From contig JAFXFO010000009.1 of assembly GCA_017520425.1 (NCBI GenBank), positions 30,270 through 94,269 on the forward strand: 64,000 nt of DNA, written 5' to 3'. The notes beneath the pieces are model-generated. The model ran no database searches and was not told the DNA's origin. It saw only the letters and a program-made list of their open reading frames with translations. Source of the stretch: Lachnospiraceae bacterium. GTDB lineage: Bacteria > Bacillota > Clostridia > Lachnospirales > Lachnospiraceae. The position numbers and the translations under genes were made by a program. This document shows, piece by piece, positions 1-64,000 of the stretch (position 1 is its first letter; each line of letters opens with the position of its first letter).

Positions 1-467
1 AAAAGGAACGCTTGGAACGATTAATAGATGCGCTGGATAGCGCAAAGAGAGGAGAATATGTAATGGCAGCATTTGATAACAAAGAATATGAAAAAACGAA
101 AAAGCAGTACGAGGCAGAGGTAAAGGAGCGTTGGGGAAAGACGGATGCTTACAAGGAGAATCAGGAAAAGACCAAGGGCTATTCCAATGATAAGTGGCAG
201 GAGGCTAATGCAGGCCTGGATGTTATTATGGAAGAGTTTGCCCGCTGTAAGGACCGCGGAGCTACGGCAGACTCAGATGAAGCACTTGCCTTAGTACAAA
301 AGCTCCAAAATTACATTACCGAGCAGTATTATACCTGCACTAAAGAGATACTGGCAGGACTGGGACAGATGTATGTGGCGGATGAACGGTTCCGCAACAA
401 TATCGATAAGCACGGAGAAGGAACGGCTCAGTTTATTAGTGAAGCTATTACAAAATATAGTCAATAG
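1..467 (+). CDS. MerR-family regulator, C-terminal TipAS part (5' truncated by window edge)
   Basis: The reading frame is open to the left edge, so the DNA-binding half lies outside the window. What remains is the end of a basic dimerisation helix (KERLERLIDAL) followed by a helical domain of about 130 residues with the TYR/TRP-rich look of the TipAS drug-binding domain (FDNKEYEKTKKQYEAEVKER, then WQEAN and a terminal block near ERFRNNIDKHGEGTAQF). TipAS-type MerR proteins bind thiopeptides or other antibiotics and activate their own or resistance promoters. A TTG at 12 could be mistaken for a start but has no ribosome site. The gene ends just before a strong terminator. Family call is firm; the ligand is unknown. 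Confidence 0.85.
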   Translation, partial: KERLERLIDALDSAKRGEYVMAAFDNKEYEKTKKQYEAEVKERWGKTDAYKENQEKTKGYSNDKWQEANAGLDVIMEEFARCKDRGATADSDEALALVQKLQNYITEQYYTCTKEILAGLGQMYVADERFRNNIDKHGEGTAQFISEAITKYSQ

Positions 468-543
468 AAATTTTGGCTTGCTTAATTCGACCTCTTGCAG
501 TAATAATAGTGTGACAGCTTTGTATCTATACTGGTCAAAGACA

Positions 544-585
544 AGAAAAAGTATCCGTTTTATGGTATAAATGGATACTTTTTCT
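544..585 (+). terminator. Intrinsic terminator after the TipAS regulator
   Basis: A perfect 13-bp stem (AGAAAAAGTATCC with GGATACTTTTTCT) closes a 16-nt loop, and the 3' arm supplies the U-rich tract. It lies about 75 bp after the TAG stop of the MerR gene. The rest of 468-724 shows no convincing gene. Confidence 0.8.
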
Positions 586-724
586 AAGTTATTTATGTAG
601 AGATACAATGAAGCCTTGAAAAAGACAGAAAACATACAAAATCATTATGAAAATGGATACCAAATGCTTAGAAATAGCCATATAGATACTTTATGCTACA
701 GGAAACTAGAATTAATCGGTGGCA

Positions 725-1612
725 CTATTTCATAACATCTTGCATTATAGCAATGAGACTTGCCTTAGCACTGTTGGCTGTAAGTTTAGATGCAAAGTCA
801 TCGGCAAAATAAGAGATATAAGCTTGGATATCAGCCACTCCCGTGGTGTCGCCGAAATCTTTAAGTGCTCGGCAGAAGGTCAGAGCGGCATTTGTCTTTT
901 CTGCGAGACTGCCCTCGCTGCAGAACCATATATCCTTAGACTTCTTGTTCAAGAAGAAAAGTGCCAGGTCCTTCATATTTTGGTGCAGCTGTGCGGCAAA
1001 TTCAGCAGAGTCCTTAGGGAAGAGTTGTTCACATTTCTGGCCGGCTGTGCGGTACATATCAGGAAGCTCATTATAGTAAAGGGTTTTAGCCTCTTCTGTT
1101 TTTCCGGCAGCATGCAGTAGTTTCCCTTTTATGGTAAGAGCATCCAGACGTATGCTGATATCCCGACAGCCGCTTAAAATCCGTTCGCAGATTTTTTCCA
1201 ACTCTTTTTCGTATTTCAGGATTTGTGTGGTGTCATTGTCCGCACAGCCTCCGATTAAGTCCCAGGCATAAATAATCATGACCCGGTAGTCATTGGGGAA
1301 CTGTCGGATGGCAGCGGTGGATAGCTGCAGAGCCTCCACCAGGCAAAAGCTTTCCATAGCGGCAGTATGCTTTTTCCAAAAGGCTAAAATGTCCTGTTCC
1401 ATTTTAGATTCACTGTAATTCATTAGTTCATCGATGGACACCTTAAAGTAGTAAGCCAGCTGAGGAAGCAGGGAGATATCCGGCAAGGTAATGCCGGTTT
1501 CCCACTTACTAACCGCTGCGGCAGAAACATTCATAGCCACTGCCAGCTCCTCCTGAGTAATATTCTTTTGATTTCGCAATCTTTTGATGGTTTCACCCAT
1601 TTGTATATTCAT
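725..1612 (-). CDS. XRE-family HTH regulator with helical-repeat C-terminus
   Basis: Residues 5-60 form a Cro/CI-type helix-turn-helix (MGETIKRLRNQKNITQEELA, then VSKWETG and LPDISLLPQLAYYF). The remaining about 230 residues are helical with paired-helix TPR-like spacing (AIRQFPNDYRVMIIYAWDL). The start has GGAGA about 9 bases upstream. Two other genes here (23351-24439 and 42589-43521) share this architecture, which is common and mostly uncharacterised in Lachnospiraceae. It stands alone, divergent from the HTH-methyltransferase gene, with a perfect 23-bp dyad upstream that may be its operator. The signal sensed by the C-terminal part is unknown. Confidence 0.85.
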   Translation of the reverse strand: MNIQMGETIKRLRNQKNITQEELAVAMNVSAAAVSKWETGITLPDISLLPQLAYYFKVSIDELMNYSESKMEQDILAFWKKHTAAMESFCLVEALQLSTAAIRQFPNDYRVMIIYAWDLIGGCADNDTTQILKYEKELEKICERILSGCRDISIRLDALTIKGKLLHAAGKTEEAKTLYYNELPDMYRTAGQKCEQLFPKDSAEFAAQLHQNMKDLALFFLNKKSKDIWFCSEGSLAEKTNAALTFCRALKDFGDTTGVADIQAYISYFADDFASKLTANSAKASLIAIMQDVMK

Positions 1613-1734
1613 AGAAATGTCTCCTTTCTAAAATAATCCCTATCATCCTCACAGAATGCCATAGCTTATCCGGCATCGCTACGCTTCTGTTTTAAGTTAA
1701 TCATATCATAAAGATACGAAAAGAACAGGTATTG

Positions 1735-1757
1735 GTGGTTAATCGTTGATTAACCAC
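1735..1757. promoter_or_regulatory. Perfect inverted repeat, candidate operator
   Basis: GTGGTTAATC, three bases, then GATTAACCAC: a 10-bp perfect dyad, with another GGTTAAT half-site starting at 1759. It sits in the 320-bp gap between two divergent HTH genes, upstream of the minus-strand gene. Which regulator binds it cannot be told from sequence. Confidence 0.5.
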
Positions 1758-1818
1758 AGGTTAATAATATCAACTGCAAATCATTGTAGCTATGAAAAAA
1801 GACATTAACTCGCTTGCG

Positions 1819-1874
1819 AGGCGAATAAATTCCCCTACAATTAGTATCACAAGGCGAATAAACTCTGCTATAAT
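1819..1874 (+). promoter_or_regulatory. Direct repeats and -10 box upstream of the HTH-methyltransferase gene
   Basis: The motif AGGCGAATAAA followed by T/C and TC occurs twice, near 1819 and 1852, about 33 bp (three helical turns) apart. A TATAAT box lies at 1869-1874 with only a weak -35. The arrangement suggests regulator-dependent transcription of the plus-strand gene starting at 1933. This is inferred from motif position only. Confidence 0.35.
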
Positions 1875-1932
1875 CTAAGCATAACAACTTATGAGGCCTT
1901 GGAAGTGTGAAAAATTCGTGGGAGCAATGCAT

Positions 1933-3048
1933 ATGAAAGAGATGAAGTTACGGATTGCAGATTTAAGAAGAAAGAAAAAGATTACCCAGAAGGAGCTGGG
2001 CGAAGCCATGGGCGTTTCCTTCCAAACCATCAGTAAGTGGGAGAAGGGAGTAAACCTGCCGGATATTACGATTTTGCCTGCCCTGGCAGAGTATTTTAAG
2101 GTGTCCATAGACCAGCTGATGGGGGTGATACCCTTGCAGGGGGAAGAGTATATAGAGGAAAAGACGGGAACAGGACAGTTTTGGGAGCAGAAGCTGGAGT
2201 ACCTGCTACGGTCCCGTAGGAGGTCCTGGAACGAAGATTATATGCAGTTCCTAATAGAAAAAGTGTGGAAGATAGAGAAGCCGGTGAAGGTGCTGGATTG
2301 CGGCTGTGGCTATGGATTCTTAGGACTATTATTAATGCCCCTTTTGCCCAAGGGAAGTACCTATACGGGTATGGATTTGTCGGAAAGGCTTTTGGAGGAA
2401 GGACAGAAGCTGTTTGCAGACAAGGAGTATGAGGTGCGTTTCCTGCACAAGGATGTGTACGAATATCATGTGAAGGAGCAGTATGATTTGGTGATTTGTC
2501 AGGGGGTACTCAGGCATTTGGATACGCCGGAGGCATTCTTAAAAAAGATGATAGAGTTTGCCAAGAAGGACGCCCATGTGGTTTGTATCGACGCCAACAG
2601 GGAGTTTGAGTGCGACGGTCTCTACGTGGACGGCATGGATTATTTCTGGCTTTGTAAGCATGACGGCATGGAGGCACATTGGCGGACGGAGCTGGAGCAG
2701 CAGGGGCGTGACTATGCGGTGGCCATCCGTACCGCTCATATGATGCAGAAGCTGGGACTAAAGGAAGTGGATGTACGGATGAAGGACAAGGTAGCTTTCG
2801 TCACACCGGCACAGGAGGATTATGAGCAGACCAAGCGAGATTTTTTGGAGTACAATGACTGGAATGCAGGATTAAGCCCTCAGGAAATGGAGAATACCAT
2901 TCATTTCCTCATGAATCACGGCATGTCCCGTAAGGAAGCTACGGATTATTGCACCCGCAATATACGGATTGCGGAGTTTTTCCAGCTACATCCGGATGCG
3001 GGCTATACTTTTGCGAAAGGAACGATGATATCTTATGGAAAGAAGTAA
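1933..3048 (+). CDS. Fusion of XRE HTH domain and class I SAM methyltransferase
   Basis: The N-terminal 60 residues are a helix-turn-helix (LRRKKKITQKELGEAMGVSF, then ISKWEKGVNLPDI). From about residue 100 a Rossmann methyltransferase follows, with motif I VLDCGCGYGFLG, a MDLSERLLE acidic loop and a post-I region ending near YDLVICQGVLRHL. The start at 1933 is chosen because GGAG lies 8 bases upstream; ATGs at 1891 and 1927 are worse placed. The protein could be a regulator that responds to SAM or a small metabolite, or one that methylates a small molecule and controls its own gene. It overlaps the next gene by 14 bp, so HAD and probably Nudix proteins are co-expressed. The substrate is unknown. 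Confidence 0.85.
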   Translation: MKEMKLRIADLRRKKKITQKELGEAMGVSFQTISKWEKGVNLPDITILPALAEYFKVSIDQLMGVIPLQGEEYIEEKTGTGQFWEQKLEYLLRSRRRSWNEDYMQFLIEKVWKIEKPVKVLDCGCGYGFLGLLLMPLLPKGSTYTGMDLSERLLEEGQKLFADKEYEVRFLHKDVYEYHVKEQYDLVICQGVLRHLDTPEAFLKKMIEFAKKDAHVVCIDANREFECDGLYVDGMDYFWLCKHDGMEAHWRTELEQQGRDYAVAIRTAHMMQKLGLKEVDVRMKDKVAFVTPAQEDYEQTKRDFLEYNDWNAGLSPQEMENTIHFLMNHGMSRKEATDYCTRNIRIAEFFQLHPDAGYTFAKGTMISYGKK

Positions 3049-3661
3049 AGTATTGCTAATTGATATGTATGGAGTGATTATTAAGGAGAGCAAGGGGTAC
3101 TTCATCCCCTATACTTTTCAACATTTCCCTGAAGTGGAATATGACCGACTGACCAATGCTTTTAAGGTGGAGAGGGTATTTTCCAAGGCCCAGAAAGGGC
3201 AGCTGACCAATGAAGAGTTCTTAAGCTATCTTGGGTATGGGAACCCACGTGAGACTATGGAGGATTATCTGAAGAACTACCTGACCTTGGATGAGCAGTT
3301 CCATGATTTCGCGTCAAGTGTTACTCAAAAGATGGAGATGTGTTTACTGTCCAATGATGTGTTGGAATGGAGTGAATTTCTGACGGAGTATCATGGCATG
3401 AGCCCCTATTTCAAGGACAAAATTGTCAGTGGAGAGGTACATTTGCGTAAGCCGGATAAGGCAATTTTTGAGTGTGCCATTGAGAGACTGCAATGCAAAC
3501 CGGGGGACTGTATTTTCGTAGACAATAGTGTGAAGAACCTGCGGGTGGCAGAGGAGCTGGGAATGACTGCCATACTCTTTAATAGAGATGGCGAGGAGTA
3601 TGAAGGCAATGTGGTGAATGATTTCGGGGAGCTGGGCGAATTGCTTCAGAGGCTTCTGTAG
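3035..3661 (+). CDS. HAD-superfamily hydrolase-like protein with altered motif I
   Basis: About 208 residues with a HAD fold pattern: motif I IDMYGVI (nucleophile candidate D10), motif II LLSND around residue 106, motif III lysine in LRKPDKAIFE, and motif IV IFVDNSVKNL. In most HAD phosphatases motif I is DxDGT; here the second aspartate, the general acid, is Tyr12, similar to the DLGGVL-type subgroup (YihX and epoxide-hydrolase N-terminal phosphatase relatives). Activity may therefore be weak or of another type. It starts inside the end of the HTH-methyltransferase gene, and the Nudix gene follows after 20 bp, suggesting one operon. Confidence 0.8.
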   Translation: MERSKVLLIDMYGVIIKESKGYFIPYTFQHFPEVEYDRLTNAFKVERVFSKAQKGQLTNEEFLSYLGYGNPRETMEDYLKNYLTLDEQFHDFASSVTQKMEMCLLSNDVLEWSEFLTEYHGMSPYFKDKIVSGEVHLRKPDKAIFECAIERLQCKPGDCIFVDNSVKNLRVAEELGMTAILFNRDGEEYEGNVVNDFGELGELLQRLL

Positions 3662-3681
3662 AGGAAAGGAGAGGAACTATT

Positions 3682-4137
3682 ATGAGTGATAATTATTCTT
3701 TGGCAGTAGGTTGTATCGTCCGTAAGGAGGATGAGGTGCTTCTGGTGCGTCACACCTACGGTGGGGCTGCAGGTCAGCTGTTAATTCCCGGAGGACTTTG
3801 TACTGTGGACGAGCTTCCGGAGGAAGCCGCGCAACGGGAAGTATTGGAAGAGACTCATGTGGTGGCAAAGATGGATGCCATGCTGGGCATACGCTGCGGA
3901 CGTAATGGCTGGTATGCATTATTATTGATGGATTATGTGGAAGGCGAGCCTATGAGTGACGGAAATGAAAACAGCGAAGCCCTTTTTATGAAGGTGAATG
4001 AGGCTTTGGAGCGGGAGGATGTGACCCATATGACCAAGGTGGCACTGAGAGCTATGCTTTCTAAGGATAAGGTGCTGTTATATTCCGATGAGGAGTATAA
4101 GAAAGTAAAAGAAAATAAGTTTACGTTGTTTATATAG
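3682..4137 (+). CDS. Nudix hydrolase
   Basis: Residues 38-61 match the Nudix box Gx5Ex7REUxEExGU (GLCTVDE, then REVLEET), which binds the divalent metal used to cut nucleoside-diphosphate derivatives. The final glycine of the box is replaced by His60. The preceding LLIPGG strand fits the family. AGGAGAGG precedes the ATG. It is the third gene of the cluster with the HTH-methyltransferase and HAD genes and is followed by a terminator. The substrate cannot be told; the context suggests modification or clean-up of a small molecule. Confidence 0.88.
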   Translation: MSDNYSLAVGCIVRKEDEVLLVRHTYGGAAGQLLIPGGLCTVDELPEEAAQREVLEETHVVAKMDAMLGIRCGRNGWYALLLMDYVEGEPMSDGNENSEALFMKVNEALEREDVTHMTKVALRAMLSKDKVLLYSDEEYKKVKENKFTLFI

Positions 4138-4145
4138 GGAGTGTG

Positions 4146-4176
4146 AAAACCAAGGTCCGGTTGCCTTGGTTTTTCT
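4146..4176 (+). terminator. Intrinsic terminator after the Nudix gene
   Basis: AAAACCAAGG pairs with CCTTGGTTTT around an 8-nt loop, followed by further Ts. It closes the HTH-methyltransferase/HAD/Nudix unit. Confidence 0.85.
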
Positions 4177-4293
4177 TGTATATAAGAAATGATTATGTTA
4201 TATTGATATTGTCTTAAAAATCTATCATCTGATTTCAGGCAGTTTCTGCCAAGTTTTTCTAAGACTATTAATTACATACGGAGGTATTGGCTT

Positions 4294-5283
4294 ATGGAGG
4301 AAAGCAAGGAATTATTGTCCACTGATTCGATATGCAATCGGGTTTATACTATTAGGGGGCAACAGGTAATGCTGGATTATGATTTGGCAGAGATTTATGG
4401 GTATGAAGTGAAAAGATTGAATGAACAGGTAAAAAGAAACATAAATAGATTTCCGAATGATTTTATGTTTCAGTTGGAGGAAGCAGAGTTTGATATCTTG
4501 AAGTCGCAATTTGCGACTTCAAGTTGGGGGGGCAAAAGAAAGCTTCCTTATGCTTTTACAGAACAAGGAATATATATGCTTGCAACTGTCCTGCGTGGCG
4601 AATTAGCAGAAAAACAAAGCATCTTTATTATGCGGGCCTTTCGGGAAATGAGACATTACATAAAGCAAAACCAGCAGTTTGTAACACAGTCAGAAATACG
4701 ACTGGTAACGGCAAAGGTATCGGAGATTTCTGCACAGATGACAAGTATGACCGACAGGCAGAAGAAGAATGAGCAGAAGATTACTGACATCATGCGCAGT
4801 ATTGATACTATTAGCGAGAACTTTATTTCAGATAGAGACTGCAAAAACTTTGTAATCTATAAAGGGCAGAAATTCGAAGCGGATTTAGCTTACATTGATA
4901 TTTATCAACAGGCGACTACCAGCATTTATTTAGTGGATGATTATATGGATGCCAAGACCTTGCAGTTGTTATCACAGAAAAGGCAAGGAGTAGAAGTGAT
5001 TCTTTTTACAGAAAACGGTCATGGGCGGAAGGGGTTTTTGACGGAGGCAGTGGTAAAGGATTTTATGATGCAATTTCCGCCTCTTAAAATTAAGCCTAAT
5101 CCTGACTGTCATGACCGTTTCATAGTGATAGATTATGGTATGCCCACAGAGCAGGCATACCATTGTGGGGCATCCAGTAAGGATGCAGGTAAAAAGCTTT
5201 GTGCAATTAATAAGCTGGAGAATTCATACATGATTCATCCGCCTATGGACAAGCTTCTGACACAGAAGGATAAGAAAGTGTGA
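4294..5283 (+). CDS. ORF6N-domain protein with PLD-like C-terminal domain
   Basis: Residues about 10-115 form the ORF6N domain found in phage and mobile-element regulators (VYTIRGQQVMLDYDLAEIYG, then FPNDFMFQL and LPYAFTEQG). A helical linker runs to about residue 180. The C-terminal part contains HDRFIVID near residue 273, which fits H-x-(K/R)-x4-D of the phospholipase-D/nuclease superfamily with Arg for Lys; only one such motif is seen. ORF6N proteins occur in prophages and defence loci, but no phage genes are adjacent. GGAGG lies 8 bases before the ATG. Possible role: phage-derived antirepressor or nuclease. Confidence 0.8.
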   Translation: MEESKELLSTDSICNRVYTIRGQQVMLDYDLAEIYGYEVKRLNEQVKRNINRFPNDFMFQLEEAEFDILKSQFATSSWGGKRKLPYAFTEQGIYMLATVLRGELAEKQSIFIMRAFREMRHYIKQNQQFVTQSEIRLVTAKVSEISAQMTSMTDRQKKNEQKITDIMRSIDTISENFISDRDCKNFVIYKGQKFEADLAYIDIYQQATTSIYLVDDYMDAKTLQLLSQKRQGVEVILFTENGHGRKGFLTEAVVKDFMMQFPPLKIKPNPDCHDRFIVIDYGMPTEQAYHCGASSKDAGKKLCAINKLENSYMIHPPMDKLLTQKDKKV

Positions 5284-5304
5284 AGGTAAGGGGGGATTCC
5301 CCTC

Positions 5305-5333
5305 TTGCATCTTTTCTTATTCTGTGCTATGGT
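5305..5333 (+). promoter_or_regulatory. Candidate promoter for the ABC-F leader
   Basis: TTGCAT at 5305-5310 and TATGGT at 5328-5333 are separated by 17 bp, both 4/6 to consensus. Transcription from here would cover the whole leader (peptide ORF and terminator). Weak by sequence alone. Confidence 0.35.
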
Positions 5334-5415
5334 TAGTACAGATTAAGGAAAGGCACAAAGTAAGTGAACGGTGGAGAAATGAGAAACAGATAGTTTGATT
5401 TGGAGGAAACAGACA

Positions 5416-5502
5416 ATGATGAGAGTTGCCTATAAAGATAGGCTTGTTTGTGTATGCCGAATTAGATTATCACACTTGTTGAAACCCGCTGATTCCCTGT
5501 AA
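5416..5502 (+). CDS. 28-residue leader peptide upstream of the ABC-F gene
   Basis: GGAGG at 5402-5406 lies 9 bases before ATG 5416 (a second ATG follows at once). The ORF begins MMRVAYKDRLVCVC and ends HLLKPADSL with TAA. It precedes a terminator that separates it from the ABC-F gene. Antibiotic-resistance ABC-F genes are often controlled by a leader ORF whose translating or stalled ribosome changes downstream RNA folding, so this is inferred to be a regulatory uORF. The ORF contains a 6-bp hairpin (GCCTAT/ATAGGC, 5428-5443). Confidence 0.6.
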   Translation: MMRVAYKDRLVCVCRIRLSHLLKPADSL

Positions 5503-5554
5503 GAAGTCATTGCTTTTCTCTATAGGTGAATTGTATAGGTTTTATTTGAGTATG

Positions 5555-5590
5555 AGTCTGTTTGGGGTATACAAACAGACTTTTTCTTTT
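5555..5590 (+). terminator. Attenuator terminator in the ABC-F leader
   Basis: AGTCTGTTTG (5555-5564) pairs perfectly with CAAACAGACT (5572-5581), loop 7 nt, followed by TTTTTCTTTT. It lies before the ABC-F ribosome site (AAGGAGG 5593-5599), so transcription must read through it. The 5' arm could instead pair with AAACAGAC at 5407-5414, next to the leader-peptide ribosome site, giving a possible antiterminator. Confidence 0.8.
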
Positions 5591-5604
5591 GAAAGGAGGC
5601 CTAT

Positions 5605-7149
5605 ATGTTACAGATTAAGAATTTGAATATCACACATAAGAAAGATTTAAGGGAAATCATAAAGGATTTTTCTGTTGTATTAAATCACGGGGATAAGGCC
5701 GTGATAATCGGGGAGGAAGGAAATGGAAAATCCACCTTGATGAAATGGATTTATGACCCTCAGCTGGCAGAGGAATACGTGGAATGCAGGGGAGAACGTA
5801 TTTTAGGGAAGGAAAAGCTTTGTTACCTGCCTCAGGAGTTACCCAAGGTCGAAAGAGAAATGACCATATATGAGTTCTTTGCGGCAAGTACTTTTTTCTT
5901 TGATTATACACCAAAGGAATTGACGCAGATGGCAAAGGAATTCCGGGTGGATACGGATTTCTTCTACAGGGAACAGCGGATGGGTACCTTATCCGGCGGC
6001 GAGAAAATAAAGGCTCAGATGATGAGGATTTTGATGGAAAAGCCTACAGTACTTCTGTTGGACGAGCCCTCCAATGATATTGATATTGCCACGTTGGAGT
6101 TTTTAGAGGAACTGATAAATAACTGGGAATATATTGTATTATATATTTCCCATGATGAAACTCTGATAGAGAATACGGCCAATATGGTGATTCATTTGGA
6201 GCAGCTGAAGCGTAAGACGGAGCCGAAGTTTACGGTGGCCAAGATGCCCTACCGACAGTATGTGGAGGAGCGGATCTACAGCTTTGACAGGCAGGAACAG
6301 CAGGCTATGAATGAACGCAGGGAGAAACGTAAGCGTGATGAGAGATTTGCCAAAATATATCTGGATGTGCAGACACAATTAGCCGGATGTACCAGACAGG
6401 CACCTGCCATAGCTAAAAATCTGAAGGACAAAATGCATTCCGTGAAAGCCATGGAAAGGCGTTTTGAAAGAGAAGATGAGAATATGACAGAAATACCCGA
6501 GCAGGAAGAAGCCATCTTCTTTAAGTTGGGTGCTAAGGAATTAGCCATTCCGGCAGGAAAGACAGTGATAGAGTATGAGTTGGATGAACTGTTGACGCCG
6601 GATGGAGCGAGGGTTCTGGCCAGGGACATAAAGCTTATCATGCGTGGCAGTAAGAAGGTATGCATCATAGGCAATAACGGGGCAGGCAAGACCACTCTGT
6701 TAAAGAAAATAGCGGCACTGCTTCTGGAAAGAAAAGATATACATGCCCAATATATTCCCCAGAATTATGAGGATATATTGGACATGACGCAGACACCGGT
6801 GGATTACCTGGATACCACCGGAGACAAGGAAGAGAGAACCCGAATAAGAACCTACCTTGGTGCCTTAAAGTATACGGCGGATGAGATGGACCACCCCATC
6901 GGTGAATTGTCCGGTGGTCAGAAGGCAAAAGTATTGCTTCTGAAAATCAGTTTGTCAAAAACCAATGTGTTGATACTGGACGAACCGACCCGTAACTTTT
7001 CGCCCCTGTCAGGACCTGTGATACGTAAAATCCTGGCAGAATTTCCGGGGGCTATTATCAGTATTTCTCATGACCGAAAGTACATGGATGAGGTATGCGA
7101 TGTGGTATATCGGCTTACGGAAAGCGGATTAGAGGAATGGGAAAATTAA
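5605..7149 (+). CDS. ABC-F family ATPase (probable ribosome-protection type)
   Basis: Two ABC ATPase domains on one chain without membrane segments. Domain 1 has Walker A GEEGNGKST near residue 36, signature LSGGEK and Walker B LLLDEPSNDID; domain 2 has GNNGAGKTT near 356, LSGGQK and LILDEPTRNFSP. A charged linker of about 90 residues lies between them, as in ABC-F proteins that enter the ribosomal E site. At 514 residues it fits the resistance-type members. It is single-copy transcribed behind a leader peptide and terminator, which is typical of drug-inducible ABC-F genes (vmlR, msrD type). The drug class cannot be predicted. A MerR gene follows. Confidence 0.9.
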   Translation: MLQIKNLNITHKKDLREIIKDFSVVLNHGDKAVIIGEEGNGKSTLMKWIYDPQLAEEYVECRGERILGKEKLCYLPQELPKVEREMTIYEFFAASTFFFDYTPKELTQMAKEFRVDTDFFYREQRMGTLSGGEKIKAQMMRILMEKPTVLLLDEPSNDIDIATLEFLEELINNWEYIVLYISHDETLIENTANMVIHLEQLKRKTEPKFTVAKMPYRQYVEERIYSFDRQEQQAMNERREKRKRDERFAKIYLDVQTQLAGCTRQAPAIAKNLKDKMHSVKAMERRFEREDENMTEIPEQEEAIFFKLGAKELAIPAGKTVIEYELDELLTPDGARVLARDIKLIMRGSKKVCIIGNNGAGKTTLLKKIAALLLERKDIHAQYIPQNYEDILDMTQTPVDYLDTTGDKEERTRIRTYLGALKYTADEMDHPIGELSGGQKAKVLLLKISLSKTNVLILDEPTRNFSPLSGPVIRKILAEFPGAIISISHDRKYMDEVCDVVYRLTESGLEEWEN

Positions 7150-7162
7150 TTTTTTAACCCCC

Positions 7163-7212
7163 TTGACTCTAAACCATACTTTAAGCTTATGATATGTACA
7201 TAAGGTACCTTA
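7163..7212 (+). promoter_or_regulatory. MerR-type promoter with 19-bp spacer
   Basis: TTGACT (7163-7168) and TATGAT (7188-7193) are separated by 19 bp, the long spacer typical of promoters activated by MerR-family proteins through DNA untwisting. A perfect 12-bp palindrome, TAAGGTACCTTA, follows at 7201-7212 near the expected transcription start. The MerR gene starts at 7236, so autoregulation is likely. Confidence 0.7.
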
Positions 7213-7235
7213 AAGAATATTAGGAGGTGGCATCA

Positions 7236-8336
7236 ATGAAAATCGGAGAATTTGCCAAGGCCTGTAATGTGCCCGTTTCTGTTTTGCGTTATTATGACAG
7301 CTATGGACTGCTAAAGCCGGTATATCACGATTGTTTTACCGGATACCGGTATTATTCACAAAGTCAGGTTGCAGTATGTGAGCGTATTAATGAATTGAAG
7401 GCAGCGGAGTTTTCCCTTGCACAAATCAAGAAAATTATGGCTGGCAATCTGTCGGAAGCGGAAATAAGTCTTGTATTTGATGAAAAGAAAGAGCAGCTTA
7501 GGCAAGTTCTGGATAAGCTTGATGTGCTTCGTGAAAAAATATCAGGAGGTACTTTTATGGAAACAATAAATTTAGAATTAATGCATGAGGATGTGCATTT
7601 GCCATTTGAGAACGATGACAAGGTAATCGGTAAATGGGAGATCCTGGGCGAGTACAATAGTCGTAAGGAGTATGAGCTGGATAAGAAGCTTCCCGAAATT
7701 AGAATTGGCAGTAAAAAACGTGAAATTTATTTCCTTCCCCAGGGAGAATGGTACTGGTGCTATTCATGGACGAAGGGCAAATTGTTGGTTGACGGTGGTG
7801 ATTGTTCTTATGTGAATGAGTACACCATTGAAAAACAGGCAGATGAACTTTTTATGTTTGTAAATCTGAAAGCCTATGATTATTTGCAAACCGGCAGAAC
7901 CACACTTTTAGTACTTCACCGTCTTGATAATCGGCACTATCGTGCAGCTGAGATTAGCCGCAAGGATGACATTGATAAGCCCTTTATTAAGGATGACGGT
8001 ATTGTGGGTAAGTGGGAAGCAGTAAGCTTTGTACAGCATAAAGAGGAGTTTGCCCCGGAAGCCATAAGAGAGAATTTTGTTCCCTATTTCAAGGAAATAG
8101 AGTTTCTTCCCGAAGGAGAATGTGTCAGTGTTTACGGAGAGGAAATCATAAGCGGAAGGGCAAAACAGGAATGGACCAAGGGTTATTTGCTGCGCAAATG
8201 GAACAGTACGGCTTGTGCCTACGAAATCAAGAATATTGACGGGACGGAATATCTGTTTATGGAATGGAAAAGCGGTGATTACCGCTGGGGTGGATATGAG
8301 ACAGATTATTACGTTTTTCAAAGGCAGGAGAAGTAA
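7236..8336 (+). CDS. MerR-family regulator with duplicated C-terminal beta-rich domain
   Basis: Residues 1-70 are a MerR winged helix (MKIGEFAKACNVPVSVLRYYD, then GYRYYSQSQV), followed by a dimerisation coiled coil to about residue 107. The rest consists of two similar units of about 120 residues: VIGKWEILG...EIYFLPQGEWYW...WTKGKLL and IVGKWEAVS...EIEFLPEGECVS...WTKGYLL. These look like tandem lipocalin-like barrels and may bind a drug or lipid. The ATG at 7236 is preferred (AGGAGG 8 bases upstream) to a GTG at 7227. The 19-bp-spacer promoter directly upstream argues for autoregulation. Confidence 0.85.
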   Translation: MKIGEFAKACNVPVSVLRYYDSYGLLKPVYHDCFTGYRYYSQSQVAVCERINELKAAEFSLAQIKKIMAGNLSEAEISLVFDEKKEQLRQVLDKLDVLREKISGGTFMETINLELMHEDVHLPFENDDKVIGKWEILGEYNSRKEYELDKKLPEIRIGSKKREIYFLPQGEWYWCYSWTKGKLLVDGGDCSYVNEYTIEKQADELFMFVNLKAYDYLQTGRTTLLVLHRLDNRHYRAAEISRKDDIDKPFIKDDGIVGKWEAVSFVQHKEEFAPEAIRENFVPYFKEIEFLPEGECVSVYGEEIISGRAKQEWTKGYLLRKWNSTACAYEIKNIDGTEYLFMEWKSGDYRWGGYETDYYVFQRQEK

Positions 8337-8353
8337 GCTTGTATAAGAAACAT

Positions 8354-8384
8354 GAATCCCCGGAGACCAAGAGGTTTCCGGGGA
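8354..8384. terminator. Hairpin between convergent genes
   Basis: AATCCCCGGAGACC pairs with GGTTTCCGGGGAT with one G-U pair. There is no long T-run on either side, so termination strength is uncertain; it may serve both the MerR gene and the minus-strand AraC transcript. Confidence 0.45.
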
Positions 8385-8425
8385 TAACTTATGGTATGGG
8401 AAAGTGTGCGAGTACAGTGATGAAA

Positions 8426-8509
8426 TTACTTTTTGGCTACGATAGTAAATTCACCCGGAACTTCAGGGTTCTCCCATGCTTTTTTGTTTTGTACACTATA
8501 ATCTCTCAT
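8426..8509 (-). pseudogene. Internally deleted SAM methyltransferase remnant
   Basis: A 27-residue in-frame ORF starts MRDYSVQNKKAWE and ends NPEVPGEFTIVAKK. From memory of the family, the first block is like the extreme N-terminus and the second like the extreme C-terminus of a class I SAM methyltransferase common in Clostridia. The roughly 200 residues that should lie between them are missing without a frame change. The ATG still overlaps the end of the AraC/NTase gene, so the lost gene was probably its coupled neighbour. A methyltransferase origin is inference. Confidence 0.5.
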
Positions 8510-9485
8510 GTTTCCCCAACCACTTTTCTACCATTTTGTAATATTCCGTATCTTTCTCTGCATTATTGTAGTAAAATTCCAGAGATTGTACGGGAACCAC
8601 AAGATGGTCAATCTGTACCATGTCTGTATTTTTGTACAGAAACTCATCCGTATCATCGCCGGGACAATTGCCATAAAACATGCACCTTACTTTTATACCC
8701 TGATAGTTAATATCAAAATACTTAAATTCATCAGTTGTTTGTTTCGCGGCATCCGGGTAGCGGAAAAATGATTTAACGATTTCTTCATCCTTCCATTTAA
8801 AGGTCAGGCAAATCTTGTCCAAGGGAAATTCCAGACCATGGGCAAAAATCATAGTTTTGCCGTCAACCTTGAAGGGTATTTGGTTTTGAACCAGGCTACC
8901 TGCCAAAGAATGGAGTATGCTCCATTCATGCTTGTACTGCATCGTACCAATATCAATTTGATAAGTAGTGTTTGTTGGTTCCATATGGTTTCCTCCTATA
9001 TTGTTTATAGGAGTATTATAAGCAGTATTTTGGGTTTGTTCCTGTCCTGTATCATTTGATTTTGTCAGGTTTCCGGTATTCCAGCCGCCTTGAATAGTGA
9101 CTGCAATTTCCATAGGCGCAAATGACTTGGAAACAGGAAATCCGCGTCTGATAAAGCTGGGCGGAAATCCGTGGAATCTGGAAAATGCCTTGGTAAAGGC
9201 TTCGGGAGTTTCGTAACCGTATTTGTAGGCCATTTCGATGATTGGTGTATTTGAAGTTGTCAATTCTTCTGCGGCCATAGTTAACCTTCTGTTTCGGATA
9301 TACTCCATAATGGTCATTTCACAAACCACCTTGAAAAGAGAAGATAAGGTTGACTCACTGATGAAAAAATGCGAGGCAATGGAGGTTGGTGTCAACTCGT
9401 CGAAAAGATTCTCTTCGATGTGGTCTATTACCCGGTGTAACATGGAAAGGGAAAAAACATTTGTATTCTCGAAATCAGATGCCAT
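8496..9485 (-). CDS. AraC-type HTH fused to a nucleotidyltransferase-like domain
   Basis: Residues about 10-110 are a two-helix AraC DNA-binding domain (LTPTSIASHFFISESTLSSL and TPIIEMAYKYGYETPEAFTK, ending FHGFPPSF), here at the N-terminus rather than the usual C-terminus. After a linker, residues about 165-329 resemble an AbiEii/MNT-type nucleotidyltransferase (IPFKVDGKTMIFAHG, and a C-terminal VVPVQSLEFYYNNAEKDTEY helix pair); the usual catalytic Asp pair is not clear, so it may be only a sensor. Its ATG lies one base after the reverse-transcriptase stop, and its ribosome site AAGGAGG is made by the last codons of that gene, so the two are translationally coupled. Confidence 0.75.
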   Translation of the reverse strand: MASDFENTNVFSLSMLHRVIDHIEENLFDELTPTSIASHFFISESTLSSLFKVVCEMTIMEYIRNRRLTMAAEELTTSNTPIIEMAYKYGYETPEAFTKAFSRFHGFPPSFIRRGFPVSKSFAPMEIAVTIQGGWNTGNLTKSNDTGQEQTQNTAYNTPINNIGGNHMEPTNTTYQIDIGTMQYKHEWSILHSLAGSLVQNQIPFKVDGKTMIFAHGLEFPLDKICLTFKWKDEEIVKSFFRYPDAAKQTTDEFKYFDINYQGIKVRCMFYGNCPGDDTDEFLYKNTDMVQIDHLVVPVQSLEFYYNNAEKDTEYYKMVEKWLGKHERL

Positions 9486-9486
9486 G

Positions 9487-10719
9487 TTATTCCTCCTTGG
9501 GATTTGTAGCTTTGAATTGTTTATAGTATTCGTGCACCAGACTGCGATATCCCCACTCTTTCATTTGTTTGTAGGTAATGCGGTAATTGCCCTTGTAATG
9601 GCGGCCTGTGACACAGTAGCGGATATACTGTTGCATGTAAGTATCGATTTCTTTCAGGCCTTCGTCGGTGGTCAGACAGGGGAAAAACCAGCGGCTCCAG
9701 GAGAATTCGGTGCCCTCTCCATTGTCGTAGAACTTGCGGTTCATGGCTTTGATGAAGCCCTTTGCAGCCCGGTCTCCGGATAAATCTTTCTTTTGCTGCC
9801 AGCGTCGCAGTGCGTGAGCTTTTCGCTTAATCTTATCTTTCATCTTTCGGATGGTAACATCGGACAAATCCACCTTGTAATCATGAAATGAAAAACCTAA
9901 GAAGTCAAAAGGCTCACCGGGTTTGCTCAAGTGTACTTTGGAAGGATTTATAGCCAGTTTGTGTGTTTCAATATATTTATAGAGACGAGTTTGTAATCCG
10001 GCCAATTCATCTTCCGTATCCGCGAATATCAGAATATCATCGGAATAGCGGAAGTACACAATCCCTTCCTGCTCAAAGAGATGGTCCATTTCCATCAGGT
10101 ACACGTTGGCCAGGAAGGGTGAAATAGGAGTGCCGGCCATGGCCCCACGCTTTTCCGTAAAGATTTGTGTATTCCCATTCTATTCATAAATGGCTTGGTC
10201 AGTAGTCAGAAGATGAAAAAGAAAATCATAAACGGCAGAATCTTCTGACTTTAAGAACGCAAGCTTACTAAGAAGAAGAGGCACATCTATGGAATTGAAA
10301 TAGTTGCTGATATCCACCTTTAAGCAGTACTTTTGGTGGATGTTATCGGTATGCCGAAGGCGACGTACCGCATCCTTTACCCCATAATGTCTGCGAAAAG
10401 CATAGCAATTACGGGCAAATAAGTGATCGTAACGGAAAAGAAGGTAGGTCAGCATCTTTAGGAGCAAATTAAAATCTCCTTGGAAGGAATAGACCACTCT
10501 TTTCTTGGATACGCCGCTTTTATTGACTTCCTTTTTGAAGGGGAGTGGCAAAGCAGAACCACACTCAGAGATGCAGGCAAGAATCGGAAGATACCTTTTT
10601 TCGACAATGTATTCTTCCAGTTCTTTTTGCTCTCTGGTTGATAAGTGTTGTTTTTCAATTTTATAGTCTAAAAATTCCTGCCAGTATTCGGGACAGGAAA
10701 GCTGTTCTTGGATGGTCAT
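9487..10719 (-). pseudogene. Reverse transcriptase interrupted by one in-frame amber codon
   Basis: Start 10719 (AGAGGAG 8 bases upstream, MTIQEQLS). The frame runs to TAG at 10182-10180 and continues in the same frame without another stop to 9487, about 410 codons. Before the stop lie a basic region and palm motif DISNYFNSID; after it come GTPISPFLANVYL, catalytic FRYSDDILIF, INPSKV, FLGF and a C-terminal basic thumb region (YRITYKQMKEWGYRSL). All catalytic aspartates are present but split by the amber codon, so only read-through would give active enzyme. It lacks the DGR-type SQ motif, and clear retron NAxxH and VTG motifs were not placed. Coupled to the AraC/NTase gene; a folded non-coding segment lies directly upstream. 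Confidence 0.8.
10180..10182 (-). other. Amber codon inside the reverse-transcriptase frame
   Basis: The codon lies between ATT TAT GAA and AAT GGG AAT; both flanks are in one frame and read as continuous reverse-transcriptase sequence (TDQAIYE then NGNTQIFTEKRGAMAGT). TAG is used as an ordinary stop elsewhere in the window (for example the genes ending at 467, 26353 and 54109), so general amber recoding is unlikely. Confidence 0.85.
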
Positions 10720-10764
10720 GGGTGGTCTCCTCTTGTAGCCCTGCTTTAGAGCCATTCCTTAAGT

Positions 10765-11071
10765 TTTGCTTCAGAGCATACATTCGCAAAACCGCCTCTT
10801 CGAGGCTTTTCTTTTGCTCATGCATGGCTACTCGCCATATAATTTCCCCAAAACAGGCTTTACCAAGCCAGCTTGGAACGCCTGCTTATTGGGAAATTGC
10901 ATGGCTCTGAAGCAAAGCAAAAAAAGAAAGAGAAATTACTTTGAAGCAACTAAAGCGTGCTTAGTTGTACCAGACTGAACATATCCCTACTACCTGCAAA
11001 GCACCATAACGGATATGGGAATGCTTCATCTGTCACAGGTGTAACAATAGCGTCACATTTCTCTTTCTTTT
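10765..11071 (-). ncRNA. Candidate structured RNA upstream of the reverse transcriptase
   Basis: Two adjacent blocks, each enclosed by a perfect inverted repeat. Block 1: TTTGCTTCAGAGC (10765-10777) and its complement at 10904-10916 enclose a long nested hairpin (AATTTCCC 10841-10848 with GGGAAATT 10891-10898, CAGGC 10854-10858 with GCCTG 10880-10884, CCAAGC/GCTTGG 10863-10876) and two smaller ones (10824-10838; 10786-10817). Block 2: a 15-bp repeat (10922-10936 and 11057-11071) encloses stems 10947-10967 and 10980-11017. No ORF explains it. Arms enclosing hairpins just before a reverse transcriptase resemble retron msr-msd or defence-RT template RNAs; a small inverted-repeat element is the alternative. 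Transcription is not shown. Confidence 0.45.
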
Positions 11072-11120
11072 CTATTTCTATCACACGCATAGCGTGGAAC
11101 AGACTTGATTAAGTTGTAAA

Positions 11121-11711
11121 TTAGCTAATGGCCTTGCGGATTCTTTCTTCCATATAGTCCAATTCGTTGGGCATATACTCGAAGAAGTCCATCATAGGAG
11201 TACTGTTTTGGTCACAGTAATCCTTGATTTTACGGTTTGCCATATGTGTATATTCCTGATAAGAATCATAGACATTGATAAACAATACTCTTTGGCCATT
11301 CTTATAAATCGCATAGGAGATATCCTTGGGAAGACGATAGCAACCGCCACGTTTGTAAAGCTCGTAGCCTGCCTCTGCTTCAATGGAATCCGCAGAAATG
11401 TTTTCCTGTATCTCAAACTCGCCGATTTTATTTAATACATCAGGAAGCTTCTGTGCAAAAGGTCTGTCATCGTAGGAATCGTTTGAGCTTTTGGCAACGG
11501 TGGTTGACGTATGGGTGGTGGAAGCAGCCGTATTGGAAGAAGGCACATTCACAGACTTGCGAATCGCATCATCTGTCTTACTCATTCCGCCACGTAATCC
11601 CTTGTCTACAGTAGTATGTACATTGTCGTATACAGCATCGTTTACCGCTCTGTTCATAGCACGTTCTGCTGCCTTTAAGCCGGTTTTTAATAAATTATCT
11701 AAAAATCCCAT
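11121..11711 (-). CDS. Hypothetical protein with N-terminal amphipathic helix
   Basis: Not recognised. About 196 residues: an N-terminal helix (MGFLDNLLKTGLKAAERAMN), a Ser/Thr-rich linker around residues 60-75, and a C-terminal alpha/beta domain of about 110 residues (FEIQENISADSIEAEAGYEL, later NELDYMEERIRKAI). No signal peptide or transmembrane segment once the start is set at 11711, which has GGGAGG 6 bases upstream; the longer reading would add a spurious hydrophobic stretch. A good minus-strand promoter lies upstream. The N-terminus could bind a membrane surface. Confidence 0.75.
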   Translation of the reverse strand: MGFLDNLLKTGLKAAERAMNRAVNDAVYDNVHTTVDKGLRGGMSKTDDAIRKSVNVPSSNTAASTTHTSTTVAKSSNDSYDDRPFAQKLPDVLNKIGEFEIQENISADSIEAEAGYELYKRGGCYRLPKDISYAIYKNGQRVLFINVYDSYQEYTHMANRKIKDYCDQNSTPMMDFFEYMPNELDYMEERIRKAIS

Positions 11712-11745
11712 GAGTACCTCCCATATATCAATGAAAATTAAAGTT

Positions 11746-11774
11746 ATTATAACAAAAAGTGATTCCTTTCGCAA
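11746..11774 (-). promoter_or_regulatory. Promoter of the hypothetical gene
   Basis: On the minus strand TTGCGA, 17 bp, TATAAT (-10 at 11751-11746). It is about 35 bp before the start at 11711. A second TATAAT at 11785-11790 on the plus strand could drive the divergent leader and gene at 12023, though its -35 is weak. Confidence 0.65.
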
Positions 11775-11853
11775 TAATATTTGTTATAATCAGTAACAGA
11801 AGTGTTGAGTATTTAGGAGATGAACGATAGGGACTAAACTTTTCAAAAATCGA

Positions 11854-11969
11854 GACGATATATGTAGTACAAATACTTATGGCCATAAGATTGAGTATTC
11901 ACAAATCGTCACCACGGATGGTAAGGATTGAAAACAGGAGGTTTTCATGAGATACCATCCTTTTGTTTT
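11854..11969 (+). promoter_or_regulatory. Structured leader with terminator and small uORF before the EF-hand-like gene
   Basis: GACGAT (11854) pairs with ATCGTC (11905), enclosing AATACT/AGTATT and the palindrome CTTATGGCCATAAG. A terminator follows: GGATGGTA (11916-11923) with TACCATCC (11953-11960), an inner GAAAAC/GTTTTC stem and TTTTGTTTT. The terminator loop holds AGGAGG and, 5 bases on, an ATG opening an 18-codon ORF (MRYHPFVLQESGKVNKNK, 11947-12003), so its translation would melt the hairpin. It resembles a riboswitch or attenuator, but I could not match it to a known class. Confidence 0.5.
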
Positions 11970-12022
11970 GCAGGAATCAGGGAAGGTGAATAAAAACAAG
12001 TGACGCATGGAAAGGAGCAGTA

Positions 12023-13105
12023 TTGCGTATTGATTCTGGAGTGATAGGAATGGAGTCCGCTCGAAGATATACCGCTTCGAGAACACAATATAGCCGTTTC
12101 GTGCTAAAGGAAAAACAGGAAGAAAAAACACAGACCGGAACCTCCCTTTTAGGTGGAGAGTTGGAAACCCATGAGGAAGAGAAGAAACAGCCGGCTCTAG
12201 GAGAAGCAACCACGGATTATACCTATGATTTGCAGGAAAAGGTGGAGAGTATGCGGACCAACAGACCCCGTATCCGCAGCACCACCACGGATTTTGCGGA
12301 CCGGTTCAGACAGTATACCACCCGCTATATTTTTATGTTGCTTTTTGGAGATGACAAGACGAAGAAGTATCTGGGGGAAGAGGAGGCACAGGAGCTTTCC
12401 CCGAAGAATACAGCCACCTTGGAGTTTACCCCCATGAGGCAGGTGGCAGTATCCATGGAGAGTTATTATCGGGAAGAAGAATCGGTTACTTTTTCTTCCC
12501 AAGGTAAGGTGACCACGGCAGACGGAAGGGAGATTACTTTTTCCCTGGAGGTGGGCATGAGCCGGACCTTTGAACAGTACTACCGGGAAGAGTATGAAAT
12601 GACGGAGTTCCGGAGGTTGTACGACCCATTGGTCATCAATTTTGATGCGGATACAGCACAGCTGTCTGATCAAAAGTTTTTCTTTGATTTGGACAGTGAT
12701 GGTGCGGCGGAGGAAATATCGGAATTAGGTGCCGGCAGTGGTTATCTGGCCCTGGATAAGAATGAAGACGGCCGGATAAATGACGGCAGTGAATTGTTTG
12801 GACCGGCCTCCGGTGATGGTTTCAAAGATTTAACAGCCTATGATGAGGACGATAATGGTTGGATTGATGAAGGGGACAGCATTTGGAATAAGCTGAAAAT
12901 CTGGTGCCGTGACGAAAACGGTCAGGATACCTTATTTACCCTGGCACAGAAAGGCATAGGTGCTATCTGTCTGCAAAATGTGGCCACGGATTTTGCATTG
13001 AAGGGCGCAGAGAATGTGGCCAACGGCTATATCCGTAGTACGGGTATATTCTTATATGAGAATGGCAATGCAGGTACTCTGCAGCATTTGGATTTGGCCC
13101 AATAA
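12023..13105 (+). CDS. EF-hand/RTX-adhesin-like calcium-binding protein of unknown role
   Basis: The C-terminal third holds calcium-loop motifs typical of RTX/VCBS-type proteins: DLDSDGAAEEI, LDKNEDGRINDGSELFG and YDEDDNGWIDEGDSIWNKL (residues about 225-290). The N-terminal two thirds are charged, with no signal peptide or membrane segment visible, so secretion would need another route. A TTG start at 12023 is chosen because AAGGAG lies 5 bases upstream and no ATG is better placed; the first residues MRIDSGVIGMES look genuine. It sits behind a folded leader with its own terminator and is followed by a strong terminator, so it is a single-gene unit. Confidence 0.7.
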   Translation: MRIDSGVIGMESARRYTASRTQYSRFVLKEKQEEKTQTGTSLLGGELETHEEEKKQPALGEATTDYTYDLQEKVESMRTNRPRIRSTTTDFADRFRQYTTRYIFMLLFGDDKTKKYLGEEEAQELSPKNTATLEFTPMRQVAVSMESYYREEESVTFSSQGKVTTADGREITFSLEVGMSRTFEQYYREEYEMTEFRRLYDPLVINFDADTAQLSDQKFFFDLDSDGAAEEISELGAGSGYLALDKNEDGRINDGSELFGPASGDGFKDLTAYDEDDNGWIDEGDSIWNKLKIWCRDENGQDTLFTLAQKGIGAICLQNVATDFALKGAENVANGYIRSTGIFLYENGNAGTLQHLDLAQ

Positions 13106-13115
13106 GGGAAAATCG

Positions 13116-13155
13116 AAAGAACATCTCAAAGTTCGTATTTTGAGATGTTCTTTTT
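13116..13155 (+). terminator. Strong intrinsic terminator
   Basis: AAAGAACATCTCAAA pairs perfectly with TTTGAGATGTTCTTT (15 bp, 8-nt loop) followed by Ts. Ends the EF-hand-like gene. A TATAAT at 13169-13174 downstream may start the next transcript. Confidence 0.9.
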
Positions 13156-13247
13156 ATATGTTTTGTAGTATAATAATGAGGAATGCTGTATTGTGGGTAC
13201 AAAAGGCTTTGTGCCGGAGCAATTCCTTGGAACAGGAGCAGGAAAGT

Positions 13248-14906
13248 ATGTTAATGATTTTGGTAAATTGGCTGTATACGGGAACAACGGTTTTTTTGTT
13301 GGGCTGCGGTTTTTCAGCCTTTTCCGTTAAAATATTTCACTATAAATTAAAGAGAACCGATAGCCTGCTGATGGCAGGATTGGTGCTGGCTACGGTGTAT
13401 GCGCAGTTTTATTCTTTGTTGGGGTCGGTATCGCTGATTGCCAATCTGCTACTTGTAGGTGCTTGTCTTATATGTCTGATTGCTTGCAGGAAGGATATCC
13501 TGCTAATTCTTCGGGAAGGAGTGGCGTCATATGGACCAATCAAGTGGATCATCGTGATTTTGTTGATAAGTATGTGGGCATTTTTTACCTCTCGGGGATA
13601 TATCCATTATGACAGTGATTTGTATCATGGCCAGAGTATCCGTTGGATTGAGGAGTATGGTGTGGTACCCGGCTTGGGACACCTGCACGAACGATTCGCT
13701 TACAACAGTTCTTTTTTTGCGGTCAGTGCCTTGTTCAGTATGAAGTTTTTGCTGGGAGAGTCCTTGCATAGTATGAGCGGATTTTTTGCTTTGCTGTTGA
13801 GCATCACCACATTGGATATTACGAAAAGCTGGAAACGGAAGAAATTTATCCTGTCGGATTATGCCAGAGTAGGTGCTATTTATTATTTGACTACCATATT
13901 TGACGAGGTGGTGTCTCCGGCATCGGATTACTCCATTATGTGTGTTGTCTTTTTTATTATCATAAAGTGGTTAGATTTATTGCTGGAAGAAGAAAAGGAG
14001 ATTGCGTCCTATGCTCTGCTTTGCGTAGTGGGAGTGTATGCATTGACCTTGAAGCTGACGGCAGGTCTTGTACTGTTGTTATTGATTAAGCCTGCATATC
14101 TGTTGATAAAAGAAAAGAGAGTCCGAGAGATTATACTTTACTTATGCATGGGTTTGGCGGTGGCCATCCCCTGGTTTGCCCGAACGGTGGTGATTTCCGG
14201 ATGGCTGGTGTATCCTTTGCCCTCTCTGGACTTGTTTTCCTTTGACTGGGAAATGAGTGCAGAGCTTATGGAGATTGATGCGGCACAGATTTCAGCCTGG
14301 GGCAGGGCCCTGTATAATGTAGGACTTTTGGACACGCCGGCAAGTGTTTGGATCCCCAATTGGTTTAGGACTACCTTGTCCGGAACAGAGAAGTTGCTGA
14401 TTCTGGGCTGCGTAGGATGTATTGGTGTCTATCTGTTAGGCTTGGTTTGGATGTTTGTGAAAAAACAATGGAAGCATCTGGATATGGCGTTGGTGCTGTT
14501 GACAGTAATCAGCTCCTATCTGTTTTGGCAAATGAGCGCACCTTTGATGCGTTACGGATATGCCTATGTATTGTTAACAGACTTTTTGGTAATGGGCTGG
14601 ATTGTGATCCGGTTAGGCTGGAATAAATTAGAAAATATTCTGTACGGCATGTTGCTTTTGTATGGAGTTTATAAGCTGTACCCTACGGGAGTATACTGCT
14701 ATGCTTATCGAAATGAGCCCTATTATATGTGGCAGCAGGATTACGGCACCTATGAGCTGGAGTCCTATGAGATACAGGGAGTCACTTTCTATAAGCCTGT
14801 TTACGGAGACAGAACAGGTTACGATTATTTCCCGGCAGGGCCGGTTAAGGCTGATATTGAGCTTAGGGGAGAGGGACTTGAGGACGGTTTCCGACCCAAG
14901 CAGTGA
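13248..14906 (+). CDS. Polytopic membrane protein, LIC_10190-like family
   Basis: About 552 residues with some 12-14 hydrophobic segments. The loop DSDLYHGQSIRWIEEYGVVPG followed by LHERFAYNSS matches what I recall of the LIC_10190 family of integral membrane proteins, which resemble lipid-linked-sugar glycosyltransferases (GT-C fold). The acidic YDSD and the soluble tail at about 500-552 fit that. Role probably in cell-envelope polysaccharide, unproven. The start at 13248 (AGGAG 9 bases upstream) is preferred; longer readings run into unrelated sequence. The CapA gene follows after 38 bp. Confidence 0.75.
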   Translation: MLMILVNWLYTGTTVFLLGCGFSAFSVKIFHYKLKRTDSLLMAGLVLATVYAQFYSLLGSVSLIANLLLVGACLICLIACRKDILLILREGVASYGPIKWIIVILLISMWAFFTSRGYIHYDSDLYHGQSIRWIEEYGVVPGLGHLHERFAYNSSFFAVSALFSMKFLLGESLHSMSGFFALLLSITTLDITKSWKRKKFILSDYARVGAIYYLTTIFDEVVSPASDYSIMCVVFFIIIKWLDLLLEEEKEIASYALLCVVGVYALTLKLTAGLVLLLLIKPAYLLIKEKRVREIILYLCMGLAVAIPWFARTVVISGWLVYPLPSLDLFSFDWEMSAELMEIDAAQISAWGRALYNVGLLDTPASVWIPNWFRTTLSGTEKLLILGCVGCIGVYLLGLVWMFVKKQWKHLDMALVLLTVISSYLFWQMSAPLMRYGYAYVLLTDFLVMGWIVIRLGWNKLENILYGMLLLYGVYKLYPTGVYCYAYRNEPYYMWQQDYGTYELESYEIQGVTFYKPVYGDRTGYDYFPAGPVKADIELRGEGLEDGFRPKQ

Positions 14907-14944
14907 GCGGAATTGTATGAGATGCAGGATGTATGAGGGTTTTC

Positions 14945-16144
14945 ATGAAGAAAAAGCAGTTTAGAATGATAATAATCGCCGGATTTGTGCTGGGAAGCGT
15001 ATTGTGTTTTACCGGTTGCGGTGCGGATGTTAATGCGGTGATTCCCAAGTCCGGATATGTTTATGGCGGATTGGAAGAAGATTTGGCCTTGGCGCCTGGT
15101 CAACCGGTAGAGCAGGATATCAATAAGCTGCCGGAACAGGAGCAGAAGGAACCGGCGGACAGTACTCCGGTTCAGACCATGCCGGAGTCAAATAAGGTCT
15201 CCATCACCATTTCCGCAGCAGGGGATTGTTCTCTGGGCAATCATATAGAGCAGGATTACAATTCATCCTTCAACCAAGCCTATGATACGCAGGGAGGAGC
15301 AGAGTATTTTCTGCGTAATGTAAAGGAGATTTTTGAGGCAGATGATATGACGATTGTGAATCTGGAAGGCGTATTAACCACTTCCAATGCAGCAGCGTCA
15401 GGAAGAGCCTATAATATAAAAGGCGACCCTTCGTATGCAAAGATATTGACGGAAGGCAGTGTGGAAGCAGTCAGCATGGCCAATAATCACCGTCTGGATT
15501 TTGGGTCAGAAGGCACCAAGGATACGGAAGCGGCCTTGAATGCAGAGAATATTGTGTATGCTTATGATAAAAATGTGGCTATCTATGAGACACAGGGCAT
15601 TCGGGTAGGTTATGTATCCGTTAATGAAGTGGCCTGGGGTCAGGGCTCGGAGGAGTTGGTAGAAGAGGGTATCAATAAATTGAAGGAAGCAGGTGTGGAT
15701 TTGATACTGGTAGCCTGCCATTGGGGGGTAGAGAAGGATAATTATCCGGAAGCCTATCAGCAGAGACTTGGCCGGAAATGCATCGACATGGGAGCTGATT
15801 TGGTCATCGGTCATCATCCCCACGTACTTCAGGGCATTGAGGAATATAAGGGAAAGTTAATCCTACATAGTTTGGGCAACTTCTGTTTCGGTGCAAACAG
15901 AAATCCTACGGATAAGGATACCATGATTTTCCAGCAGACCTTCACTTTTGTGGACGGTGAGTTGCAGGGTGATATGGATGCGTTAGTGATTCCCTGTTCC
16001 GTAAGCTCTGTAAGCAGTAAAAATGATTTTCAGCCCACACCACTTGCAGGAGAGGACGCCACAAGGGTTATCAATCGCCTGAACACTTACAGTGCGGATA
16101 TGGGCATCGTGATTTCGGAAGAGGGTATTGTAGAAATGAAATAA
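14945..16144 (+). CDS. CapA-family lipoprotein (PGA_cap-type metallophosphatase fold)
   Basis: A lipoprotein signal (MKKKQFRMIIIAGFVLGSVL, lipobox ending FTGC near residue 24) and a Pro/Glu-rich linker precede the CapA domain: AAGDCSLGN, IVNLEGVLTT, ANNHRLDFG, VACHWGVE and IGHHPHVLQG, the metal-ligand motifs of the calcineurin-like fold used in poly-gamma-glutamate capsule proteins. The start 14945 has GAGGG 5 bases upstream; 14933 is the alternative. It follows the polytopic membrane protein closely, so both may act in surface polymer synthesis, but no capB/capC genes are seen. Confidence 0.9.
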   Translation: MKKKQFRMIIIAGFVLGSVLCFTGCGADVNAVIPKSGYVYGGLEEDLALAPGQPVEQDINKLPEQEQKEPADSTPVQTMPESNKVSITISAAGDCSLGNHIEQDYNSSFNQAYDTQGGAEYFLRNVKEIFEADDMTIVNLEGVLTTSNAAASGRAYNIKGDPSYAKILTEGSVEAVSMANNHRLDFGSEGTKDTEAALNAENIVYAYDKNVAIYETQGIRVGYVSVNEVAWGQGSEELVEEGINKLKEAGVDLILVACHWGVEKDNYPEAYQQRLGRKCIDMGADLVIGHHPHVLQGIEEYKGKLILHSLGNFCFGANRNPTDKDTMIFQQTFTFVDGELQGDMDALVIPCSVSSVSSKNDFQPTPLAGEDATRVINRLNTYSADMGIVISEEGIVEMK

Positions 16145-16206
16145 GGCATCAGGCTTAAAGGGGAGGCTAAAGATGCTTAAAGTATAAAACATAGGAGGAA
16201 GTTACA

Positions 16207-17337
16207 ATGGAACTGAGAAAAATGGAGAAGCTGGGAATCGAAACATCCCTTTTGGGATTCGGATGTATGCGTTTTCCCACCAATGCTGAGGGGAAGATTG
16301 ACAGGGAAAAGGCACAGGAGATGCTGGACAAGGCCATTGCGGCAGGTGTGAACTATATTGACACCGCATATCCCTATCACAACGGAGAAAGTGAACTTTT
16401 CGTAGGTGAGGCGCTGAAGAAGTATGACAGAGCATCCTACTATTTGGCTACCAAGCTGCCGGTATGGTTTGTAAAGAGCGTGGAGGACGTGGATAAGTAC
16501 TTCAACGAGCAGCTTGAGAAATTACAGACAGACTATGTGGACTTTTATCTTTTACATGCCATGGGACTTAGCCGTTGGAAAGAGATGGTAGAGCTTGGGG
16601 TAGTGGAAAGATTGGAGGAACTGAAGGCAGAGGGAAAGATTCGTTATTTGGGATTCTCCTTCCATGACAGCTACGAGGCCTTTGAAGAAATGCTTTGTGC
16701 AAGAGACTGGGATTTCTGCCAGATTCAGTTAAACTATATGGATACCAATGAACAGGCCGGTATGAAGGGCTATAAGCTGGCAGAGGAAAGAAATATCCCG
16801 CTGGTAATCATGGAGCCTATTAAGGGCGGTATGCTGGCCAATTTCGGTGCAGATATCAAGAAGAAATTTGCGGAACTGGATCCGGATGCAAGTGTGGCAT
16901 CCTTCGCCCTCAGATGGGTTGGCTCCCTGCCCAATATCAAGGTGGTTTTAAGTGGTATGAGTACCATGGAGCAGGTGGAAGATAATTTGAAGACCTTTGT
17001 GAATTTCAAGACTTTATCAGAGGAAGAGTCAAAGGGGATTGATGAGATTGTAAACATTATCAACAGCCGCGTGCAGAATGGTTGTACCGGATGTGCATAC
17101 TGTATGCCTTGTCCTGCAGGAGTAAATATCCCTAAGAACTTCCGAGTATGGAATACCTTCCATATGTACCAGAGCTATGATGCCGTGAAGTGGAACTGGG
17201 AAGTAGAAATGAAGGACTGCGAAAAGGCTAAGAACTGCGTGGAATGCGGTATGTGTGAGGCGGCTTGTCCTCAGGCATTACAGATTCGTGAAGATTTGAA
17301 GAAAGTTCAGGAAGACTTAGATAATAAGAGTATTTAA
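16207..17337 (+). CDS. Aldo/keto reductase with C-terminal 4Fe-4S domain
   Basis: An AKR barrel (LGFGCMRFPT, NYIDTAYPYHNGESE, YYLATKLPVW, DFYLLHAM) is followed from about residue 285 by a ferredoxin-like domain with two cysteine clusters (CTGCAYCMPCP and CVECGMCEAACP) expected to hold two 4Fe-4S clusters. This combination is common in anaerobic Firmicutes as a probable oxidoreductase of unknown substrate. AGGAGGAAG precedes the ATG. The gene stands alone; galactokinase follows after 63 bp. Confidence 0.92.
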   Translation: MELRKMEKLGIETSLLGFGCMRFPTNAEGKIDREKAQEMLDKAIAAGVNYIDTAYPYHNGESELFVGEALKKYDRASYYLATKLPVWFVKSVEDVDKYFNEQLEKLQTDYVDFYLLHAMGLSRWKEMVELGVVERLEELKAEGKIRYLGFSFHDSYEAFEEMLCARDWDFCQIQLNYMDTNEQAGMKGYKLAEERNIPLVIMEPIKGGMLANFGADIKKKFAELDPDASVASFALRWVGSLPNIKVVLSGMSTMEQVEDNLKTFVNFKTLSEEESKGIDEIVNIINSRVQNGCTGCAYCMPCPAGVNIPKNFRVWNTFHMYQSYDAVKWNWEVEMKDCEKAKNCVECGMCEAACPQALQIREDLKKVQEDLDNKSI

Positions 17338-17400
17338 GAAAGACAATGTGGAGCCGGCGGGATGGTCGGCTCCATGATTATGCTACAGAGGTGATAGAAG

Positions 17401-18564
17401 ATGAAGGAACAGCTGTTACAGAAATTTGAAGAAATATTTGGAGATAGGGAAGGAGCGCAGGTGTATTTTGCACCGGGGCGTGTGAATTTAATCGGAGAGC
17501 ATACGGACTACAATGGCGGTCATGTATTTCCCTGTGCACTGACTATCGGTACTTACGGTGTGGTAAGGAAGCGTCAGGACAGGGTGCTGCAGTTTTACTC
17601 CACGAATTTCCCCCATCTGGGAGTAATAGGTTGTACTCTGGAGGATTTGGTGCCGGACCCGGCTGCAGACTGGACCAATTATCCCAAGGGAGTCATGTGG
17701 GCTTTTGAGGAAAAGGGCATGAAGATTCCCTATGGTATGGATATTTTGCTCAGCGGCAATATTCCTAATGGCTCAGGACTGTCATCTTCTGCTTCCGTGG
17801 AAGTATTAACCGGTTTCTTTTTGAGGGATTTGTTTGATTTTGAGGTGAGTAATCAGGAGCTGGCGTTGATCGGTCAGTTCTCAGAAAATAAATTTAATGG
17901 TGTGAACTGCGGTATCATGGACCAGTTTGCCATCGCCATGGGAAAAGAAAACAGCGCCATCTTCCTGGACACGGCAGATTTATCCTACGAATATGCACCC
18001 ATTCATCTGGAGGGAGCTAAAATCGTGATAGCCTGCTCCAATAAAAAGAGAGGGCTTGGGGATTCCAAGTACAATGAGCGCCGCAGCGAGTGCGAAGAAG
18101 CATTGGCAGAGCTTCAACAGGTAGTGTCAGTGAAGTCTTTGGGTGAGTTAAGCGAGGAGGCTTTTGAACAGCAAAAGGATGCCATCAAGAGTGAGGTACG
18201 CATGCGACGTGCCAAGCATGCAGTATACGAGAATCAGCGTACTTTGAAGGCAGTGGAAGCCTTGAAAGCAGGAGATATTGCAGGTTTCGGTGAGCTGATG
18301 AATGCCTCCCATGTGTCTTTGCGAGATGATTATGAGGTCACCGGCATAGAGCTGGACACCTTGGTGGAAGAAGCATGGAAGGTAGAGGGCGTGATAGGCT
18401 CCCGTATGACCGGTGCGGGTTTTGGCGGTTGTACGGTCAGTATTGTGAATGAAAGCTGTGTGGAAGACTTTATCCGTAGTGTTGGTGAGGCCTATAAAGC
18501 CAAAATCGGATACGCGGCAGATTTTTATGTGGTAGAAATCGGGGACGGACCTCGTGTATTATAA
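17401..18564 (+). CDS. galK: Galactokinase
   Basis: GHMP kinase that phosphorylates galactose at C1 in the Leloir pathway. Visible motifs: the galactokinase signature GRVNLIGEHTDYNGG (residues about 26-40), the ATP loop PNGSGLSSSASVEV, catalytic Asp in CGIMDQFAIAMG and the C-terminal GAGFGGC. Length 387 is normal. No galT or galE is adjacent, but two GH27 alpha-galactosidase-type enzymes occur at 34-37 kb and could supply galactose. A hairpin at 17349-17372 (GGAGCCG/CGGCTCC) lies upstream without a T-run. The metallophosphoesterase gene follows immediately. Confidence 0.95.
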   Translation: MKEQLLQKFEEIFGDREGAQVYFAPGRVNLIGEHTDYNGGHVFPCALTIGTYGVVRKRQDRVLQFYSTNFPHLGVIGCTLEDLVPDPAADWTNYPKGVMWAFEEKGMKIPYGMDILLSGNIPNGSGLSSSASVEVLTGFFLRDLFDFEVSNQELALIGQFSENKFNGVNCGIMDQFAIAMGKENSAIFLDTADLSYEYAPIHLEGAKIVIACSNKKRGLGDSKYNERRSECEEALAELQQVVSVKSLGELSEEAFEQQKDAIKSEVRMRRAKHAVYENQRTLKAVEALKAGDIAGFGELMNASHVSLRDDYEVTGIELDTLVEEAWKVEGVIGSRMTGAGFGGCTVSIVNESCVEDFIRSVGEAYKAKIGYAADFYVVEIGDGPRVL

Positions 18565-18579
18565 ATGATGGGGTGGCTT

Positions 18580-19422
18580 ATGAGAGTAGCGGTAATCAGT
18601 GATATACATTCGAATTTTAAGGCCTTTGAGGCGTTTTTAGAGTATATAGAAGCACATCCGGTGGATGCCATCATCGGTTTGGGGGACTATGTGACGGACA
18701 TGCCCTATCCCCGACGAACCTTGGATATGCTGTATGATTTGATGGAAAAGTATCCCTGTATCATTTTGCGGGGCAATCGGGAAGAGTATTTGCTGAATCA
18801 CAGAAAGCAGGACCAGGGCTGGCATATCAGCTCCCCCAATGGAGCCTTGCTTTATACTTATGAGAATATTACGGATCAGGATATGGACTTTTTCGAAGGC
18901 CTGCCTACGGTGATGGACCATGTGAAGCTGGGAGATTGTCCGGAGCTGACCCTTTGCCATGGGGCGCCCAAGGAAGTGAGGGGGAACCTGAAGTATGACT
19001 TAGTGTTGCAGGATCAGGTCATGAAGGAACTGCCCACTCAGTATCTGCTGGGCGGACATACCCATCATCAGGAAACTATTAGTCTACATAACAAGATTTA
19101 TATCAATCCCGGTTCCTTGGGACTGGCGATTGATGAAAAGGGTGGTCATGCGGATTTTGCCATCCTGAAAGGAAATAAAGAGGGTTGGGAGTATGAGTTG
19201 ATCAGTATCCCCTATGATTTGGAGGGGATGCTTCAAACCTTTGCTGAATCCGGCGTGGACGAGTACGGATTGGTACTGAACCGTGCCGTGAAAAAGACCA
19301 TGGAAACCGGTATCAACTGGTTTTACTTTGCGGCTATGGATGCCATGAAGTTGAGCGGCAAGCCTTTGAATCAGGTAGAAGAGGACATCTGGGATATGGT
19401 AGCGGAGAAGCTGGAGCTGTAA
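18580..19422 (+). CDS. Metallophosphoesterase, calcineurin-like
   Basis: Motifs of the binuclear-metal phosphoesterase fold: VISDIHSNFKAF, GLGDYVTD, LRGNREEYL, LCHGAP and LGGHTHHQ. About 280 residues, matching the YfcE/MJ0936-type family with an added C-terminal helical part. The start 18580 is chosen because the family begins at MRVAVISD; ATGs at 18565 and 18568 are possible. It begins right after the galK stop and is probably co-transcribed with it. The substrate (phosphodiester or protein phosphate) is unknown. Confidence 0.88.
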   Translation: MRVAVISDIHSNFKAFEAFLEYIEAHPVDAIIGLGDYVTDMPYPRRTLDMLYDLMEKYPCIILRGNREEYLLNHRKQDQGWHISSPNGALLYTYENITDQDMDFFEGLPTVMDHVKLGDCPELTLCHGAPKEVRGNLKYDLVLQDQVMKELPTQYLLGGHTHHQETISLHNKIYINPGSLGLAIDEKGGHADFAILKGNKEGWEYELISIPYDLEGMLQTFAESGVDEYGLVLNRAVKKTMETGINWFYFAAMDAMKLSGKPLNQVEEDIWDMVAEKLEL

Positions 19423-19446
19423 GAGTGGTAGTTCTACTAAATTTAA

Positions 19447-19778
19447 ATGGGAAACCCGAAAAGTACACCGACATATGGTCATACATTTTCACAACATGGT
19501 AAAAAAATAACTAAACAACAATTAATAGATATAATGGATTTGAAAATCCACATCAAGTTGGACAATGGCTTGATTATCAACAAGCGGCAGATTTTCTGGC
19601 TAATGCAGTTAAAAATAGCGAAGGTGTTTTTGATGTCCAATTGCCTTCTGATATAAAAGCACGCTCAATTCTTCCAGACGGAACAGAGGTAATTCCAGAT
19701 AGGGTAAAGATTGTAATGAAACCAGATGGAAGCATAAGGACAGCATATCCTTATAGTAGTTTATATCCTAATAGTTAA
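19447..19778 (+). pseudogene. Frameshifted C-terminal toxin-like fragment
   Basis: The first frame reads TYGHTFSQHGKKITKQQLID (19447-19535); the downstream frame (from 19536) continues as GFENPHQVGQWLDYQQAADF and ends in DGSIRTAYPYSSLYPNS with TAA. Joined, they resemble the C-terminal toxin of a polymorphic/contact-dependent toxin (a GHTFSQHG motif followed by QW...FL spacing). No export domain precedes it, and stops lie directly upstream. AT-rich composition differs from the flanks. A likely immunity gene follows after about 17 bp. The toxin class is not identified. Confidence 0.5.
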
Positions 19779-19795
19779 TAGGGAGTGATAATCAA

Positions 19796-20185
19796 ATGGG
19801 CAAAGAGTTGAAATATCCATCAAAAGAGACAATTACCAAGTTGACAAAAGATTTACAGTTAGAAGGCGTAAATGATTTTACTCAAGATTGGGAATATGAG
19901 GTGGCAAATGCTGAGCAATTGCAAAGTTACATTGAATATTATCAAAAAGCTAATCTTAATGTTAATGAAAAAGCTACTTTAATGAGGATTATATTAGAAG
20001 CATATAATGACCTTGTGGTTCTAAATACTCAGGAATGTAAGTATCAAAATGTGATTAAACAATTGTTACGCTATGATTATACAATTCACGAAGGAACTAT
20101 AAATTATTGGAGTTGTGAAGGTGAAGCGTTAGAAAATTGCTTTGCAATAACAGCGTTTGTCAGAAGTATAAGAGATTGTGAATAA
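19796..20185 (+). CDS. Probable immunity protein of the toxin fragment
   Basis: 129 residues, acidic and all-helical, with no signal or membrane segment (GKELKYPSKETITKLTKD; later NYWSCEGEALENCFAITAF). No family recognised. Small acidic soluble proteins encoded right after a polymorphic-toxin C-terminus are usually immunity proteins, which is the basis for this call. GGGAG about 10 bases upstream. AT-rich like the preceding fragment, suggesting acquisition as a unit. It looks intact, whereas the toxin is broken. Confidence 0.5.
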   Translation: MGKELKYPSKETITKLTKDLQLEGVNDFTQDWEYEVANAEQLQSYIEYYQKANLNVNEKATLMRIILEAYNDLVVLNTQECKYQNVIKQLLRYDYTIHEGTINYWSCEGEALENCFAITAFVRSIRDCE

Positions 20186-20189
20186 AAGT

Positions 20190-20492
20190 ATTCTTGGACA
20201 TTTTTTAATTTATTATGTCTCCGCATAAGGACATCCAAGATTAAAACGGAATATTGTTACTGAAACGCGTTGTTTTCATGGTACTTGGTGCTGTGAAGAT
20301 GATGCGTTTTTAAACAAAAAATTCTTGCATATTATTAACGCAGGTGATAAATTATATACAAAGCATATTTTCTTTTTCAATTCTTTGAATCTTTTATTCT
20401 ATTTATTTCAGAAAATTCATGCTTTTCATTCACATTTTAATAAAAGCAGGAGATTTCTGAAAGAGTATGCTCCTGTGGCAAGGAGGGTACAA
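20190..20492 (+). other. Intergenic stretch with a decayed coding fragment
   Basis: After a TAA, one frame stays open as GHPRLKRNIVTETRCFHGTW, then a CCEDDAFLNKK block and a hydrophobic stretch, up to the ribosome site of the Rpn gene. It has no start codon or ribosome site. The Cys/His content and AT-richness suggest the debris of another toxin or immunity gene. Nothing else seen here. Confidence 0.3.
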
Positions 20493-21440
20493 ATGAACGT
20501 GAAACGTAACTACAAGGACTCTATTTTTCGGATGCTATATCTGGATAAAAAGGAATTGCTAAGTTTGTATAATGCGGTAAATGGAACGCATTATACGGAC
20601 GTGGATGGGTTGGAGATTAACACTCTGCAGAATGCCATCTATATGAATATGAAAAATGATGTGTCATTTCTCTTTAATTTTCAAGTAAATCTATATGAGC
20701 ATCAGTCAACAGTAAATCCGAATATCCCGCTGAGAGACTTGTTATATGTATCTAAGCTGTTGCAAAATATTGTAAAAGACAGCGATTTATACGGAGCTAC
20801 ATTAGTAAAAATACCGGCACCAAGGTTTGTGGTATTCTATAACGGAAAAGAACATCAGCCGGAGCGTAGGGTGTATAAGCTGTCGGATGCATTTTCAAAG
20901 AAACAGGATGAGCCGGAACTGGAATTGATGGTGACTGTACTGAATATTAATGCCGGAAATAATGCAGAAATATTGGGAAGCTGTAAAACATTAAGAGAAT
21001 ATATGCAGTATACGGAAAAAGTAAGAAGGTATGCGATGCAGATGCCTATTGAACAGGCTGTGGAGCGGACGATTACAGAATGTATCAAAGAAGATATCTT
21101 GGCGGAGTTTTTGAAGAAGAACCGGGCGGAGGCGATGGAAGTGAGTATATTTGAATATAACGAAGAGTTGCATTTGGCAAATCTTCGCAGGGAAGGTTAT
21201 GAAGAAGGATTAGCTGATGGAATAGAGAGAGGAATCAGTCAGGGAATAACTCAAGGAATAACTCAGGGAGTACAGGATTTGTTGTTAGATATTCTGGGAG
21301 ATATAGGAATAATTTCTGAAGTATTGGAAGCAGCCATTGTGGAACAGACGGATATAGATGTTCTGAATGGATGGGTAAAGATAGCAGCAAGATGTTCTAA
21401 AATAGAAGAGTTTGAGGAAGGGTTAAGAAGAAGCCTATGA
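20493..21440 (+). CDS. Rpn/PD-(D/E)XK nuclease-family protein
   Basis: About 315 residues. N-terminal NYKDSIFRMLYLDKKELLSL and VSFLFNFQVNLYEHQS fit the Rpn/transposase_31-like PD-(D/E)XK family, although the usual xExQ motif reads NFQVNLYEHQ here. The C-terminus carries the repeated GISQGITQGITQGVQ segment frequent in this family. Rpn proteins are DNA endonucleases that promote RecA-independent recombination, and many are thought to be defence or mobility genes. The start 20493 has AGGAGGG upstream. It overlaps the radical SAM gene by 4 bp. Confidence 0.8.
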   Translation: MNVKRNYKDSIFRMLYLDKKELLSLYNAVNGTHYTDVDGLEINTLQNAIYMNMKNDVSFLFNFQVNLYEHQSTVNPNIPLRDLLYVSKLLQNIVKDSDLYGATLVKIPAPRFVVFYNGKEHQPERRVYKLSDAFSKKQDEPELELMVTVLNINAGNNAEILGSCKTLREYMQYTEKVRRYAMQMPIEQAVERTITECIKEDILAEFLKKNRAEAMEVSIFEYNEELHLANLRREGYEEGLADGIERGISQGITQGITQGVQDLLLDILGDIGIISEVLEAAIVEQTDIDVLNGWVKIAARCSKIEEFEEGLRRSL

Positions 21441-23230
21441 AATTTTTACTGGTGGCGCTGAATGCGAAATATATCCACTCCAATCCTGCTCTTTACAGTC
21501 TGCGGGCTTACGTGGGCGAAGAACTGCAGGAGCATGTGGAGATTGCGGAGTATACCATAAATCACGCCTTTACGGACGTACTGGCGGATATTTACAAGAG
21601 AAAGCCGGATGTCATCGGGCTTTCCTGTTATATTTGGAACATTGAGCAGATGCTGGAACTGGTGACGGAGCTTGGCAAGCTGATGCCGCAGGTACCCATT
21701 TGGTTGGGAGGCCCGGAGGTGACTTATGATGCTCCCGGATTACTGGAGAAGTATCCTCAGCTGGCAGGAATAATGATTGGAGAAGGAGAGGCCACCTTTC
21801 GGGAGTTGCTGGGATATTATGTAAACCGGGAAAACTGTGAGGAGGGTCGGTTTGCAGCGATTCCGGGGCTTTGTCTTCCGGGAGGCTTTACCACACCCAG
21901 AGAGCTTACGGATATCAGTACCTTGCCCTTTTTGTATGAGGATATGGAGCCTTTTCAGAATAGGATTATTTACTATGAATCCAGTCGTGGATGTCCTTTC
22001 CGTTGCAGCTATTGTTTGAGTTCCATTGATAAAAAGGTGAGACTACGTGACATGAGTGTCGTAAAAAAGGAGCTACAGTTTTTCCTGGATCAGATGGTGA
22101 AGCAGGTAAAGTTTGTGGACAGAACCTTTAATTGCAACCATGCTCATGCAACAACTATCTGGAAATATCTGCTAGATAATGACAATGGTGTCACTAATTT
22201 CCACTTTGAAATAGCAGCGGATTTGTTGAATGAAGAAGAACTGGAGCTGTTAAGCAGGATGCGTCCCGGTCTGGTACAATTGGAAATCGGTGTGCAGTCC
22301 ACCAATCCGAAGACTTTGGAAGCTATACATCGGGTGATGGATGTGGAGAAACTGGCGACAGTGGTAGCACGTATTAATGCCGGCAAAAATGTGCATCAGC
22401 ATCTGGATTTGATTGCGGGACTACCTTATGAAGATTATGAGAGTTTTGGCCGGTCCTTCAACCGTGTCTATGCCATGGAGCCGGAACAGCTGCAGCTGGG
22501 CTTTTTAAAGGTGTTGAAGGGTTCGGAAATGTGCGAGAGAGCCGCAGAGTACGGTATTCATTATACGGATAAGGCGCCTTACGAGGTATTGTTTACCAAG
22601 TGGCTAAGTTTTGAGGATGTGCTTCGCTTAAAGCGTATCGAGGAAATGGTGGAGTTGTACTACAACAGCAACCAGTTCGTGCATACCCTGCAGTTTTTGG
22701 TGCAGGCGTTTGAGACGCCCTTTGCTTTGTATGAAGCTTTGGCGGACTTTTATGAGAAGAGGGGCTATTTTGTTAACAGCCCTGCCAGAAGCTATCGCTA
22801 TCAGGTGCTATTGGAGTTTGCCTGCGAGTATGACGGACAGTATAGGTGCGTGTATCGGGAGCTTTTGACCTATGATATGTATCTAAGGGAGAATCTGAAG
22901 AGTCGTCCTGATTTTGCCAAGGATTTGGGAGCACATAAGGAAGTATTCAGGGCTTTTTATAAGCAGGAAGAGGAAAAGAGAGAGTATCTGCCTGCTTATG
23001 AGGCTTATGATTCCAAGCAACTGTCCAGAATGACTCATTTGGAGCCCTTTGCTTACCCGGTGTGGGAAAGAATGGACAGAAATGTGACAAGCGTGTCACG
23101 CAAGAAAGAATGCTTTGTGTTGTATGACTACCAAGAGAGAAGTCCGTTGACCGGTGAGGCACGGACGGTGGTAATTGATATCGAGGGCTTGAAGGCTAAG
23201 AGAAATGCAGAATCGGAGGAGCACGAATAG
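21437..23230 (+). CDS. B12-binding radical SAM protein with C-terminal extension
   Basis: 597 residues. Residues 1-130 resemble a cobalamin-binding Rossmann domain (LLVALNAKYIHSNPALYSLR, IWLGGPEVTYD, GEGEATFREL). The radical SAM motif is CPFRCSYCLSS near residue 190 (CxxxCxxC), followed by a TIM-barrel core (FVDRTFNCNHAHA, EIGVQSTNP, DLIAGLPYEDYESF). A C-terminal part of about 200 residues corresponds to the DUF4080-like extension. Such proteins are widespread in anaerobic Firmicutes with unknown methylation substrates. It overlaps the preceding nuclease gene by ATGA. Confidence 0.9.
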   Translation: MKFLLVALNAKYIHSNPALYSLRAYVGEELQEHVEIAEYTINHAFTDVLADIYKRKPDVIGLSCYIWNIEQMLELVTELGKLMPQVPIWLGGPEVTYDAPGLLEKYPQLAGIMIGEGEATFRELLGYYVNRENCEEGRFAAIPGLCLPGGFTTPRELTDISTLPFLYEDMEPFQNRIIYYESSRGCPFRCSYCLSSIDKKVRLRDMSVVKKELQFFLDQMVKQVKFVDRTFNCNHAHATTIWKYLLDNDNGVTNFHFEIAADLLNEEELELLSRMRPGLVQLEIGVQSTNPKTLEAIHRVMDVEKLATVVARINAGKNVHQHLDLIAGLPYEDYESFGRSFNRVYAMEPEQLQLGFLKVLKGSEMCERAAEYGIHYTDKAPYEVLFTKWLSFEDVLRLKRIEEMVELYYNSNQFVHTLQFLVQAFETPFALYEALADFYEKRGYFVNSPARSYRYQVLLEFACEYDGQYRCVYRELLTYDMYLRENLKSRPDFAKDLGAHKEVFRAFYKQEEEKREYLPAYEAYDSKQLSRMTHLEPFAYPVWERMDRNVTSVSRKKECFVLYDYQERSPLTGEARTVVIDIEGLKAKRNAESEEHE

Positions 23231-23272
23231 AAAATTAACCATAATGGTGAAAAAATCTCCACTAACGTGATA

Positions 23273-23301
23273 TTGCGTATCCCTACGGTTTTTTATACAA
23301 T
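23273..23301 (+). promoter_or_regulatory. Promoter of the second XRE regulator
   Basis: TTGCGT (23273-23278), 17-bp spacer, TACAAT (23296-23301). About 50 bp before the start at 23351. Confidence 0.6.
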
Positions 23302-23350
23302 ACAATCAGAAAGAGCGCTACTTTCCGAAAAGATAAGCGAGGTAAATTGT

Positions 23351-24439
23351 ATGAAATTAAAAGTAGGAGAAACGATAAAGAGACTTCGAAAGGAAAGGGA
23401 GATTACCCAGGAGGAGTTTGCGGAAGTGTTGGGAGTGTCCTGTCAGTCTGTGTCCCGTTGGGAAAAGGGTACCTGTTATCCGGATATGGAACTGGTGCCA
23501 ACCATTGCAGGCTTTTTCGGTATCTCTGTGGATAAACTGCTTGGCGTGGACGAAACTGTAGAAAAGCAGGCGGTGGAGCGATACAGATGCGATTTTCAGA
23601 AAGCCATAAGTGTGGGAAAGATTGAGGAGTGCATCCGGATTGCCAGAGAGGGTGTTGCGGAATTTCCCAATAATTACACGATTTTTAATAGTTTGATGTA
23701 TGCGTTGTTTGTGTCAGGTAGTGATGATGCAGATATTCCAAATTGGAAGGAGAATATGGAAAAGTATGACGGAGAAATCGTAGCCTTGGGTGAACGTATT
23801 ATGAAATACTGCCCGGATGTGGATCTTCGTATGGAAGCGACTGCCCGACTTGCATTCCAGCATTGTGAGATGGGAAGAAAAGCCATGGGACGTGCTATTT
23901 ATGAAACACTTCCCAATATGGAATGGTGCAGGGAGCGTTCTATTTGGTGGGCCTTGGAGGAGGAAGAAAAGCTGTCTCATACCAGAAAGTATATGTTGGA
24001 AGCATTTGATCATATTATGGATGCTATGGATCATTTGATGCATTTGCTTCCTGCTGAAGATGCAATTAAGGTATTAGATAAATTCTATGCTCTAGAAGAT
24101 CTGATGGAAGATAATCATCCCAGATTTGCCACATGGTGTAATGTAGATAACCATTATTTGGGTGGTAAATTTTTGCTGAAACTGGGAAGGGAAAAGGAAG
24201 CCCTTGAGCAGTTACGGATTGCAGCAGAAGCTGCCATTGCTAAAGACAATCGTCCTGCGGAGGAGAAGATAGATAGTTTATTACTGGGTGAGAGGACTTA
24301 TAAACGAGTAAATTGTGATACGGCCGATTCCAGACCGGCAAGGATTATCTTCCGTGACAAGAATTTGGCTGAGCCTGAATTCGACACAGTGAGGGAGAAA
24401 CCGGAGTTCCAAGAGATTATTAAGATGTTAAGTGAATAG
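23351..24439 (+). CDS. XRE-family HTH regulator with helical-repeat C-terminus
   Basis: Residues 1-65: helix-turn-helix (GETIKRLRKEREITQEEFAE, VSRWEKGTCYPDMELVPTIA). Residues about 80-362: alpha-helical repeats resembling TPRs (KIEECIRIAREGVAEFPNNY). It has the same architecture as the regulators at 725-1612 and 42589-43521. The start 23351 has GAGG 8 bases upstream; an upstream in-frame ATG at 23267 precedes the promoter and is rejected. A single-gene unit followed by a terminator. Ligand and targets unknown. Confidence 0.87.
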   Translation: MKLKVGETIKRLRKEREITQEEFAEVLGVSCQSVSRWEKGTCYPDMELVPTIAGFFGISVDKLLGVDETVEKQAVERYRCDFQKAISVGKIEECIRIAREGVAEFPNNYTIFNSLMYALFVSGSDDADIPNWKENMEKYDGEIVALGERIMKYCPDVDLRMEATARLAFQHCEMGRKAMGRAIYETLPNMEWCRERSIWWALEEEEKLSHTRKYMLEAFDHIMDAMDHLMHLLPAEDAIKVLDKFYALEDLMEDNHPRFATWCNVDNHYLGGKFLLKLGREKEALEQLRIAAEAAIAKDNRPAEEKIDSLLLGERTYKRVNCDTADSRPARIIFRDKNLAEPEFDTVREKPEFQEIIKMLSE

Positions 24440-24450
24440 GCAAAATAAAA

Positions 24451-24488
24451 GGCTGGTGGATTTCGAACGTAAAATTCACCGGTCTTTT
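24451..24488 (+). terminator. Intrinsic terminator
   Basis: A 13-bp stem (GGCTGGTGGATTT with AAATTCACCGGTC, three G-U pairs) followed by TTTTTG ends the XRE gene. Confidence 0.75.
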
Positions 24489-24501
24489 TGAATAAGAGTA
24501 C

Positions 24502-24556
24502 TTGACAAATAAATACTTCGGAGGTAGAATTAAAATAATTCGAGGCCCGAAGTATT
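24502..24556 (+). promoter_or_regulatory. Promoter and operator of the marR-arsA operon
   Basis: TTGACA (24502-24507), 17 bp, TAGAAT (24525-24530). The spacer contains AATACTTCGG (24512-24521), and its exact inverted copy CCGAAGTATT lies at 24547-24556. A direct repeat ATTCGAGG (24538 and 24555) overlaps the second half-site. This is a typical place for a MarR-family repressor to block its own promoter. Confidence 0.7.
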
Positions 24557-24582
24557 CGAGGAAGTGTTATAGAGGAGTTATT

Positions 24583-25080
24583 ATGAAACTGGATGAACAA
24601 GGAATATCTCAAGAGACATTTCAGGTGATTATAGAATACATAGAGGAAGTTAAGGAATTGTTGTCTTCGAATATATGGGAAAACATTTTTCTTAATTGTA
24701 CTAAAAATGAAGTATTAATTTTCTGGTTACTCTATCAGAAAAATGAGGTCAACATGACAGAAATTGCGGAATATATACATGTACCTCTAAACACAGCGAC
24801 GGGAATTATAAATCGAATGGAAAAGAATGAACTGATAGTGAGGACCCGTTCTAAAGAGGATAAGAGAGTAGTAATTATCGGATTTAGTGAAAAAGGAAGG
24901 GTACAGTTTCAGAATTTGGTTAATGAATTATTACATTACGGAATAATGGTTATGAGTTCCTTTACCAAAGAAGAAATAGAACTTTTTCATAAAATGACAA
25001 ATAAGATAAAAGAGGTACTGCAACAAGAGAAAAGGAAAGAAGAAACACCGAAAAAGGTACGAAGAATTACCATACAGTAG
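24583..25080 (+). CDS. MarR-family transcriptional regulator
   Basis: About 165 residues with a central winged helix (EVLIFWLLYQKNEVNMTEIA, VPLNTATGIINRMEKNELIV, RSKEDKRVVIIGFSEKG), the last block being the wing. Helices at both ends would form the dimer interface. The start 24583 has AGAGGAG upstream. A consensus promoter with a dyad overlapping the spacer precedes it, and a related site lies before the ArsA-like gene, so it probably represses the whole operon in response to an unknown ligand. No sensing cysteine is obvious. Confidence 0.88.
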   Translation: MKLDEQGISQETFQVIIEYIEEVKELLSSNIWENIFLNCTKNEVLIFWLLYQKNEVNMTEIAEYIHVPLNTATGIINRMEKNELIVRTRSKEDKRVVIIGFSEKGRVQFQNLVNELLHYGIMVMSSFTKEEIELFHKMTNKIKEVLQQEKRKEETPKKVRRITIQ

Positions 25081-25118
25081 CGACGTAAGGCGGCTAAAAG
25101 CTGCCTTATAAAAAGGAT

Positions 25119-25141
25119 AATACTTCGAATGCGGAAATATT
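25119..25141 (+). promoter_or_regulatory. Second MarR operator-like site before the first ArsA-like gene
   Basis: AATACTTCGA (9/10 to the first half-site) and CGGAAATATT (8/10 to the second) are closely spaced, 31 bp before the start of the ATPase gene. An imperfect hairpin (AAGGCGGC/GCTGCCTT) lies at 25087-25107 with no T-run, so read-through from marR is expected. Confidence 0.5.
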
Positions 25142-25171
25142 CGGAGAAAGAAATTTGTGGAGGAACGAATA

Positions 25172-26353
25172 ATGAATAGAATTTATATTTTTACAGGAAA
25201 AGGTGGAGTAGGAAAAAGCAGTATCGCAGCAGCACATGCGATTAAGAGTGCAGAAGAAGGAAAAAAGACCATACTTGTCAGCACGGATATGGCTCATAAC
25301 CTGGGAGATATATTTGAACACAAGTTAGGAAAAGAAGCGGAACAAGTGCTTCCGAATTTAGATATTTATGAAATTGATCCGGAATATGTTATGGAAAATG
25401 ATTTTTCTTCCATTATGAGTTATTTGGGAAAGGTATTATTGGAAAGTAGTAGTTCCAATCTTCAGGATATGGGAATGATGCCGGGAATGGAAGAATTGTT
25501 TTCTTTACTTAAAATAGCTGACCTCTATAATAGTGAAAGATATGAGAGAATTATAGTTGATTGTGCGCCGACAGGTGAAACGCTTGCGTTATTGAAGTTC
25601 CCGGAATTGCTTTCGTGGTATATGGAAAAGCTCTTTCCGATTGGTAAAGTTGGCGTTAGGATGCTGGCGCCTATATCGAAGTCAGTGTTTAAGGTTGAGA
25701 TGCCTAATAAAAGTGCAATGAGTGATATTGAAAAAATGTACTTGAAGTTAGTAGAATTGCAGGAGCTGTTAAAAAATAGGGCTGTTACAAGTATAAGGAT
25801 AGTAACCACACCGGAAAAAATGGTTGTGGAGGAAACAAAACGAAATTATATGTACATGAATCTTTACAATTTCAATGTGGATGGTCTTTATATTAACAGA
25901 ATTCTTCCGGAGGATATTAATAATGACTTTTTCAAGCAATGGCTTGCGATTCAAAGGGAATATGTAGCTTGCCTGAAAGAGACTTTTTCGGTACTTCCGA
26001 TATTTGAGATACCCTGGTATGAAGAAGAATTAAGAGGTGTAGAGAATGTCAGAAGAATTGTTGAGGATGTATTAACTGATAAAGCAGTATTTGAAGAGAA
26101 AATTGTTACAGAAAGAGAATGTTTTAAGCAGATAGAGACAGGATATCAATTGGATGTATTTTTACCGTGTACAGATAAATCAAATATTGATTTATATCAG
26201 GGCAATACAGATATTGTTATAAAAATAGGCAATTTTAAGCGGAATATTCCGCTTCCGAATATTCTTCGTAATTATACAGTTACAGGGGCAAAATTTGAGG
26301 AAGAAGTATTAAGGATTGTATTTGAGAAAGGAAGTGCGGGTTATGATGAATAG
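25172..26353 (+). CDS. ArsA/GET3-family ATPase 1
   Basis: About 393 residues. A deviant P-loop KGGVGKSS (residues about 10-17) with the ArsA/MinD signature lysine, switch I STDMAHNLGD and switch II IVDCAPTGETLALLKFPE define a single ArsA ATPase domain. After a helical region, the last about 85 residues (YQLDVFLPCTDKSNIDLYQG to LRIVFEK) look like the ArsA HSP20-like domain found at the C-terminus of many bacterial ArsA proteins. No arsenic genes (arsB, arsR, arsC, arsD) are nearby, so arsenite export is not supported. The start 25172 has GGAGGAA upstream. Its stop overlaps the small gene. Confidence 0.88.
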   Translation: MNRIYIFTGKGGVGKSSIAAAHAIKSAEEGKKTILVSTDMAHNLGDIFEHKLGKEAEQVLPNLDIYEIDPEYVMENDFSSIMSYLGKVLLESSSSNLQDMGMMPGMEELFSLLKIADLYNSERYERIIVDCAPTGETLALLKFPELLSWYMEKLFPIGKVGVRMLAPISKSVFKVEMPNKSAMSDIEKMYLKLVELQELLKNRAVTSIRIVTTPEKMVVEETKRNYMYMNLYNFNVDGLYINRILPEDINNDFFKQWLAIQREYVACLKETFSVLPIFEIPWYEEELRGVENVRRIVEDVLTDKAVFEEKIVTERECFKQIETGYQLDVFLPCTDKSNIDLYQGNTDIVIKIGNFKRNIPLPNILRNYTVTGAKFEEEVLRIVFEKGSAGYDE

Positions 26354-26582
26354 TGAAGTTGCAGGTAGAATTAAGTTAGCAGGGGAATATCAGAGAAAAG
26401 CCATTTATGCGCTATTTCCGGAAAAAGTAAGCGAACACTTAACCGTGATTGAAAAAGAGTTGAAAATGATAGCTTTGGAAGTTTTGGCTGAAGTGTTGAA
26501 AGAAAGGAATGAAAGCCATACTTTTAATGAACAGCAAAGCCGGGAACAAACGTCAAAAGTTAAAAAGGTGGATATAGGATAG
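26343..26582 (+). CDS. Small helical protein between the two ArsA-like genes
   Basis: 79-80 residues, not recognised. It starts at ATG 26343 or 26346 inside the end of the preceding ATPase gene (10-bp overlap) and ends 19 bp before the next, so it is translated as part of the operon. Residues 1-60 predict long amphipathic helices (EVAGRIKLAGEYQRKAIYAL, EHLTVIEKELKMIALEVLAE); the tail is polar. No membrane segment. It could be a subunit or adaptor of the ATPase pair. Confidence 0.7.
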   Translation: MMNSEVAGRIKLAGEYQRKAIYALFPEKVSEHLTVIEKELKMIALEVLAEVLKERNESHTFNEQQSREQTSKVKKVDIG

Positions 26583-26601
26583 AGAAAAGGGAAGGTAAGA
26601 G

Positions 26602-27753
26602 ATGAGAGTGATTATATATACCGGAAAAGGTGGAGTGGGAAAGACAAGTATGGCTGCGGCAACAGCATGCAAAATAGCCAAGTACGGAAAAAGAGTACTT
26701 GTGATGAGTACGGACCAGGCACATAGTTTAGGAGATTCTTTTGACATAAGAATTGACAAAGAACCCACAAAGATTACAGATAACTTATTTGCAATGGAAA
26801 TAGATACAGTATATGAAAGTGAAAAGAGTTGGGGAAATCTGAAGGAATACTTTAAGCGACTGATTACGCTCAAAGGCGGAAGTGGAATCGAAGTGGAGGA
26901 GCTATTAGTATTTCCGGGGTTAGAAGAATTGTTTTCCATGTTTAAAATCTTAGAAGTGTATGAAAGTGGGGAATACGATACGATTGTTGTGGACTGTGCA
27001 CCTACGGGGGAGACATTAGCACTATTAAAATATCCGGAGAGGTTGTCCGGAATGATAGATAAGGTATTACCGATAAAGAGAGCAGGAGTAAAAACAGTAG
27101 GACCCATTGTAGAAAAGGTTATGAAAGTTCCCATGCCGAAGGATAATGTGTTTGATGATATAGAATATTTAATGGATAAAATGCAAATGTTGCAAGAATT
27201 ATTATTAAATAAGGAGGTTGTAAGTCTGCGTGTAGTAACAACACCCGAAAAGATAGTGATCAATGAAGCAAAACGTAATTTTACCTGTTTGTATCTATAT
27301 CACTATAATGTGGATGCCATTATGATTAACCATATATATCCGGCAAAAGCTATGGAAGGATATTTTAATAAATGGATAAAGCGACAAGAAGAAGGATTAC
27401 AGGAAATAAAAGAAAGTTTTAGTGAAGTGCCGCGCTTTTATGTGGAATTGCAGCAACAAGAATTGCGTACGTTAGATATTTTGGAAAAAGTAGGTGATGC
27501 TATTTTTGCTGAAATTGATCCTGATGAGGTGTTATTTAAGAAAGAGATTTATAGTATCAACAATGAAGAAAGGTGGCTTAAGATTTATCTTCCCTTTGCA
27601 GAAAAGGAAGAATTGAGATTGGAACAGGATAAAAATGAGTTGGTGGTAGGCGTTAGGAATGAAAGCCGAAAGTTTCCAATACCAATTGAATTTGCAGAAA
27701 AAGAGATTGTAGGAGCTAGATTTGAGGATGGATATTTATATATTCAGTTTTAA
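26602..27753 (+). CDS. ArsA/GET3-family ATPase 2
   Basis: 383 residues, homologous along its length to the ATPase encoded at 25172-26353: P-loop KGGVGKTSMAA, switch I STDQAHSLGD, switch II VVDCAPTGETLALLKYPE, and a C-terminal HSP20-like segment (RWLKIYLPFAEKEEL to GYLYIQF). The two differ enough to act as a heterodimer, since ArsA and GET3 proteins work as paired ATPase domains. Mycobacteria also carry adjacent ArsA-like pairs (Rv3679/Rv3680) with envelope-related roles. GGGAAGG precedes the ATG. A terminator follows. Confidence 0.88.
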   Translation: MRVIIYTGKGGVGKTSMAAATACKIAKYGKRVLVMSTDQAHSLGDSFDIRIDKEPTKITDNLFAMEIDTVYESEKSWGNLKEYFKRLITLKGGSGIEVEELLVFPGLEELFSMFKILEVYESGEYDTIVVDCAPTGETLALLKYPERLSGMIDKVLPIKRAGVKTVGPIVEKVMKVPMPKDNVFDDIEYLMDKMQMLQELLLNKEVVSLRVVTTPEKIVINEAKRNFTCLYLYHYNVDAIMINHIYPAKAMEGYFNKWIKRQEEGLQEIKESFSEVPRFYVELQQQELRTLDILEKVGDAIFAEIDPDEVLFKKEIYSINNEERWLKIYLPFAEKEELRLEQDKNELVVGVRNESRKFPIPIEFAEKEIVGARFEDGYLYIQF

Positions 27754-27785
27754 GATATTTGTCATATGACCCATACCATTGGTAG

Positions 27786-27829
27786 AAATTGGAACAACAC
27801 AAATGTATCGTTAGTGTGTTCCAATTTTT
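27786..27829 (+). terminator. Terminator of the marR-arsA operon
   Basis: AAATTGGAAC pairs with GTTCCAATTT, extended by ACAC/GTGT with one bulge, followed by TTG. Ends the operon 33 bp after the second ATPase. Confidence 0.8.
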
Positions 27830-27877
27830 GCGTTAAGGTGCTAAACTAGTTACAAGAAGAGAAAGAAGGAGTGTATC

Positions 27878-28021
27878 TTGAAGAAGGAAGGGTGGATTAA
27901 AGAAATACGGTTGAAAGAGAATGGTTTTATAGACATGGAAACAAAAGTTGACACAAGAGAGATGTTTGATTATAATAGTTTTATAATCAAATTGTCTGAC
28001 AATGAGGAGGGTTACAAATGA
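27878..28021 (+). CDS. Possible 47-residue ORF coupled to the chemoreceptor
   Basis: A TTG at 27878 has AAGGAG about 4-5 bases upstream, and the frame ([20 protein letters not shown] ... SDNEEGYK) ends in a TGA that overlaps the chemoreceptor ATG. Product unrecognised. Against it, a consensus promoter (27948-27976) lies inside. It could be chance. Confidence 0.3.
27948..27988 (+). promoter_or_regulatory. Consensus promoter with dyad at the -10, upstream of the chemoreceptor
   Basis: TTGACA (27948-27953), 17 bp, TATAAT (27971-27976): a perfect consensus match. The inverted repeat GATTATAA/TTATAATC (27968-27988, 5-bp gap) overlaps the -10 and may be an operator. Confidence 0.75.
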
Positions 28022-29541
28022 TGGAAAATGGTGTTTTACGGGAAAATGAAAAACTGGCTAATATAAAGGTAGCCAAATTGATGTGTATTACCTTTGGATT
28101 TTTTGTGTTGATATACATTTTGAATGTAATTGGAATTTTTATAGTTGATATGACAGTTATGACCATTGCGTTCGTGGCAGGAGCCATTTGTTTACTATTT
28201 CCTACAGTTCTTGTAATCGTATTAAAACAGCAGGGGGGATGGGTCAAATATGTAAACATAGCAACAGCGGTTGTATTTGTGACTATTTCAGCAGTTACCC
28301 TGACCTTCCATGTGGTGGGAATGTATGTTTATGCGATTGCTTTGGCAGGTCTCTATTTTTCGAAAAGGCTTAATATTTTTGCGACGATTCTTACAGTAAT
28401 CGGCGTATCCGTGGGTCAGATTCTGGCATTTGTATTAGAAACAACACAGGATGATAATTTTACAGATTGGAAGAAAGTGATTGTTTTCGGTGTGATCCCC
28501 AGAGCTTTGGTATTGATTGCGGTTTCTGCGATTTTTACCATGTTAAGTGAACGTACCGCCACCCTTCTTTCTAATGTAATGGGTGCTGAAGAACAGAAGA
28601 ATATGCTGAATCGGATGCAGAATATGCGTGAAAGTGCGTCCAATACTTCCGATACTATGGTGGGTATGGTTTCCAACCTTTCCAATATTACGGATACCAC
28701 GCGAAATGCCAATCAACAGATTGCCAATGAAGCGACCAACCTGTTACAGAGTTCTACCGAAAATAATGAAGTGGTTACACGGGCAGATGCGGGCATGCAG
28801 GATATTATTGCCTTGATGGATAAGTTAAGTGATATGAACGGGCGAACTGCGGAGCTGGCGAAACGAGTGGGTGAAAATACCCATGAGAATCAGAAGTTGA
28901 TGACTGAGTCAGCCAAGAATATGAAGGATATTTATCAGAGTACCAATAAATGTAAAGAGATTATTACCCAATTAGGAGAAGAATCGAAGGAAATACTTGG
29001 TATCATTACCACGATTACAGACATCTCCAGTCAGACCAATATTCTGGCTTTGAATGCGAGTATTGAAGCAGCCCGTGCGGGTGAACACGGAAGAGGCTTT
29101 TCTGTAGTTGCGGAAGAGATTCAGAAATTGGCAGAGCAGACCAGAGTAGCGGTAGAGGGAATCGGAACCATTGTACATCAGGCTGTAAGTAATACAGAGC
29201 GTGCAGTGACCGCCATGGAAGCGAATACCAAGTTGACACAAAATGGCTTGGAGAATATCAATAAGGCAAATGATTCGACTGTATTGGTTTCAACCTCCAA
29301 TGAAGAAATGGTGGAACAGATTCTGTCCATTAAGGCCGCAGCCGAAGTAATTGCACAGAAGAGCAATTTGATTGCTGAAAATATGAAGCAGATTCGCGAT
29401 AATGCCCAGCAGAATTGTGACGCTGTGGAACAAGTGACTTCTGCAAGTAAAACCAGCAGCGAAGCGGCTAACAGTCTGGCAGAAATCGTTAAGCAGATAG
29501 AAGAATTATCAGAGCAGTTAAATAGGGTGGTGAGATTGTAA
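28018..29541 (+). CDS. Methyl-accepting chemotaxis protein, polytopic membrane type
   Basis: About 507 residues. Residues about 20-185 contain roughly six hydrophobic segments without a large periplasmic ligand domain, and no clear HAMP is seen. The cytoplasmic part has the conserved hairpin tip [27 protein letters not shown] that contacts CheA/CheW, within long heptad helices. The sensor is thus probably membrane-embedded. No other chemotaxis gene is in the window. GAGGAGG upstream; the next gene begins 2 bp after the stop. Confidence 0.92.
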
Positions 29542-29543
29542 AG

Positions 29544-30428
29544 ATGCAGATGGAATTTACGTATTCGTATATATTTGATTTAGCATATCATGCATTGGCA
29601 CATATGCAGGTAAACAATCCGTCTAATTTGTATTCGGAAGAGTATATTGCCATGATAAATGAAGCAAAAGGCGGACAGTTCGAGGATATTACGGAGCCCA
29701 TGAGTCAGTTGGCGGAGTATTATAATGCTAATTTTGAACGATTGTATATGGTGAATTTCCTACCGTTTGGCTGTCAGAATATGGATGCTTTAAAGTATAT
29801 GGTGGAGCAGCATCCATATTTTACCACCGAGGATAAAGAGAGTTTTCTCATCCCTTTCTTGGAGCTGTTACAGAAGGAAGCCCTATTTTACGAAGCTTAT
29901 TGGAAGGGCATGTATGATAGGAGTGAACAGGCGCGAGAGCATCTGACGGCTTATTTGACAAAAGAATGGGAAAAGTATAAAGTATTGGGAAGTTACTTTC
30001 AAAAGTCCAGAGCCATAGCAGGCATTTCCTACAGTATAACCTGTAACGGAAGAGGTTTGGGACACTATGATGCTTTCTTGGCAGTGGTCCCTTTTGCAGA
30101 AAAGGAAAAAGCGTATAAAAATACCTTTTTGCAGCTTCTTCATGAGTACACTCATCAGTTTACGGATGGGATGCTTCAGCAGAATATCAACATGGAGGAT
30201 AGCAGTCATGCTTTCTCTGAGTATGTGGTACTCTTATTTGATTATTACTTGATTAAGACTCTTTGTCCGGAGGATTTGGAGGAGTATTTGTACTTTTTGT
30301 CCCCGGAAGCAGAAAGTGGTGGTCCTATTATGACGGAAGAGATACTATTGTCTGTATTTGAGCTTCCGGCTCAGTGGCATGAAAGACTACAGCAATTGGT
30401 GAAGGATATTTGTTCACTTTCTATTTAA
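29544..30428 (+). CDS. Uncharacterised HExxH metallopeptidase-like protein
   Basis: 294 residues, no signal peptide or membrane segment. HEYTH at residues 200-204 with a glutamate at 226 (in AFSEYVVLLFDYY) fits HExxH-x(21)-E of gluzincin-type zinc peptidases. The remainder (FTYSYIFDLAYHALAHMQVN; ITCNGRGLGHYDAFLAVVPF) is not recognised. It starts 2 bp after the chemoreceptor stop and is probably co-transcribed with it. ATG 29544 or 29550 could be the start. Catalysis is inferred from the motif only. Confidence 0.7.
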   Translation: MQMEFTYSYIFDLAYHALAHMQVNNPSNLYSEEYIAMINEAKGGQFEDITEPMSQLAEYYNANFERLYMVNFLPFGCQNMDALKYMVEQHPYFTTEDKESFLIPFLELLQKEALFYEAYWKGMYDRSEQAREHLTAYLTKEWEKYKVLGSYFQKSRAIAGISYSITCNGRGLGHYDAFLAVVPFAEKEKAYKNTFLQLLHEYTHQFTDGMLQQNINMEDSSHAFSEYVVLLFDYYLIKTLCPEDLEEYLYFLSPEAESGGPIMTEEILLSVFELPAQWHERLQQLVKDICSLSI

Positions 30429-30470
30429 GCAATATCGCAAGCGTTGTCTGTGATATGCAGGGGAGTATAT

Positions 30471-31136
30471 ATGAAAAAACGAACGGGAGAAATCTTGGCG
30501 GCTCTGGATGCACAGTATGGTACAGAGTACCGTTGTTATTTAAATCATGAGAATGCCTGGCAGCTATTGCTTGCCACCATGCTTAGTGCCCAGTGTACTG
30601 ACGCGCGTGTCAATATTGTGACTAAGGATTTGTTTCAGAAATACAGAAGTGTGGAGGATTTTGCCAAAGCGGACTTGAAGGAGTTGGAGCAGGATATCCA
30701 TTCCACAGGCTTTTATCATAATAAGGCCAAGAATATAATCGCTTGTTGTAACCAGTTACTGGAACGCCATAATGGCGAAGTGCCAAGCACCATAGAAGAA
30801 CTGACAGCCTTGTCAGGTGTTGGCAGAAAAACTGCCAATGTGATTCGTGGTAATATTTTCAACCAGCCCAGTATTGTGGTGGATACCCATGTGAAGCGGA
30901 TTTCCAAGAAGCTTGGAGTAAGTAAAAGCGATGACCCGGTGAAGGCGGAGATGGAGCTGATGAAGGAATTGCCAAAGGACCATTGGATTCTTTGGAATAT
31001 CCATATTATCACCTTCGGACGTACCATTTGTAAGGCGCCTACGCCCAAATGTGAGGAGTGCTTTTTGCAGCATTTGTGCCCGGATTATGAGAAGCGGATG
31101 AAGGCAGCAAAGGGTAAGGCTGACAGAAAGAAATAA
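30471..31136 (+). CDS. nth: Endonuclease III
   Basis: DNA glycosylase/AP lyase removing oxidised pyrimidines. The helix-hairpin-helix LSGVGRKTANVIRG carries the catalytic lysine, and the catalytic Asp lies in VVDTHVKR. The C-terminal C-x6-C-x2-C-x5-C cluster (CKAPTPKCEECFLQHLC) binds 4Fe-4S. Length about 221 is typical. The start 30471 (GGGGAG upstream, MKKRTGEIL) is preferred to an ATG at 30444. The exonuclease gene follows after 15 bp. Confidence 0.95.
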   Translation: MKKRTGEILAALDAQYGTEYRCYLNHENAWQLLLATMLSAQCTDARVNIVTKDLFQKYRSVEDFAKADLKELEQDIHSTGFYHNKAKNIIACCNQLLERHNGEVPSTIEELTALSGVGRKTANVIRGNIFNQPSIVVDTHVKRISKKLGVSKSDDPVKAEMELMKELPKDHWILWNIHIITFGRTICKAPTPKCEECFLQHLCPDYEKRMKAAKGKADRKK

Positions 31137-31151
31137 GGAACGAAGACGAAT

Positions 31152-31853
31152 ATGATAAACTCCTACGTATGTATTGATTTGGAAACCACGGGACTGAATC
31201 CCAAACTGGACAAAATCATAGAAATCGGCGCGGTGAAGGTACGAGATGGCAGGGTTGTGGATACCTTTTCAATCTATGTGAACCCGGGACGGAAGCTGGA
31301 GGAACGTATCGTAGAGCTTACCGGTATTACCCAGGAGCAGGTAGACGAAGCGGAAGAGATTACGGTGGTTTTACCCGGGCTTCTGGAGTTTCTGGAGGAT
31401 TTGCCCCTGCTGGGACATCGGGTGCTGTTTGACTATTCATTCCTGAAAAAGGCTGCAGTGAATCAGAAGCTCACCTTGGAGAAGCAGGGCATTGATACCC
31501 TGCGAATTGCCAGATGCTTTTTGCCCCAGTTGGAAAAGCGTTCTTTGGAATACCTGTGTAAATACTATGAGATTCCGCATGTGGCTCATAGGGCCTATGC
31601 AGACGCGGAAGCCACCTCCATGCTGTATCAGAAGTTGGCTGAGGAATTCTATGAAAAGGATAGTCGCATATTTGAACCACAGCCACTGCATTATGCAGCG
31701 AAAAAAGAGACTCCGGCCACTAAGGCTCAGAAGGAACGGTTGAACAAGCTGATAGAGCAACATGGATTGGTAGTGGATTATGATGTGGAGAAGCTGAGTC
31801 GCAGTGAGGCCAGCAGGTACACAGACAAGATTTATGAGAAGTATGGAAGATAA
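31152..31853 (+). CDS. 3'-5' exonuclease, DnaQ/DEDD type
   Basis: 233 residues. ExoI motif CIDLETTGLNP (D and E), ExoII region LLGHRVLFDYSFL and ExoIII HRAYADAEATSMLY place it with DEDDh exonucleases similar to PolC/DnaQ epsilon domains. The C-terminal about 60 residues (KETPATKAQKERLNKLIEQH) form a short helical domain. It sits behind nth, so a DNA-repair role is plausible. A bidirectional terminator follows. Confidence 0.9.
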   Translation: MINSYVCIDLETTGLNPKLDKIIEIGAVKVRDGRVVDTFSIYVNPGRKLEERIVELTGITQEQVDEAEEITVVLPGLLEFLEDLPLLGHRVLFDYSFLKKAAVNQKLTLEKQGIDTLRIARCFLPQLEKRSLEYLCKYYEIPHVAHRAYADAEATSMLYQKLAEEFYEKDSRIFEPQPLHYAAKKETPATKAQKERLNKLIEQHGLVVDYDVEKLSRSEASRYTDKIYEKYGR

Positions 31854-31884
31854 AAGGAACCACCTTATGAGGTGGTTCCTTGTT
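31854..31884. terminator. Bidirectional terminator
   Basis: AAGGAACCACC pairs with GGTGGTTCCTT around a 6-nt loop, with a T-run following on the plus strand. It lies between the convergent exonuclease and AraC genes. Confidence 0.85.
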
Positions 31885-32707
31885 TTATGTTTATACGATA
31901 TTCACTGGGCGAAAAGCCGGTTTCCTGCTTAAACACTTTGGAAAAAGCCAAGGGGTCGTTGTAACCTACGGAAAACCATACATGTCGTATGGGTAAATCC
32001 GTTTCCAAAAGTAGTTCTCTGGCTCTCTTTATCCGATGCTCCATAAGGTACTTTTGGGGAGTTTGTCCGGTAGCCGTTTTGAATATCTTGCCCAGATAGG
32101 AACGGTCCAGACCGCAATAATCGGCAATCTCCTGAATGTGTATGGGTTCAGAATATTTTTCGTTAATATATTGAATAACGGTGCGTACATAGTGTAGCCC
32201 CGGCTCTTCTTTTGGCGTACGGACAGTTGAATACGCGGATAGGGTTATCAGCTGTTGAAAGAATTCATAAAGCTTGCCCATGGTGGCGTATTCGCTAAAA
32301 GGCTTATCCAGCATAGTAAATAGGCAGTTTTCAAGCTCACCGCAGTCGTCCGTTGGAATAAATACGGGAGCTTTGCGGGTTAGTCCGGTCTTTTGCAGGA
32401 TTTCTACTGCCTTGGGACCGTGAAACTGAAGCCAGATATACTCCCAGGGTTCCTCCATATCTGCCTGATAATAGCTTAACACTCCGGCAGGTATTACGAA
32501 GGCCTGTTTGCTTTCCACGGGGAAAATCTGTCCGTCCATTTCCAAGTGTCCCTTACCCCTTACCACATAGTGTAAGATATATTTATCTCGGATAATGGGT
32601 CCGAAATCATAGCCGGGTTCACATTTCTGATGACCGATTTCATAGAACCGCAAATCTTCGTAGTGACTGTAGTTCAGCCAGTGAATGGCTTCGTACTGAG
32701 GTGCCAT
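31865..32707 (-). CDS. AraC-family regulator with cupin sensor domain
   Basis: About 280 residues. N-terminal cupin (YILHYVVRGKGHLEMDGQIF, VIPAGVLSYYQADMEEPWEY) of the arabinose-type sugar-binding sort, and C-terminal double HTH (IHIQEIADYCGLDRSYLGKI; LPIRHVWFSVGYNDPLAFSK). The start 32707 has AAGGAGG upstream. Such regulators commonly activate neighbouring glycosidase genes. The GH27 operon promoter 4 kb away carries AraC-like direct repeats, making it the best candidate target, though other genes intervene. The 3' end overlaps the terminator shared with the exonuclease gene. Confidence 0.88.
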   Translation of the reverse strand: MAPQYEAIHWLNYSHYEDLRFYEIGHQKCEPGYDFGPIIRDKYILHYVVRGKGHLEMDGQIFPVESKQAFVIPAGVLSYYQADMEEPWEYIWLQFHGPKAVEILQKTGLTRKAPVFIPTDDCGELENCLFTMLDKPFSEYATMGKLYEFFQQLITLSAYSTVRTPKEEPGLHYVRTVIQYINEKYSEPIHIQEIADYCGLDRSYLGKIFKTATGQTPQKYLMEHRIKRARELLLETDLPIRHVWFSVGYNDPLAFSKVFKQETGFSPSEYRINIKQGTTS

Positions 32708-32800
32708 AGGAGCCTCCTTTCTTCTTTTCTTAACCAAGTTTATCTTAACATGCAAAAAGTACTCCTGTCAAAGAAACAGGAGTACTTATGGGTAATTGTA

Positions 32801-32998
32801 CTATTCTATATCTAATTCCGGAGGTACATCAATCTGGTCGGAAACATACTTTCCGTTTTTCTTTCTTTGGCGGACACACTCTGTCAGCAAATATTCTATC
32901 TGCCCGTTGACAGAGCGGAAATCATCTTCTGCCCAGGCAGCAATGGCATTGTACAGACTCTCGGAAAGTCTGAGGGGGATTTGTTTTTTTTCTGCCAT
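32801..32998 (-). CDS. Small ribbon-helix-helix (Arc-like) protein
   Basis: 65 residues. [20 protein letters not shown] is a ribbon strand and helix A typical of Arc/MetJ-type DNA-binding proteins; the second helix follows ([18 protein letters not shown]). The ATG lies one base after the SPFH stop codon, so it is coupled to that gene. RHH proteins bind paired short repeats, and the SPFH promoter has two TGATATCA copies 11 bp apart, so autorepression of the operon is the simplest role. Alternatively it assists the SPFH protein in some other way. Confidence 0.75.
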
Positions 32999-32999
32999 A

Positions 33000-34022
33000 T
33001 TAGTACAAGCTTCCTGAATTTACGACAGGCTGAGCATCGTGATTGCCACAGAGAACAACCAGCAGATTGGATACCATTGCCGCCTTTCTTTCTTCATCCA
33101 ATTCTACCACATTCTTCTCGTTCAATCTTTCCAGAGCCATTTCCACCATGCCTACAGCACCATCTACAATCATCTTACGGGCATCAATAATAGCACTTGC
33201 CTGCTGGCGCTGAAGCATAACGGCTGCGATTTCGGTAGCGTATGCCAGATAAGTAATTCTTGCTTCTTCTATCTCCATACCGGCATCAGTTACTCTCTTC
33301 TGGATTTCATCCTTGATACGATTAGCTACTACTTCGCTGGAACCACGCAGGCTGCCTTCATCAGCCACTCCGTCGCCGGTGGTATCTACATTCTGTGCTA
33401 CATCATAAGGGTAAATACGTACGATATCTCTTAAAGCACTGTCACACTGTAAGGACAGATACTCTTTGTAGTTATCTACTGCAAAAACTGCTTTTGCGGT
33501 ATCCACTACTCTCCAGGTAACAGCGATAGCGATTTCAATAGGGTTACCTAAGCAGTCGTTGATTTTCTGCTTGCTGTTGCTTAAGGTCATCAGCTTCAGG
33601 GAAATCTTTTTGCTGAGTGCTTCCGGACTTACCTGTACGGTTCCCTGTGCGGCCGGTATAGAAGTTGCTGTCTTCACATCTCCGCTCTGGCTGAGTCTGG
33701 TTCTGGCTGCAGGGTTTACTGCGGAGCAGAAAGGATTCACCCAATAGAAGCCTTCATCCTTTAAGGTGCCTACATAATTACCAAATAATGTTAAAACCAA
33801 TGCTTCCTGTGGCTTAATGATTTTCAAACCACACCACCAAATCCAGCCAATACAAACATAGAGAACACTGATACCCATACCAATACCGCCAAGGGCAGAG
33901 TTTCCTTCGTCCAAAGCAATACCGGACAGGACAACACCTGCAAAGGCTGCCGCATACAGTAGGATGCTGAGAATCAATACAGCCATTCCGTTTTTCTTTC
34001 CTTTGTAAATTTTTTCGTTCAT
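33000..34022 (-). CDS. SPFH/band-7 domain membrane protein
   Basis: About 340 residues. Two N-terminal membrane segments ([20 protein letters not shown] and [16 protein letters not shown]) precede an SPFH domain ([60 protein letters not shown]) and a helical flotillin-like tail. SPFH proteins form membrane-anchored oligomers that organise proteases or lipid domains. The start 34022 has AAAGGTGG upstream. It forms an operon with the RHH gene. Confidence 0.9.
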
Positions 34023-34059
34023 AATCAATTCCACCTTTCCTCATATAGTGATTTTTATC

Positions 34060-34098
34060 TGATATCAAAATGATATCATGTGGATTTCAAAGTGTCAA
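34060..34098 (-). promoter_or_regulatory. SPFH promoter with paired palindromes at the -10
   Basis: On the minus strand TTGACA (34098-34093), 17 bp, TATCAT (34075-34070). Two copies of the palindrome TGATATCA (34060-34067 and 34071-34078) are 11 bp apart centre to centre and cover the -10. The spacing suits cooperative RHH dimers. Confidence 0.7.
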
Positions 34099-34108
34099 TA
34101 GGTTTTCG

Positions 34109-34141
34109 TAAAAAATTACGCCCTGCTTTAAACAGGGCGCA
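34109..34141 (-). terminator. Terminator of the GH27 operon
   Basis: On the minus strand GCGCCCTG, 7-nt loop, CAGGGCGT, then AATTTTTT. It follows the small zinc-ribbon gene. Confidence 0.8.
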
Positions 34142-34168
34142 GAATAGCTAAAATATGTATTAAAAGGA

Positions 34169-34375
34169 TTATCGAAACAATACACAATTGCCGCTTTCTC
34201 TATAATACCGGATGCGTTCCTCCAAAGCACTGCGTTCACAGTGCAGGGCTTCGCTTAAGCAATCCAGGCACAGGAATTCAGAAGCGCTGCGGTCCACCAT
34301 CTTCATATAGATAGCTTTTTCGTCGGAGGTCAGCACGGCGTTACATTTTTTACAATAGGTGTGAAAATCTGTCAT
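34169..34375 (-). CDS. Small zinc-ribbon protein
   Basis: 68 residues with two CxxC pairs (YCKKCNAV near residues 8-11 and FLCLDCL near 35-38) that could hold one zinc, then a charged helix (ERSALEERIRYYRESG). Not recognised further. It overlaps the alpha-galactosidase gene by 4 bp and is the last gene of the operon, so its translation is coupled. Possibly a small regulator or protein-binding adaptor. Confidence 0.7.
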   Translation of the reverse strand: MTDFHTYCKKCNAVLTSDEKAIYMKMVDRSASEFLCLDCLSEALHCERSALEERIRYYRESGNCVLFR

Positions 34376-35538
34376 GATACCACCAGCTTTGCACGAAGTA
34401 CGACGCAGTCACCGGAGGGGACATGGGCAGCGAATCGTTCCTTGAAGATGCCAAGCTCCTTGTGCTCCCAGCAGTCATACATGGATAAGGCAGCACCGGA
34501 AGCAGCGGGGATACCCATATCCCAGAACTGTACCGTCAGTTCGCGGGTATTGTCGCTGAAGTTGAAGAGGCCGATAGCCAAATCTCCATCTGTCAGAGCC
34601 TTTACCAATACAAAAGCATCCTTTTCGTTAAACCAGTTGGGTTCTACCTTGATGCGGTAAGCACCACGTGCTTCAGGGTCCTGGTTAATAGCGATGATGT
34701 CCTTATTCTGCAGGATGTCCTTGGTTACCTGATTGGCATTACGGATATCACAGCCAATCATCAGAGGGGAACCCATCATTGCCCAAAGAGAGAAGTGGCT
34801 CTTGTACTGCGCATCGGTACAACCACCGATTTTACTGCCAATCCAGTCGCTGTTGCTGCCACCGTACATACCCACTACCAGCATATCCATGTCGTTGTGG
34901 CAGTAGTTGCCGGTGAAGGCTTTTTTGTCAATCTGTGAGAGGGCGATGTGGCGGATGGAGTCCCAGTTGTCCTGGATGTCCCCGGTAGAGCGGTAGGAAT
35001 GGCAGCCGGATTCTCGGATCCAGTCGTGCACATTGTCCTCGCCCCAGTTACATGCAGAGAATAAAATCTCTCTGCCGCAGTTCTTCAGAGCCAGGCTCAT
35101 ACGCTTGTATAAAAGCTCACCGTTCATATAGCGGGGCTTAAAGCAATAATCGTATTTTAAGTAATCTACGCCCCACTCCGCAAACTGCTTTGCATCTTGG
35201 AATTCATGCTCGAAGCTTCCCGGATGTCCGGCGCAGGTATGGGTGCCGGCACAGGAGTACATACCGAATTTTAAGTCCTTGCTGTGTACATAGTCCGCTA
35301 CGGCCTTCATACCGTTAGGGAATTTCTTGGGGTCGGGCACCAGATTGCCATGTTCGTCGCGTTCTTTTAAGCTCCAACAGTCATCAATAACCAGATACTC
35401 ATAACCGGCTTTCAGATAGCCGTTTGCTACAAGTGCATCTGCGGTTTCCATAATGAGTTTCTCGCTGATATCCCAGGTAAAGGTGTTCCAGGAGTTCCAG
35501 CCTAAAGCGGGGGTGTAACCTAAAGTAATATGATTCAT
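34372..35538 (-). CDS. GH27 alpha-galactosidase
   Basis: 388 residues, intracellular (no signal peptide). GH27 features: PALGWNSWNTF at the N-terminus, VIDDCW, FGMYSCAGTHTC, nucleophile Asp in YLKYDYC and acid/base Asp in STGDIQDNWDSI. The C-terminal beta domain begins near residue 310. It would release alpha-galactose from raffinose-type sugars or galactomannan, feeding galactokinase encoded at 17401-18564. It follows a second GH27 gene by 13 bp. Confidence 0.92.
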   Translation of the reverse strand: MNHITLGYTPALGWNSWNTFTWDISEKLIMETADALVANGYLKAGYEYLVIDDCWSLKERDEHGNLVPDPKKFPNGMKAVADYVHSKDLKFGMYSCAGTHTCAGHPGSFEHEFQDAKQFAEWGVDYLKYDYCFKPRYMNGELLYKRMSLALKNCGREILFSACNWGEDNVHDWIRESGCHSYRSTGDIQDNWDSIRHIALSQIDKKAFTGNYCHNDMDMLVVGMYGGSNSDWIGSKIGGCTDAQYKSHFSLWAMMGSPLMIGCDIRNANQVTKDILQNKDIIAINQDPEARGAYRIKVEPNWFNEKDAFVLVKALTDGDLAIGLFNFSDNTRELTVQFWDMGIPAASGAALSMYDCWEHKELGIFKERFAAHVPSGDCVVLRAKLVVS

Positions 35539-35551
35539 GATATTCTCTCCT

Positions 35552-36820
35552 TTATAACAATTTGCTATTTGTCTGTATCAGTAATACGCCGTGTGTCGGG
35601 ATGGTGAAAGTATCGGTGAGGTCCATATACTCTCCTGTCCAAAGGTCGGTAGCCGTATCGCCCACCATCTGCATATAGTCTGCGGGGCAGATGTCCAAAG
35701 ACTTTTCAGAAATATTGAAGATGGCCAGGTTGGTGTTCTCTGTTGAAAGTTGTGTGCTTCTCCAAAGAATGGTTTCCTCGTCACGCAGATATTCCTTAGC
35801 ATCCTTGGTTGTGCTCATCAAATCAAGTACCTTTTGATTGGTAAGAATACTTAAGGTCCAATCATCCAATTTAGGCAGTTCAGCACCCAGCATCAGGGGG
35901 GAGCTTACCATACACCATAGGGTCATCATGGTCAGCTGTTCGTCCTTGGTAAAGCGGGTCAGACGTTCGTGGTTAAATCCCTTACCGATGGTACCTACGG
36001 GAAGCATATCGCAGTCCGGATAGCCGCTGGGCTTGGCCTGACCTTCCCAGGTTTTACAACGGTCAAACATATCACGAAGCAAATGCCAGGAGTCCCAGAA
36101 ATCATCGGTGATACGCCACATGGTAGCATTTTCATGATAAAAGGAAGCTTCTTCCGGAATCGCAGGACCCGGGGAAAGGCTGAGTAGAATTTCCCGGCCG
36201 CACTTTTTGATAGCCTTGTGAAGCATGGCAATTTCTTCTTTGGAAGACCGGGCATCCATACGGCAGATATCGTCGCATTTGATAAAGTCCACGCCCCACT
36301 CTGCATATAGTTCCATCAGGGAATCATAATATAGCTGTGACTCGGGCTTGTGCGGATATACACCATACATATCCGGATTCCAGTAGCAGATGGAGTAAGG
36401 GTTGGCGATTTCGCTGGCCGGCAAATCCGTACCCTTGATAGCCGCATGGGTATGTGCGGCAATTCGCGGTACACCACGCATAATGTGGATGCCGAACTTT
36501 AAGCCTAAGCTATGTACATAATCTGCCAAGGGTTTGAATCCTTTGCCGTCCACGCAGGAGGGGAAACGCTCCGGACAGGGCAGTAATCTGGAGTATTCAT
36601 CCATCTCCACCTCTCCGAAGGGGATATACTGGTGCTCATCACGTCTTGTGGCGGCACCGTAAGAGTACCATTCAATATCTACTACCACATATTCCCAGCC
36701 GTAAGTCTTCAAATATTTAGCCATGTAGTCTGCATTGGCCTTTACATCAGCTTCTGTGACAGCTGTGTCATAATAATCGTAACTGTTCCACCCCATGGGG
36801 GGATTCATCTTATTATTCAT
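35552..36820 (-). CDS. GH27-type glycosidase, divergent
   Basis: About 422 residues. Opens MNPPMGWNSYDYYDTAVTEAD, with VVVDIEWY, a long inserted loop, FGIHIMRGVPR, nucleophile candidate Asp in DFIKCDDICRMD and acid/base region RITDDFWDSW. It is related to the neighbouring alpha-galactosidase but clearly divergent, closer to GH27 members of other specificity (for example beta-L-arabinopyranosidase or isomaltodextranase types). No signal peptide. The start 36820 has GGAGG 7 bases upstream. First gene of the operon. Confidence 0.85.
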   Translation of the reverse strand: MNNKMNPPMGWNSYDYYDTAVTEADVKANADYMAKYLKTYGWEYVVVDIEWYSYGAATRRDEHQYIPFGEVEMDEYSRLLPCPERFPSCVDGKGFKPLADYVHSLGLKFGIHIMRGVPRIAAHTHAAIKGTDLPASEIANPYSICYWNPDMYGVYPHKPESQLYYDSLMELYAEWGVDFIKCDDICRMDARSSKEEIAMLHKAIKKCGREILLSLSPGPAIPEEASFYHENATMWRITDDFWDSWHLLRDMFDRCKTWEGQAKPSGYPDCDMLPVGTIGKGFNHERLTRFTKDEQLTMMTLWCMVSSPLMLGAELPKLDDWTLSILTNQKVLDLMSTTKDAKEYLRDEETILWRSTQLSTENTNLAIFNISEKSLDICPADYMQMVGDTATDLWTGEYMDLTDTFTIPTHGVLLIQTNSKLL

Positions 36821-36875
36821 AGCATTTACCTCCGATATGTGGGATGTGTGCATTCTGCTACACATTTCCAATTGT

Positions 36876-36935
36876 ATTATACCTGATAACTCCTCTGACT
36901 GCATATAGAAAAATGTAGTTTTGACATGGAAAAAT
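36876..36935 (-). promoter_or_regulatory. GH27 operon promoter with AraC-type direct repeats
   Basis: -10 TATAAT at 36881-36876 (minus strand). The -35 is poor, but two direct repeats, ATAGAAAAATG (36904-36914) and ATGGAAAAATG (36925-36935), lie 21 bp apart with the nearer one touching the -35. This is the usual layout of an AraC-family activator site. Confidence 0.65.
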
Positions 36936-37002
36936 GCGTGATTTCAATACTGATAAGTACAGAAAACACGCATTTGATTGTTGATATGGTATGGTGAAAA
37001 GC

Positions 37003-37617
37003 TTACAAAGACGGATATGTCTCCTGTAACTTCCTTAATATGATTTTGCCGGAAGTGCCGGTGAGCTTTTCGGCAGCGGAAATCAATTCGGGAATACGCT
37101 CAGAAAGTCCCGACTGACTATAAATCTCTGCCAGCAACAGATAGGTGGCGGTAATATCACTGTGGACGGATACGGCATATTCCAAAATCGTTTTGGCATT
37201 GTCCATATCGCCCAGCTCATACAGCCTGTCAGCCCATTTTTGCAAGGTGGTAATCAGGGAAGTATAGTTCTGGTCATACTCCGTGAGTACGGTGATATTG
37301 GCGGTGCCGTAGGCCAGCTTCAAATCCGTATTGGTGATTCCCGTAAGGTTTACTATTTTGCTGTCCTTTAAAATGGTTAAGGTGTCCAAACATTCCTGCA
37401 CCACAGTGTCATCCCTGTGGACCTCTGCGGGAAGCTGTTCCAAGGGAAGAAAGATATATTCCAAATCATCCATGGGCTTCTTGCGAACACTGTTAGCGGC
37501 ACGTTCCCGTTGCCAGAAAGACTGCTCCTGTTCGTTCATGGTTTTGGTATTCTTTTTTAAGGCTCTGCCAAGTACTAGCAAAAAGAGGAATAGGGTTGCC
37601 AAAAAGGGAATTTTCAT
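37003..37617 (-). CDS. Membrane-anchored TPR-like protein of unknown function
   Basis: 204 residues: one N-terminal membrane anchor (IPFLATLFLFLLVLGRAL) and a helical domain. The last about 80 residues have TPR spacing (DRLYELGDMDNAKTILEYAV, ATYLLLAEIYSQSGLSERIP). No catalytic motif. It is divergent from the small membrane protein and VanW genes, sharing a short intergenic region. It may scaffold an envelope complex. Confidence 0.7.
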   Translation of the reverse strand: MKIPFLATLFLFLLVLGRALKKNTKTMNEQEQSFWQRERAANSVRKKPMDDLEYIFLPLEQLPAEVHRDDTVVQECLDTLTILKDSKIVNLTGITNTDLKLAYGTANITVLTEYDQNYTSLITTLQKWADRLYELGDMDNAKTILEYAVSVHSDITATYLLLAEIYSQSGLSERIPELISAAEKLTGTSGKIILRKLQETYPSL

Positions 37618-37682
37618 ATATAATATCCTTTCAGAATATTTTATTTAACAGGTACTTTAAACGGTGCCAAAGGGAGGTAATG

Positions 37683-37790
37683 ATGTTTAATTTTCATAGT
37701 AAAAAATCAAAAAGAATTGTCTCTATCATCATTATATTGTTTTTAGTATTAGCTATGGCTATTCCAAGTTTATCATATTTGGGAGTATAG
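37683..37790 (+). CDS. Small single-pass membrane protein
   Basis: 35 residues: MFNFHSKKSKR, a hydrophobic helix (IVSIIIILFLVLAMAIPSLS) and YLGV. GGGAGG lies 5 bases before ATG 37683 (an ATG at 37680 is too close). The positive-inside N-terminus indicates a C-terminus outside. It lies just before the vanW-like gene and is probably in the same transcript. The good ribosome site and clean topology make it a likely real small gene. Confidence 0.65.
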   Translation: MFNFHSKKSKRIVSIIIILFLVLAMAIPSLSYLGV

Positions 37791-37822
37791 TTCAAGGAAT
37801 GGAACCGGAGCAAGGAGTGTAT

Positions 37823-39274
37823 ATGAAGAGATTAATACATAAATGTGCAATGCTGCTGTTTGGTGGTATGCTCATGTTTGGCTGCGGTATGACTGCAGAA
37901 GCGGCAAACATGCCCATTAAACAGGGTATTTTCATAGGGAGCGTGGATGTTGGTGGTATGACACCGGCGGAAGCGGAAACAGCAGTGCAGGAATATGTAG
38001 ACGGTTTAAGTGAGAGAACCATTACATTAAAAGCGGCTAATGGCTCAGAAATAAAAGTGACTGCAGAGGATATTGGTATCAAGTGGACCAACCCGGAGAT
38101 TATCAAAGAGGCAGCTGAGATCGGTCAGCATGGCAATGTAATTGTCCGCTATAAAATGATGAAGGACTTGCAGCATGATAATGTCCGCTATGATTTAGAG
38201 CTGAGCTATGATATAAATGCTATTAACAATATCCTGCAGGAGCAGTGTGCGGTATTTGATTCAGATGCGGTGGATGCTGCCCTTTCCAGAGAAGACGGGG
38301 CCTTCAAAGTACAGGAAGGAAAAAGCGGTTTTCATCTGGATGTGGAGAAGTCCATTGATGTAGTTAATGATTTTATGCTGGAGGAGTGGGACTACTCTGA
38401 CACAGCCATAGAGCTTGCCATAAATGAAGAATTACCTCAGGGGAATGCCCAGGAGCTTTCCCGGGTACAGGATGTACTGGGTACCTTTACCACATCCTTT
38501 TCTTCATCCAATAAGTCAAGAAGCGCTAATGTAACCAATGGTTGTAGATTAATTAATGGAATTACCTTGTATCCCGGTGAGGAGTTTTCTACCCTGGAGG
38601 CAATCACTCCGTTTACGGAAGCCAACGGATACTATATGGCAGCTTCTTATCTGAACGGTAAAGTCGTGGATAGCTTGGGAGGCGGTATTTGTCAGGTGTC
38701 TACCACCTTGTATAATGCAGTGCTTTTGGCAGAGCTGGACGTGACTCAGCGTTACAATCACTCTATGATTGTGGCATATGTGGATGCTTCTGCAGACGCA
38801 GCGATTGCAGAGTCCGCAGGTAAGGACTTTAAATTTGTAAACAATACAGATGCCCCCATTTACGTGGAAGGTACTATAAAGAATAAAAAGATTACCGTAA
38901 CGATTTACGGTAAGGAGACCAGGGATGCTAACCGTGAGGTGCGTTATGAAAGTGAGATTATCAGTAAAACGCCTCCCGGACCTGATGTGATTTATGTGGA
39001 TGCAGGTCAGCCCATCGGATATATTGTGAAGGAGAGTGCACATATCGGTTACAAGGCGAAGCTTTGGAAGGTGGTAAAGGAGAATGGTACTGTAGTAGAA
39101 CGTACCTTGGTTAACACCAGTACTTATAAGATGACTCCCAGATATGCTACTGTAGGTGTAGCTACCGCAGACCCCAATGCATACAATGAAATCATGGCAG
39201 CAATCGGTACTTCCAATATTGACCATGTACAGAATGTGATTGCAATCCTGACAGCACCGCCGGTACCCCAATAA
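37823..39274 (+). CDS. VanW-family exported protein
   Basis: About 483 residues. Signal peptide (KRLIHKCAMLLFGGMLMFGC, then AEAANM); peptidoglycan-binding-4-like region with IFIGSVDVGGMTPAEAETAV (residues about 37-200); and a VanW domain from about 215 to 370 (LINGITLYPGEEFS, GGGICQVSTTLYNAVLLAEL, YVDASADAAI). Function of VanW is unknown although it occurs in some vancomycin-resistance clusters. AAGGAG 7 bases before 37823. No other van gene is present, so resistance is not implied. Confidence 0.9.
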   Translation: MKRLIHKCAMLLFGGMLMFGCGMTAEAANMPIKQGIFIGSVDVGGMTPAEAETAVQEYVDGLSERTITLKAANGSEIKVTAEDIGIKWTNPEIIKEAAEIGQHGNVIVRYKMMKDLQHDNVRYDLELSYDINAINNILQEQCAVFDSDAVDAALSREDGAFKVQEGKSGFHLDVEKSIDVVNDFMLEEWDYSDTAIELAINEELPQGNAQELSRVQDVLGTFTTSFSSSNKSRSANVTNGCRLINGITLYPGEEFSTLEAITPFTEANGYYMAASYLNGKVVDSLGGGICQVSTTLYNAVLLAELDVTQRYNHSMIVAYVDASADAAIAESAGKDFKFVNNTDAPIYVEGTIKNKKITVTIYGKETRDANREVRYESEIISKTPPGPDVIYVDAGQPIGYIVKESAHIGYKAKLWKVVKENGTVVERTLVNTSTYKMTPRYATVGVATADPNAYNEIMAAIGTSNIDHVQNVIAILTAPPVPQ

Positions 39275-39351
39275 GCCGGTAGCTGTAATACGCAGGATTT
39301 TGGAAATCTCTGCGACAGTTTAGAAGTTAGTAAAACAAGGCAGGAAAGATT

Positions 39352-40332
39352 ATGAGACCAGGAAAGCTCTCAGACAGTATCCTTAAAAGAACTGTCCTTA
39401 AGCAGATAAAGAAAAACAGAAAAGAAGTTTTATGTGGCGCAGGTATAGGGGAAGACTGCGCCATTTTTGCGTGCGAGGGGAGTAATTTGGTTAGTGCGGT
39501 AGGTACTTATGCAGTGCCGGACCGTCAGGATATGATTCGTGCCATTTACAAAGAAATGAATAATCTGGCCACGGCAGGAGCGGAAGGTTTTGCGGTGATG
39601 CTGGCCATTACCTTGCCGGAGCGAGCAAGTGAAGAGAAGTTAAAAAAGCTCATGGACGGTGCCGCCCAGGCAGCCAGAGAGCTGAAGATACAGATTGCCG
39701 GAGGCCACACTACCGTAAGCAAGCATGTCAGCGAAAAGTTAGTGACGGTCACAGCTTATGGAAAGGTATCGCCAGATAAAGCGTATACTACAAAGGGTGC
39801 CAAGCCCGGGCAGGATATCGTGATTACCAAGTGGATTGGTCTGGAAGGTACTGCTATCTTGGCCAATAAGAAAAGGGAAGATTTACTGACCAGATATCCT
39901 GAGTATCTGGTGGAGGAAGCAGCCTCCTTTGACAAGTATCTGTCCATCATCCCGGAGGCCGCCACCGCCGTGAAGTCCGGCGTTTGCGTAATGCATGATG
40001 CTTCTGAGGGTGGTATACTGGCCACACTTTGGGAGCTGGCAGAAAGCTCAGGCGTTGGACTGCAAATTGATATGAAGAAGTTGCCCATCCGGCAGGAGAC
40101 GGTGGAGGTTTGCGAGTTTTGTGATGTGAATCCTTACGAACTCCTAAGCGGAGGTTGTCTGGTGATGACCGCAGAGGACGGCAACAGTCTGGTACTTGCA
40201 CTGCAGGAGCAGGGAATACCGGCAGTGGTAGTGGGAAAGATTACCGATAGTAATGACAGATTGATTTTTAACGGAGAAGAGAAGCGGTTTCTGGATAAAC
40301 CGGCCGCGGATGAGATCTATAAGTTTATTTAG
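39352..40332 (+). CDS. AIR synthase-related protein (HypE/ThiL-like fold)
   Basis: 326 residues. AGIGEDCAIF, the mid-domain GAKPGQDIVITKWIG and the C-terminal MHDASEGGILATLWELAESS are signatures of the PurM/HypE/ThiL ATP-binding superfamily. No hyp or thi genes are nearby, so the substrate is open. It ends 13 bp before the Lrp-type regulator and heads a compact operon with the aminotransferase and TrmL. Confidence 0.85.
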   Translation: MRPGKLSDSILKRTVLKQIKKNRKEVLCGAGIGEDCAIFACEGSNLVSAVGTYAVPDRQDMIRAIYKEMNNLATAGAEGFAVMLAITLPERASEEKLKKLMDGAAQAARELKIQIAGGHTTVSKHVSEKLVTVTAYGKVSPDKAYTTKGAKPGQDIVITKWIGLEGTAILANKKREDLLTRYPEYLVEEAASFDKYLSIIPEAATAVKSGVCVMHDASEGGILATLWELAESSGVGLQIDMKKLPIRQETVEVCEFCDVNPYELLSGGCLVMTAEDGNSLVLALQEQGIPAVVVGKITDSNDRLIFNGEEKRFLDKPAADEIYKFI

Positions 40333-40345
40333 GAGGTATAGAACC

Positions 40346-40828
40346 ATGAGAGAGCAGTTATTAAAGATTATTGAAAAGAACAGCCGTATTGATTTGAAGG
40401 AGCTGGCCGTTCTTTTGGGTGTAGAGGAAATAGATGTGGTAAACGAAATGGCAGCCATGGAAGCAGATGGTACCATTTGTGGTTATCATACTCTGATTAA
40501 CTGGGAGAATACCAGTATTGAAACCGTATCCGCATTGATTGAAGTACGAGTAACTCCTCAGAGAGGACAGGGCTTTGACCATATTGCAGAGCGTATTTAC
40601 AACTATCCTGAGGTAAATGCACTTTACCTGATTTCAGGAGGTTACGATTTATTGATTTCCCTGGAAGGAAAGACTCTGAAGGAGATTTCCATGTTTGTAT
40701 CCGAGAAGCTGGCACCCCTTGACAGTGTATTAAGTACCGCCACCCACTTCATCCTGAAGAAATACAAGGACCACGGTACCGTACTGGACAAGAAAAAGAG
40801 CGACGAAAGAGAGATGATTATCCTATGA
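40346..40828 (+). CDS. Lrp/AsnC-family regulator
   Basis: 160 residues: N-terminal HTH (LLKIIEKNSRIDLKELAVLL) and C-terminal RAM ligand domain (VSALIEVRVTPQRGQGFDHI, VNALYLISGGYDLLISLEGK). The start 40346 has AGGAGGT upstream. It overlaps the aminotransferase gene by 4 bp; Lrp proteins paired this way usually sense the amino acid handled by the neighbouring enzyme. Confidence 0.9.
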   Translation: MREQLLKIIEKNSRIDLKELAVLLGVEEIDVVNEMAAMEADGTICGYHTLINWENTSIETVSALIEVRVTPQRGQGFDHIAERIYNYPEVNALYLISGGYDLLISLEGKTLKEISMFVSEKLAPLDSVLSTATHFILKKYKDHGTVLDKKKSDEREMIIL

Positions 40829-42003
40829 GAAACCCATTAGCAGACAAAGTTGTTGAAATAAAGCCCTCCGGCATTCGTAAATTTTTCGACCTGGTAAGTG
40901 AAATGACCGACAAGGATGTAGTTTCACTGGGCGTGGGCGAGCCGGATTTTGATACTCCCTGGCATATTCGCGAGGAGGGTATCTACTCCCTGGAGAAGGG
41001 ACGTACCAGCTATACCTCCAATGCAGGTATGAAGGAATTAAAGCAGGAGATTTGCAATTACATAAACAGAAAGCAGGGTGTGACCTATAATGCAGCCAAT
41101 GAAGTGCTGGTAACCGTAGGCGGTTCCGAGGCGATTGATGTGGCGCTTCGTGCCATGTTAAATCCCGGGGAGGAGGTACTCATTCCCCAGCCCTGTTATG
41201 TTTCTTACGACCCCTGTACCGTATTGGCAGGTGGTGTACCTGTGGCTATTAACTTAAAGGCAGAGAATGAGTTCCGCCTTACCGCACAGGAGTTGCGTGA
41301 CGCCATAACCGACAAGACCAAGGTATTGATTCTGGCATTCCCGAACAATCCCACCGGTGCCATTATGGAAAAAAAGGATTTGGAAGCCATTGCAGAAGTG
41401 ATTATCGAGAAAGATATTTTCGTAATTTCCGATGAAATATACTCTGAGTTGTCTTACGCAGAGGACCATGTATCCATCATTACCCTGCCGGGTATGAGAG
41501 AGCGTACCATTATGATTAACGGTTTCTCCAAGGCATATTCCATGACCGGTTGGAGACTGGGTTATGCATGCGGACCGGCAAATATTATCACCCAGATGAC
41601 CAAGATTCATCAGTTTGCCATTATGTGTGCGCCTACCACCAGCCAGTATGCAGCTATTGAAGCACTGAAGAACGGGGATGCTGACGTGGCTGAAATGCGT
41701 GATGTTTATAACCAGAGAAGACGTTATTTGCTTCATGCCTTTAAGGAGATGGGGCTTGACTGCTTCGAGCCCTTCGGTGCATTCTATGTATTCCCCTGTA
41801 TCAAGGAATTCGGCATGACCAGTGATGAGTTTGCCATGAAGTTTTTGGAAACAGAAAAGGTAGCAGTAGTACCCGGTACCGCCTTTGGTGACTGCGGAGA
41901 AGGCTTTTTGCGTATTTCTTATGCATACTCTTTGGAGAATCTGAAGAAGGCTATGGAAAGACTGGAGCGGTTTGTAAAGAAGTTACGTGAGGAACAGAAA
42001 TAA
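40825..42003 (+). CDS. Class I/II PLP aminotransferase
   Basis: 392 residues of fold-type I. Seen: SLGVGEPDFDTP (N-terminal substrate loop), NEVLVTVGGSEAIDVALRAM, FPNNPTGA, DEIYSELSY, and the PLP lysine in INGFSKAYSMTGWRLGY; C-terminal FLRISYAYS. It resembles aspartate/aromatic/alanine aminotransferases of the PatA type. Exact substrate not set. Coupled upstream to an Lrp regulator and overlapping trmL by 1 bp. Confidence 0.92.
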   Translation: MRNPLADKVVEIKPSGIRKFFDLVSEMTDKDVVSLGVGEPDFDTPWHIREEGIYSLEKGRTSYTSNAGMKELKQEICNYINRKQGVTYNAANEVLVTVGGSEAIDVALRAMLNPGEEVLIPQPCYVSYDPCTVLAGGVPVAINLKAENEFRLTAQELRDAITDKTKVLILAFPNNPTGAIMEKKDLEAIAEVIIEKDIFVISDEIYSELSYAEDHVSIITLPGMRERTIMINGFSKAYSMTGWRLGYACGPANIITQMTKIHQFAIMCAPTTSQYAAIEALKNGDADVAEMRDVYNQRRRYLLHAFKEMGLDCFEPFGAFYVFPCIKEFGMTSDEFAMKFLETEKVAVVPGTAFGDCGEGFLRISYAYSLENLKKAMERLERFVKKLREEQK

Positions 42004-42497
42004 TGAATATTATCTTACATCAGCCGGAGATTCCCCAAAATACAGGCAATATCGGGCGTACCTGTGTGGCTACCGGTACCTCCCTGCATTTAATCGAGCC
42101 ATTAGGCTTTCGCCTGGATGAAAAAAGCCTCCAGCGTGCAGGTATGGACTATTGGCAGCACTTAGATGTGCACCGTTATGTGAATTTTGAAGAGTTTCTG
42201 GCCAAGAACCCCGGTGCAAAAATCTGGATGGCTACCACCAAGGCCAAGCATACTTACAGTGAGGTGGAGTTTGGTGAGAATGATTTCATCATGTTCGGCA
42301 AGGAAAGCGCCGGCATCCCGGAGGAAATCCTGGTGGACTATGAGGATACCTGTATCCGTATCCCCATGCTTCCCGAAATCCGCTCCCTGAACTTATCCAA
42401 TTCCGTGGCAATCGTGCTTTACGAAGCACTCCGCCAGCAGGGCTTTGCCAGCATGCAGCTGGAAGGTGAACTGCATCGGTTGCAGTGGAAGGAATAA
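42003..42497 (+). CDS. trmL: tRNA (cytidine/uridine-2'-O-)-methyltransferase TrmL
   Basis: 164 residues, the usual length for the minimal SPOUT enzyme that methylates the wobble base of tRNA-Leu. Motifs: ILHQPEIPQNTGNIGRTC at the N-terminus, FGKESAGIPEEIL (motif 2) and IPMLPEIRSLNLSNSVAIVLYE (knot motif 3). Its ATG overlaps the aminotransferase stop. A terminator follows. Confidence 0.95.
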   Translation: MNIILHQPEIPQNTGNIGRTCVATGTSLHLIEPLGFRLDEKSLQRAGMDYWQHLDVHRYVNFEEFLAKNPGAKIWMATTKAKHTYSEVEFGENDFIMFGKESAGIPEEILVDYEDTCIRIPMLPEIRSLNLSNSVAIVLYEALRQQGFASMQLEGELHRLQWKE

Positions 42498-42507
42498 AGA
42501 AGTTTAT

Positions 42508-42534
42508 ATGAGGACTCACAGTTTTTGTGAGTCC
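42508..42534 (+). terminator. Hairpin after trmL
   Basis: GAGGACTCACA pairs with TGTGAGTCCTC around a short T-rich loop; AAACAATTTT follows. Probable end of the AIR synthase-Lrp-aminotransferase-trmL operon. Confidence 0.65.
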
Positions 42535-42588
42535 TCAGAAACAATTTTATTCGAACCAAAGTGTACATCTGCACTATCCCGGCTCCGC

Positions 42589-43521
42589 TTACTCCTTCTG
42601 CCCCATCTTTACTTTACATTCCTCCGCTTTCCTCATCGGAAACTTCACATTAATTTCATTAACCGGTCCATTTAGCAGTCCCACAATCCTCATCCATACT
42701 TCATAGGCTTTATCATACTCACCCAGACCCTCGTGGCAAAATGCAATTGCGTATAAGCAATCTAACTTCGTAGGATCCAATTCATGACGCTTTTCCAAGT
42801 ACCAGTATGCTTCGTCATACTTGCCCAATTCCTTGCATGCATCACCCGCATACAAATAGTGAACCGAATCCTCCGGAAATTTCTCAATTGCCTCCTTTGC
42901 TACCTGATAGCATTTCTCAAACTGATTTGTATTATAATAAGCAGCCTCCAGACAACCCCATTCTCCGGAGTCCTTCGGATGCTCCTTTACTGCCTGCAAC
43001 TGCTCCTCAATGCACTGCGGACCATCTGCAGTATAACCGCATCGGAACATTAACTTCTCGTTTCTCGCACGGAAATACAGTTCCGGATCATTTTTTTTGC
43101 TCAGTTCCATGGTCTTATCGTAATCTTCCAGTATTTTTTTGGTAGAAGCATAAATCATTCTTCCATAAAGCCAAGTACGTGCGTTATAGTCCCATGCCCC
43201 CATGGTTCCTTCTTTTTCCATTCGTTCGTACTCTTGTACAGCTGCTGTAAAGTCCTCGAACCTCATGGTATCATAATACACTGCTACCAATCGGTCGGAC
43301 AGCTTGTCATATCCTTGCAAATCATCTTTATACAAATCATCCACCAGTACGCCGTACAATCTGGATATTTCCGGTAACATCATCACATCCGGGAAGGTGG
43401 CACCGGTTTCCCAACGGGACACTGACTGGGGACTTATACCCAGTTTTTCCGCCACTTGCTCCTGGGTAAGCTTCTTTTCCAATCTCAGCTTTCTGAGATT
43501 CTTTGAAAAATTGTCTTTCAT
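42589..43521 (-). CDS. XRE-family HTH regulator with TPR-like C-terminus
   Basis: 310 residues. HTH in residues 1-65 (NLRKLRLEKKLTQEQVAEKL, VSRWETGATFPDVMMLPEI). From residue 90 on, clear TPR pairs (FEKCYQVAKEAIEKFPEDSV, YLYAGDACKELGKYDEAYWY, YAIAFCHEGLGEYDKAYEVW). Third member here of the same architecture. A short dyad (CCGGTA, 5 bp, TACCGG at 43553-43569) about 30-50 bp upstream of the start could be its operator. Confidence 0.88.
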   Translation of the reverse strand: MKDNFSKNLRKLRLEKKLTQEQVAEKLGISPQSVSRWETGATFPDVMMLPEISRLYGVLVDDLYKDDLQGYDKLSDRLVAVYYDTMRFEDFTAAVQEYERMEKEGTMGAWDYNARTWLYGRMIYASTKKILEDYDKTMELSKKNDPELYFRARNEKLMFRCGYTADGPQCIEEQLQAVKEHPKDSGEWGCLEAAYYNTNQFEKCYQVAKEAIEKFPEDSVHYLYAGDACKELGKYDEAYWYLEKRHELDPTKLDCLYAIAFCHEGLGEYDKAYEVWMRIVGLLNGPVNEINVKFPMRKAEECKVKMGQKE

Positions 43522-43856
43522 CGTATACTCTCCTGTTCATCCATTCGCAAACCCGGTACGCGTTACCGGATTTGCTCTTCATCACAACTTTAAGAAGACT
43601 TCTTGAATTTATGATACAGGAAAGTATACAAAAAAACCATATCACAATTTGAGTGAAAATTCTCAGTTTATTAGAGTTTTCATGCCCCTTTTGATTGACG
43701 AACTCGTTCACGGATGCTAAAATTAGTTCATACCAAGCTCCTTTCTGTGAGCTTAAAATAACTTTGTAGCACTCTCTCGCTGCATCTTACATCATATCTT
43801 GGCAGTCTCGCCGGGTATACCTACATTTATTACAATTTAAGGAGGATTTCATTCTT
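43522..43856. other. Intergenic region between divergent XRE and Rpn genes
   Basis: 335 bp. Holds the CCGGTA/TACCGG dyad near the XRE start and AAGGAGG before the Rpn gene. The middle is AT-rich with several A and T tracts. I see no convincing ORF and no consensus promoter pair. Confidence 0.5.
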
Positions 43857-44732
43857 ATGGAAGAAACAAACTTTAACTGCAACTTGTCCACCTCTTTTCA
43901 GAATGCCACCGGCAAGATTGACTACGGTCTTACCAATGACTATATGTTCCGGGTGATTCTGCAAAGGCACATTAAAGTATTAAAGGCACTGATCTGCTCT
44001 CTGCTTCATTTACAGCCCCATGAGATTAAGGAGGTTTATATCCGGAATCCTATACAGCCGGGAGAGGCGGTAGATGATAAGGAATTTGTTCTGGATATAG
44101 AGGTATTCTTTAACAACGATACGCTTATCAATCTGGAAATGCAGGTGCTGAATGAGTTGAATTGGTCGGAACGTTCCCTTGCCTATCTGTGCCGCTTGTT
44201 TGCAAGCCTGTATAAGGGACAGGATTACGACGAGGCTTTGTCTGTGGTACATATTGGCTTCCTGGATTTTCAGCTGTTTCCGGAGCATCCGGAGTTCTTC
44301 GGAATTTATAGGCTTATGAATGAAAAGGACCACTATTTGTATAGTGACAAACTGTCGCTGGGTGTGGTAGACTTGAAGCATATAGAACTGGCCACCGAAG
44401 AAGACAGGGCATTCCAGATAGACCACTGGGCCCGCCTGTTTAAGGCAACTACATGGGAGGAGATAAAGATGATTGCAAAGAATAATGAATACATGACCGA
44501 AGCAACACAGGCGCTTTATGAATACAATGCCGATTATGTTATCCGCCAGAAATGTGAAGCCAGGGAAGAATATGAACGTCGTCAGCGTACTCTGCATAAG
44601 AAGCTGAGTGATGCTCAGGAGAAGATACAGGAGCAGGAAGAAAGCTTGCGAGAGAAAGATAAGCTACTGAAAGAACAGGAGAACGAAATTGAACAATTAA
44701 AGGCACTTTTGAAACTAAGTAAGAGTAACTAA
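43857..44732 (+). CDS. Rpn-family PD-(D/E)XK nuclease/transposase-like protein
   Basis: 291 residues. DYGLTNDYMFRVILQRHIKV opens the domain; the catalytic region reads VLDIEVFFNNDTLINLEMQV (D...ExQ type), followed by WSERSLAYLCRLFASLYKGQ. The C-terminal about 70 residues are a charged coiled coil. It matches Rpn/PDDEXK transposase-family proteins; better conserved than the homologue at 20493-21440. AAGGAGG upstream and a strong terminator downstream make it a single-gene unit. Confidence 0.88.
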   Translation: MEETNFNCNLSTSFQNATGKIDYGLTNDYMFRVILQRHIKVLKALICSLLHLQPHEIKEVYIRNPIQPGEAVDDKEFVLDIEVFFNNDTLINLEMQVLNELNWSERSLAYLCRLFASLYKGQDYDEALSVVHIGFLDFQLFPEHPEFFGIYRLMNEKDHYLYSDKLSLGVVDLKHIELATEEDRAFQIDHWARLFKATTWEEIKMIAKNNEYMTEATQALYEYNADYVIRQKCEAREEYERRQRTLHKKLSDAQEKIQEQEESLREKDKLLKEQENEIEQLKALLKLSKSN

Positions 44733-44739
44733 GATAAAA

Positions 44740-44775
44740 CAGCCCCGTGTGAATTTTCACACGGGGCTTTCCATT
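44740..44775 (+). terminator. Terminator after the Rpn gene
   Basis: AGCCCCGTGTGAA pairs with TTCACACGGGGCT (13 bp), followed by TTCC. Confidence 0.85.
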
Positions 44776-44832
44776 TCATATAATCAATTTCTTACGGTAT
44801 AGGAAATTGTGCGAGTACAGTGGTGGAGATTA

Positions 44833-44881
44833 AGAAGAATTGCGAAGCAATTCTTGTAATTGTCGCCGCCGGGCGACAATT
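44833..44881 (-). terminator. Double hairpin after the secreted hydrolase gene
   Basis: AGAATTGC/GCAATTCT and AATTGTCGCC/GGCGACAATT stand side by side just beyond the minus-strand hydrolase stop. No strong T-run, so the terminator role is likely but not certain. Confidence 0.5.
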
Positions 44882-44883
44882 TA

Positions 44884-45714
44884 TTACCAATTCTTGGAAG
44901 CATATTTTCCCCAGTTAGAATCCTTGGAAAATGCACCACCGGGCTGGAATACCTTCTTAGCTTCAGCATCATCCTTTAAGAATGCGTCAAACCAGTCAAT
45001 AGCATATACTGCATATTTGTCGGGATCCAGTACACAGCTGGTATGTACACCACCCTTTAAGGATGCATATACTGCGGTACCGGTACAAGCCTGGTAAGCA
45101 GGCTTTACCCACAGCGCGGGCATTACGATGCTGTCCAAAGAACCGGTGGTAAACAGGGTAGGGGTAGAAAGCTTCTTAGCTTCTGACTTGTAGTTGCTGC
45201 CTGCGATGGACAGAACACAGTCGATGCGGCTGTCTGCTACTGCTGCATTTACGGAGCTTCTGCCGCCCTGGGAATGTCCTGCCACACCGATATTTTCGGT
45301 ATCTACCTTTCCGTAGAAGATGCTGTCAGGGTCTGCATTCTTTTCCAGAATAAAGTCAATGGAGCCAATCTGAGCCTTGCCGTCAGCGGACATCATATTG
45401 GTATTGGTGACTACGATATAGCCACCAGCTGCAATTTTGCTCAGCAGGCTGTAGTAAAGTCCGGGTGCACACATGGTACCGTTGGCCCAGGCAACTACGG
45501 GGTAAGTATCATTGCCGGTAGGCAAATCCGCCGGATAGAAAATAATCTGGCCGGAAAGCAGGGAGTCGAAGTCACCGGTACAGGTGGTGCCGTTTTCATC
45601 GGTTACATAAACAGGTGTGTATTCTGCGGCCTGCGCGGTTACGGGGGTCCAAAGTGCGATAAGTGCCAGAGCAAGTGCCATCACCGTGGAAAGTACTTTT
45701 CTTTTGAGTTTCAT
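44884..45714 (-). CDS. Secreted alpha/beta hydrolase, PETase/cutinase-like family
   Basis: 276 residues. Signal peptide (KRKVLSTVMALALALIALWT, cleavage near AQA-AEY). Nucleophile elbow GHSQGG, acid candidate Asp in TTGSLDSIVMP and His in GGVHTS complete the triad; VVAWANGTMCAPG would form the oxyanion region. The layout matches polyester-hydrolase-like (cutinase, dienelactone hydrolase) secreted enzymes. Natural substrate unknown; hydrolysis of plastics is not implied. Divergent from the two intracellular esterase genes. Confidence 0.82.
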   Translation of the reverse strand: MKLKRKVLSTVMALALALIALWTPVTAQAAEYTPVYVTDENGTTCTGDFDSLLSGQIIFYPADLPTGNDTYPVVAWANGTMCAPGLYYSLLSKIAAGGYIVVTNTNMMSADGKAQIGSIDFILEKNADPDSIFYGKVDTENIGVAGHSQGGRSSVNAAVADSRIDCVLSIAGSNYKSEAKKLSTPTLFTTGSLDSIVMPALWVKPAYQACTGTAVYASLKGGVHTSCVLDPDKYAVYAIDWFDAFLKDDAEAKKVFQPGGAFSKDSNWGKYASKNW

Positions 45715-45856
45715 TTGTTTTACCTTCTCTCTTTAGATTTTAATACTTTACTATTGTAAATCAAAAAAATGTTTTTTTCAACATCTTGATTTCTTTTTGG
45801 TAAATAGGTACTATAAAAGTAAAACAATTTACGAAATAATTATAGGGGGGTACGTT

Positions 45857-46645
45857 ATGAGCGTAGTAAGGTATACGTTTTTCTCGGAAGTTTTAAGAGA
45901 ACAGGTGAACGTAAACGTGATTCTTCCTTCCTTCGAGGGCTGGAGAGACCGTCAGGGAAGTAAGGCATATTATGGGGAGTATGACAGGAAGAAGACTTTG
46001 TACATTATGCATGGTGGTTCGGATGATTGTTCCTTATATTTGAGAAGGACCAGGATTGAAGAATATGCAATGGAATATGATATGGCTGTGGTGATGCCTG
46101 AGGTAAAGAACAGCTTTTACAGCAATATGGTACATGGAAAGAATTATTTCACATACATCAGTGAGGAGTTGCCTCGCGTGATGGAAAGTGTATTTCCGCT
46201 GACCCATGACCCGAAGGAGCGTTTTGTTATAGGCAATTCCATGGGTTCCCACGGTGCCATTAAGTGGGCGTTGAATTGTCCCGGCTTTTTTGCGGCAGCG
46301 GCCGGTATGTCCGGCGCGGGAGATTTGGAGGAACTGGGCTTCTATGACGGATTTAAGGAGCGAGTGCTGAATTCTTTTGGTACCATCGAGCAGTATCGCG
46401 GCAGTATGAATGACTTCAAATACATGGTAAATAAGCATCTGGAAGAGGGTACCAAGCTTCCCAGATTATACTTCTGCTGCGGTAAGCAGGATGGCTTCTA
46501 TAAGGGTGCTAAGCTTTTTGCGGACTTTGTAAAGGAAAAGGGACTGGAGACCTGCTTTGAAGAGGCGGATGGTGCTCACAACTGGGAGTACTGGGACAAA
46601 TGGCTTCCGGTGATGATCCGATATTGTGTAAAGGGGGAAGTGTAA
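45857..46645 (+). CDS. FrmB-like intracellular esterase 1
   Basis: About 262 residues of the esterase-D/tributyrin esterase family: LYIMHGGSDDCSLYLRRT, VVMPEVKNSFYSNM, nucleophile GNSMGSHGAIKWAL, His in GAHNWEYWDKWL. No signal peptide. The start 45857 has GGGGGG 7 bases upstream. The next gene is a paralogue starting 1 bp after this stop. Such enzymes deacylate sugars or short esters; the substrate is unknown. Confidence 0.87.
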   Translation: MSVVRYTFFSEVLREQVNVNVILPSFEGWRDRQGSKAYYGEYDRKKTLYIMHGGSDDCSLYLRRTRIEEYAMEYDMAVVMPEVKNSFYSNMVHGKNYFTYISEELPRVMESVFPLTHDPKERFVIGNSMGSHGAIKWALNCPGFFAAAAGMSGAGDLEELGFYDGFKERVLNSFGTIEQYRGSMNDFKYMVNKHLEEGTKLPRLYFCCGKQDGFYKGAKLFADFVKEKGLETCFEEADGAHNWEYWDKWLPVMIRYCVKGEV

Positions 46646-46646
46646 G

Positions 46647-47411
46647 ATGGGAGTACTGCATTTTGATTTTATGTCAGATAAGCTGGGTTATCAGACCAAT
46701 ATATATGTAACTTTGCCGGAGTGTATGGAAAAGGGGCAGGCACCTAAGGGCATTCTGTATCTGCTTCACGGGGGCGGTGGTAACGGCCTGGACTGGATGC
46801 GGAATACCGCTGTCGAAAGATACGCACAGCCTTATGAATTGGCAGTGATTATGCCGGAGGTGGACGGCAGCTGCTTTTATGCAGATATGAAACACGGATA
46901 TCCATATTTTCAATATCTGACGGAAGAAGTACCTGCGGCTATGGAAGCCATGCTTCCCTTACTGAAGGGCGTGGAAAAGCGCTATGTGGCAGGTCTTTCT
47001 ATGGGTGGTTACGGTGCTTTTAAATGGGCATTTAATAAGCCGGATTACTTTACTGCGGCAGCGAATCTGTCAGGGGTATCCTTCGTGGTGGATTTGATGG
47101 CAGATACCAGCCATGGATTGACCGGTAAGGAAACACTTATCGAGTGCAACTGGGGCGCTTTGGAGGAATTAAAGGGCAGTGACAGTGATTCCAAGGAATG
47201 GATTGACAGGGCAGTAGCACAGGGGACTAAATTACCTAAGCTGTTTGCCGGTATGGGCACGGAAGACTTTTCCTATGATTTCAGTACAGCGTATCTGGCT
47301 TACTGCAAGGAAAAGGGTGTGGAGATTCATTATGAAGAGATGCCGGGAGGACATGATTGGAATGTATGGGATGCCATGATACAGAAGTTTATGGCATGGG
47401 CTACCAAGTAG
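46647..47411 (+). CDS. FrmB-like intracellular esterase 2
   Basis: 254 residues, paralogue of the upstream gene: ILYLLHGGGGNGLDWMRNTA, VIMPEVDGSCFYADM, nucleophile GLSMGGYGAFKWAF, His in GGHDWNVWDAMI. GGGGGAAG from the end of the preceding gene serves as ribosome site, indicating coupling. The response-regulator gene follows after 14 bp with no visible terminator, so all may be co-transcribed. Confidence 0.88.
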   Translation: MGVLHFDFMSDKLGYQTNIYVTLPECMEKGQAPKGILYLLHGGGGNGLDWMRNTAVERYAQPYELAVIMPEVDGSCFYADMKHGYPYFQYLTEEVPAAMEAMLPLLKGVEKRYVAGLSMGGYGAFKWAFNKPDYFTAAANLSGVSFVVDLMADTSHGLTGKETLIECNWGALEELKGSDSDSKEWIDRAVAQGTKLPKLFAGMGTEDFSYDFSTAYLAYCKEKGVEIHYEEMPGGHDWNVWDAMIQKFMAWATK

Positions 47412-47425
47412 AACAGAGGATAGAA

Positions 47426-48115
47426 GTGAGCAGAAAAGTATTAATCGTAGAAGACGATAAAGAAATAAGCAGCATATTGCAGACCTTCTTAGAACAGAAA
47501 GGCTATGAGGTGTGGACGGCTTTGGATGGACACGCAGCTACCGGGCAAATGAAGGAAAGAGAATACGATTTGATTCTCATGGACCTGATGCTCCCTTTTA
47601 AAAGCGGGGAACGTCTGATTAAGGAACTAAGGGAGTATTCTCAGACACCGGTGATAGTACTGTCTGCCAAAACCATGATGGAGACCCGACTGGAAGTACT
47701 TCGATTAGGGGCAGATGATTATATCTTGAAGCCTTTTGATTTGGAGGAAGTGCTGGTACGTATGGAGGTGGTGCTGCGTCGAAGCGGTGCCGGTGATGAG
47801 GAACCCAAGGAAGCGGATGTCCTAAGTTGTGGAGAACTAAAGTATTCTTTGGCGGAAAATAGGGTGACTTTTGAGGGGCAGGAGATTGCCCTGACGGCTA
47901 AGGAGATGCACCTACTCAGGCTTTTTCTGGAGAATCCGGAGAAGGTGTTTACCAAGGCCAATTTATACGAAGCGGTATGGAATGATGTGTATTACTATGA
48001 GGACAATACCATCAACGTACACATCAGCAATCTGCGTAACAAGCTGAAAAAAGCCACCGGACAGGACTTCGTGGAGACGGTCTGGGGCATCGGATATCGT
48101 TTAAAGGAGAGTTAG
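47426..48115 (+). CDS. OmpR-family response regulator
   Basis: About 229 residues. Receiver domain with acidic pocket (VEDDKEISS), phospho-acceptor Asp in YDLILMDLMLP, and Lys in DYILKPFDLEEV; C-terminal winged helix (ALTAKEMHLLRLFLENPEKV, YYEDNTINVHISNLRNKLKK). A GTG start at 47426 is chosen because AGAGGA lies 7 bases upstream and the family begins at KVLIVEDD. The kinase follows 1 bp later; the direct target is probably the transporter operon at 49.1 kb. Confidence 0.93.
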   Translation: MSRKVLIVEDDKEISSILQTFLEQKGYEVWTALDGHAATGQMKEREYDLILMDLMLPFKSGERLIKELREYSQTPVIVLSAKTMMETRLEVLRLGADDYILKPFDLEEVLVRMEVVLRRSGAGDEEPKEADVLSCGELKYSLAENRVTFEGQEIALTAKEMHLLRLFLENPEKVFTKANLYEAVWNDVYYYEDNTINVHISNLRNKLKKATGQDFVETVWGIGYRLKES

Positions 48116-48116
48116 G

Positions 48117-49028
48117 ATGCTTGTTTGGAAGATAAGTGCCATACTTCTGACAATATTCTGTCTGGGGCTGGTGTTTTGGATGCTTCGGATGAAGAAGCAG
48201 CTTCGCAATATTAAGGAAGAGTTGGAAGCCACTCGTGACAAATCCTACAACCGGCAGCTGCAGGTGGATTTGTTTGACAGGGATTTGACGGATATGACCG
48301 CAGAACTGAATAGAAACTTAGACTACCAAAAGCAGCTGAAGGTGGAGACGGAGAAGGCGGAAAAGGCCATCCGACAGAGCGTATCGGACATCGCTCACGA
48401 TTTGCGTACGCCTCTGACCGTGGTAAAGGGTAACCTTCAGATGCTTCGCATGGAAGAGTCCCTTTCGGAAAAAGGAAAGCAGTATGTGGAGCTTTGTGCC
48501 CAGAAAGCAGACGAAATCCGTGAGATGGCGGATGATTTCTTCCAGCTGTCTTTGTTGGAAAGTGACTTAGAGGCTGTGGAGCTGAAGCGAATGGACTTAA
48601 CGGAGGCACTGCTACAGTTTTTAACTGCCAGAGAAGCCCTGATTCGTACCAATCACATGGAGCCGGAGGTGATTTTCCCTCAGAAGAGCATCTTTGTATT
48701 GGCGGATGAAAAGCTGTTGGACAGAATGCTGGGGAATTTGCTGAATAATGTATTTCGTCATGCCAAGGGGGACCGGTTTCTCATCCGTTTGGAGGAGAAG
48801 GAAGAAACAGTGATTACCTTTGCCAATGAGGTAGAGGCACCGGAGAGTTTGCATTTGGAATCCCTGTTTGAACGTACTTACCGGGGAGATAAAGCCAGAA
48901 GCGGCAACGGAGCCGGGCTGGGACTTTATATTGTAAAACTTTTGGCCGGAAAGCAGAAGGCCACAGTCAGTGCTGCAATCAAAGAGAATAAATTGGAAAT
49001 CAGCGTGCATTTACCGCTGGCAAAATAA
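48117..49028 (+). CDS. Membrane sensor histidine kinase
   Basis: 303 residues. One N-terminal membrane segment (VWKISAILLTIFCLGLVFWM) and a short coiled region, no extracellular sensor domain. HisKA box VSDIAHDLRTPLTVVKGNLQ, N-box NLLNNVFRHA and G-box GNGAGLGLYIVKLLAG. The lack of a sensor domain resembles intramembrane-sensing kinases that are paired with peptide-antibiotic transporters, as here. Confidence 0.93.
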   Translation: MLVWKISAILLTIFCLGLVFWMLRMKKQLRNIKEELEATRDKSYNRQLQVDLFDRDLTDMTAELNRNLDYQKQLKVETEKAEKAIRQSVSDIAHDLRTPLTVVKGNLQMLRMEESLSEKGKQYVELCAQKADEIREMADDFFQLSLLESDLEAVELKRMDLTEALLQFLTAREALIRTNHMEPEVIFPQKSIFVLADEKLLDRMLGNLLNNVFRHAKGDRFLIRLEEKEETVITFANEVEAPESLHLESLFERTYRGDKARSGNGAGLGLYIVKLLAGKQKATVSAAIKENKLEISVHLPLAK

Positions 49029-49054
49029 AAGTTGTCGATTTCGGCAACTTTTTT
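49027..49054 (+). terminator. Terminator between kinase and transporter genes
   Basis: AAAAGTTGTCG pairs with CGGCAACTTTT (one G-U pair) and continues into TTTTTTG. Separates constitutive regulator genes from the transporter operon. Confidence 0.8.
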
Positions 49055-49069
49055 GATTTTCTAAAAAGA

Positions 49070-49102
49070 TTTAAGAAATTCTTTAAGATTTGACTTTAGA
49101 AT
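49070..49102 (+). promoter_or_regulatory. Transporter promoter with response-regulator-like repeats
   Basis: TTTAAGA occurs at 49070 and 49082, 12 bp apart, forming part of a near-palindrome (TTAAGAAATTCTTTAA). A -10 TAGAAT lies at 49097-49102; the repeats cover the -35 region. This suits activation by an OmpR-type regulator. Confidence 0.55.
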
Positions 49103-49134
49103 AAATTTTGTAAGATGCAATAAGGAGGTTTGTG

Positions 49135-50097
49135 ATGTCTAAAACGATTATAGAAGCAAAAAATCTGACCAAACAATATATGAAGCAAAAGGCTGTGGAT
49201 GATGTGTCTTTTTCGATTAAGGAAGGCATGATTTGCGGTCTCATCGGTCCCAATGGTGCCGGTAAGACCACCATTATGAAGATGCTGGGAGGGCTGGTAC
49301 TGCCTACTCAGGGGTCATTAACCCTTTTTGAGGGAAGTACGGAAGAGGAGCTGGCCAAGGCCCGTAGCCGTATGAGCTTTATGATAGAGACACCTTATGC
49401 TAAGGAAAAGATGACCGCCAGACAGAACTTAGAGAAGCAGCGTCTCCAAAAAGGGATTCCCAATAAGGAGCGTATTGATGAGGTGCTGGAAATCGTAGGC
49501 TTAAAAGATACGGGCAAAAAGCCGGTGCAGAAATTCTCCCTGGGTATGCGTCAGCGCCTGGGTATTGCCAATGCCCTGCTGACCAAGCCGGAAATCATGG
49601 TGCTGGATGAGCCCGTAAACGGTCTGGATCCGGAAGGTATTGTGGAAATCCGTGAGCTGCTTTTGAAGCTGAACAGAGAGGAGCATATTACTATATTAAT
49701 TTCCTCCCACATTTTGAGTGAGCTGTCATTGCTTTGTACGGACTACCTCTTTATCAATAAGGGTAAGATTTTGCAGAGTGTATCCACCAGGGATTTGAAG
49801 CGAATCTGTAAGGAGTATTACCACATCGGCACGGACAATAATGCCCTGGCCCTTACCATTTTGCAGGAAAAGCTGGGTGTGACGGAATTCGAAGTGGAAA
49901 GGGACGGCAGTATCCGTCTGTTTGAACGATTGGACGAGGTACATACCATTTCCAAGACCTTGTATGAGGGCGGAGTGGTGCCTACAATGCTACATATGAA
50001 CGAGGCAAATCTGGAGCAGTACTATATGAATATGGTAGGTGGTGAGGAAAATGTGGAACCTGATAAAGGCGCAAAATTATCAATTAAAAAAAGATAA
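49135..50097 (+). CDS. ABC transporter ATPase, lantibiotic-immunity-like
   Basis: About 320 residues. Walker A GPNGAGKTT (residues about 38-46), signature FSLGMRQRLGIANAL, Walker B IMVLDEPVNGLDPEG, H-loop ISSHILSE; a C-terminal extension of about 95 residues. Members of this type (LanF, BcrA) export or expel peptide antibiotics with two small permeases. The ATG at 49135 has AAGGAGG 6 bases upstream. It overlaps the first permease gene by 47 bp. Confidence 0.92.
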   Translation: MSKTIIEAKNLTKQYMKQKAVDDVSFSIKEGMICGLIGPNGAGKTTIMKMLGGLVLPTQGSLTLFEGSTEEELAKARSRMSFMIETPYAKEKMTARQNLEKQRLQKGIPNKERIDEVLEIVGLKDTGKKPVQKFSLGMRQRLGIANALLTKPEIMVLDEPVNGLDPEGIVEIRELLLKLNREEHITILISSHILSELSLLCTDYLFINKGKILQSVSTRDLKRICKEYYHIGTDNNALALTILQEKLGVTEFEVERDGSIRLFERLDEVHTISKTLYEGGVVPTMLHMNEANLEQYYMNMVGGEENVEPDKGAKLSIKKR

Positions 50098-50842
50098 AGT
50101 AACAAAATGGATGTGGACTCTCTTCTTAGGAAGTCCGGTAGTATTCTTTGTAAGCTATATGCGAAACGAATCCCTGAGTGAGCTGACCGGCAGCGACATC
50201 CCCATCCTACTGGGAGAGATGAATATGATTATCATGGGGATTTTCGTGATTTTAATAACTGCCCGGGTAATGGGCTGGGACTATACGGACAAAACCTTAA
50301 ACTATGAGCTTATGGCAGGTCATAGCCGTGGTGAGGTATACTGGTCACGCGTATTTTTAAGTTTGGTGCTTAACATGGTAGGATGTGCTATTTACCTTTT
50401 TCTGCCCTTGTTCATCTTTGGCGAGATAAATGGCTGGGGATATACCACGGATATGGGGGATATTGTATTAAGGTACGGCTTAAGCTTTCTGCCTCTGTTT
50501 CGTCTGGTGGGAGAATGCGTGCTTTTAACCGTTCTTTTAAAGAATTGTTATATGGTGATGATTATCGGATACATGCTCTATTACTCAAGTATGATAATTA
50601 TGCTGGTATTGGAACCCTTGGTGGATATAAAATGGAACGTGCAGTTTTGTATTATTAATCTTAGTAAACTCTTGTATATGGACAAGTGCCGCTTACAGTA
50701 TATAAACGGCGAGGATGTACAAGTGTATCAGACCGCCCTGGAATCGGAGCTTTTGATAAGTACCATAGGGGTATCCCTTCTGGTGGGTATGGTCTGTCTG
50801 GGGCTGGGATACCTGTATTTTAAGAAGAGTGATATGAATTAA
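50051..50842 (+). CDS. ABC-2-type permease 1 (LanE/LanG-like)
   Basis: 263 residues with six hydrophobic segments. Conserved segment MGWDYTDKTLNYELMAGHSR after the second helix is typical of ABC-2 immunity permeases and recurs in the next gene as CGTDFLDKTNHYEVLGGHRR. The start 50051 (GAGGAAA upstream) lies inside the ATPase gene. It would pair with permease 2 to form the membrane channel. Confidence 0.87.
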   Translation: MWNLIKAQNYQLKKDKVTKWMWTLFLGSPVVFFVSYMRNESLSELTGSDIPILLGEMNMIIMGIFVILITARVMGWDYTDKTLNYELMAGHSRGEVYWSRVFLSLVLNMVGCAIYLFLPLFIFGEINGWGYTTDMGDIVLRYGLSFLPLFRLVGECVLLTVLLKNCYMVMIIGYMLYYSSMIIMLVLEPLVDIKWNVQFCIINLSKLLYMDKCRLQYINGEDVQVYQTALESELLISTIGVSLLVGMVCLGLGYLYFKKSDMN

Positions 50843-50854
50843 GGAGTGTGCCGG

Positions 50855-51631
50855 ATGAAAAATATAGTGAAATCACAGTTTTATCAAATCATACGGGAAA
50901 AAATCTTATGGTATATGCTGGTAGTGGCACTTTTCATGCAGACCCTGATGTTTATGCTACCTATATGGTTGGAAAATGAAGAGGCTACCTCCGCCGGAGA
51001 ATTTTTCGCCGAACAAGGCAATGGCTTAATCTTTTTCCCGCTATTTTTCCTAATAGTGGCAGTGGGACAGATTTGCGGAACGGACTTTTTAGACAAAACC
51101 AACCATTATGAGGTGCTGGGCGGACATCGTAGACACGAGGTCTATCTGGGACGTGTGATTCCCGCACTATTGGTAGGCGGATTGGGGAGTTTGTTACTTT
51201 CTGTTTTGCCGGTGGTGCTGTATACAATCATGTTTGGTTGGGGAACCAAGATTCCCTTGGGAGCAGTGTTGCTACGTTTTATCATGCTTCTCTTTCCCTT
51301 CCTGAGATTGGTTTGTGAGTTTGTATTTATCACCTTTTTGGTGAAAAATCCCTATGTCATGATGGGAGTGGGTTATCTGGTCTTTATAGCAATTATGGGA
51401 TTGTCGGAGATTCTGAATGCCTTTAATGCCTTTCTGGGTATCACCAATATGATGCAGCTTCTGGTGGTGGAGAAATGGGTTACCTTCGGATTGGGAGGGG
51501 ATTTGAACTATATCTATGAAGCACCGCTCAATGCAGGTGTGATAGTGCAAACCATTCTGGCTTCCGTGGTGTTTGGCGTAGGCTCTTTGTATCTGGGATA
51601 CATTTACTTTAAGAACAATGATCTTAACTAA
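50855..51631 (+). CDS. ABC-2-type permease 2 (LanE/LanG-like)
   Basis: 258 residues, six hydrophobic segments, paralogous to permease 1 including the terminal LGYIYFKNNDLN block (compare LGYLYFKKSDMN). The start 50855 has AAGGAG 8 bases upstream. Extracytoplasmic loop after the first helix is acidic (ENEEATSAGEFF). The S41 peptidase follows after 15 bp. Confidence 0.87.
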   Translation: MKNIVKSQFYQIIREKILWYMLVVALFMQTLMFMLPIWLENEEATSAGEFFAEQGNGLIFFPLFFLIVAVGQICGTDFLDKTNHYEVLGGHRRHEVYLGRVIPALLVGGLGSLLLSVLPVVLYTIMFGWGTKIPLGAVLLRFIMLLFPFLRLVCEFVFITFLVKNPYVMMGVGYLVFIAIMGLSEILNAFNAFLGITNMMQLLVVEKWVTFGLGGDLNYIYEAPLNAGVIVQTILASVVFGVGSLYLGYIYFKNNDLN

Positions 51632-51646
51632 GAAAAGAGGACAGCT

Positions 51647-53284
51647 ATGATTCTATACGATAAAATTTTGATAGGGGTATTGCTGGGCGGAGCCCTGCTT
51701 CTGGCCTTGATGACGGAAGTGGCCCGGAAATATATTAATAACGAGTGGCGGGCGCTGTACTGTGTTCCCCCCATTATAGGACTGTTTTTTCTGACCATAG
51801 AAGGCTTCGAACCCTTGATGTTGGGAGCCTACATAGGCATGGTGCTTTTACTGGCAGGACTGATTAAGGATGATTATAAAGTGCGTAGATTCGCGTGCCT
51901 GGGAGCATTGGTACTTGGTCTGGCGACCATACCCATTTGTCTTTTGGGGAAGAGCTACCGTACGGACGATTATGTGAAGGATTTCAAGGAAGGTGTGGCC
52001 TTTATGAAAGACCATTACATTCTGACAGAGCATAAGGGTGTGGATTTTGATGCCCTTTATGAAGAATATTTGCCCTTGTTCCAAGAGGCTAATAAAAACC
52101 ATGATAAGGTGGCCAATACCATTGCCTGGGCCCGTTTTTGTGCAGAGTTTCGGGATGGCCATACAGGTTTTCAGCCTAAGGATGAGGAGACCTGGAAAGA
52201 GGCCTTACGGCAGGCAGCAGGCAATGACTACGGCCTGTCCCTGATGACATTGACAGACGGACGGGTTGCGGCAGTGAATGTGGAGGACAATGACTTTTTC
52301 AGGAATGCAGGAATCACAAACGGCACCATCATTACCTCCTGGGACGGACAGGAGATCGCCGAGGTGGCTAAAGAGTCCGTGTTGTTTCAGATGACGCCTT
52401 ATGCGGATAAGGATAATGAAGCCTTTGAGCAGGCTCTCTATGCAGCCGGTATAGGTGGAGAAAGTGTAAGAATTACCTACCTGGATGCTTCCGGTGCAGA
52501 AAAGGAACTGAAACTTCCCAAGCTGGGAGATTATTTTGAACGTTTGGAAAAAACCATGGAAATCATTTGTCAGGGTGTGGAAACCGGCCATATGATGTGG
52601 GCAGAAGTCAGTGAGGAGGCAGTAGCTTTTCGTATTAAGATAATGATGTTTGACAGCGAGTCTTCCAAAACGGAGGATTTTACGGCCATGAAGCAGGAAA
52701 TCCGGGAAAAGGCTGAGGAGTATCAGGCAGCAGGCAAGACACATTTGATTCTGGATTTGCGTGATAACGGCGGCGGCTCCGGCCAGATGGTGAAAGCTAT
52801 TGCATCCCTCTTTGCACTGCCGGGAGAGTATTATTACTGTACCGATGGCCTGTGGGATGACAAGATTGGTGGCTATGCAAAGGATGAAAGCGGAAACTAT
52901 TTAACCGGCAAGGACCATTATTTCCAAGGAGAAAATATCTGGAACGGCCCCATTACCTTGCTGGTGAATCAGAACAGTGCCAGTGCCTCTGACCACCTGA
53001 CCATGGTGATGCAGGGCATGGAGAATGTAACGGTTATGGGCTTTACGGAACCCAACGGTTCCGGTCAGGGTGTTAACGGCACCGAATTGGAAAGCGGTGC
53101 ATTAAGCTTTTCCAGCTCCCTGATGATGGATAGAGATGGCGGAATTTATGTGGATTCCGGTACGGACCGGGAAAGTGGTAATGAAATCGATGTAGCGATT
53201 TCCTTTGATGAAGAAGCGGTAAGAGTACTTTTTGATGAGGGTGGAGATTATGTGCTTCAGAAATGTCTGGAGTACTATCAGTAA
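51647..53284 (+). CDS. Membrane-anchored S41-family peptidase
   Basis: 545 residues. Three N-terminal hydrophobic segments (to about residue 105) anchor it. The tail-specific protease core follows: PDZ-like region (residues about 185-275), LILDLRDNGGGSGQMVKAIA, then the catalytic serine in NQNSASASDHLTMV and the lysine expected in the helix after it (not clearly placed). The family cleaves exported proteins or peptides. Last gene of the transporter operon, so it may degrade or process the same peptide the transporter handles. Confidence 0.87.
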   Translation: MILYDKILIGVLLGGALLLALMTEVARKYINNEWRALYCVPPIIGLFFLTIEGFEPLMLGAYIGMVLLLAGLIKDDYKVRRFACLGALVLGLATIPICLLGKSYRTDDYVKDFKEGVAFMKDHYILTEHKGVDFDALYEEYLPLFQEANKNHDKVANTIAWARFCAEFRDGHTGFQPKDEETWKEALRQAAGNDYGLSLMTLTDGRVAAVNVEDNDFFRNAGITNGTIITSWDGQEIAEVAKESVLFQMTPYADKDNEAFEQALYAAGIGGESVRITYLDASGAEKELKLPKLGDYFERLEKTMEIICQGVETGHMMWAEVSEEAVAFRIKIMMFDSESSKTEDFTAMKQEIREKAEEYQAAGKTHLILDLRDNGGGSGQMVKAIASLFALPGEYYYCTDGLWDDKIGGYAKDESGNYLTGKDHYFQGENIWNGPITLLVNQNSASASDHLTMVMQGMENVTVMGFTEPNGSGQGVNGTELESGALSFSSSLMMDRDGGIYVDSGTDRESGNEIDVAISFDEEAVRVLFDEGGDYVLQKCLEYYQ

Positions 53285-53304
53285 TAAGGTATATTAGGGA
53301 TGGA

Positions 53305-53339
53305 AACAGCATCATCAGCGGGATGGTGCTGTTTTTTCT
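53305..53339 (+). terminator. Terminator of the transporter operon
   Basis: AACAGCATCATC pairs with GATGGTGCTGTT (12 bp, one G-U) followed by TTTT. Confidence 0.85.
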
Positions 53340-53366
53340 TGAAATATAACAAATTTATGTTATACT
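53339..53366 (+). promoter_or_regulatory. mecA promoter
   Basis: TTGAAA (53339-53344), 16 bp, TATACT (53361-53366), about 60 bp before the start of mecA. A small GAGGC/GCCTC hairpin lies in the leader. Confidence 0.6.
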
Positions 53367-53428
53367 ATACGCGTAAAGGCGTAGCATTTTCGAGGCTCTG
53401 CCTCAACTAATTTATCAAGAGGATTTAC

Positions 53429-54109
53429 ATGAGATTTGAACGAATTGACGATAAAACAGTAAAGTGTTTTATTTCCAATGAAGAGTTGGAAGAATTTGAT
53501 ATTACATATAAGGATTTTATCACCCGGTCAGAGAAAGCCAAGGAAGTAGTGGAGGAAATCATCGAGCAGGCCGTGGAGGAAGTAGGTTATAAGCCGCCGG
53601 AATTTGCCATGGATATGCAGATTATGGTATTACCGGAGAAGGGCATGTTGCTTACTTTGTCAGAGCGTTCCCCGGAGGAGATGAAGAATAATCCCCTGCT
53701 GAAGGAATATCTGAAGGAGATGCAGAAGACCCTGGAAGAACATTTCGGGGATATCGCAGAGATTGCCAAGGGCAAGAAAAAAGGCGATGCACCGGTTCAG
53801 GCCCCAAGTGACAAGCCGGATTTTGCCCTGTTTGAGTTTTCCAACATCCGGGAGCTGAGTGATTATGCTTCCGTTTTGCCCAAGAATCTGCGGGTAATCA
53901 GCAGTCTTTACAGATTAGGTGATAATTATTATCTGTATCTGCAAAAGGGCAATGCGTCCTATGAACGTTACAGCAGAGCCTGCGTACAGGCGTTAGAGTA
54001 CGGTACTCTGTATGGTGCGGCGGAAGAAAAGCTTACCTATTTGCAGGAGCATGGTGAGTGTATCATAGAAGAAAAGGCGTTAACCAAGGTTAGGCTGCAA
54101 GATAAATAG
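53429..54109 (+). CDS. mecA: Adaptor protein MecA
   Basis: 226 residues. The N-terminal domain MRFERIDDKTVKCFISNEEL ... DITYKDFITRSEKAKEVVEE recognises substrates in B. subtilis MecA; a charged linker (GKKKGDAPVQAPSDKPD) and the C-terminal ClpC-binding domain (ALFEFSNIRELSDYASVLPK) follow. It targets proteins to the ClpCP protease. The zinc-ribbon gene begins 10 bp later and is probably in the same transcript. Confidence 0.93.
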   Translation: MRFERIDDKTVKCFISNEELEEFDITYKDFITRSEKAKEVVEEIIEQAVEEVGYKPPEFAMDMQIMVLPEKGMLLTLSERSPEEMKNNPLLKEYLKEMQKTLEEHFGDIAEIAKGKKKGDAPVQAPSDKPDFALFEFSNIRELSDYASVLPKNLRVISSLYRLGDNYYLYLQKGNASYERYSRACVQALEYGTLYGAAEEKLTYLQEHGECIIEEKALTKVRLQDK

Positions 54110-54119
54110 GAGGCGTAAA

Positions 54120-56126
54120 ATGTTTTGTAGTAATTGTGGAAAGAAATTAGTAGACGGCGCCATGTTTTGCGGCGAATGCGGAACTAAGGTAGAAGCATCA
54201 CCCGTAGCAGATGCAGCACCTACGAAAGAAGCAACGCCTGCGCAAGAAGAACCCACCACAGTAGATAAAACTAAGAAGGAAAAGAAGAAAGGCAAAGGAA
54301 AGACAGTCGCTGTGATTATCATCATTCTGCTTATTTTGGCAGCGGGCGGTGTGGCAGCATGGTACTTCACCGGCGATGATTTCAACAGCAAGAGAAATAT
54401 GAAGAAGGCTGAGGAAGCCTTTGCGGCAGGAGAGCTGGAAAGCGCAAGAGAATTCTATAAATCAGCACTGGAAAGAGATGCCACCTTAACGGATGCTTAC
54501 TTAAAGCTTGCAGAGATGGATCTGCAGACCAAGCCGGAAGAGGCGGTGAATACCTTAGTGGAGGGTATTAAGAATACCGAGGACGTGGAAGGCGCGAAGG
54601 AATTACTGACTCCTAAGCTTCAGGAAGCATATAATGTTATAATCGATGCTAAGATTCATAATTTGGAATATATTGATGCTCTTGCCACAGCAAATGCTGC
54701 TTTTGATGCCACACATGATGCGGATTTTACGGAGAAAAAAGCAGAAGTTTACAGTATAATGGTGGAGTATTCCTGTAAAATTGCTGATTATAATTCTGCA
54801 TTAGAATTGGTAGAGCAGGGATATAATGAGACCCGGTCCGATATATTGGTTGCTTCCAGAGTTGAGTTATACAAGGAATGGATTGCACACTATCTGGAAA
54901 AAAAAGATTTTGATGGTGCATATGATTGTGCAAAAGAAGCTTATAACGCAACCAATGACAGCTGTTTTTCAGAAGAACTTCTTGTTGAAATCTACAAGGA
55001 ATGGGCAGAGTATAAGATTTCAATAGATGAATATGATAGCGCCAGTTTTACGTTAGATAGCGGTATCTGTGAGACCAATTCAGAAGTGCTTAAGCGCATG
55101 ATGGTGGAAATCGATAGCAAGAGAATCATCACAAAGAAAAGAGAAATCTGTAGTGACGGTAGCGAACGACTCTTTATTTATGATGAAAAGGGTAAGGAAC
55201 TGGAAATCGATTACTATGAAGATGGTTCTTTATTATCCTCGATGTTTTATTCATATGATGAGAATGGTGAGCTTTCTACCATAACCCAGACGGATGCGGA
55301 TGGTAATGTTATGACCATAACCGAATATACGCAGGAAGAGTTAGATGGTCAGAAGGTACAGGTTATTTCTGTCAGAGACGGAGAAGGTAAACCCAGCTGC
55401 GAGACCAAAGAAACAGAGGATGGCAAGATGCTGTCCTATGTATATGTAGTTTATGATGGTGACGTGGGAACCGTTTATAGTCAGGAATATACCTATGATG
55501 AGCAAGGCAATCTGACCGGTGAAAAGTGGGCAACAGATGGGGAAGTAGTTTCTGAGGTGACCAATGAATATACCTATGATGCCAACGGTAAGGTGACACA
55601 GAAGTTGCACACCGAAGCAGATGGCAGCACCACCCTGACAATCTATGGTGATAATACCGAGACCGTAAAGATGTTTGACAGCAATCAGGAGCTGATATTA
55701 GAGTCTGAGACGATATTGGAAAAGGATGGTAAAGTAAAAGAGTATTATGTTTCCTGTGAGGAATATTCCTTTACAGAAGCTTATACCTATGATGCAGAAG
55801 GTAATATATTGACTTTTGAGTACAATGATTTGATAAGCGGTACGAATAAAGTGGAAACCTATTATTACGATGTGACAGACAGTAAGAAGGTAGTGTACTG
55901 CCATATTGATGAAAATGGTAAAAACGTAGGGATTACCATGGATATATATGGGTATGCAGAGAATGGCGATTTGCTTTATCATGATACAATAGATAAAAAC
56001 GGTGTGACTGTATATATGCAGGCTTTCGGCTATAATTGGTATGGCAACATAGACTATAGAAGAGAAAAAGATTTGGAAAGCGATATCGAAACCAGCATTG
56101 AGTATGAGTATAGTTATGTAAAATAG
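54120..56126 (+). CDS. Zinc-ribbon, TM, TPR and YD-like-repeat protein 1
   Basis: 668 residues. A cytoplasmic zinc ribbon (CSNCGKKL and CGECGTK, residues 3-23), a Lys-rich stretch and one membrane helix ([20 protein letters not shown], about 60-83). Outside the membrane, a TPR-like region ([20 protein letters not shown], residues about 95-340) leads to a beta-rich C-terminus with YD/RHS-like repeats (SYDENGELSTITQTDADGNV, TYDEQGNLTGEKW, TYDANGKVTQKL). The next gene is a paralogue. Function unknown; perhaps an envelope scaffold. Confidence 0.8.
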   Translation: MFCSNCGKKLVDGAMFCGECGTKVEASPVADAAPTKEATPAQEEPTTVDKTKKEKKKGKGKTVAVIIIILLILAAGGVAAWYFTGDDFNSKRNMKKAEEAFAAGELESAREFYKSALERDATLTDAYLKLAEMDLQTKPEEAVNTLVEGIKNTEDVEGAKELLTPKLQEAYNVIIDAKIHNLEYIDALATANAAFDATHDADFTEKKAEVYSIMVEYSCKIADYNSALELVEQGYNETRSDILVASRVELYKEWIAHYLEKKDFDGAYDCAKEAYNATNDSCFSEELLVEIYKEWAEYKISIDEYDSASFTLDSGICETNSEVLKRMMVEIDSKRIITKKREICSDGSERLFIYDEKGKELEIDYYEDGSLLSSMFYSYDENGELSTITQTDADGNVMTITEYTQEELDGQKVQVISVRDGEGKPSCETKETEDGKMLSYVYVVYDGDVGTVYSQEYTYDEQGNLTGEKWATDGEVVSEVTNEYTYDANGKVTQKLHTEADGSTTLTIYGDNTETVKMFDSNQELILESETILEKDGKVKEYYVSCEEYSFTEAYTYDAEGNILTFEYNDLISGTNKVETYYYDVTDSKKVVYCHIDENGKNVGITMDIYGYAENGDLLYHDTIDKNGVTVYMQAFGYNWYGNIDYRREKDLESDIETSIEYEYSYVK

Positions 56127-56135
56127 GGATATGTC

Positions 56136-56185
56136 AAAATAAGTACCACTGCTTACGGGAATGTAGGGAATGGTACTTATTTTTA
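56136..56185 (+). terminator. Terminator between the zinc-ribbon paralogues
   Basis: AAATAAGTACCA pairs with TGGTACTTATTT (12 bp) with a T-run. Confidence 0.85.
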
Positions 56186-56233
56186 TTGACAGAATTGGGT
56201 TTTTTTGACAAAATCAAATATGAAACAAAAAGA
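56186..56233 (+). repeat. Intergenic repeat, copy 1
   Basis: TTGACAGAATTGGG, a T-tract, then TGACAAAATCAAATATGAAA. A near-identical copy stands after the second paralogue (58710-58758), showing that the duplicated unit included downstream DNA. Confidence 0.75.
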
Positions 56234-56296
56234 ATCTCTGGCAAAGAAAAATGCTATAATCAAGATTGGGTTATAAGATAAATAGGAGGAGTAAAA

Positions 56297-58600
56297 ATGT
56301 TTTGTAGCAATTGTGGAAAGAAATTAGAAGACGGCGCTATGTTTTGCGGCGAATGCGGAACTAAGGTAGAAATAGCGCCTGTAGCAGAAGCAGCTCCGGT
56401 AGTGGAGGAAGCGCCTGTAGCAGAAGCAGCTCCCGTAGTGGAGGAAGCGCCTGTAGCAGAAGCAGCTCCGGTAGTGGAGGAAGCGCCTGTAGCAGAAGCA
56501 GCTCCCGTAGTGGAGGAAGCACCTGTAGCAGAAGCTGCTCCCGTAGTGGAGGAAGCACCCGTGGCGGAAGCAGCACCCGTGGCAGAAGCGGTTCCCGTAG
56601 CGGAAGAAGCACCGGCCAAAAAGAGTAAGAAAGAAAAGAAGAAAGGTAAAGGCAAGGTAGTAGCGCTGATTATTGTCCTTGTTTTGATTCTGGGAGCAGG
56701 CGGTGTGGCAGCTTGGTACTTCACCGGCGATGACTTCAACAGCAAGAGAAATATGAAGAAGGCAGAAGAAGCCTTCGCAGCAGGAGAGCTGGAGAATGCA
56801 AGAGAGTTCTATGAAGAAGCATTGGATAGAGATGATACTTTGACCGATGCTTACTTAAAGTTGGCAGATATGGATATGCAGACAAATCCTGAAGAAGCAA
56901 TCAAGACTTTGCAGAAGGCTATCAAGAAGACCAAGGATGTGGAAGGTGCAAAGGATTTACTGACACCTAAGCTCCAGGAAGCTTACAATGCAGCAATCGA
57001 CGCAAAGGTGAAGCTGGGCGCGTATGAGGAAGCATTGGCTAAGGTGGACGAAGCCGCTACCGATCTTGGCGCAGATACTTTCAAGGCTAAGAAGCAATCT
57101 ATCTACAACAGTATGATTGACGCAAAGCTTGCCGTTCAGGATTATAATGGTGCCATTGCATCGGCAACCATTGCATTTGATGCAACACAGGATGCAGCAT
57201 TCACAGAGAAGAAGGCAGAAATTTACGGCTTGATGGTGAAGGCTGCATGTGAGGATGATGATTATTATTATGCATTGGGACTGGTAGAGCAGGGATATTA
57301 TGAGACCCAGTCCGATATACTGGCTACAGCTAAGGTAGATTTGTATAAAGAGTGGGTAGAATCTTATTTAGCAGACGAAGATTATTACAGTGCACTGGAC
57401 CGTGCAGATGAAGCTTACTATGCCACCAATGACAGCTATTTTGCGGAAGAACTTGTGGCAGAAATCTACAAGTCATGGGCAGAGAGTGAGATGTCATATG
57501 AAGATTATGAGGGTGCCATCCGAGTTCTGAATGAAGGTATCGATGAGACCGATTCCGAAGAGCTTAAGACCATGCTGAAGGAGATTGACAGTAAGAGAAT
57601 CATTGTGCAGAAGAATGTAAAGAGTACCGATGGTAGCCAGCGGATTTATGTTTATGATCAAAAGGGTCAGGAGATTGAAGCCCATTATTATCAGGACGGT
57701 TATACACAGTACATTACTTATAGTAGCTATGATGCAGATGGTAATCCTTCTGCTATAAGACAAATGGATGGTAACGGCGATATTCTGTCGGAAACTCATT
57801 ATACATGGGAAGAAATCGATGGCCAGAAGGTGTGGGTGATTATCTGCTATGACGCCGAAGGCAGAATGAGCTATGAGGTAAAGCAGACAGAGGATGGAAA
57901 GACCTTATCATATGTATATGTGCTCTATGATGGTGATGAAGAAACTGTTTACTCTCAGGAATATCTCTATGACGATCATGATAATTTGACCATGGAAAGA
58001 TGGACTACCGGTGAGGAAGTGGTTTCCGAAGTGGCTAACGAATACGTCTATGATGATAACGGAGAAGTACTTGAGAAGTGGCATAACGAAGGAAACGGCA
58101 TGATTACACATACCGTCTATGGTGACAATACAGAGACTATAAAGAAGTATGATGAAAATGATGTACTGATTTTTGAGTCCGAATCGGTATTTGAAACAGA
58201 TGGTAAGCTCAAGGAGCGTTATGTGGTAGCTGAAGAGTATTCCTATACGGAGTCTTACACCTATGATGGGGACGGTAATGTAGTGACATATCAGTACAGT
58301 GATTTGTTAACCGGTAATATCACAACCGAGAAGTACGAATACGACGTGGCAGCAGGCTCAAAGGTAGTAACCTGTTATATTACTGAGAATGACGAGGAAG
58401 TAGGAACTACCACTTCAGTATATCAGTATTCTGATAACGGCGATTTGACTTATTACGAGGCAATGGATGAAAACGGCATTACTACCGGCTTCAGAGTGCT
58501 TGAATATGATGAGTATGGTAATATTACCTACGAAAGAGAAAAGGTATTGGAAAGCGATATAGAGACTTTTATCTCTTACGAGTATGATTTTGTAAAATAA
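56297..58600 (+). CDS. Zinc-ribbon, TM, TPR and YD-like-repeat protein 2
   Basis: 767 residues, paralogue of the preceding gene, same order: zinc ribbon (residues 3-23), then a 12-residue tandem repeat ([12 protein letters not shown], residues about 27-110) absent from copy 1, a membrane helix ([20 protein letters not shown], about 116-140), TPR-like region (to about 430) and YD-like repeats ([33 protein letters not shown]). The longer helical region and the repeat account for the length difference. AGGAGG before the ATG. Function unknown. Confidence 0.8.
56375..56626 (+). repeat. In-frame 36-bp tandem repeat inside the second zinc-ribbon gene
   Basis: Units begin at 56375, 56411, 56447, 56483 and 56519 with few differences; one diverged unit and a partial follow from 56555. 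Each encodes 12 residues ([12 protein letters not shown]). Unit length is a multiple of three, so copy-number change would alter linker length without frameshift. Confidence 0.9.
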
Positions 58601-58615
58601 GATACATAGAAAAGG

Positions 58616-58655
58616 AACACCACTGCTTACATAAAGGTAGGCGGTGGTGTTTTTT
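58616..58655 (+). terminator. Terminator after the second zinc-ribbon gene
   Basis: AACACCACTGC pairs with GCGGTGGTGTT (one G-U), followed by TTTTT. Confidence 0.85.
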
Positions 58656-58709
58656 TGTATCAATAGTATCTGCACAAGATAATACATGAAACTGTACAAG
58701 ATAATTGGG

Positions 58710-58758
58710 TTGACAGAAAAGGTTTTTTTTGACAAAATCAAATAGGAAAACAAAAAAG
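58710..58758 (+). repeat. Intergenic repeat, copy 2
   Basis: TTGACAGAAAAGG, a T-tract, then TGACAAAATCAAATAGG; matches copy 1 at 56186-56233 with few changes. Confidence 0.75.
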
Positions 58759-58787
58759 AAGCCCTCAATACTGAGAACTTCTTTCAA

Positions 58788-58861
<74 letters not shown>

Positions 58862-58958
58862 TTTTATGACAACATTGAAATTATATTAAATTTACTTGGA
58901 TTTGTCAACCATATTATTTTGTGGATTCCTTTTGTAAGGGAAGCAGGAGGTTCTGGAA

Positions 58959-59825
58959 ATGATACAGGAAACATTTACTCTGCCGGATGGCAGCAGGGTG
59001 CCCGCCATAGGCTTTGGTACCTATAATGCCAAGGGTGGGGACAATCTGCAGATGATAAAAGATGCCATAGAGGCAGGCTACCGATACTTTGATACCGCGT
59101 CTCTTTACGGTACGGAAAGAGCACTGGGACAGGCCATCAAGGAAAGCGGACTCCCCAGAGAGGACTTTATCCTGGCGTCTAAGGCTTGGACAGATGAAAT
59201 GGGCTATGAGGAGACCAAGGCCGCTTTCGCACGCAGCTTAAGCCGTCTGCAGACAGACTATCTGGACCTGTATCTCATTCACTGGCCGAAAGCATACGAA
59301 GAGGATGAGAACTGGAAGAAACGCTGTCAGGAGACCTGGGGTGCCATGGAGGAGCTGGTTCGGGAGGGCAAGATTAAGGCCATCGGCTTGAGCAATTTCC
59401 TGCCCCATCATCTGGATGCAATCCTGGAAACGGCAACCATTCAGCCGGCTGTCAATCAGCTGGAGCTCCATATCGGGTATTCTCAGGAGGCAGCAGTGGC
59501 TTATACCCAAAGCAAAGGAATATTGGCACAGGCCTGGAGCCCTTTAGCCAGAGGCGCCATGGAGGACCAGCCGGTGATAAAGAGCCTGGCAGAGAAGTAC
59601 AGCAAAACAATGGCGCAAGTGTGCCTGCGGTTTTTGTACCAAAAGGGTATCATGCCCATTGTAAAGTCTGCGGATAAAGGCAGGATGCTTGAAAATATGC
59701 AGATTTTTGATTTTGAAATGGAAAGAGAAGATATACAAATGCTGGAATGCATGCCCCAGAATACCTGGCAGGGGGAGCCTCCGGATTTCGCCATACCGAA
59801 GGTAAAGAGCAACTTTGAACAATAG
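58959..59825 (+). CDS. Aldo/keto reductase (AKR5-like)
   Basis: 288 residues. NADPH-dependent AKR barrel with catalytic Asp in YRYFDTASLYGTE, Lys in LASKAWTDE and His in YLIHWPKAY; the Tyr lies in SLYGTE; nucleotide-binding IMPIVKSADKGRMLENM. It resembles 2,5-didehydrogluconate reductases and related aldehyde reductases. AGGAGG upstream. The GH3 gene follows after about 12 bp, suggesting a sugar-related operon. Confidence 0.92.
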   Translation: MIQETFTLPDGSRVPAIGFGTYNAKGGDNLQMIKDAIEAGYRYFDTASLYGTERALGQAIKESGLPREDFILASKAWTDEMGYEETKAAFARSLSRLQTDYLDLYLIHWPKAYEEDENWKKRCQETWGAMEELVREGKIKAIGLSNFLPHHLDAILETATIQPAVNQLELHIGYSQEAAVAYTQSKGILAQAWSPLARGAMEDQPVIKSLAEKYSKTMAQVCLRFLYQKGIMPIVKSADKGRMLENMQIFDFEMEREDIQMLECMPQNTWQGEPPDFAIPKVKSNFEQ

Positions 59826-59837
59826 AGGAGAAAAATG

Positions 59838-62075
59838 ATGAAGAACAATTACGAAGAGCGGATTAACCAAATCATCGCAGACCTGACCCTGGAGGAAAAA
59901 GCCAATATGCTTCATGGCATCGGCCTTTTCACCAGTGGTGATGTAAAGGAAAAGGGTATCCCCAGCCTGGAAACCTCAGACGGCCCCATGGGTGTACGTA
60001 ACCAGTTCCCTATGGACAGCTGGTTCCCCATCAACCTTTCCGACGATTTCGTATCCTATATGCCCAGCAACTCTGCCGTAAGTGCTACCTGGAATACGGG
60101 CTGTGCTTATGCAGGAGGGAAGACCCTGGGCGAGGAAGCCAGAGGCCGTGGCAAGGATGTGATTCTGGCACCGGGTATCAATATCAAGAGAGACCCTCTC
60201 TGCGGCCGTAATTTTGAATATATGAGCGAGGACCCTTATCTGGTGGAAGAAATGGTAGTGCCTATGATAAAGGGTATCCAGGAAGCTGATGTGGCAGCCT
60301 GTGTAAAACATTTTGCGGTAAACAATCAGGAGACCAACCGCCTCTGGGTAGATACTATTGTGGATGAAAGAACCCTGCGTGAAATTTATCTGCCCGGTTT
60401 CAAGGCTGCGGTACAGAAAGCAGGCACCTACTCCCTGATGAATGCTTATAATAAGTTTGAAGGGGTACACTGCAGTGCCAACAAGCGTCTGCTGGATGAT
60501 ATCTTAAGAAATGAATGGGGATATGACGGTACTGTCATAAGTGACTGGGGGTCCGTACACTCTACCAAGGAAACTGCGGAAGCAAGCATGGATTTGGAAA
60601 TGAGTGTTACCGTCAATTTTGATGAATATTACTTTGCAAAGCCTCTGGTAGAGGCTGTAAAGAAGGGCGAAGTAAATATGGAGGATGTGGACGCAAAGGT
60701 TCGTAACATCCTGCGTATGATGTACCGTTTGAAGATGCTGGGACCGGAAGCCGCAAACCGTAAGGCCGGTGCTTACAATACTCCTGAGCATCAGCAGGCC
60801 ATCCGTAAGGCGGCAAGAGAGTCACTGGTGCTTTTAAAGAACGAAGACAATATCCTGCCCATTACCAAGGAACGTGTGACTATGGAAGCGGGAGAGAGGG
60901 GTCCTAAGAAGAAGCGTATCGCAGTCATCGGACGCAATGCGGAGCATCAGCATGCAGGCGGTGGCGGAAGTGCGGAGATCAAGGCATTGTATGAAATTTC
61001 ACCCTTGATGGGCATCAAGACCTATCTGGGCGGCAATGCAGAAGTGGTATATGCACCGGGATACTTTATCCCCGGCAAGAAGGAGGATGTAAACGCTGTA
61101 AACTGGCAGGAGACCAGCCTGGAGCGTCAGATCAGCCGCAGAGACTTTATGGGTGAGACCGAGGAACAGCAGAAGCAGCGTGAAGAGGTTATGAATGCCC
61201 GTAAGGCACTCTTGGACGAAGCAGTGGCACTGGCTAAGTCTGCAGATGAGGTTATCTTCGTAGGCGGTTTGAATCATGATTATGATGTGGAAGGCTGGGA
61301 CAGAGACAATATGAAGCTGCCCTATGGTCAGGATGAGCTGATAGAGGCACTTTTAGAGGTCAATCCAAACACCATCGTATCCTTCGTGGCAGGCTCCCCT
61401 GTGGAGATGCCTTGGAGAGATCAGGCGAAGGCCATTCTTTGGTGCTATTTCGCGGGTATGGAAACCGGTCATGCCTTTGCAGAGGTACTCTTTGGTGATG
61501 TGAACCCCAGCGGTAAGCTGCCCGAATCCTTCCCCGCAGAATACACGGATACCGTAACCTACAAAAACGGGGAATTCGGCAAGGAAGACTGCGTGACCTA
61601 CAAGGAAGGCATCTTCTACGGATACCGCTACTACGAGAAGGAAGGTATCAAGCCCGCATTTGCGTTCGGTCACGGACTTTCCTATACTACCTTCAGCATC
61701 AGTGATTTGATGGTGGAAGCATTGCCTCAGGCCGGTGTGGTGAAGGAAGAGGCGGATTTGGAAAAGGCTGCCGTAAAGGTAAGCGTAAAGGTGACTAACA
61801 CCGGTTCGTTAGCAGGTGCGGAAGTGGTACAGTGCTACGTATCCGATACAGAGTGCAGCGTGGAAAGACCGGTGAAGGAATTGAAGGCCTTTGGTAAAGT
61901 ATTTTTACAGCCCGGTGAGACAAAGACCGTAGAGCTGTATGTAAACAACCGCGGACTGGCATTCTATGATGTGGAAAGCAAAGCCTTTGCAGTAGAACCG
62001 GGAGAGTTTGTATTCCACGTGGGCAACAGCTCAGACAGAATCGCAGAAAGTGCAAAAATAGTCTTGACAAAGTAA
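59838..62075 (+). CDS. Glycoside hydrolase family 3, beta-glucosidase type
   Basis: About 745 residues, no signal peptide. N-terminal TIM barrel (NMLHGIGLFTSGDVKEKGIP, DGPMGVR, APGINIKRDPLCGRNFEYMS, KHFAVNNQE) with nucleophile Asp in TVISDWGS, an alpha/beta sandwich (RIAVIGRNAEHQHAGGGGSA), and a C-terminal fibronectin-III-like domain (VKVTNTGSLAGAEVVQCYVS). Start 59838 is preferred over 59835 for ribosome-site spacing. Expected to release glucose or xylose from oligosaccharides in the cytoplasm. Confidence 0.93.
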   Translation: MKNNYEERINQIIADLTLEEKANMLHGIGLFTSGDVKEKGIPSLETSDGPMGVRNQFPMDSWFPINLSDDFVSYMPSNSAVSATWNTGCAYAGGKTLGEEARGRGKDVILAPGINIKRDPLCGRNFEYMSEDPYLVEEMVVPMIKGIQEADVAACVKHFAVNNQETNRLWVDTIVDERTLREIYLPGFKAAVQKAGTYSLMNAYNKFEGVHCSANKRLLDDILRNEWGYDGTVISDWGSVHSTKETAEASMDLEMSVTVNFDEYYFAKPLVEAVKKGEVNMEDVDAKVRNILRMMYRLKMLGPEAANRKAGAYNTPEHQQAIRKAARESLVLLKNEDNILPITKERVTMEAGERGPKKKRIAVIGRNAEHQHAGGGGSAEIKALYEISPLMGIKTYLGGNAEVVYAPGYFIPGKKEDVNAVNWQETSLERQISRRDFMGETEEQQKQREEVMNARKALLDEAVALAKSADEVIFVGGLNHDYDVEGWDRDNMKLPYGQDELIEALLEVNPNTIVSFVAGSPVEMPWRDQAKAILWCYFAGMETGHAFAEVLFGDVNPSGKLPESFPAEYTDTVTYKNGEFGKEDCVTYKEGIFYGYRYYEKEGIKPAFAFGHGLSYTTFSISDLMVEALPQAGVVKEEADLEKAAVKVSVKVTNTGSLAGAEVVQCYVSDTECSVERPVKELKAFGKVFLQPGETKTVELYVNNRGLAFYDVESKAFAVEPGEFVFHVGNSSDRIAESAKIVLTK

Positions 62076-62091
62076 GTTAATCTGATTTATA
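62063..62091 (+). promoter_or_regulatory. Promoter for the metal transporter gene
   Basis: TTGACA (62063-62068, inside the end of the GH3 gene), 17 bp, TTATAT (62086-62091). Transcription would begin near 62097, inside the dyad. Confidence 0.6.
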
Positions 62092-62094
62092 TTT

Positions 62095-62134
62095 CTAGAT
62101 GCAAATGCAACTCATTTGCATCTAGTTTGCTTTT
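62095..62134 (+). terminator. 13-bp perfect dyad: GH3 terminator and/or metal-regulator operator
   Basis: CTAGATGCAAATG pairs with CATTTGCATCTAG (loop CAACT), followed by TTTGCTTTT. It can end the GH3 transcript, but it also covers the expected start site of the transporter promoter, so a Fur-family operator is an alternative reading. Confidence 0.7.
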
Positions 62135-62147
62135 GGAGAGGTTTTTT

Positions 62148-63002
62148 ATGCATGACGTTTTTCATTTTATAGAACATGTGACTCTGGATACCCTGAAGCT
62201 GGTGCCCTTTTTGTTCCTGACCTATCTGGTGATGGAAGCCCTGGAGCACAAAGCAGGAGAAAAAACATATAATGTGGTGAAGAAGGCAGGACGCTTGGGA
62301 CCGGTAGTGGGTTCCCTTGCCGGAGTCTTGCCCCAGTGTGGCTTCTCAGCAGCAGCTTCCAATCTATATGCCGGCAGAGTCATTACCCTGGGTACCCTGA
62401 TAGCCATCTACCTGTCCACCTCGGACGAGATGCTGCCCATCATGATTTCCGCAAAGGTACCGTTTGTTACCATATTGGGAATCTTAGGTATCAAGGTCTT
62501 CATAGGTATGATGGCAGGACTTTTGATTGATGTATTTCTGTCCGCAAGAAGGGACGAACATCATCACATACATGAAATGTGTGAGGAAGAGAACTGCCAC
62601 TGCGAAAAGGGTATTTTCGTGTCCGCATTGATCCACACTGTACACATTACGATTTTTATATTGCTGATTAACTTCATGCTGGAGTTATTATTAGAAACCA
62701 TTGGGGAAGAAATGCTCAGCGGTTTGCTGTTAAATAAACCCATTGCCGGGCAACTGATTGCCGGATTGGTGGGACTGATTCCCAACTGTGCATCTTCCGT
62801 AGCGATTACAGAACTTTACCTGGAAGGAGCACTCGGTCTGGGTGCCATGATGTCAGGTCTGTTAGTGAATGCGGGAATCGGTGTGTTAATCCTGTTTCGC
62901 GTAAACAGAGACCGCAAGGAAAATATCAAAATCCTTTGCCTGCTGTATGCCATCGGTGTGCTGGCGGGTATCGGACTGGAATTTTTGCCCATACAGTTTT
63001 AA
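62148..63002 (+). CDS. Putative manganese/metal transporter membrane protein
   Basis: About 284 residues with 8-10 hydrophobic segments in two similar halves, each with a PQCGFSAAASN / PNCASSVAITE loop. A His/Cys-rich loop in between (EHHHIHEMCEEENCHCEKG, residues about 145-163) could bind metal. It matches what I recall of the putative manganese transporter family of Clostridia, related to ArsP-type permeases. The start 62148 has GGAGAGG upstream. A Fur-family regulator follows in the same direction. Confidence 0.82.
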   Translation: MHDVFHFIEHVTLDTLKLVPFLFLTYLVMEALEHKAGEKTYNVVKKAGRLGPVVGSLAGVLPQCGFSAAASNLYAGRVITLGTLIAIYLSTSDEMLPIMISAKVPFVTILGILGIKVFIGMMAGLLIDVFLSARRDEHHHIHEMCEEENCHCEKGIFVSALIHTVHITIFILLINFMLELLLETIGEEMLSGLLLNKPIAGQLIAGLVGLIPNCASSVAITELYLEGALGLGAMMSGLLVNAGIGVLILFRVNRDRKENIKILCLLYAIGVLAGIGLEFLPIQF

Positions 63003-63033
63003 CGGATTGGAACTGGAGAAAACGAGGTAAATC

Positions 63034-63474
63034 ATGGAAGAGAAAAGAACCTATCCCCAAGGGATAAAGTGGACCAGACAACGCAAGGATGTGTATGATG
63101 TGCTGGAAAGCGCCTCAGAGCCCCTTAGCGCGGTTCAAATATACAATCACATAGAAAAGCACCCTGCGGAGGGAAACTACGCTATTTCGACCATATACCG
63201 CATCCTGACCACATTTGAGGAACAGGGTATGATCACCAAGACCACCTGGCTTGGCGACGACTCCTGCGTATATGAGCTCAAGAGAAATAGCCACACCCAT
63301 TATGCGGTCTGTTTAAGCTGCCACAAAAGAATCCCTCTCCACGACTGCCCCTTCGAGCATATGCACGACCAGAGCCACGAAGAAGAGGAACTACAGGCAG
63401 GCGGCTTCACCGTCACCGGCCACAAACTGGAACTCTACGGCTACTGCAGCACCTGTAACTTCCACAAAGCCTAA
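63034..63474 (+). CDS. Fur-family metal-dependent regulator
   Basis: 146 residues. Winged helix (KWTRQRKDVYDVLESASEPL, STIYRILTTFEEQGMI) and a metal-binding dimer domain with structural zinc motifs CLSCHKR and CSTCNFH. An His/Glu-rich stretch (CPFEHMHDQSHEEEE) adds further ligands. Whether it senses Mn, Zn, Fe or peroxide cannot be told. Co-directional with and 31 bp after the metal transporter, which it probably controls. Confidence 0.92.
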   Translation: MEEKRTYPQGIKWTRQRKDVYDVLESASEPLSAVQIYNHIEKHPAEGNYAISTIYRILTTFEEQGMITKTTWLGDDSCVYELKRNSHTHYAVCLSCHKRIPLHDCPFEHMHDQSHEEEELQAGGFTVTGHKLELYGYCSTCNFHKA

Positions 63475-63517
63475 GAAAACCATGAAAAATACTGGCTCCA
63501 TAACCCATGAAAGCCCG

Positions 63518-63536
63518 TTTTTCGGCGGTTTCCGCC
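63518..63536 (+). other. Short GC hairpin after the Fur-family gene
   Basis: CGGCGG TTT CCGCCG. No T-run on either strand; possibly a weak transcript end. The rest of 63475-63597 shows no gene. Confidence 0.4.
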
Positions 63537-63597
63537 GCAAATGTGAAAGTTGATTAAAATAAATAAAAAATTTCTTCAATTTTTGTTAAAAAAGTAC

Positions 63598-63626
63598 TTG
63601 CATTCTTGGAAACCTTGTGTTAATAT
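63598..63626 (+). promoter_or_regulatory. tRNA-Lys promoter
   Basis: TTGCAT (63598-63603), 17 bp, TAATAT (63621-63626), 40 bp before the mature tRNA 5' end. Confidence 0.65.
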
Positions 63627-63666
63627 AAGTCTTGTCGTTGAGAACGACACAAACAAACGAAGAAAT

Positions 63667-63739
63667 GGACCGCTAGCTCAGTTGGTAGAGCACCTGACTC
63701 TTAATCAGGGTGTCCAGGGTTCGAGCCCCTGGCGGTCCA
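63667..63739 (+). tRNA. tRNA-Lys (anticodon CTT)
   Basis: Acceptor GGACCGC/GCGGTCC, D-arm with GCTCAGTTGGTAGAGC, anticodon stem CCTGA/TCAGG with loop CTCTTAA (anticodon CTT), T-arm CCAGGGTTCGAGCCCCTGG. 73 nt, CCA not encoded. Confidence 0.95.
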
Positions 63740-63768
63740 CTACGAAGGACTGATTTTGAGGACGTAGG

Positions 63769-63793
63769 AGCCTTGGGGTTGGTTCTTTTTTTT
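63769..63793 (+). terminator. tRNA-Lys terminator
   Basis: GAGCC pairs with GGTTC around an 8-nt loop, followed by eight Ts. Confidence 0.65.
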
Positions 63794-63819
63794 GCGCGTA
63801 TGACTGAGCCGTGCGTATG

Positions 63820-63879
63820 AAAAGGCAGGGACATTTCGTGGGAGCTTGCTCACTAAGAAATGTTTCTGCCTTTTTATAC
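63820..63879. terminator. Large hairpin downstream of tRNA-Lys
   Basis: AAAAGGCAGGGACATTTC pairs with GAAATGTTTCTGCCTTTT (two G-U pairs); the loop contains a second hairpin (GTGGGAGC/GCTCAC). A T-run follows. Confidence 0.6.
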
Positions 63880-63883
63880 ATAG

Positions 63884-64000
63884 GGCGAAGCCCGCGACAA
63901 CGGCATCGTGCTTACACTTCCTGAGCTTAAGGATATCATCGTTTCGTCTGTTTCGAGCCTTAAGTTTGAGGGCTCAAAGGCTAATTACGGCACAAATGGC
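63884..64000 (+). other. Open frame at the right edge, possible partial gene
   Basis: After a TAG at 63881, one frame stays open to the window end, reading ARDNGIVLTLPELKDIIVSS and on to KANYGTNG. No ATG or ribosome site; a GTG at 63908 is possible. Not recognised. It may be the decayed end or the unclear start of a gene beyond the window. Confidence 0.2.

Follow-up and report, generated by a model that had tools for sequence, protein, structure and literature searches.

A UG26 reverse transcriptase, a pseudoknotted RNA and a partner protein form a three-part cassette in gut bacteria, with a most likely inactivated copy in a Lachnospiraceae genome

Introduction

A reverse transcriptase (RT) gene in a Lachnospiraceae genome raises the question of which of its neighbours belong to it and what they might do together. 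In the first-pass annotation of the window (the whole stretch of DNA analysed, 64,000 nucleotides), the locus was described as an RT frame of about 410 codons with a catalytic YSDD, a densely folded non-coding segment directly upstream and a translationally coupled AraC/nucleotidyltransferase (NTase)-like gene downstream, and it was proposed to be an uncharacterised RT system in which the downstream protein serves as effector or regulator. Here, we examined the RT, the RNA and the genes on both sides by comparison with their homologues. The features of the locus are as follows.

8496-9485, minus strand: AraC-type regulator gene, translationally coupled to the RT frame; outside the conserved system
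9487-10719, minus strand: UG26 RT frame, 410 codons before the final stop, one of which is TAG
10036-10047, minus strand: YSDD catalytic motif in the RT frame
10180-10182, minus strand: in-frame TAG at RT codon 180, where the RT varies in length
10770-10911, no strand assigned: 142-bp dispersed repeat with terminal inverted repeats TTCAGAGC/GCTCTGAA, inserted between RNA and RT
10919-11070, minus strand: UG26 ncRNA, comprising Rfam RT-5 with closing stem P1, hairpin P2, 3' hairpin P5 and U-run
10993-10997, minus strand: 3' strand of the pseudoknot helix, GCAGG, in the P4 loop; pairs with 11035-11039
11035-11039, minus strand: 5' strand of the pseudoknot helix, CCUGU; pairs with 10993-10997, in the window too
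11121-11711, minus strand: partner gene, 196 aa, frame open; divergent member of the UG26-associated family, PADLOC RTasCOG2852

The partner gene, the inserted repeat and the TAG in the RT frame had been overlooked in the first-pass annotation.

Results

The reverse transcriptase belongs to UG26

The RT frame and its YSDD were found as described, running on the minus strand from an ATG at 10719, with AGAGGAG ahead of it, to a TAA at 9487-9489. When searched against RT-class profiles, the check that had been suggested, the RT gave its best match to the PADLOC profile PDLC03764 (UG26; 541.8 bits, 5.6e-163, profile positions 1-396 of 398, one stop inside). By this match the window RT is a member of UG26, a class of the UG/DRT family without prior characterisation, and with the RT-5 RNA upstream the idea of an uncharacterised RT system held. 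In the excerpt of PMC10504277, UG26 is counted among viral RTs, and those besides DGRs and retrons are given 'roles and mechanisms remaining unknown'; our literature search returned, among the matches listed, no publication on the RT-5 RNA and none on UG26 function.

Across 110 UG26 loci, Y225, D227 and D228 of the YSDD motif are present in all 110 and S226 in 109, and the C-terminal positions 398 and 399 are tyrosine in 95 and 100 loci, respectively. All 26 aligned UG26 RTs also match the profiles UG17 (=DRT10), Drt9, Drt3a and Drt2, treated as Class 2 in the excerpts of PMC12632851 and PMC13174585, and the same 26 match the UG27, UG4 and UG18 profiles as well. A retron-class RT was rejected, consistent with the earlier remark that clear retron motifs are lacking: a relative (L006) scores 584.2 bits against UG26 and 52.4 against RT_I-B, the best listed profile that we read as retron-type, and NCBIfam retron models stayed below cut-off in both halves of the window RT. 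A group II intron was also rejected, with no group II intron family reaching its gathering score anywhere in the window and TIGR04416 at 77.4 bits where 300 would be required.

A covarying, pseudoknotted RNA lies upstream of the RT

The folded segment reported upstream of the RT was correct for its RNA part, where Rfam RT-5 (RF03026) matches at 10932-11044 with 52.8 bits (gathering score 45.7) and homologues covary, but the portion at 10770-10911 is a dispersed repeat. Our covariance model R1, which was built from 27 sequences including the window, matches at 10913-11077 with 106.1 bits, and the window sequence can form a perfect closing stem of 13 bp (11058-11070 with 10923-10935) followed by a U-run. 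The suggested test for a covarying RNA upstream of RT homologues was positive: with controls, 37 of the 40 model pairs vary on both sides in the family alignment, and all five positions of the pseudoknot are paired in 93/93 distinct sequences, with both-side changes at each position. The folding energy of 10919-11064 is modest (z -1.93; 9/200 shuffles as good), and the structure is accepted because homologues covary, not from folding energy alone. As predicted from this alignment, the RNA of the UG26 family is about 150 nt long and has a closing stem, a U-run and a 5-bp covarying pseudoknot.

RT-5 was detected at E<=0.05 in 28 of 29 other family loci, above gathering in 25, and R1 matches 106 of the 110 UG26 loci, including 78 of 80 GTDB loci outside its training set (among the test loci, L099 and L117 are identical copies of training loci). 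The Rfam model (104 positions) agrees with the UG26 RNA in its score above gathering and in its position upstream of UG26 RTs, whereas its structure line is without the closing stem, hairpin P2 and covarying pseudoknot defined here. A separate promoter for the RNA was considered and rejected, as -10-like sites showed no clear excess (exact, 5 vs 1.5; one mismatch, 19 vs 17.2; of 96).

The RNA was also searched for a template. A DRT10-like A-B-A' arrangement was rejected, since no frequent repeat pair with both copies varying together was present in 96 RNAs, and direct repeats in the P4 loop region occurred in 31/96 (shuffled mean 26.6, maximum 36). The 4-mer repeat GUAC..GUAC, found in 63/96 RNAs against a mean of 54.3 and a maximum of 59 with shuffled partners, is one fixed sequence overlapping a P3 strand, and further frequent pairs beat the shuffles, for example 246/265, which is the P5 stem itself (36 vs maximum 16). 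Direct repeats exceeded shuffles in two regions, around P2 (60/96 vs 17.2) and from P5 to P1 (91/96 vs 68.9), and we interpret this excess as stem sequences and shared consensus. Candidates for a template would be the hypervariable P4 loop, 6-13 nt long in 81/96 RNAs, or the conserved UUUAA joint.

The conserved partner is the gene beyond the RNA

Partners were sought among ORFs up to 1400 nt upstream of the RT in the 110 UG26 loci. A profile search with the window partner reached 9 other loci directly and, when iterated, 98 of the 110, itself included, and it is by this iterative homologue search that the window gene is recognised as an RTasCOG2852-type partner. A recognisable partner was missing in 10 of the 108 loci having enough upstream sequence, and in one locus (L020) it is placed between RNA and RT. 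The PADLOC RTasCOG2852 model, which matches 63 of 71 aligned partner proteins and is the only PADLOC model to match any of the 71, misses the window partner (E up to 5); the near-invariant N..Y..R in the C-terminal part is retained there. Judged by homology, the conserved partner of the UG26 RT is the gene at 11121-11711 and not the AraC gene. COG2852 denotes the very-short-patch-repair endonuclease. A nuclease identity of the partner on this basis was rejected, since none of 7 partner proteins passed the cut-off of any Pfam family and PDB gave no convincing match; the partner shows no evident (D/E)xK motif with canonical spacing, and a search of 150 family genomes for Pfam DUF559 found none for comparison.

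The coupling of the AraC gene to the RT was confirmed, as this gene takes its ribosome site from the RT end codons AAG GAG GAA TAA and has its ATG one base past the stop. Its product carries an AraC HTH (HTH_18, 1.5e-18), but the nucleotidyltransferase likeness found no support, with no such domain among the families listed (in one search the best 25 of 31), and its C-terminal part has no PDB match. The RT homologues do not keep this neighbour, and their downstream genes are unrelated: no AraC gene is among the downstream ORFs listed for 29 other family loci (L010 and L034 have less than 600 bases there), among the 14 largest neighbour clusters of the 110 loci, the one best represented downstream is of the ABC-transporter type and has 10 members there, and a search of 200 genomes gave AraC homologues in 2 others, neither of them among the 37 with UG26. 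A refutation had been named in advance, namely that homologous RTs would have unrelated genes downstream and no structure conserved upstream. Half of this was found, the downstream genes being unrelated, while upstream both the RNA and the gene on its far side are conserved. With no downstream gene conserved among UG26 loci, the role of effector or regulator for the AraC gene was not borne out. The coupled start codon and ribosome site speak for an AraC/NTase-like effector of the RT system; as a conserved arrangement it is contradicted by the unconserved AraC-RT pairing, and no NTase domain was found among the families listed, so that this reading was rejected as extremely improbable. The AraC gene looks like an accidental neighbour from these comparisons.

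Partner, RNA and RT occur together

The partner protein, the pseudoknotted RNA and the RT occur together as a three-part cassette of gut bacteria. Among 397 genomes of the bacterial family, the UG26 RT was found in 37, the RNA in 32 and the partner in 25, and RNA and partner were found only within the 37 genomes having the RT; UG26 neighbours had served as training set for both the RNA and the partner model, and diverged copies elsewhere could therefore be missed. Both genomes with two RTs (G039 and G175) have two RNAs and two partners each, and the other 35 of the 37 are single-copy. Over pairs at different sites, sequence identities are correlated between RT and partner (r 0.845) and between RT and RNA (r 0.829), and none of 1000 permutations was as high.

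Both other genomes of the genus are without a UG26 RT, and an empty site was not obtained from them, the partner protein having no match in either; in a phylum sample, UG26 was found in 2 of 398 genomes, the window's own counted. All 18 listed locus pairs with an RT identity of at least 78.7% (amino acids) are at the same chromosomal site, 13 by both sides and 5 by one (one locus accounts for 3 of the 18 through duplicate records), and more distant relatives are at differing sites. UG26 was not found in plasmid and phage records searched with one query at 1e-20. As to a location in defence islands, PADLOC models gave few hits with the 84 neighbour ORFs taken at 42 of 80 loci: mad3 was matched by 5, AriA and mad8 by 2 each and 14 other models by 1 each, and the Pfam families of neighbour ORFs were mostly of metabolic, transport or core types (best 25 of 66).

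The window copy is most likely inactivated

The UG26 RT frame of the window is interrupted by the TAG at codon 180. Among the other 38 UG26 RT matches in the 397 family genomes, 3 were listed with an internal stop; in G234 and G332 it is the final codon of the match, which leaves G175:C12 (TGA) as the sole remaining interrupted match, and only G182 and G241 (2/38) have partial matches. The dispersed repeat between RNA and RT has 16 matches in its own genome including itself, and among the 15 others, 5 span the exact element, 8 have the same start and 8 the same end. Rfam Clostridiales-1 gives a sub-threshold match over it (36.3 bits at 10748-10908, gathering 48) and is absent at E<=0.05 from the 29 other UG26 loci. 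Because of the TAG and this repeat, the window cassette has most likely been inactivated recently, a judgement based on one codon in one assembly.

Alternatively, the copy may be functional, and the TAG may be a sequencing or assembly error or be read through, which we regard as the lesser but a substantial chance. All 59 highly conserved RT residues are present, equal to the median relative, including 41/41 beyond the TAG, the alignment column of the TAG is empty in 104 of 109 relatives, no stop interrupts the partner frame, and closing stem and pseudoknot are preserved in the RNA. However, the TAG is present in the single available assembly, the repeat also breaks the stretch ahead of the RT, and in the fitted alignment the window RNA makes only 30 of the 40 model pairs, the third lowest of 96, although by eye a shifted register improves the pairing of P1, P4 and P5.

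Discussion

Retrons consist of an RT and an upstream structured RNA with paired ends, an anatomy shared by the UG26 cassette, but the UG26 RT is far closer to the UG26 profile than to the retron-type profiles among those listed. The PADLOC pair RT_UG26 and RTasCOG2852, filed under DRT, corresponds to the RT and to most partners; it differs in that these are protein models in which the RNA is not included, and in that the window has a partner they miss and an RT carrying a TAG. UG26 has, by covariation, a cis-encoded conserved structured ncRNA, as Class 2 DRTs do. According to the excerpt of PMC12632851, DRT10 (UG17) has the same three parts, namely a cis ncRNA, a small accessory protein and a related RT, whereas the UG26 partner is not recognised as SLATT (no Pfam above cut-off in 7 proteins; RTasCOG2852 as the only PADLOC match among 71) and its RNA is without the A-B-A' signature. 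DRT9 (UG28) is similar in its cis ncRNA, its related RT profile and its C-terminal tyrosine pair, the two conserved tyrosines being implicated as primers in the excerpt of PMC12483538; its RNA family and partner are different, and no poly-U template was shown for UG26.

By analogy with these systems, we consider it somewhat probable that the UG26 cassette carries out RNA-templated, tyrosine-primed DNA synthesis, that the cDNA controls the partner in antiphage defence, and that the window copy was recently inactivated. A Class-2-like, RNA-templated DRT is the best reading, tyrosine priming is probable, and the antiphage role would follow from the likeness. The RNA, which would end at the U-run behind the closing stem, may bind the RT and present a short single-stranded stretch as template, and the RT may prime DNA synthesis on a hydroxyl from the two conserved tyrosines at its C-terminus. 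The product would be a defined, probably repetitive single-stranded cDNA, and this cDNA, or its change during phage infection, would control the partner protein, with antiphage defence as the outcome, as in the Class 2 systems DRT9 and DRT10. Points against this reading are the A-B-A' search without a supported template, the few defence-gene hits among neighbour ORFs, the lack of UG26 matches in plasmid and phage records with one query, and the 10 of 108 loci in which no partner was recognised.

Other readings were weighed against this one. An RT domesticated for a chromosomal role outside defence (e.g., repair or regulation) and inherited mainly vertically is unlikely; the shared sites of all 18 close pairs, the lack of matches in plasmids and phages and the mostly non-defence neighbours speak for it, but the distribution is patchy (37/397 family genomes, missing from both other genomes of the genus, and 2/398 in the phylum, the window's own included), and the matching profiles include antiphage RTs. 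Still less probable is an RT that polymerises without a nucleic-acid template, as in Class 1 Abi-like systems, with the RNA as scaffold or regulator only: no A-B-A' template signature was found, but the RNA is strongly linked to the RT, and the RT is similar to the profiles of RNA-templated Class 2 systems. The combination of an RT, a structured RNA and a protein labelled after an endonuclease COG, together with the differing sites of more distant relatives, might also suggest a mobile retroelement, with RT, RNA and a nuclease-like partner placing copies of the cassette at new sites. This is weakened because close relatives share sites, at least on one side in 18/18 listed pairs, and the single copy in 35/37 genomes and the lack of evident (D/E)xK spacing also argue against it; it was rejected as recent behaviour and is very improbable overall.

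Returning to the RNA-templated defence reading, a more specific version can be proposed tentatively: UG26 would be an undescribed immune RT with RT-5 as its obligate pseudoknotted template carrier, using a template mode different from the DRT2 loop, the DRT9 U-tract and the DRT10 A-B-A', and its cDNA would gate a new effector or sensor family, in which any nuclease-like fold would be without the usual catalytic pattern. If true, it would add one more way for bacterial RTs to make immune DNA from a short RNA. By this analysis the orphan RNA family RT-5 gains a specific set of protein partners, and UG26, so far a profile name, becomes a cassette of three defined parts with a structure model. For the window, the gain lies in corrections, namely of the wrong neighbour, the hidden stop codon and the inserted repeat. 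Uninterrupted UG26 copies are present in rumen Clostridia, for example in Ruminococcus flavefaciens MA2007 (L064).

The UG26 locus and its reverse transcriptase

The locus in the window consists of the following features:

11711-11121, minus strand: partner gene of 196 aa, first in order of transcription
about 11070-10919, minus strand: structured RNA, second in order of transcription
10911-10770: dispersed repeat of 142 bp, between the RNA and the RT frame
10719-9487, minus strand: reverse transcriptase (RT) frame, holding one in-frame TAG
10180-10182, minus strand: the in-frame TAG, within the RT frame
9485-8496, minus strand: AraC-type regulator gene, with its start codon one base behind the RT stop

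The unknown group (UG) of RTs includes the defence-associated RTs (DRTs), and UG26 is one of the UG classes. The PADLOC profile RT_UG26 spans the window RT from end to end (541.8 bits), and this RT is the sole match to the profile in its own 2.9-Mb genome (90% complete); the nearest relative found is 56% identical. When 26 UG26 RTs were aligned, all 26 were also matched by the generic RT, UG27, UG4, UG17, Drt9, Drt3a, Drt2 and other profiles. For the first member of this alignment, UG26 scored 584.2 bits, followed by generic RT (126.7), Cas1-fusion (112.5), UG27 (109.4), UG4 (102.8), UG17 (101.4), Drt9 (92.4), UG18 (88.6), Drt3a (82.1), UG21 (78.3) and Drt2 (71.2), and the best among the profiles shown that are read as retron-type was RT_I-B (52.4). 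In the search of solved structures with the UG26 family profile, group II intron and other RTs ranked first, and DRT9, DRT2, Drt3a and telomerase ranked lower. The class of the UG26 RT is not fixed by sequence alone. Two reports describe UG17 as DRT10, and DRT2, DRT3a, DRT9 and DRT10 as Class 2 UG systems copying a cis-encoded RNA (PMC12632851, PMC13174585). The RT class is listed but poorly known, and the window copy is one of its divergent members, probably a broken one.

A pseudoknotted RNA as neighbour of UG26

The RT-5 RNA (Rfam RF03026) is a near-constant neighbour of UG26 and contains a pseudoknot. Its assignment to UG26, the pseudoknot and the corrected partner gene are new here, although the link between RNA and RT may already be in print. 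RT-5 scored 52.8 bits at the window locus (gathering score 45.7). Among the other UG26 loci of the bacterial family, 28 of 29 carried an RT-5 match on the upstream side of the RT (E<=0.05), and 25 of these matches exceeded the gathering score; the sole miss, L013, sits at a contig end, and in its genome both RNA and partner occur close to where another contig begins. A covariance model of the longer RNA, built from 27 sequences including the window, matched 106 of 110 UG26 loci, near-duplicates being present among the 110. This count combines 96 of 100 sources in one search (window included) with 10 loci from another, in which an eleventh row, L035, is the window again and was left out. Among 80 GTDB loci (the best 80 of 405 confirmed relatives), none of which was used to build the model, 78 were matched; two of them, L099 and L117, are identical to model-building loci, and for L085 the identity to one such locus is 98%. 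The model found no match in L013, L031, L059 and L105 of the 110 loci; L031 has a weak RT-5 match.

Pairs were counted on an RNA alignment of 96 rows (93 distinct), in which 94.2% of the cells were paired compared with 32.6-46.1% for slid structures, 37 of the 40 pairs changed on both sides, and none of 500 shuffles was equally high on all five measures. The pseudoknot CCUGC/GCAGG was paired in every row, with changes on both sides in all five pairs; fitting of the alignment used the nested helices, and the pseudoknot lies outside the model but was picked on one of the sequences. In the window row only 30 of the 40 pairs form, the third lowest count among the 96 rows (median 38). The pseudoknot and the inner hairpin are complete in this row, and the unpaired positions lie in helices P1, P3, P4 and P5; the low count argues against an intact (perfect) RNA copy. 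Judged by eye, several of the missed pairs are register shifts, and in the sequence itself P1 forms a perfect stem of 13 bp (11058-11070 with 10923-10935). The P4 loop holds a hypervariable single-stranded piece, which is 6-13 nt long in 81 of the 96 RNAs and reaches 120 nt with insertions. Such insertions, seen in L106 (63 nt), L095 (84 nt) and L034 (120 nt), would be a natural test of the loop as a candidate template. At other loci the spacer between RNA and RT is expanded by seemingly unrelated sequence, with tandem repeats in L017 and a long hairpin in L018.

Partner protein and linkage of the parts

The first-pass annotation had coupled the RT to the AraC-type gene; the conserved neighbour is instead the upstream gene, which appeared as a common upstream gene among the 14 largest neighbour clusters of the 110 loci, and these clusters held no widely shared downstream gene. 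When 387 upstream ORFs were searched with a single-sequence profile of the window partner, 9 other loci gave matches at E<=0.001 (the best being 2.4e-28), and the iterated profile found 98 of 110 loci, window included, usually upstream of the RNA. Among the 12 loci where this profile found no partner, L013 and L022 are contig ends, and L059, L070, L105, L015, L016, L025, L026, L029, L030 and L031 have other ORFs with no recognisable partner. In L020 the order is RNA, partner, RT, and the partner ends 26 bases before the RT match.

PADLOC lists the partner family as RTasCOG2852 under DRT, and this model matched 63 of 71 aligned proteins (the window and 70 of 97 other loci), with no match in the partners of the window, L020, L023 and L033. 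The N-terminus is variable and the C-terminal part is conserved (N in 71/71, Y in 70/71, R in 70/71). A glutamate in 61/71 is compatible with a nuclease-like fold. A nuclease label was set aside because the usual ExK spacing was not seen in the 71 proteins, the window has Asn at the glutamate position, no Pfam family was above cut-off in the 7 partners tested, and the PDB search gave nothing better than E 0.084.

Among 397 genomes of the family, 37 carried the RT (E<=1e-60), 32 the RNA (E<=1e-4, stricter filters) and 25 the partner (E<=1e-5). All genomes with RNA or partner fall within the 37, a count in which distant copies elsewhere could be missed because both models were trained on UG26 loci, partly from the same genomes. 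The two genomes with two RTs each have two RNAs and two partners. One second copy (G175:C12:123264-124451) has a TGA inside, and the other copy in that genome has no stop. RT identity correlated with partner identity (r=0.845, 4719 locus pairs at different sites) and RNA identity (r=0.829, 3798 pairs), values reached in 0 of 1000 permutations; the same correlations would arise from common ancestry with no exchange. Among the top 45 locus pairs by similarity that were listed, RT identity was at least 78.7% in 18, three of which are duplicate entries for a single locus. Each of these 18 pairs lies at a common chromosomal site, with shared flanks on both sides in 13 and only on the left in 5; the behaviour of the cassette is therefore not that of an active mobile element. 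UG26 is rare beyond the family, with 2 of 398 phylum genomes positive, the window's own and one of the same family. No UG26 was found in plasmid and phage records with one query at 1e-20, and IMG/VR gave one match, 27% identical. UG26 in cold-seep viruses, as stated in a 2023 report (PMC10504277), was not reproduced by these plasmid, phage and IMG/VR searches.

Possible function

What was observed is the set of parts, how they are linked and the structure of the RNA; a defence role would be an analogy rather than a result, drawn from the class of the RT and from the patchy distribution and form of the cassette. In 84 neighbour ORFs (part of 147 listed) from 42 of the 80 GTDB loci, PADLOC at 1e-10 matched 17 models with few members each, the most being mad3 (5/84, raw counts), and the 25 Pfam families shown of 66 were mostly metabolic, transport or core types. 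These neighbour counts weigh against a defence role. An A-B-A' arrangement is how DRT10 makes tandem repeats; such a template in the UG26 RNA was tested and not supported. The RT may bind the RNA, DNA synthesis would be RNA-templated, and priming could occur on the C-terminal tyrosine pair Y398/Y399 (numbered from the ATG at 10719), which is Y in 95 and 100 of the 110 loci, respectively. This would resemble DRT9, for which one report implicates C-terminal tyrosine priming (PMC12483538). The DNA product might then act through the partner protein.

State of the window copy

The RT frame was previously given as about 410 codons, which stands for the frame as a whole but not as an uninterrupted one, as it comprises 179 codons, a stop (TAG) and 230 codons. 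The window RT keeps every one of the 59 columns that are at least 97% conserved across the 109 other loci, among them 41/41 located after the TAG; the median relative likewise has none missing. At the position of the TAG, 104 of the 109 have no residue; the stop is therefore young, or an assembly error, or read through. The repeat between RNA and RT is a second change in this copy. It has 16 BLAST hits in its own genome, itself included. Five of the remaining 15 cover exactly these 142 bp, its start is shared by 8 and its end by 8, and terminal inverted repeats TTCAGAGC/GCTCTGAA are present in the window copy. Recent inactivation is judged somewhat more likely than a working copy. The repeat is related to Rfam Clostridiales-1, which matched it at 36.3 bits (below gathering) and for which no match was found in the 29 other UG26 loci. 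With such copies, same ends and terminal inverted repeats, relatives of Clostridiales-1 behave here as a dispersed repeat. The family might represent a small transposable or REP-like element instead of an RNA gene. In one relative genome, G332, there were 11 Clostridiales-1 matches, 3 of them over the cut-off.
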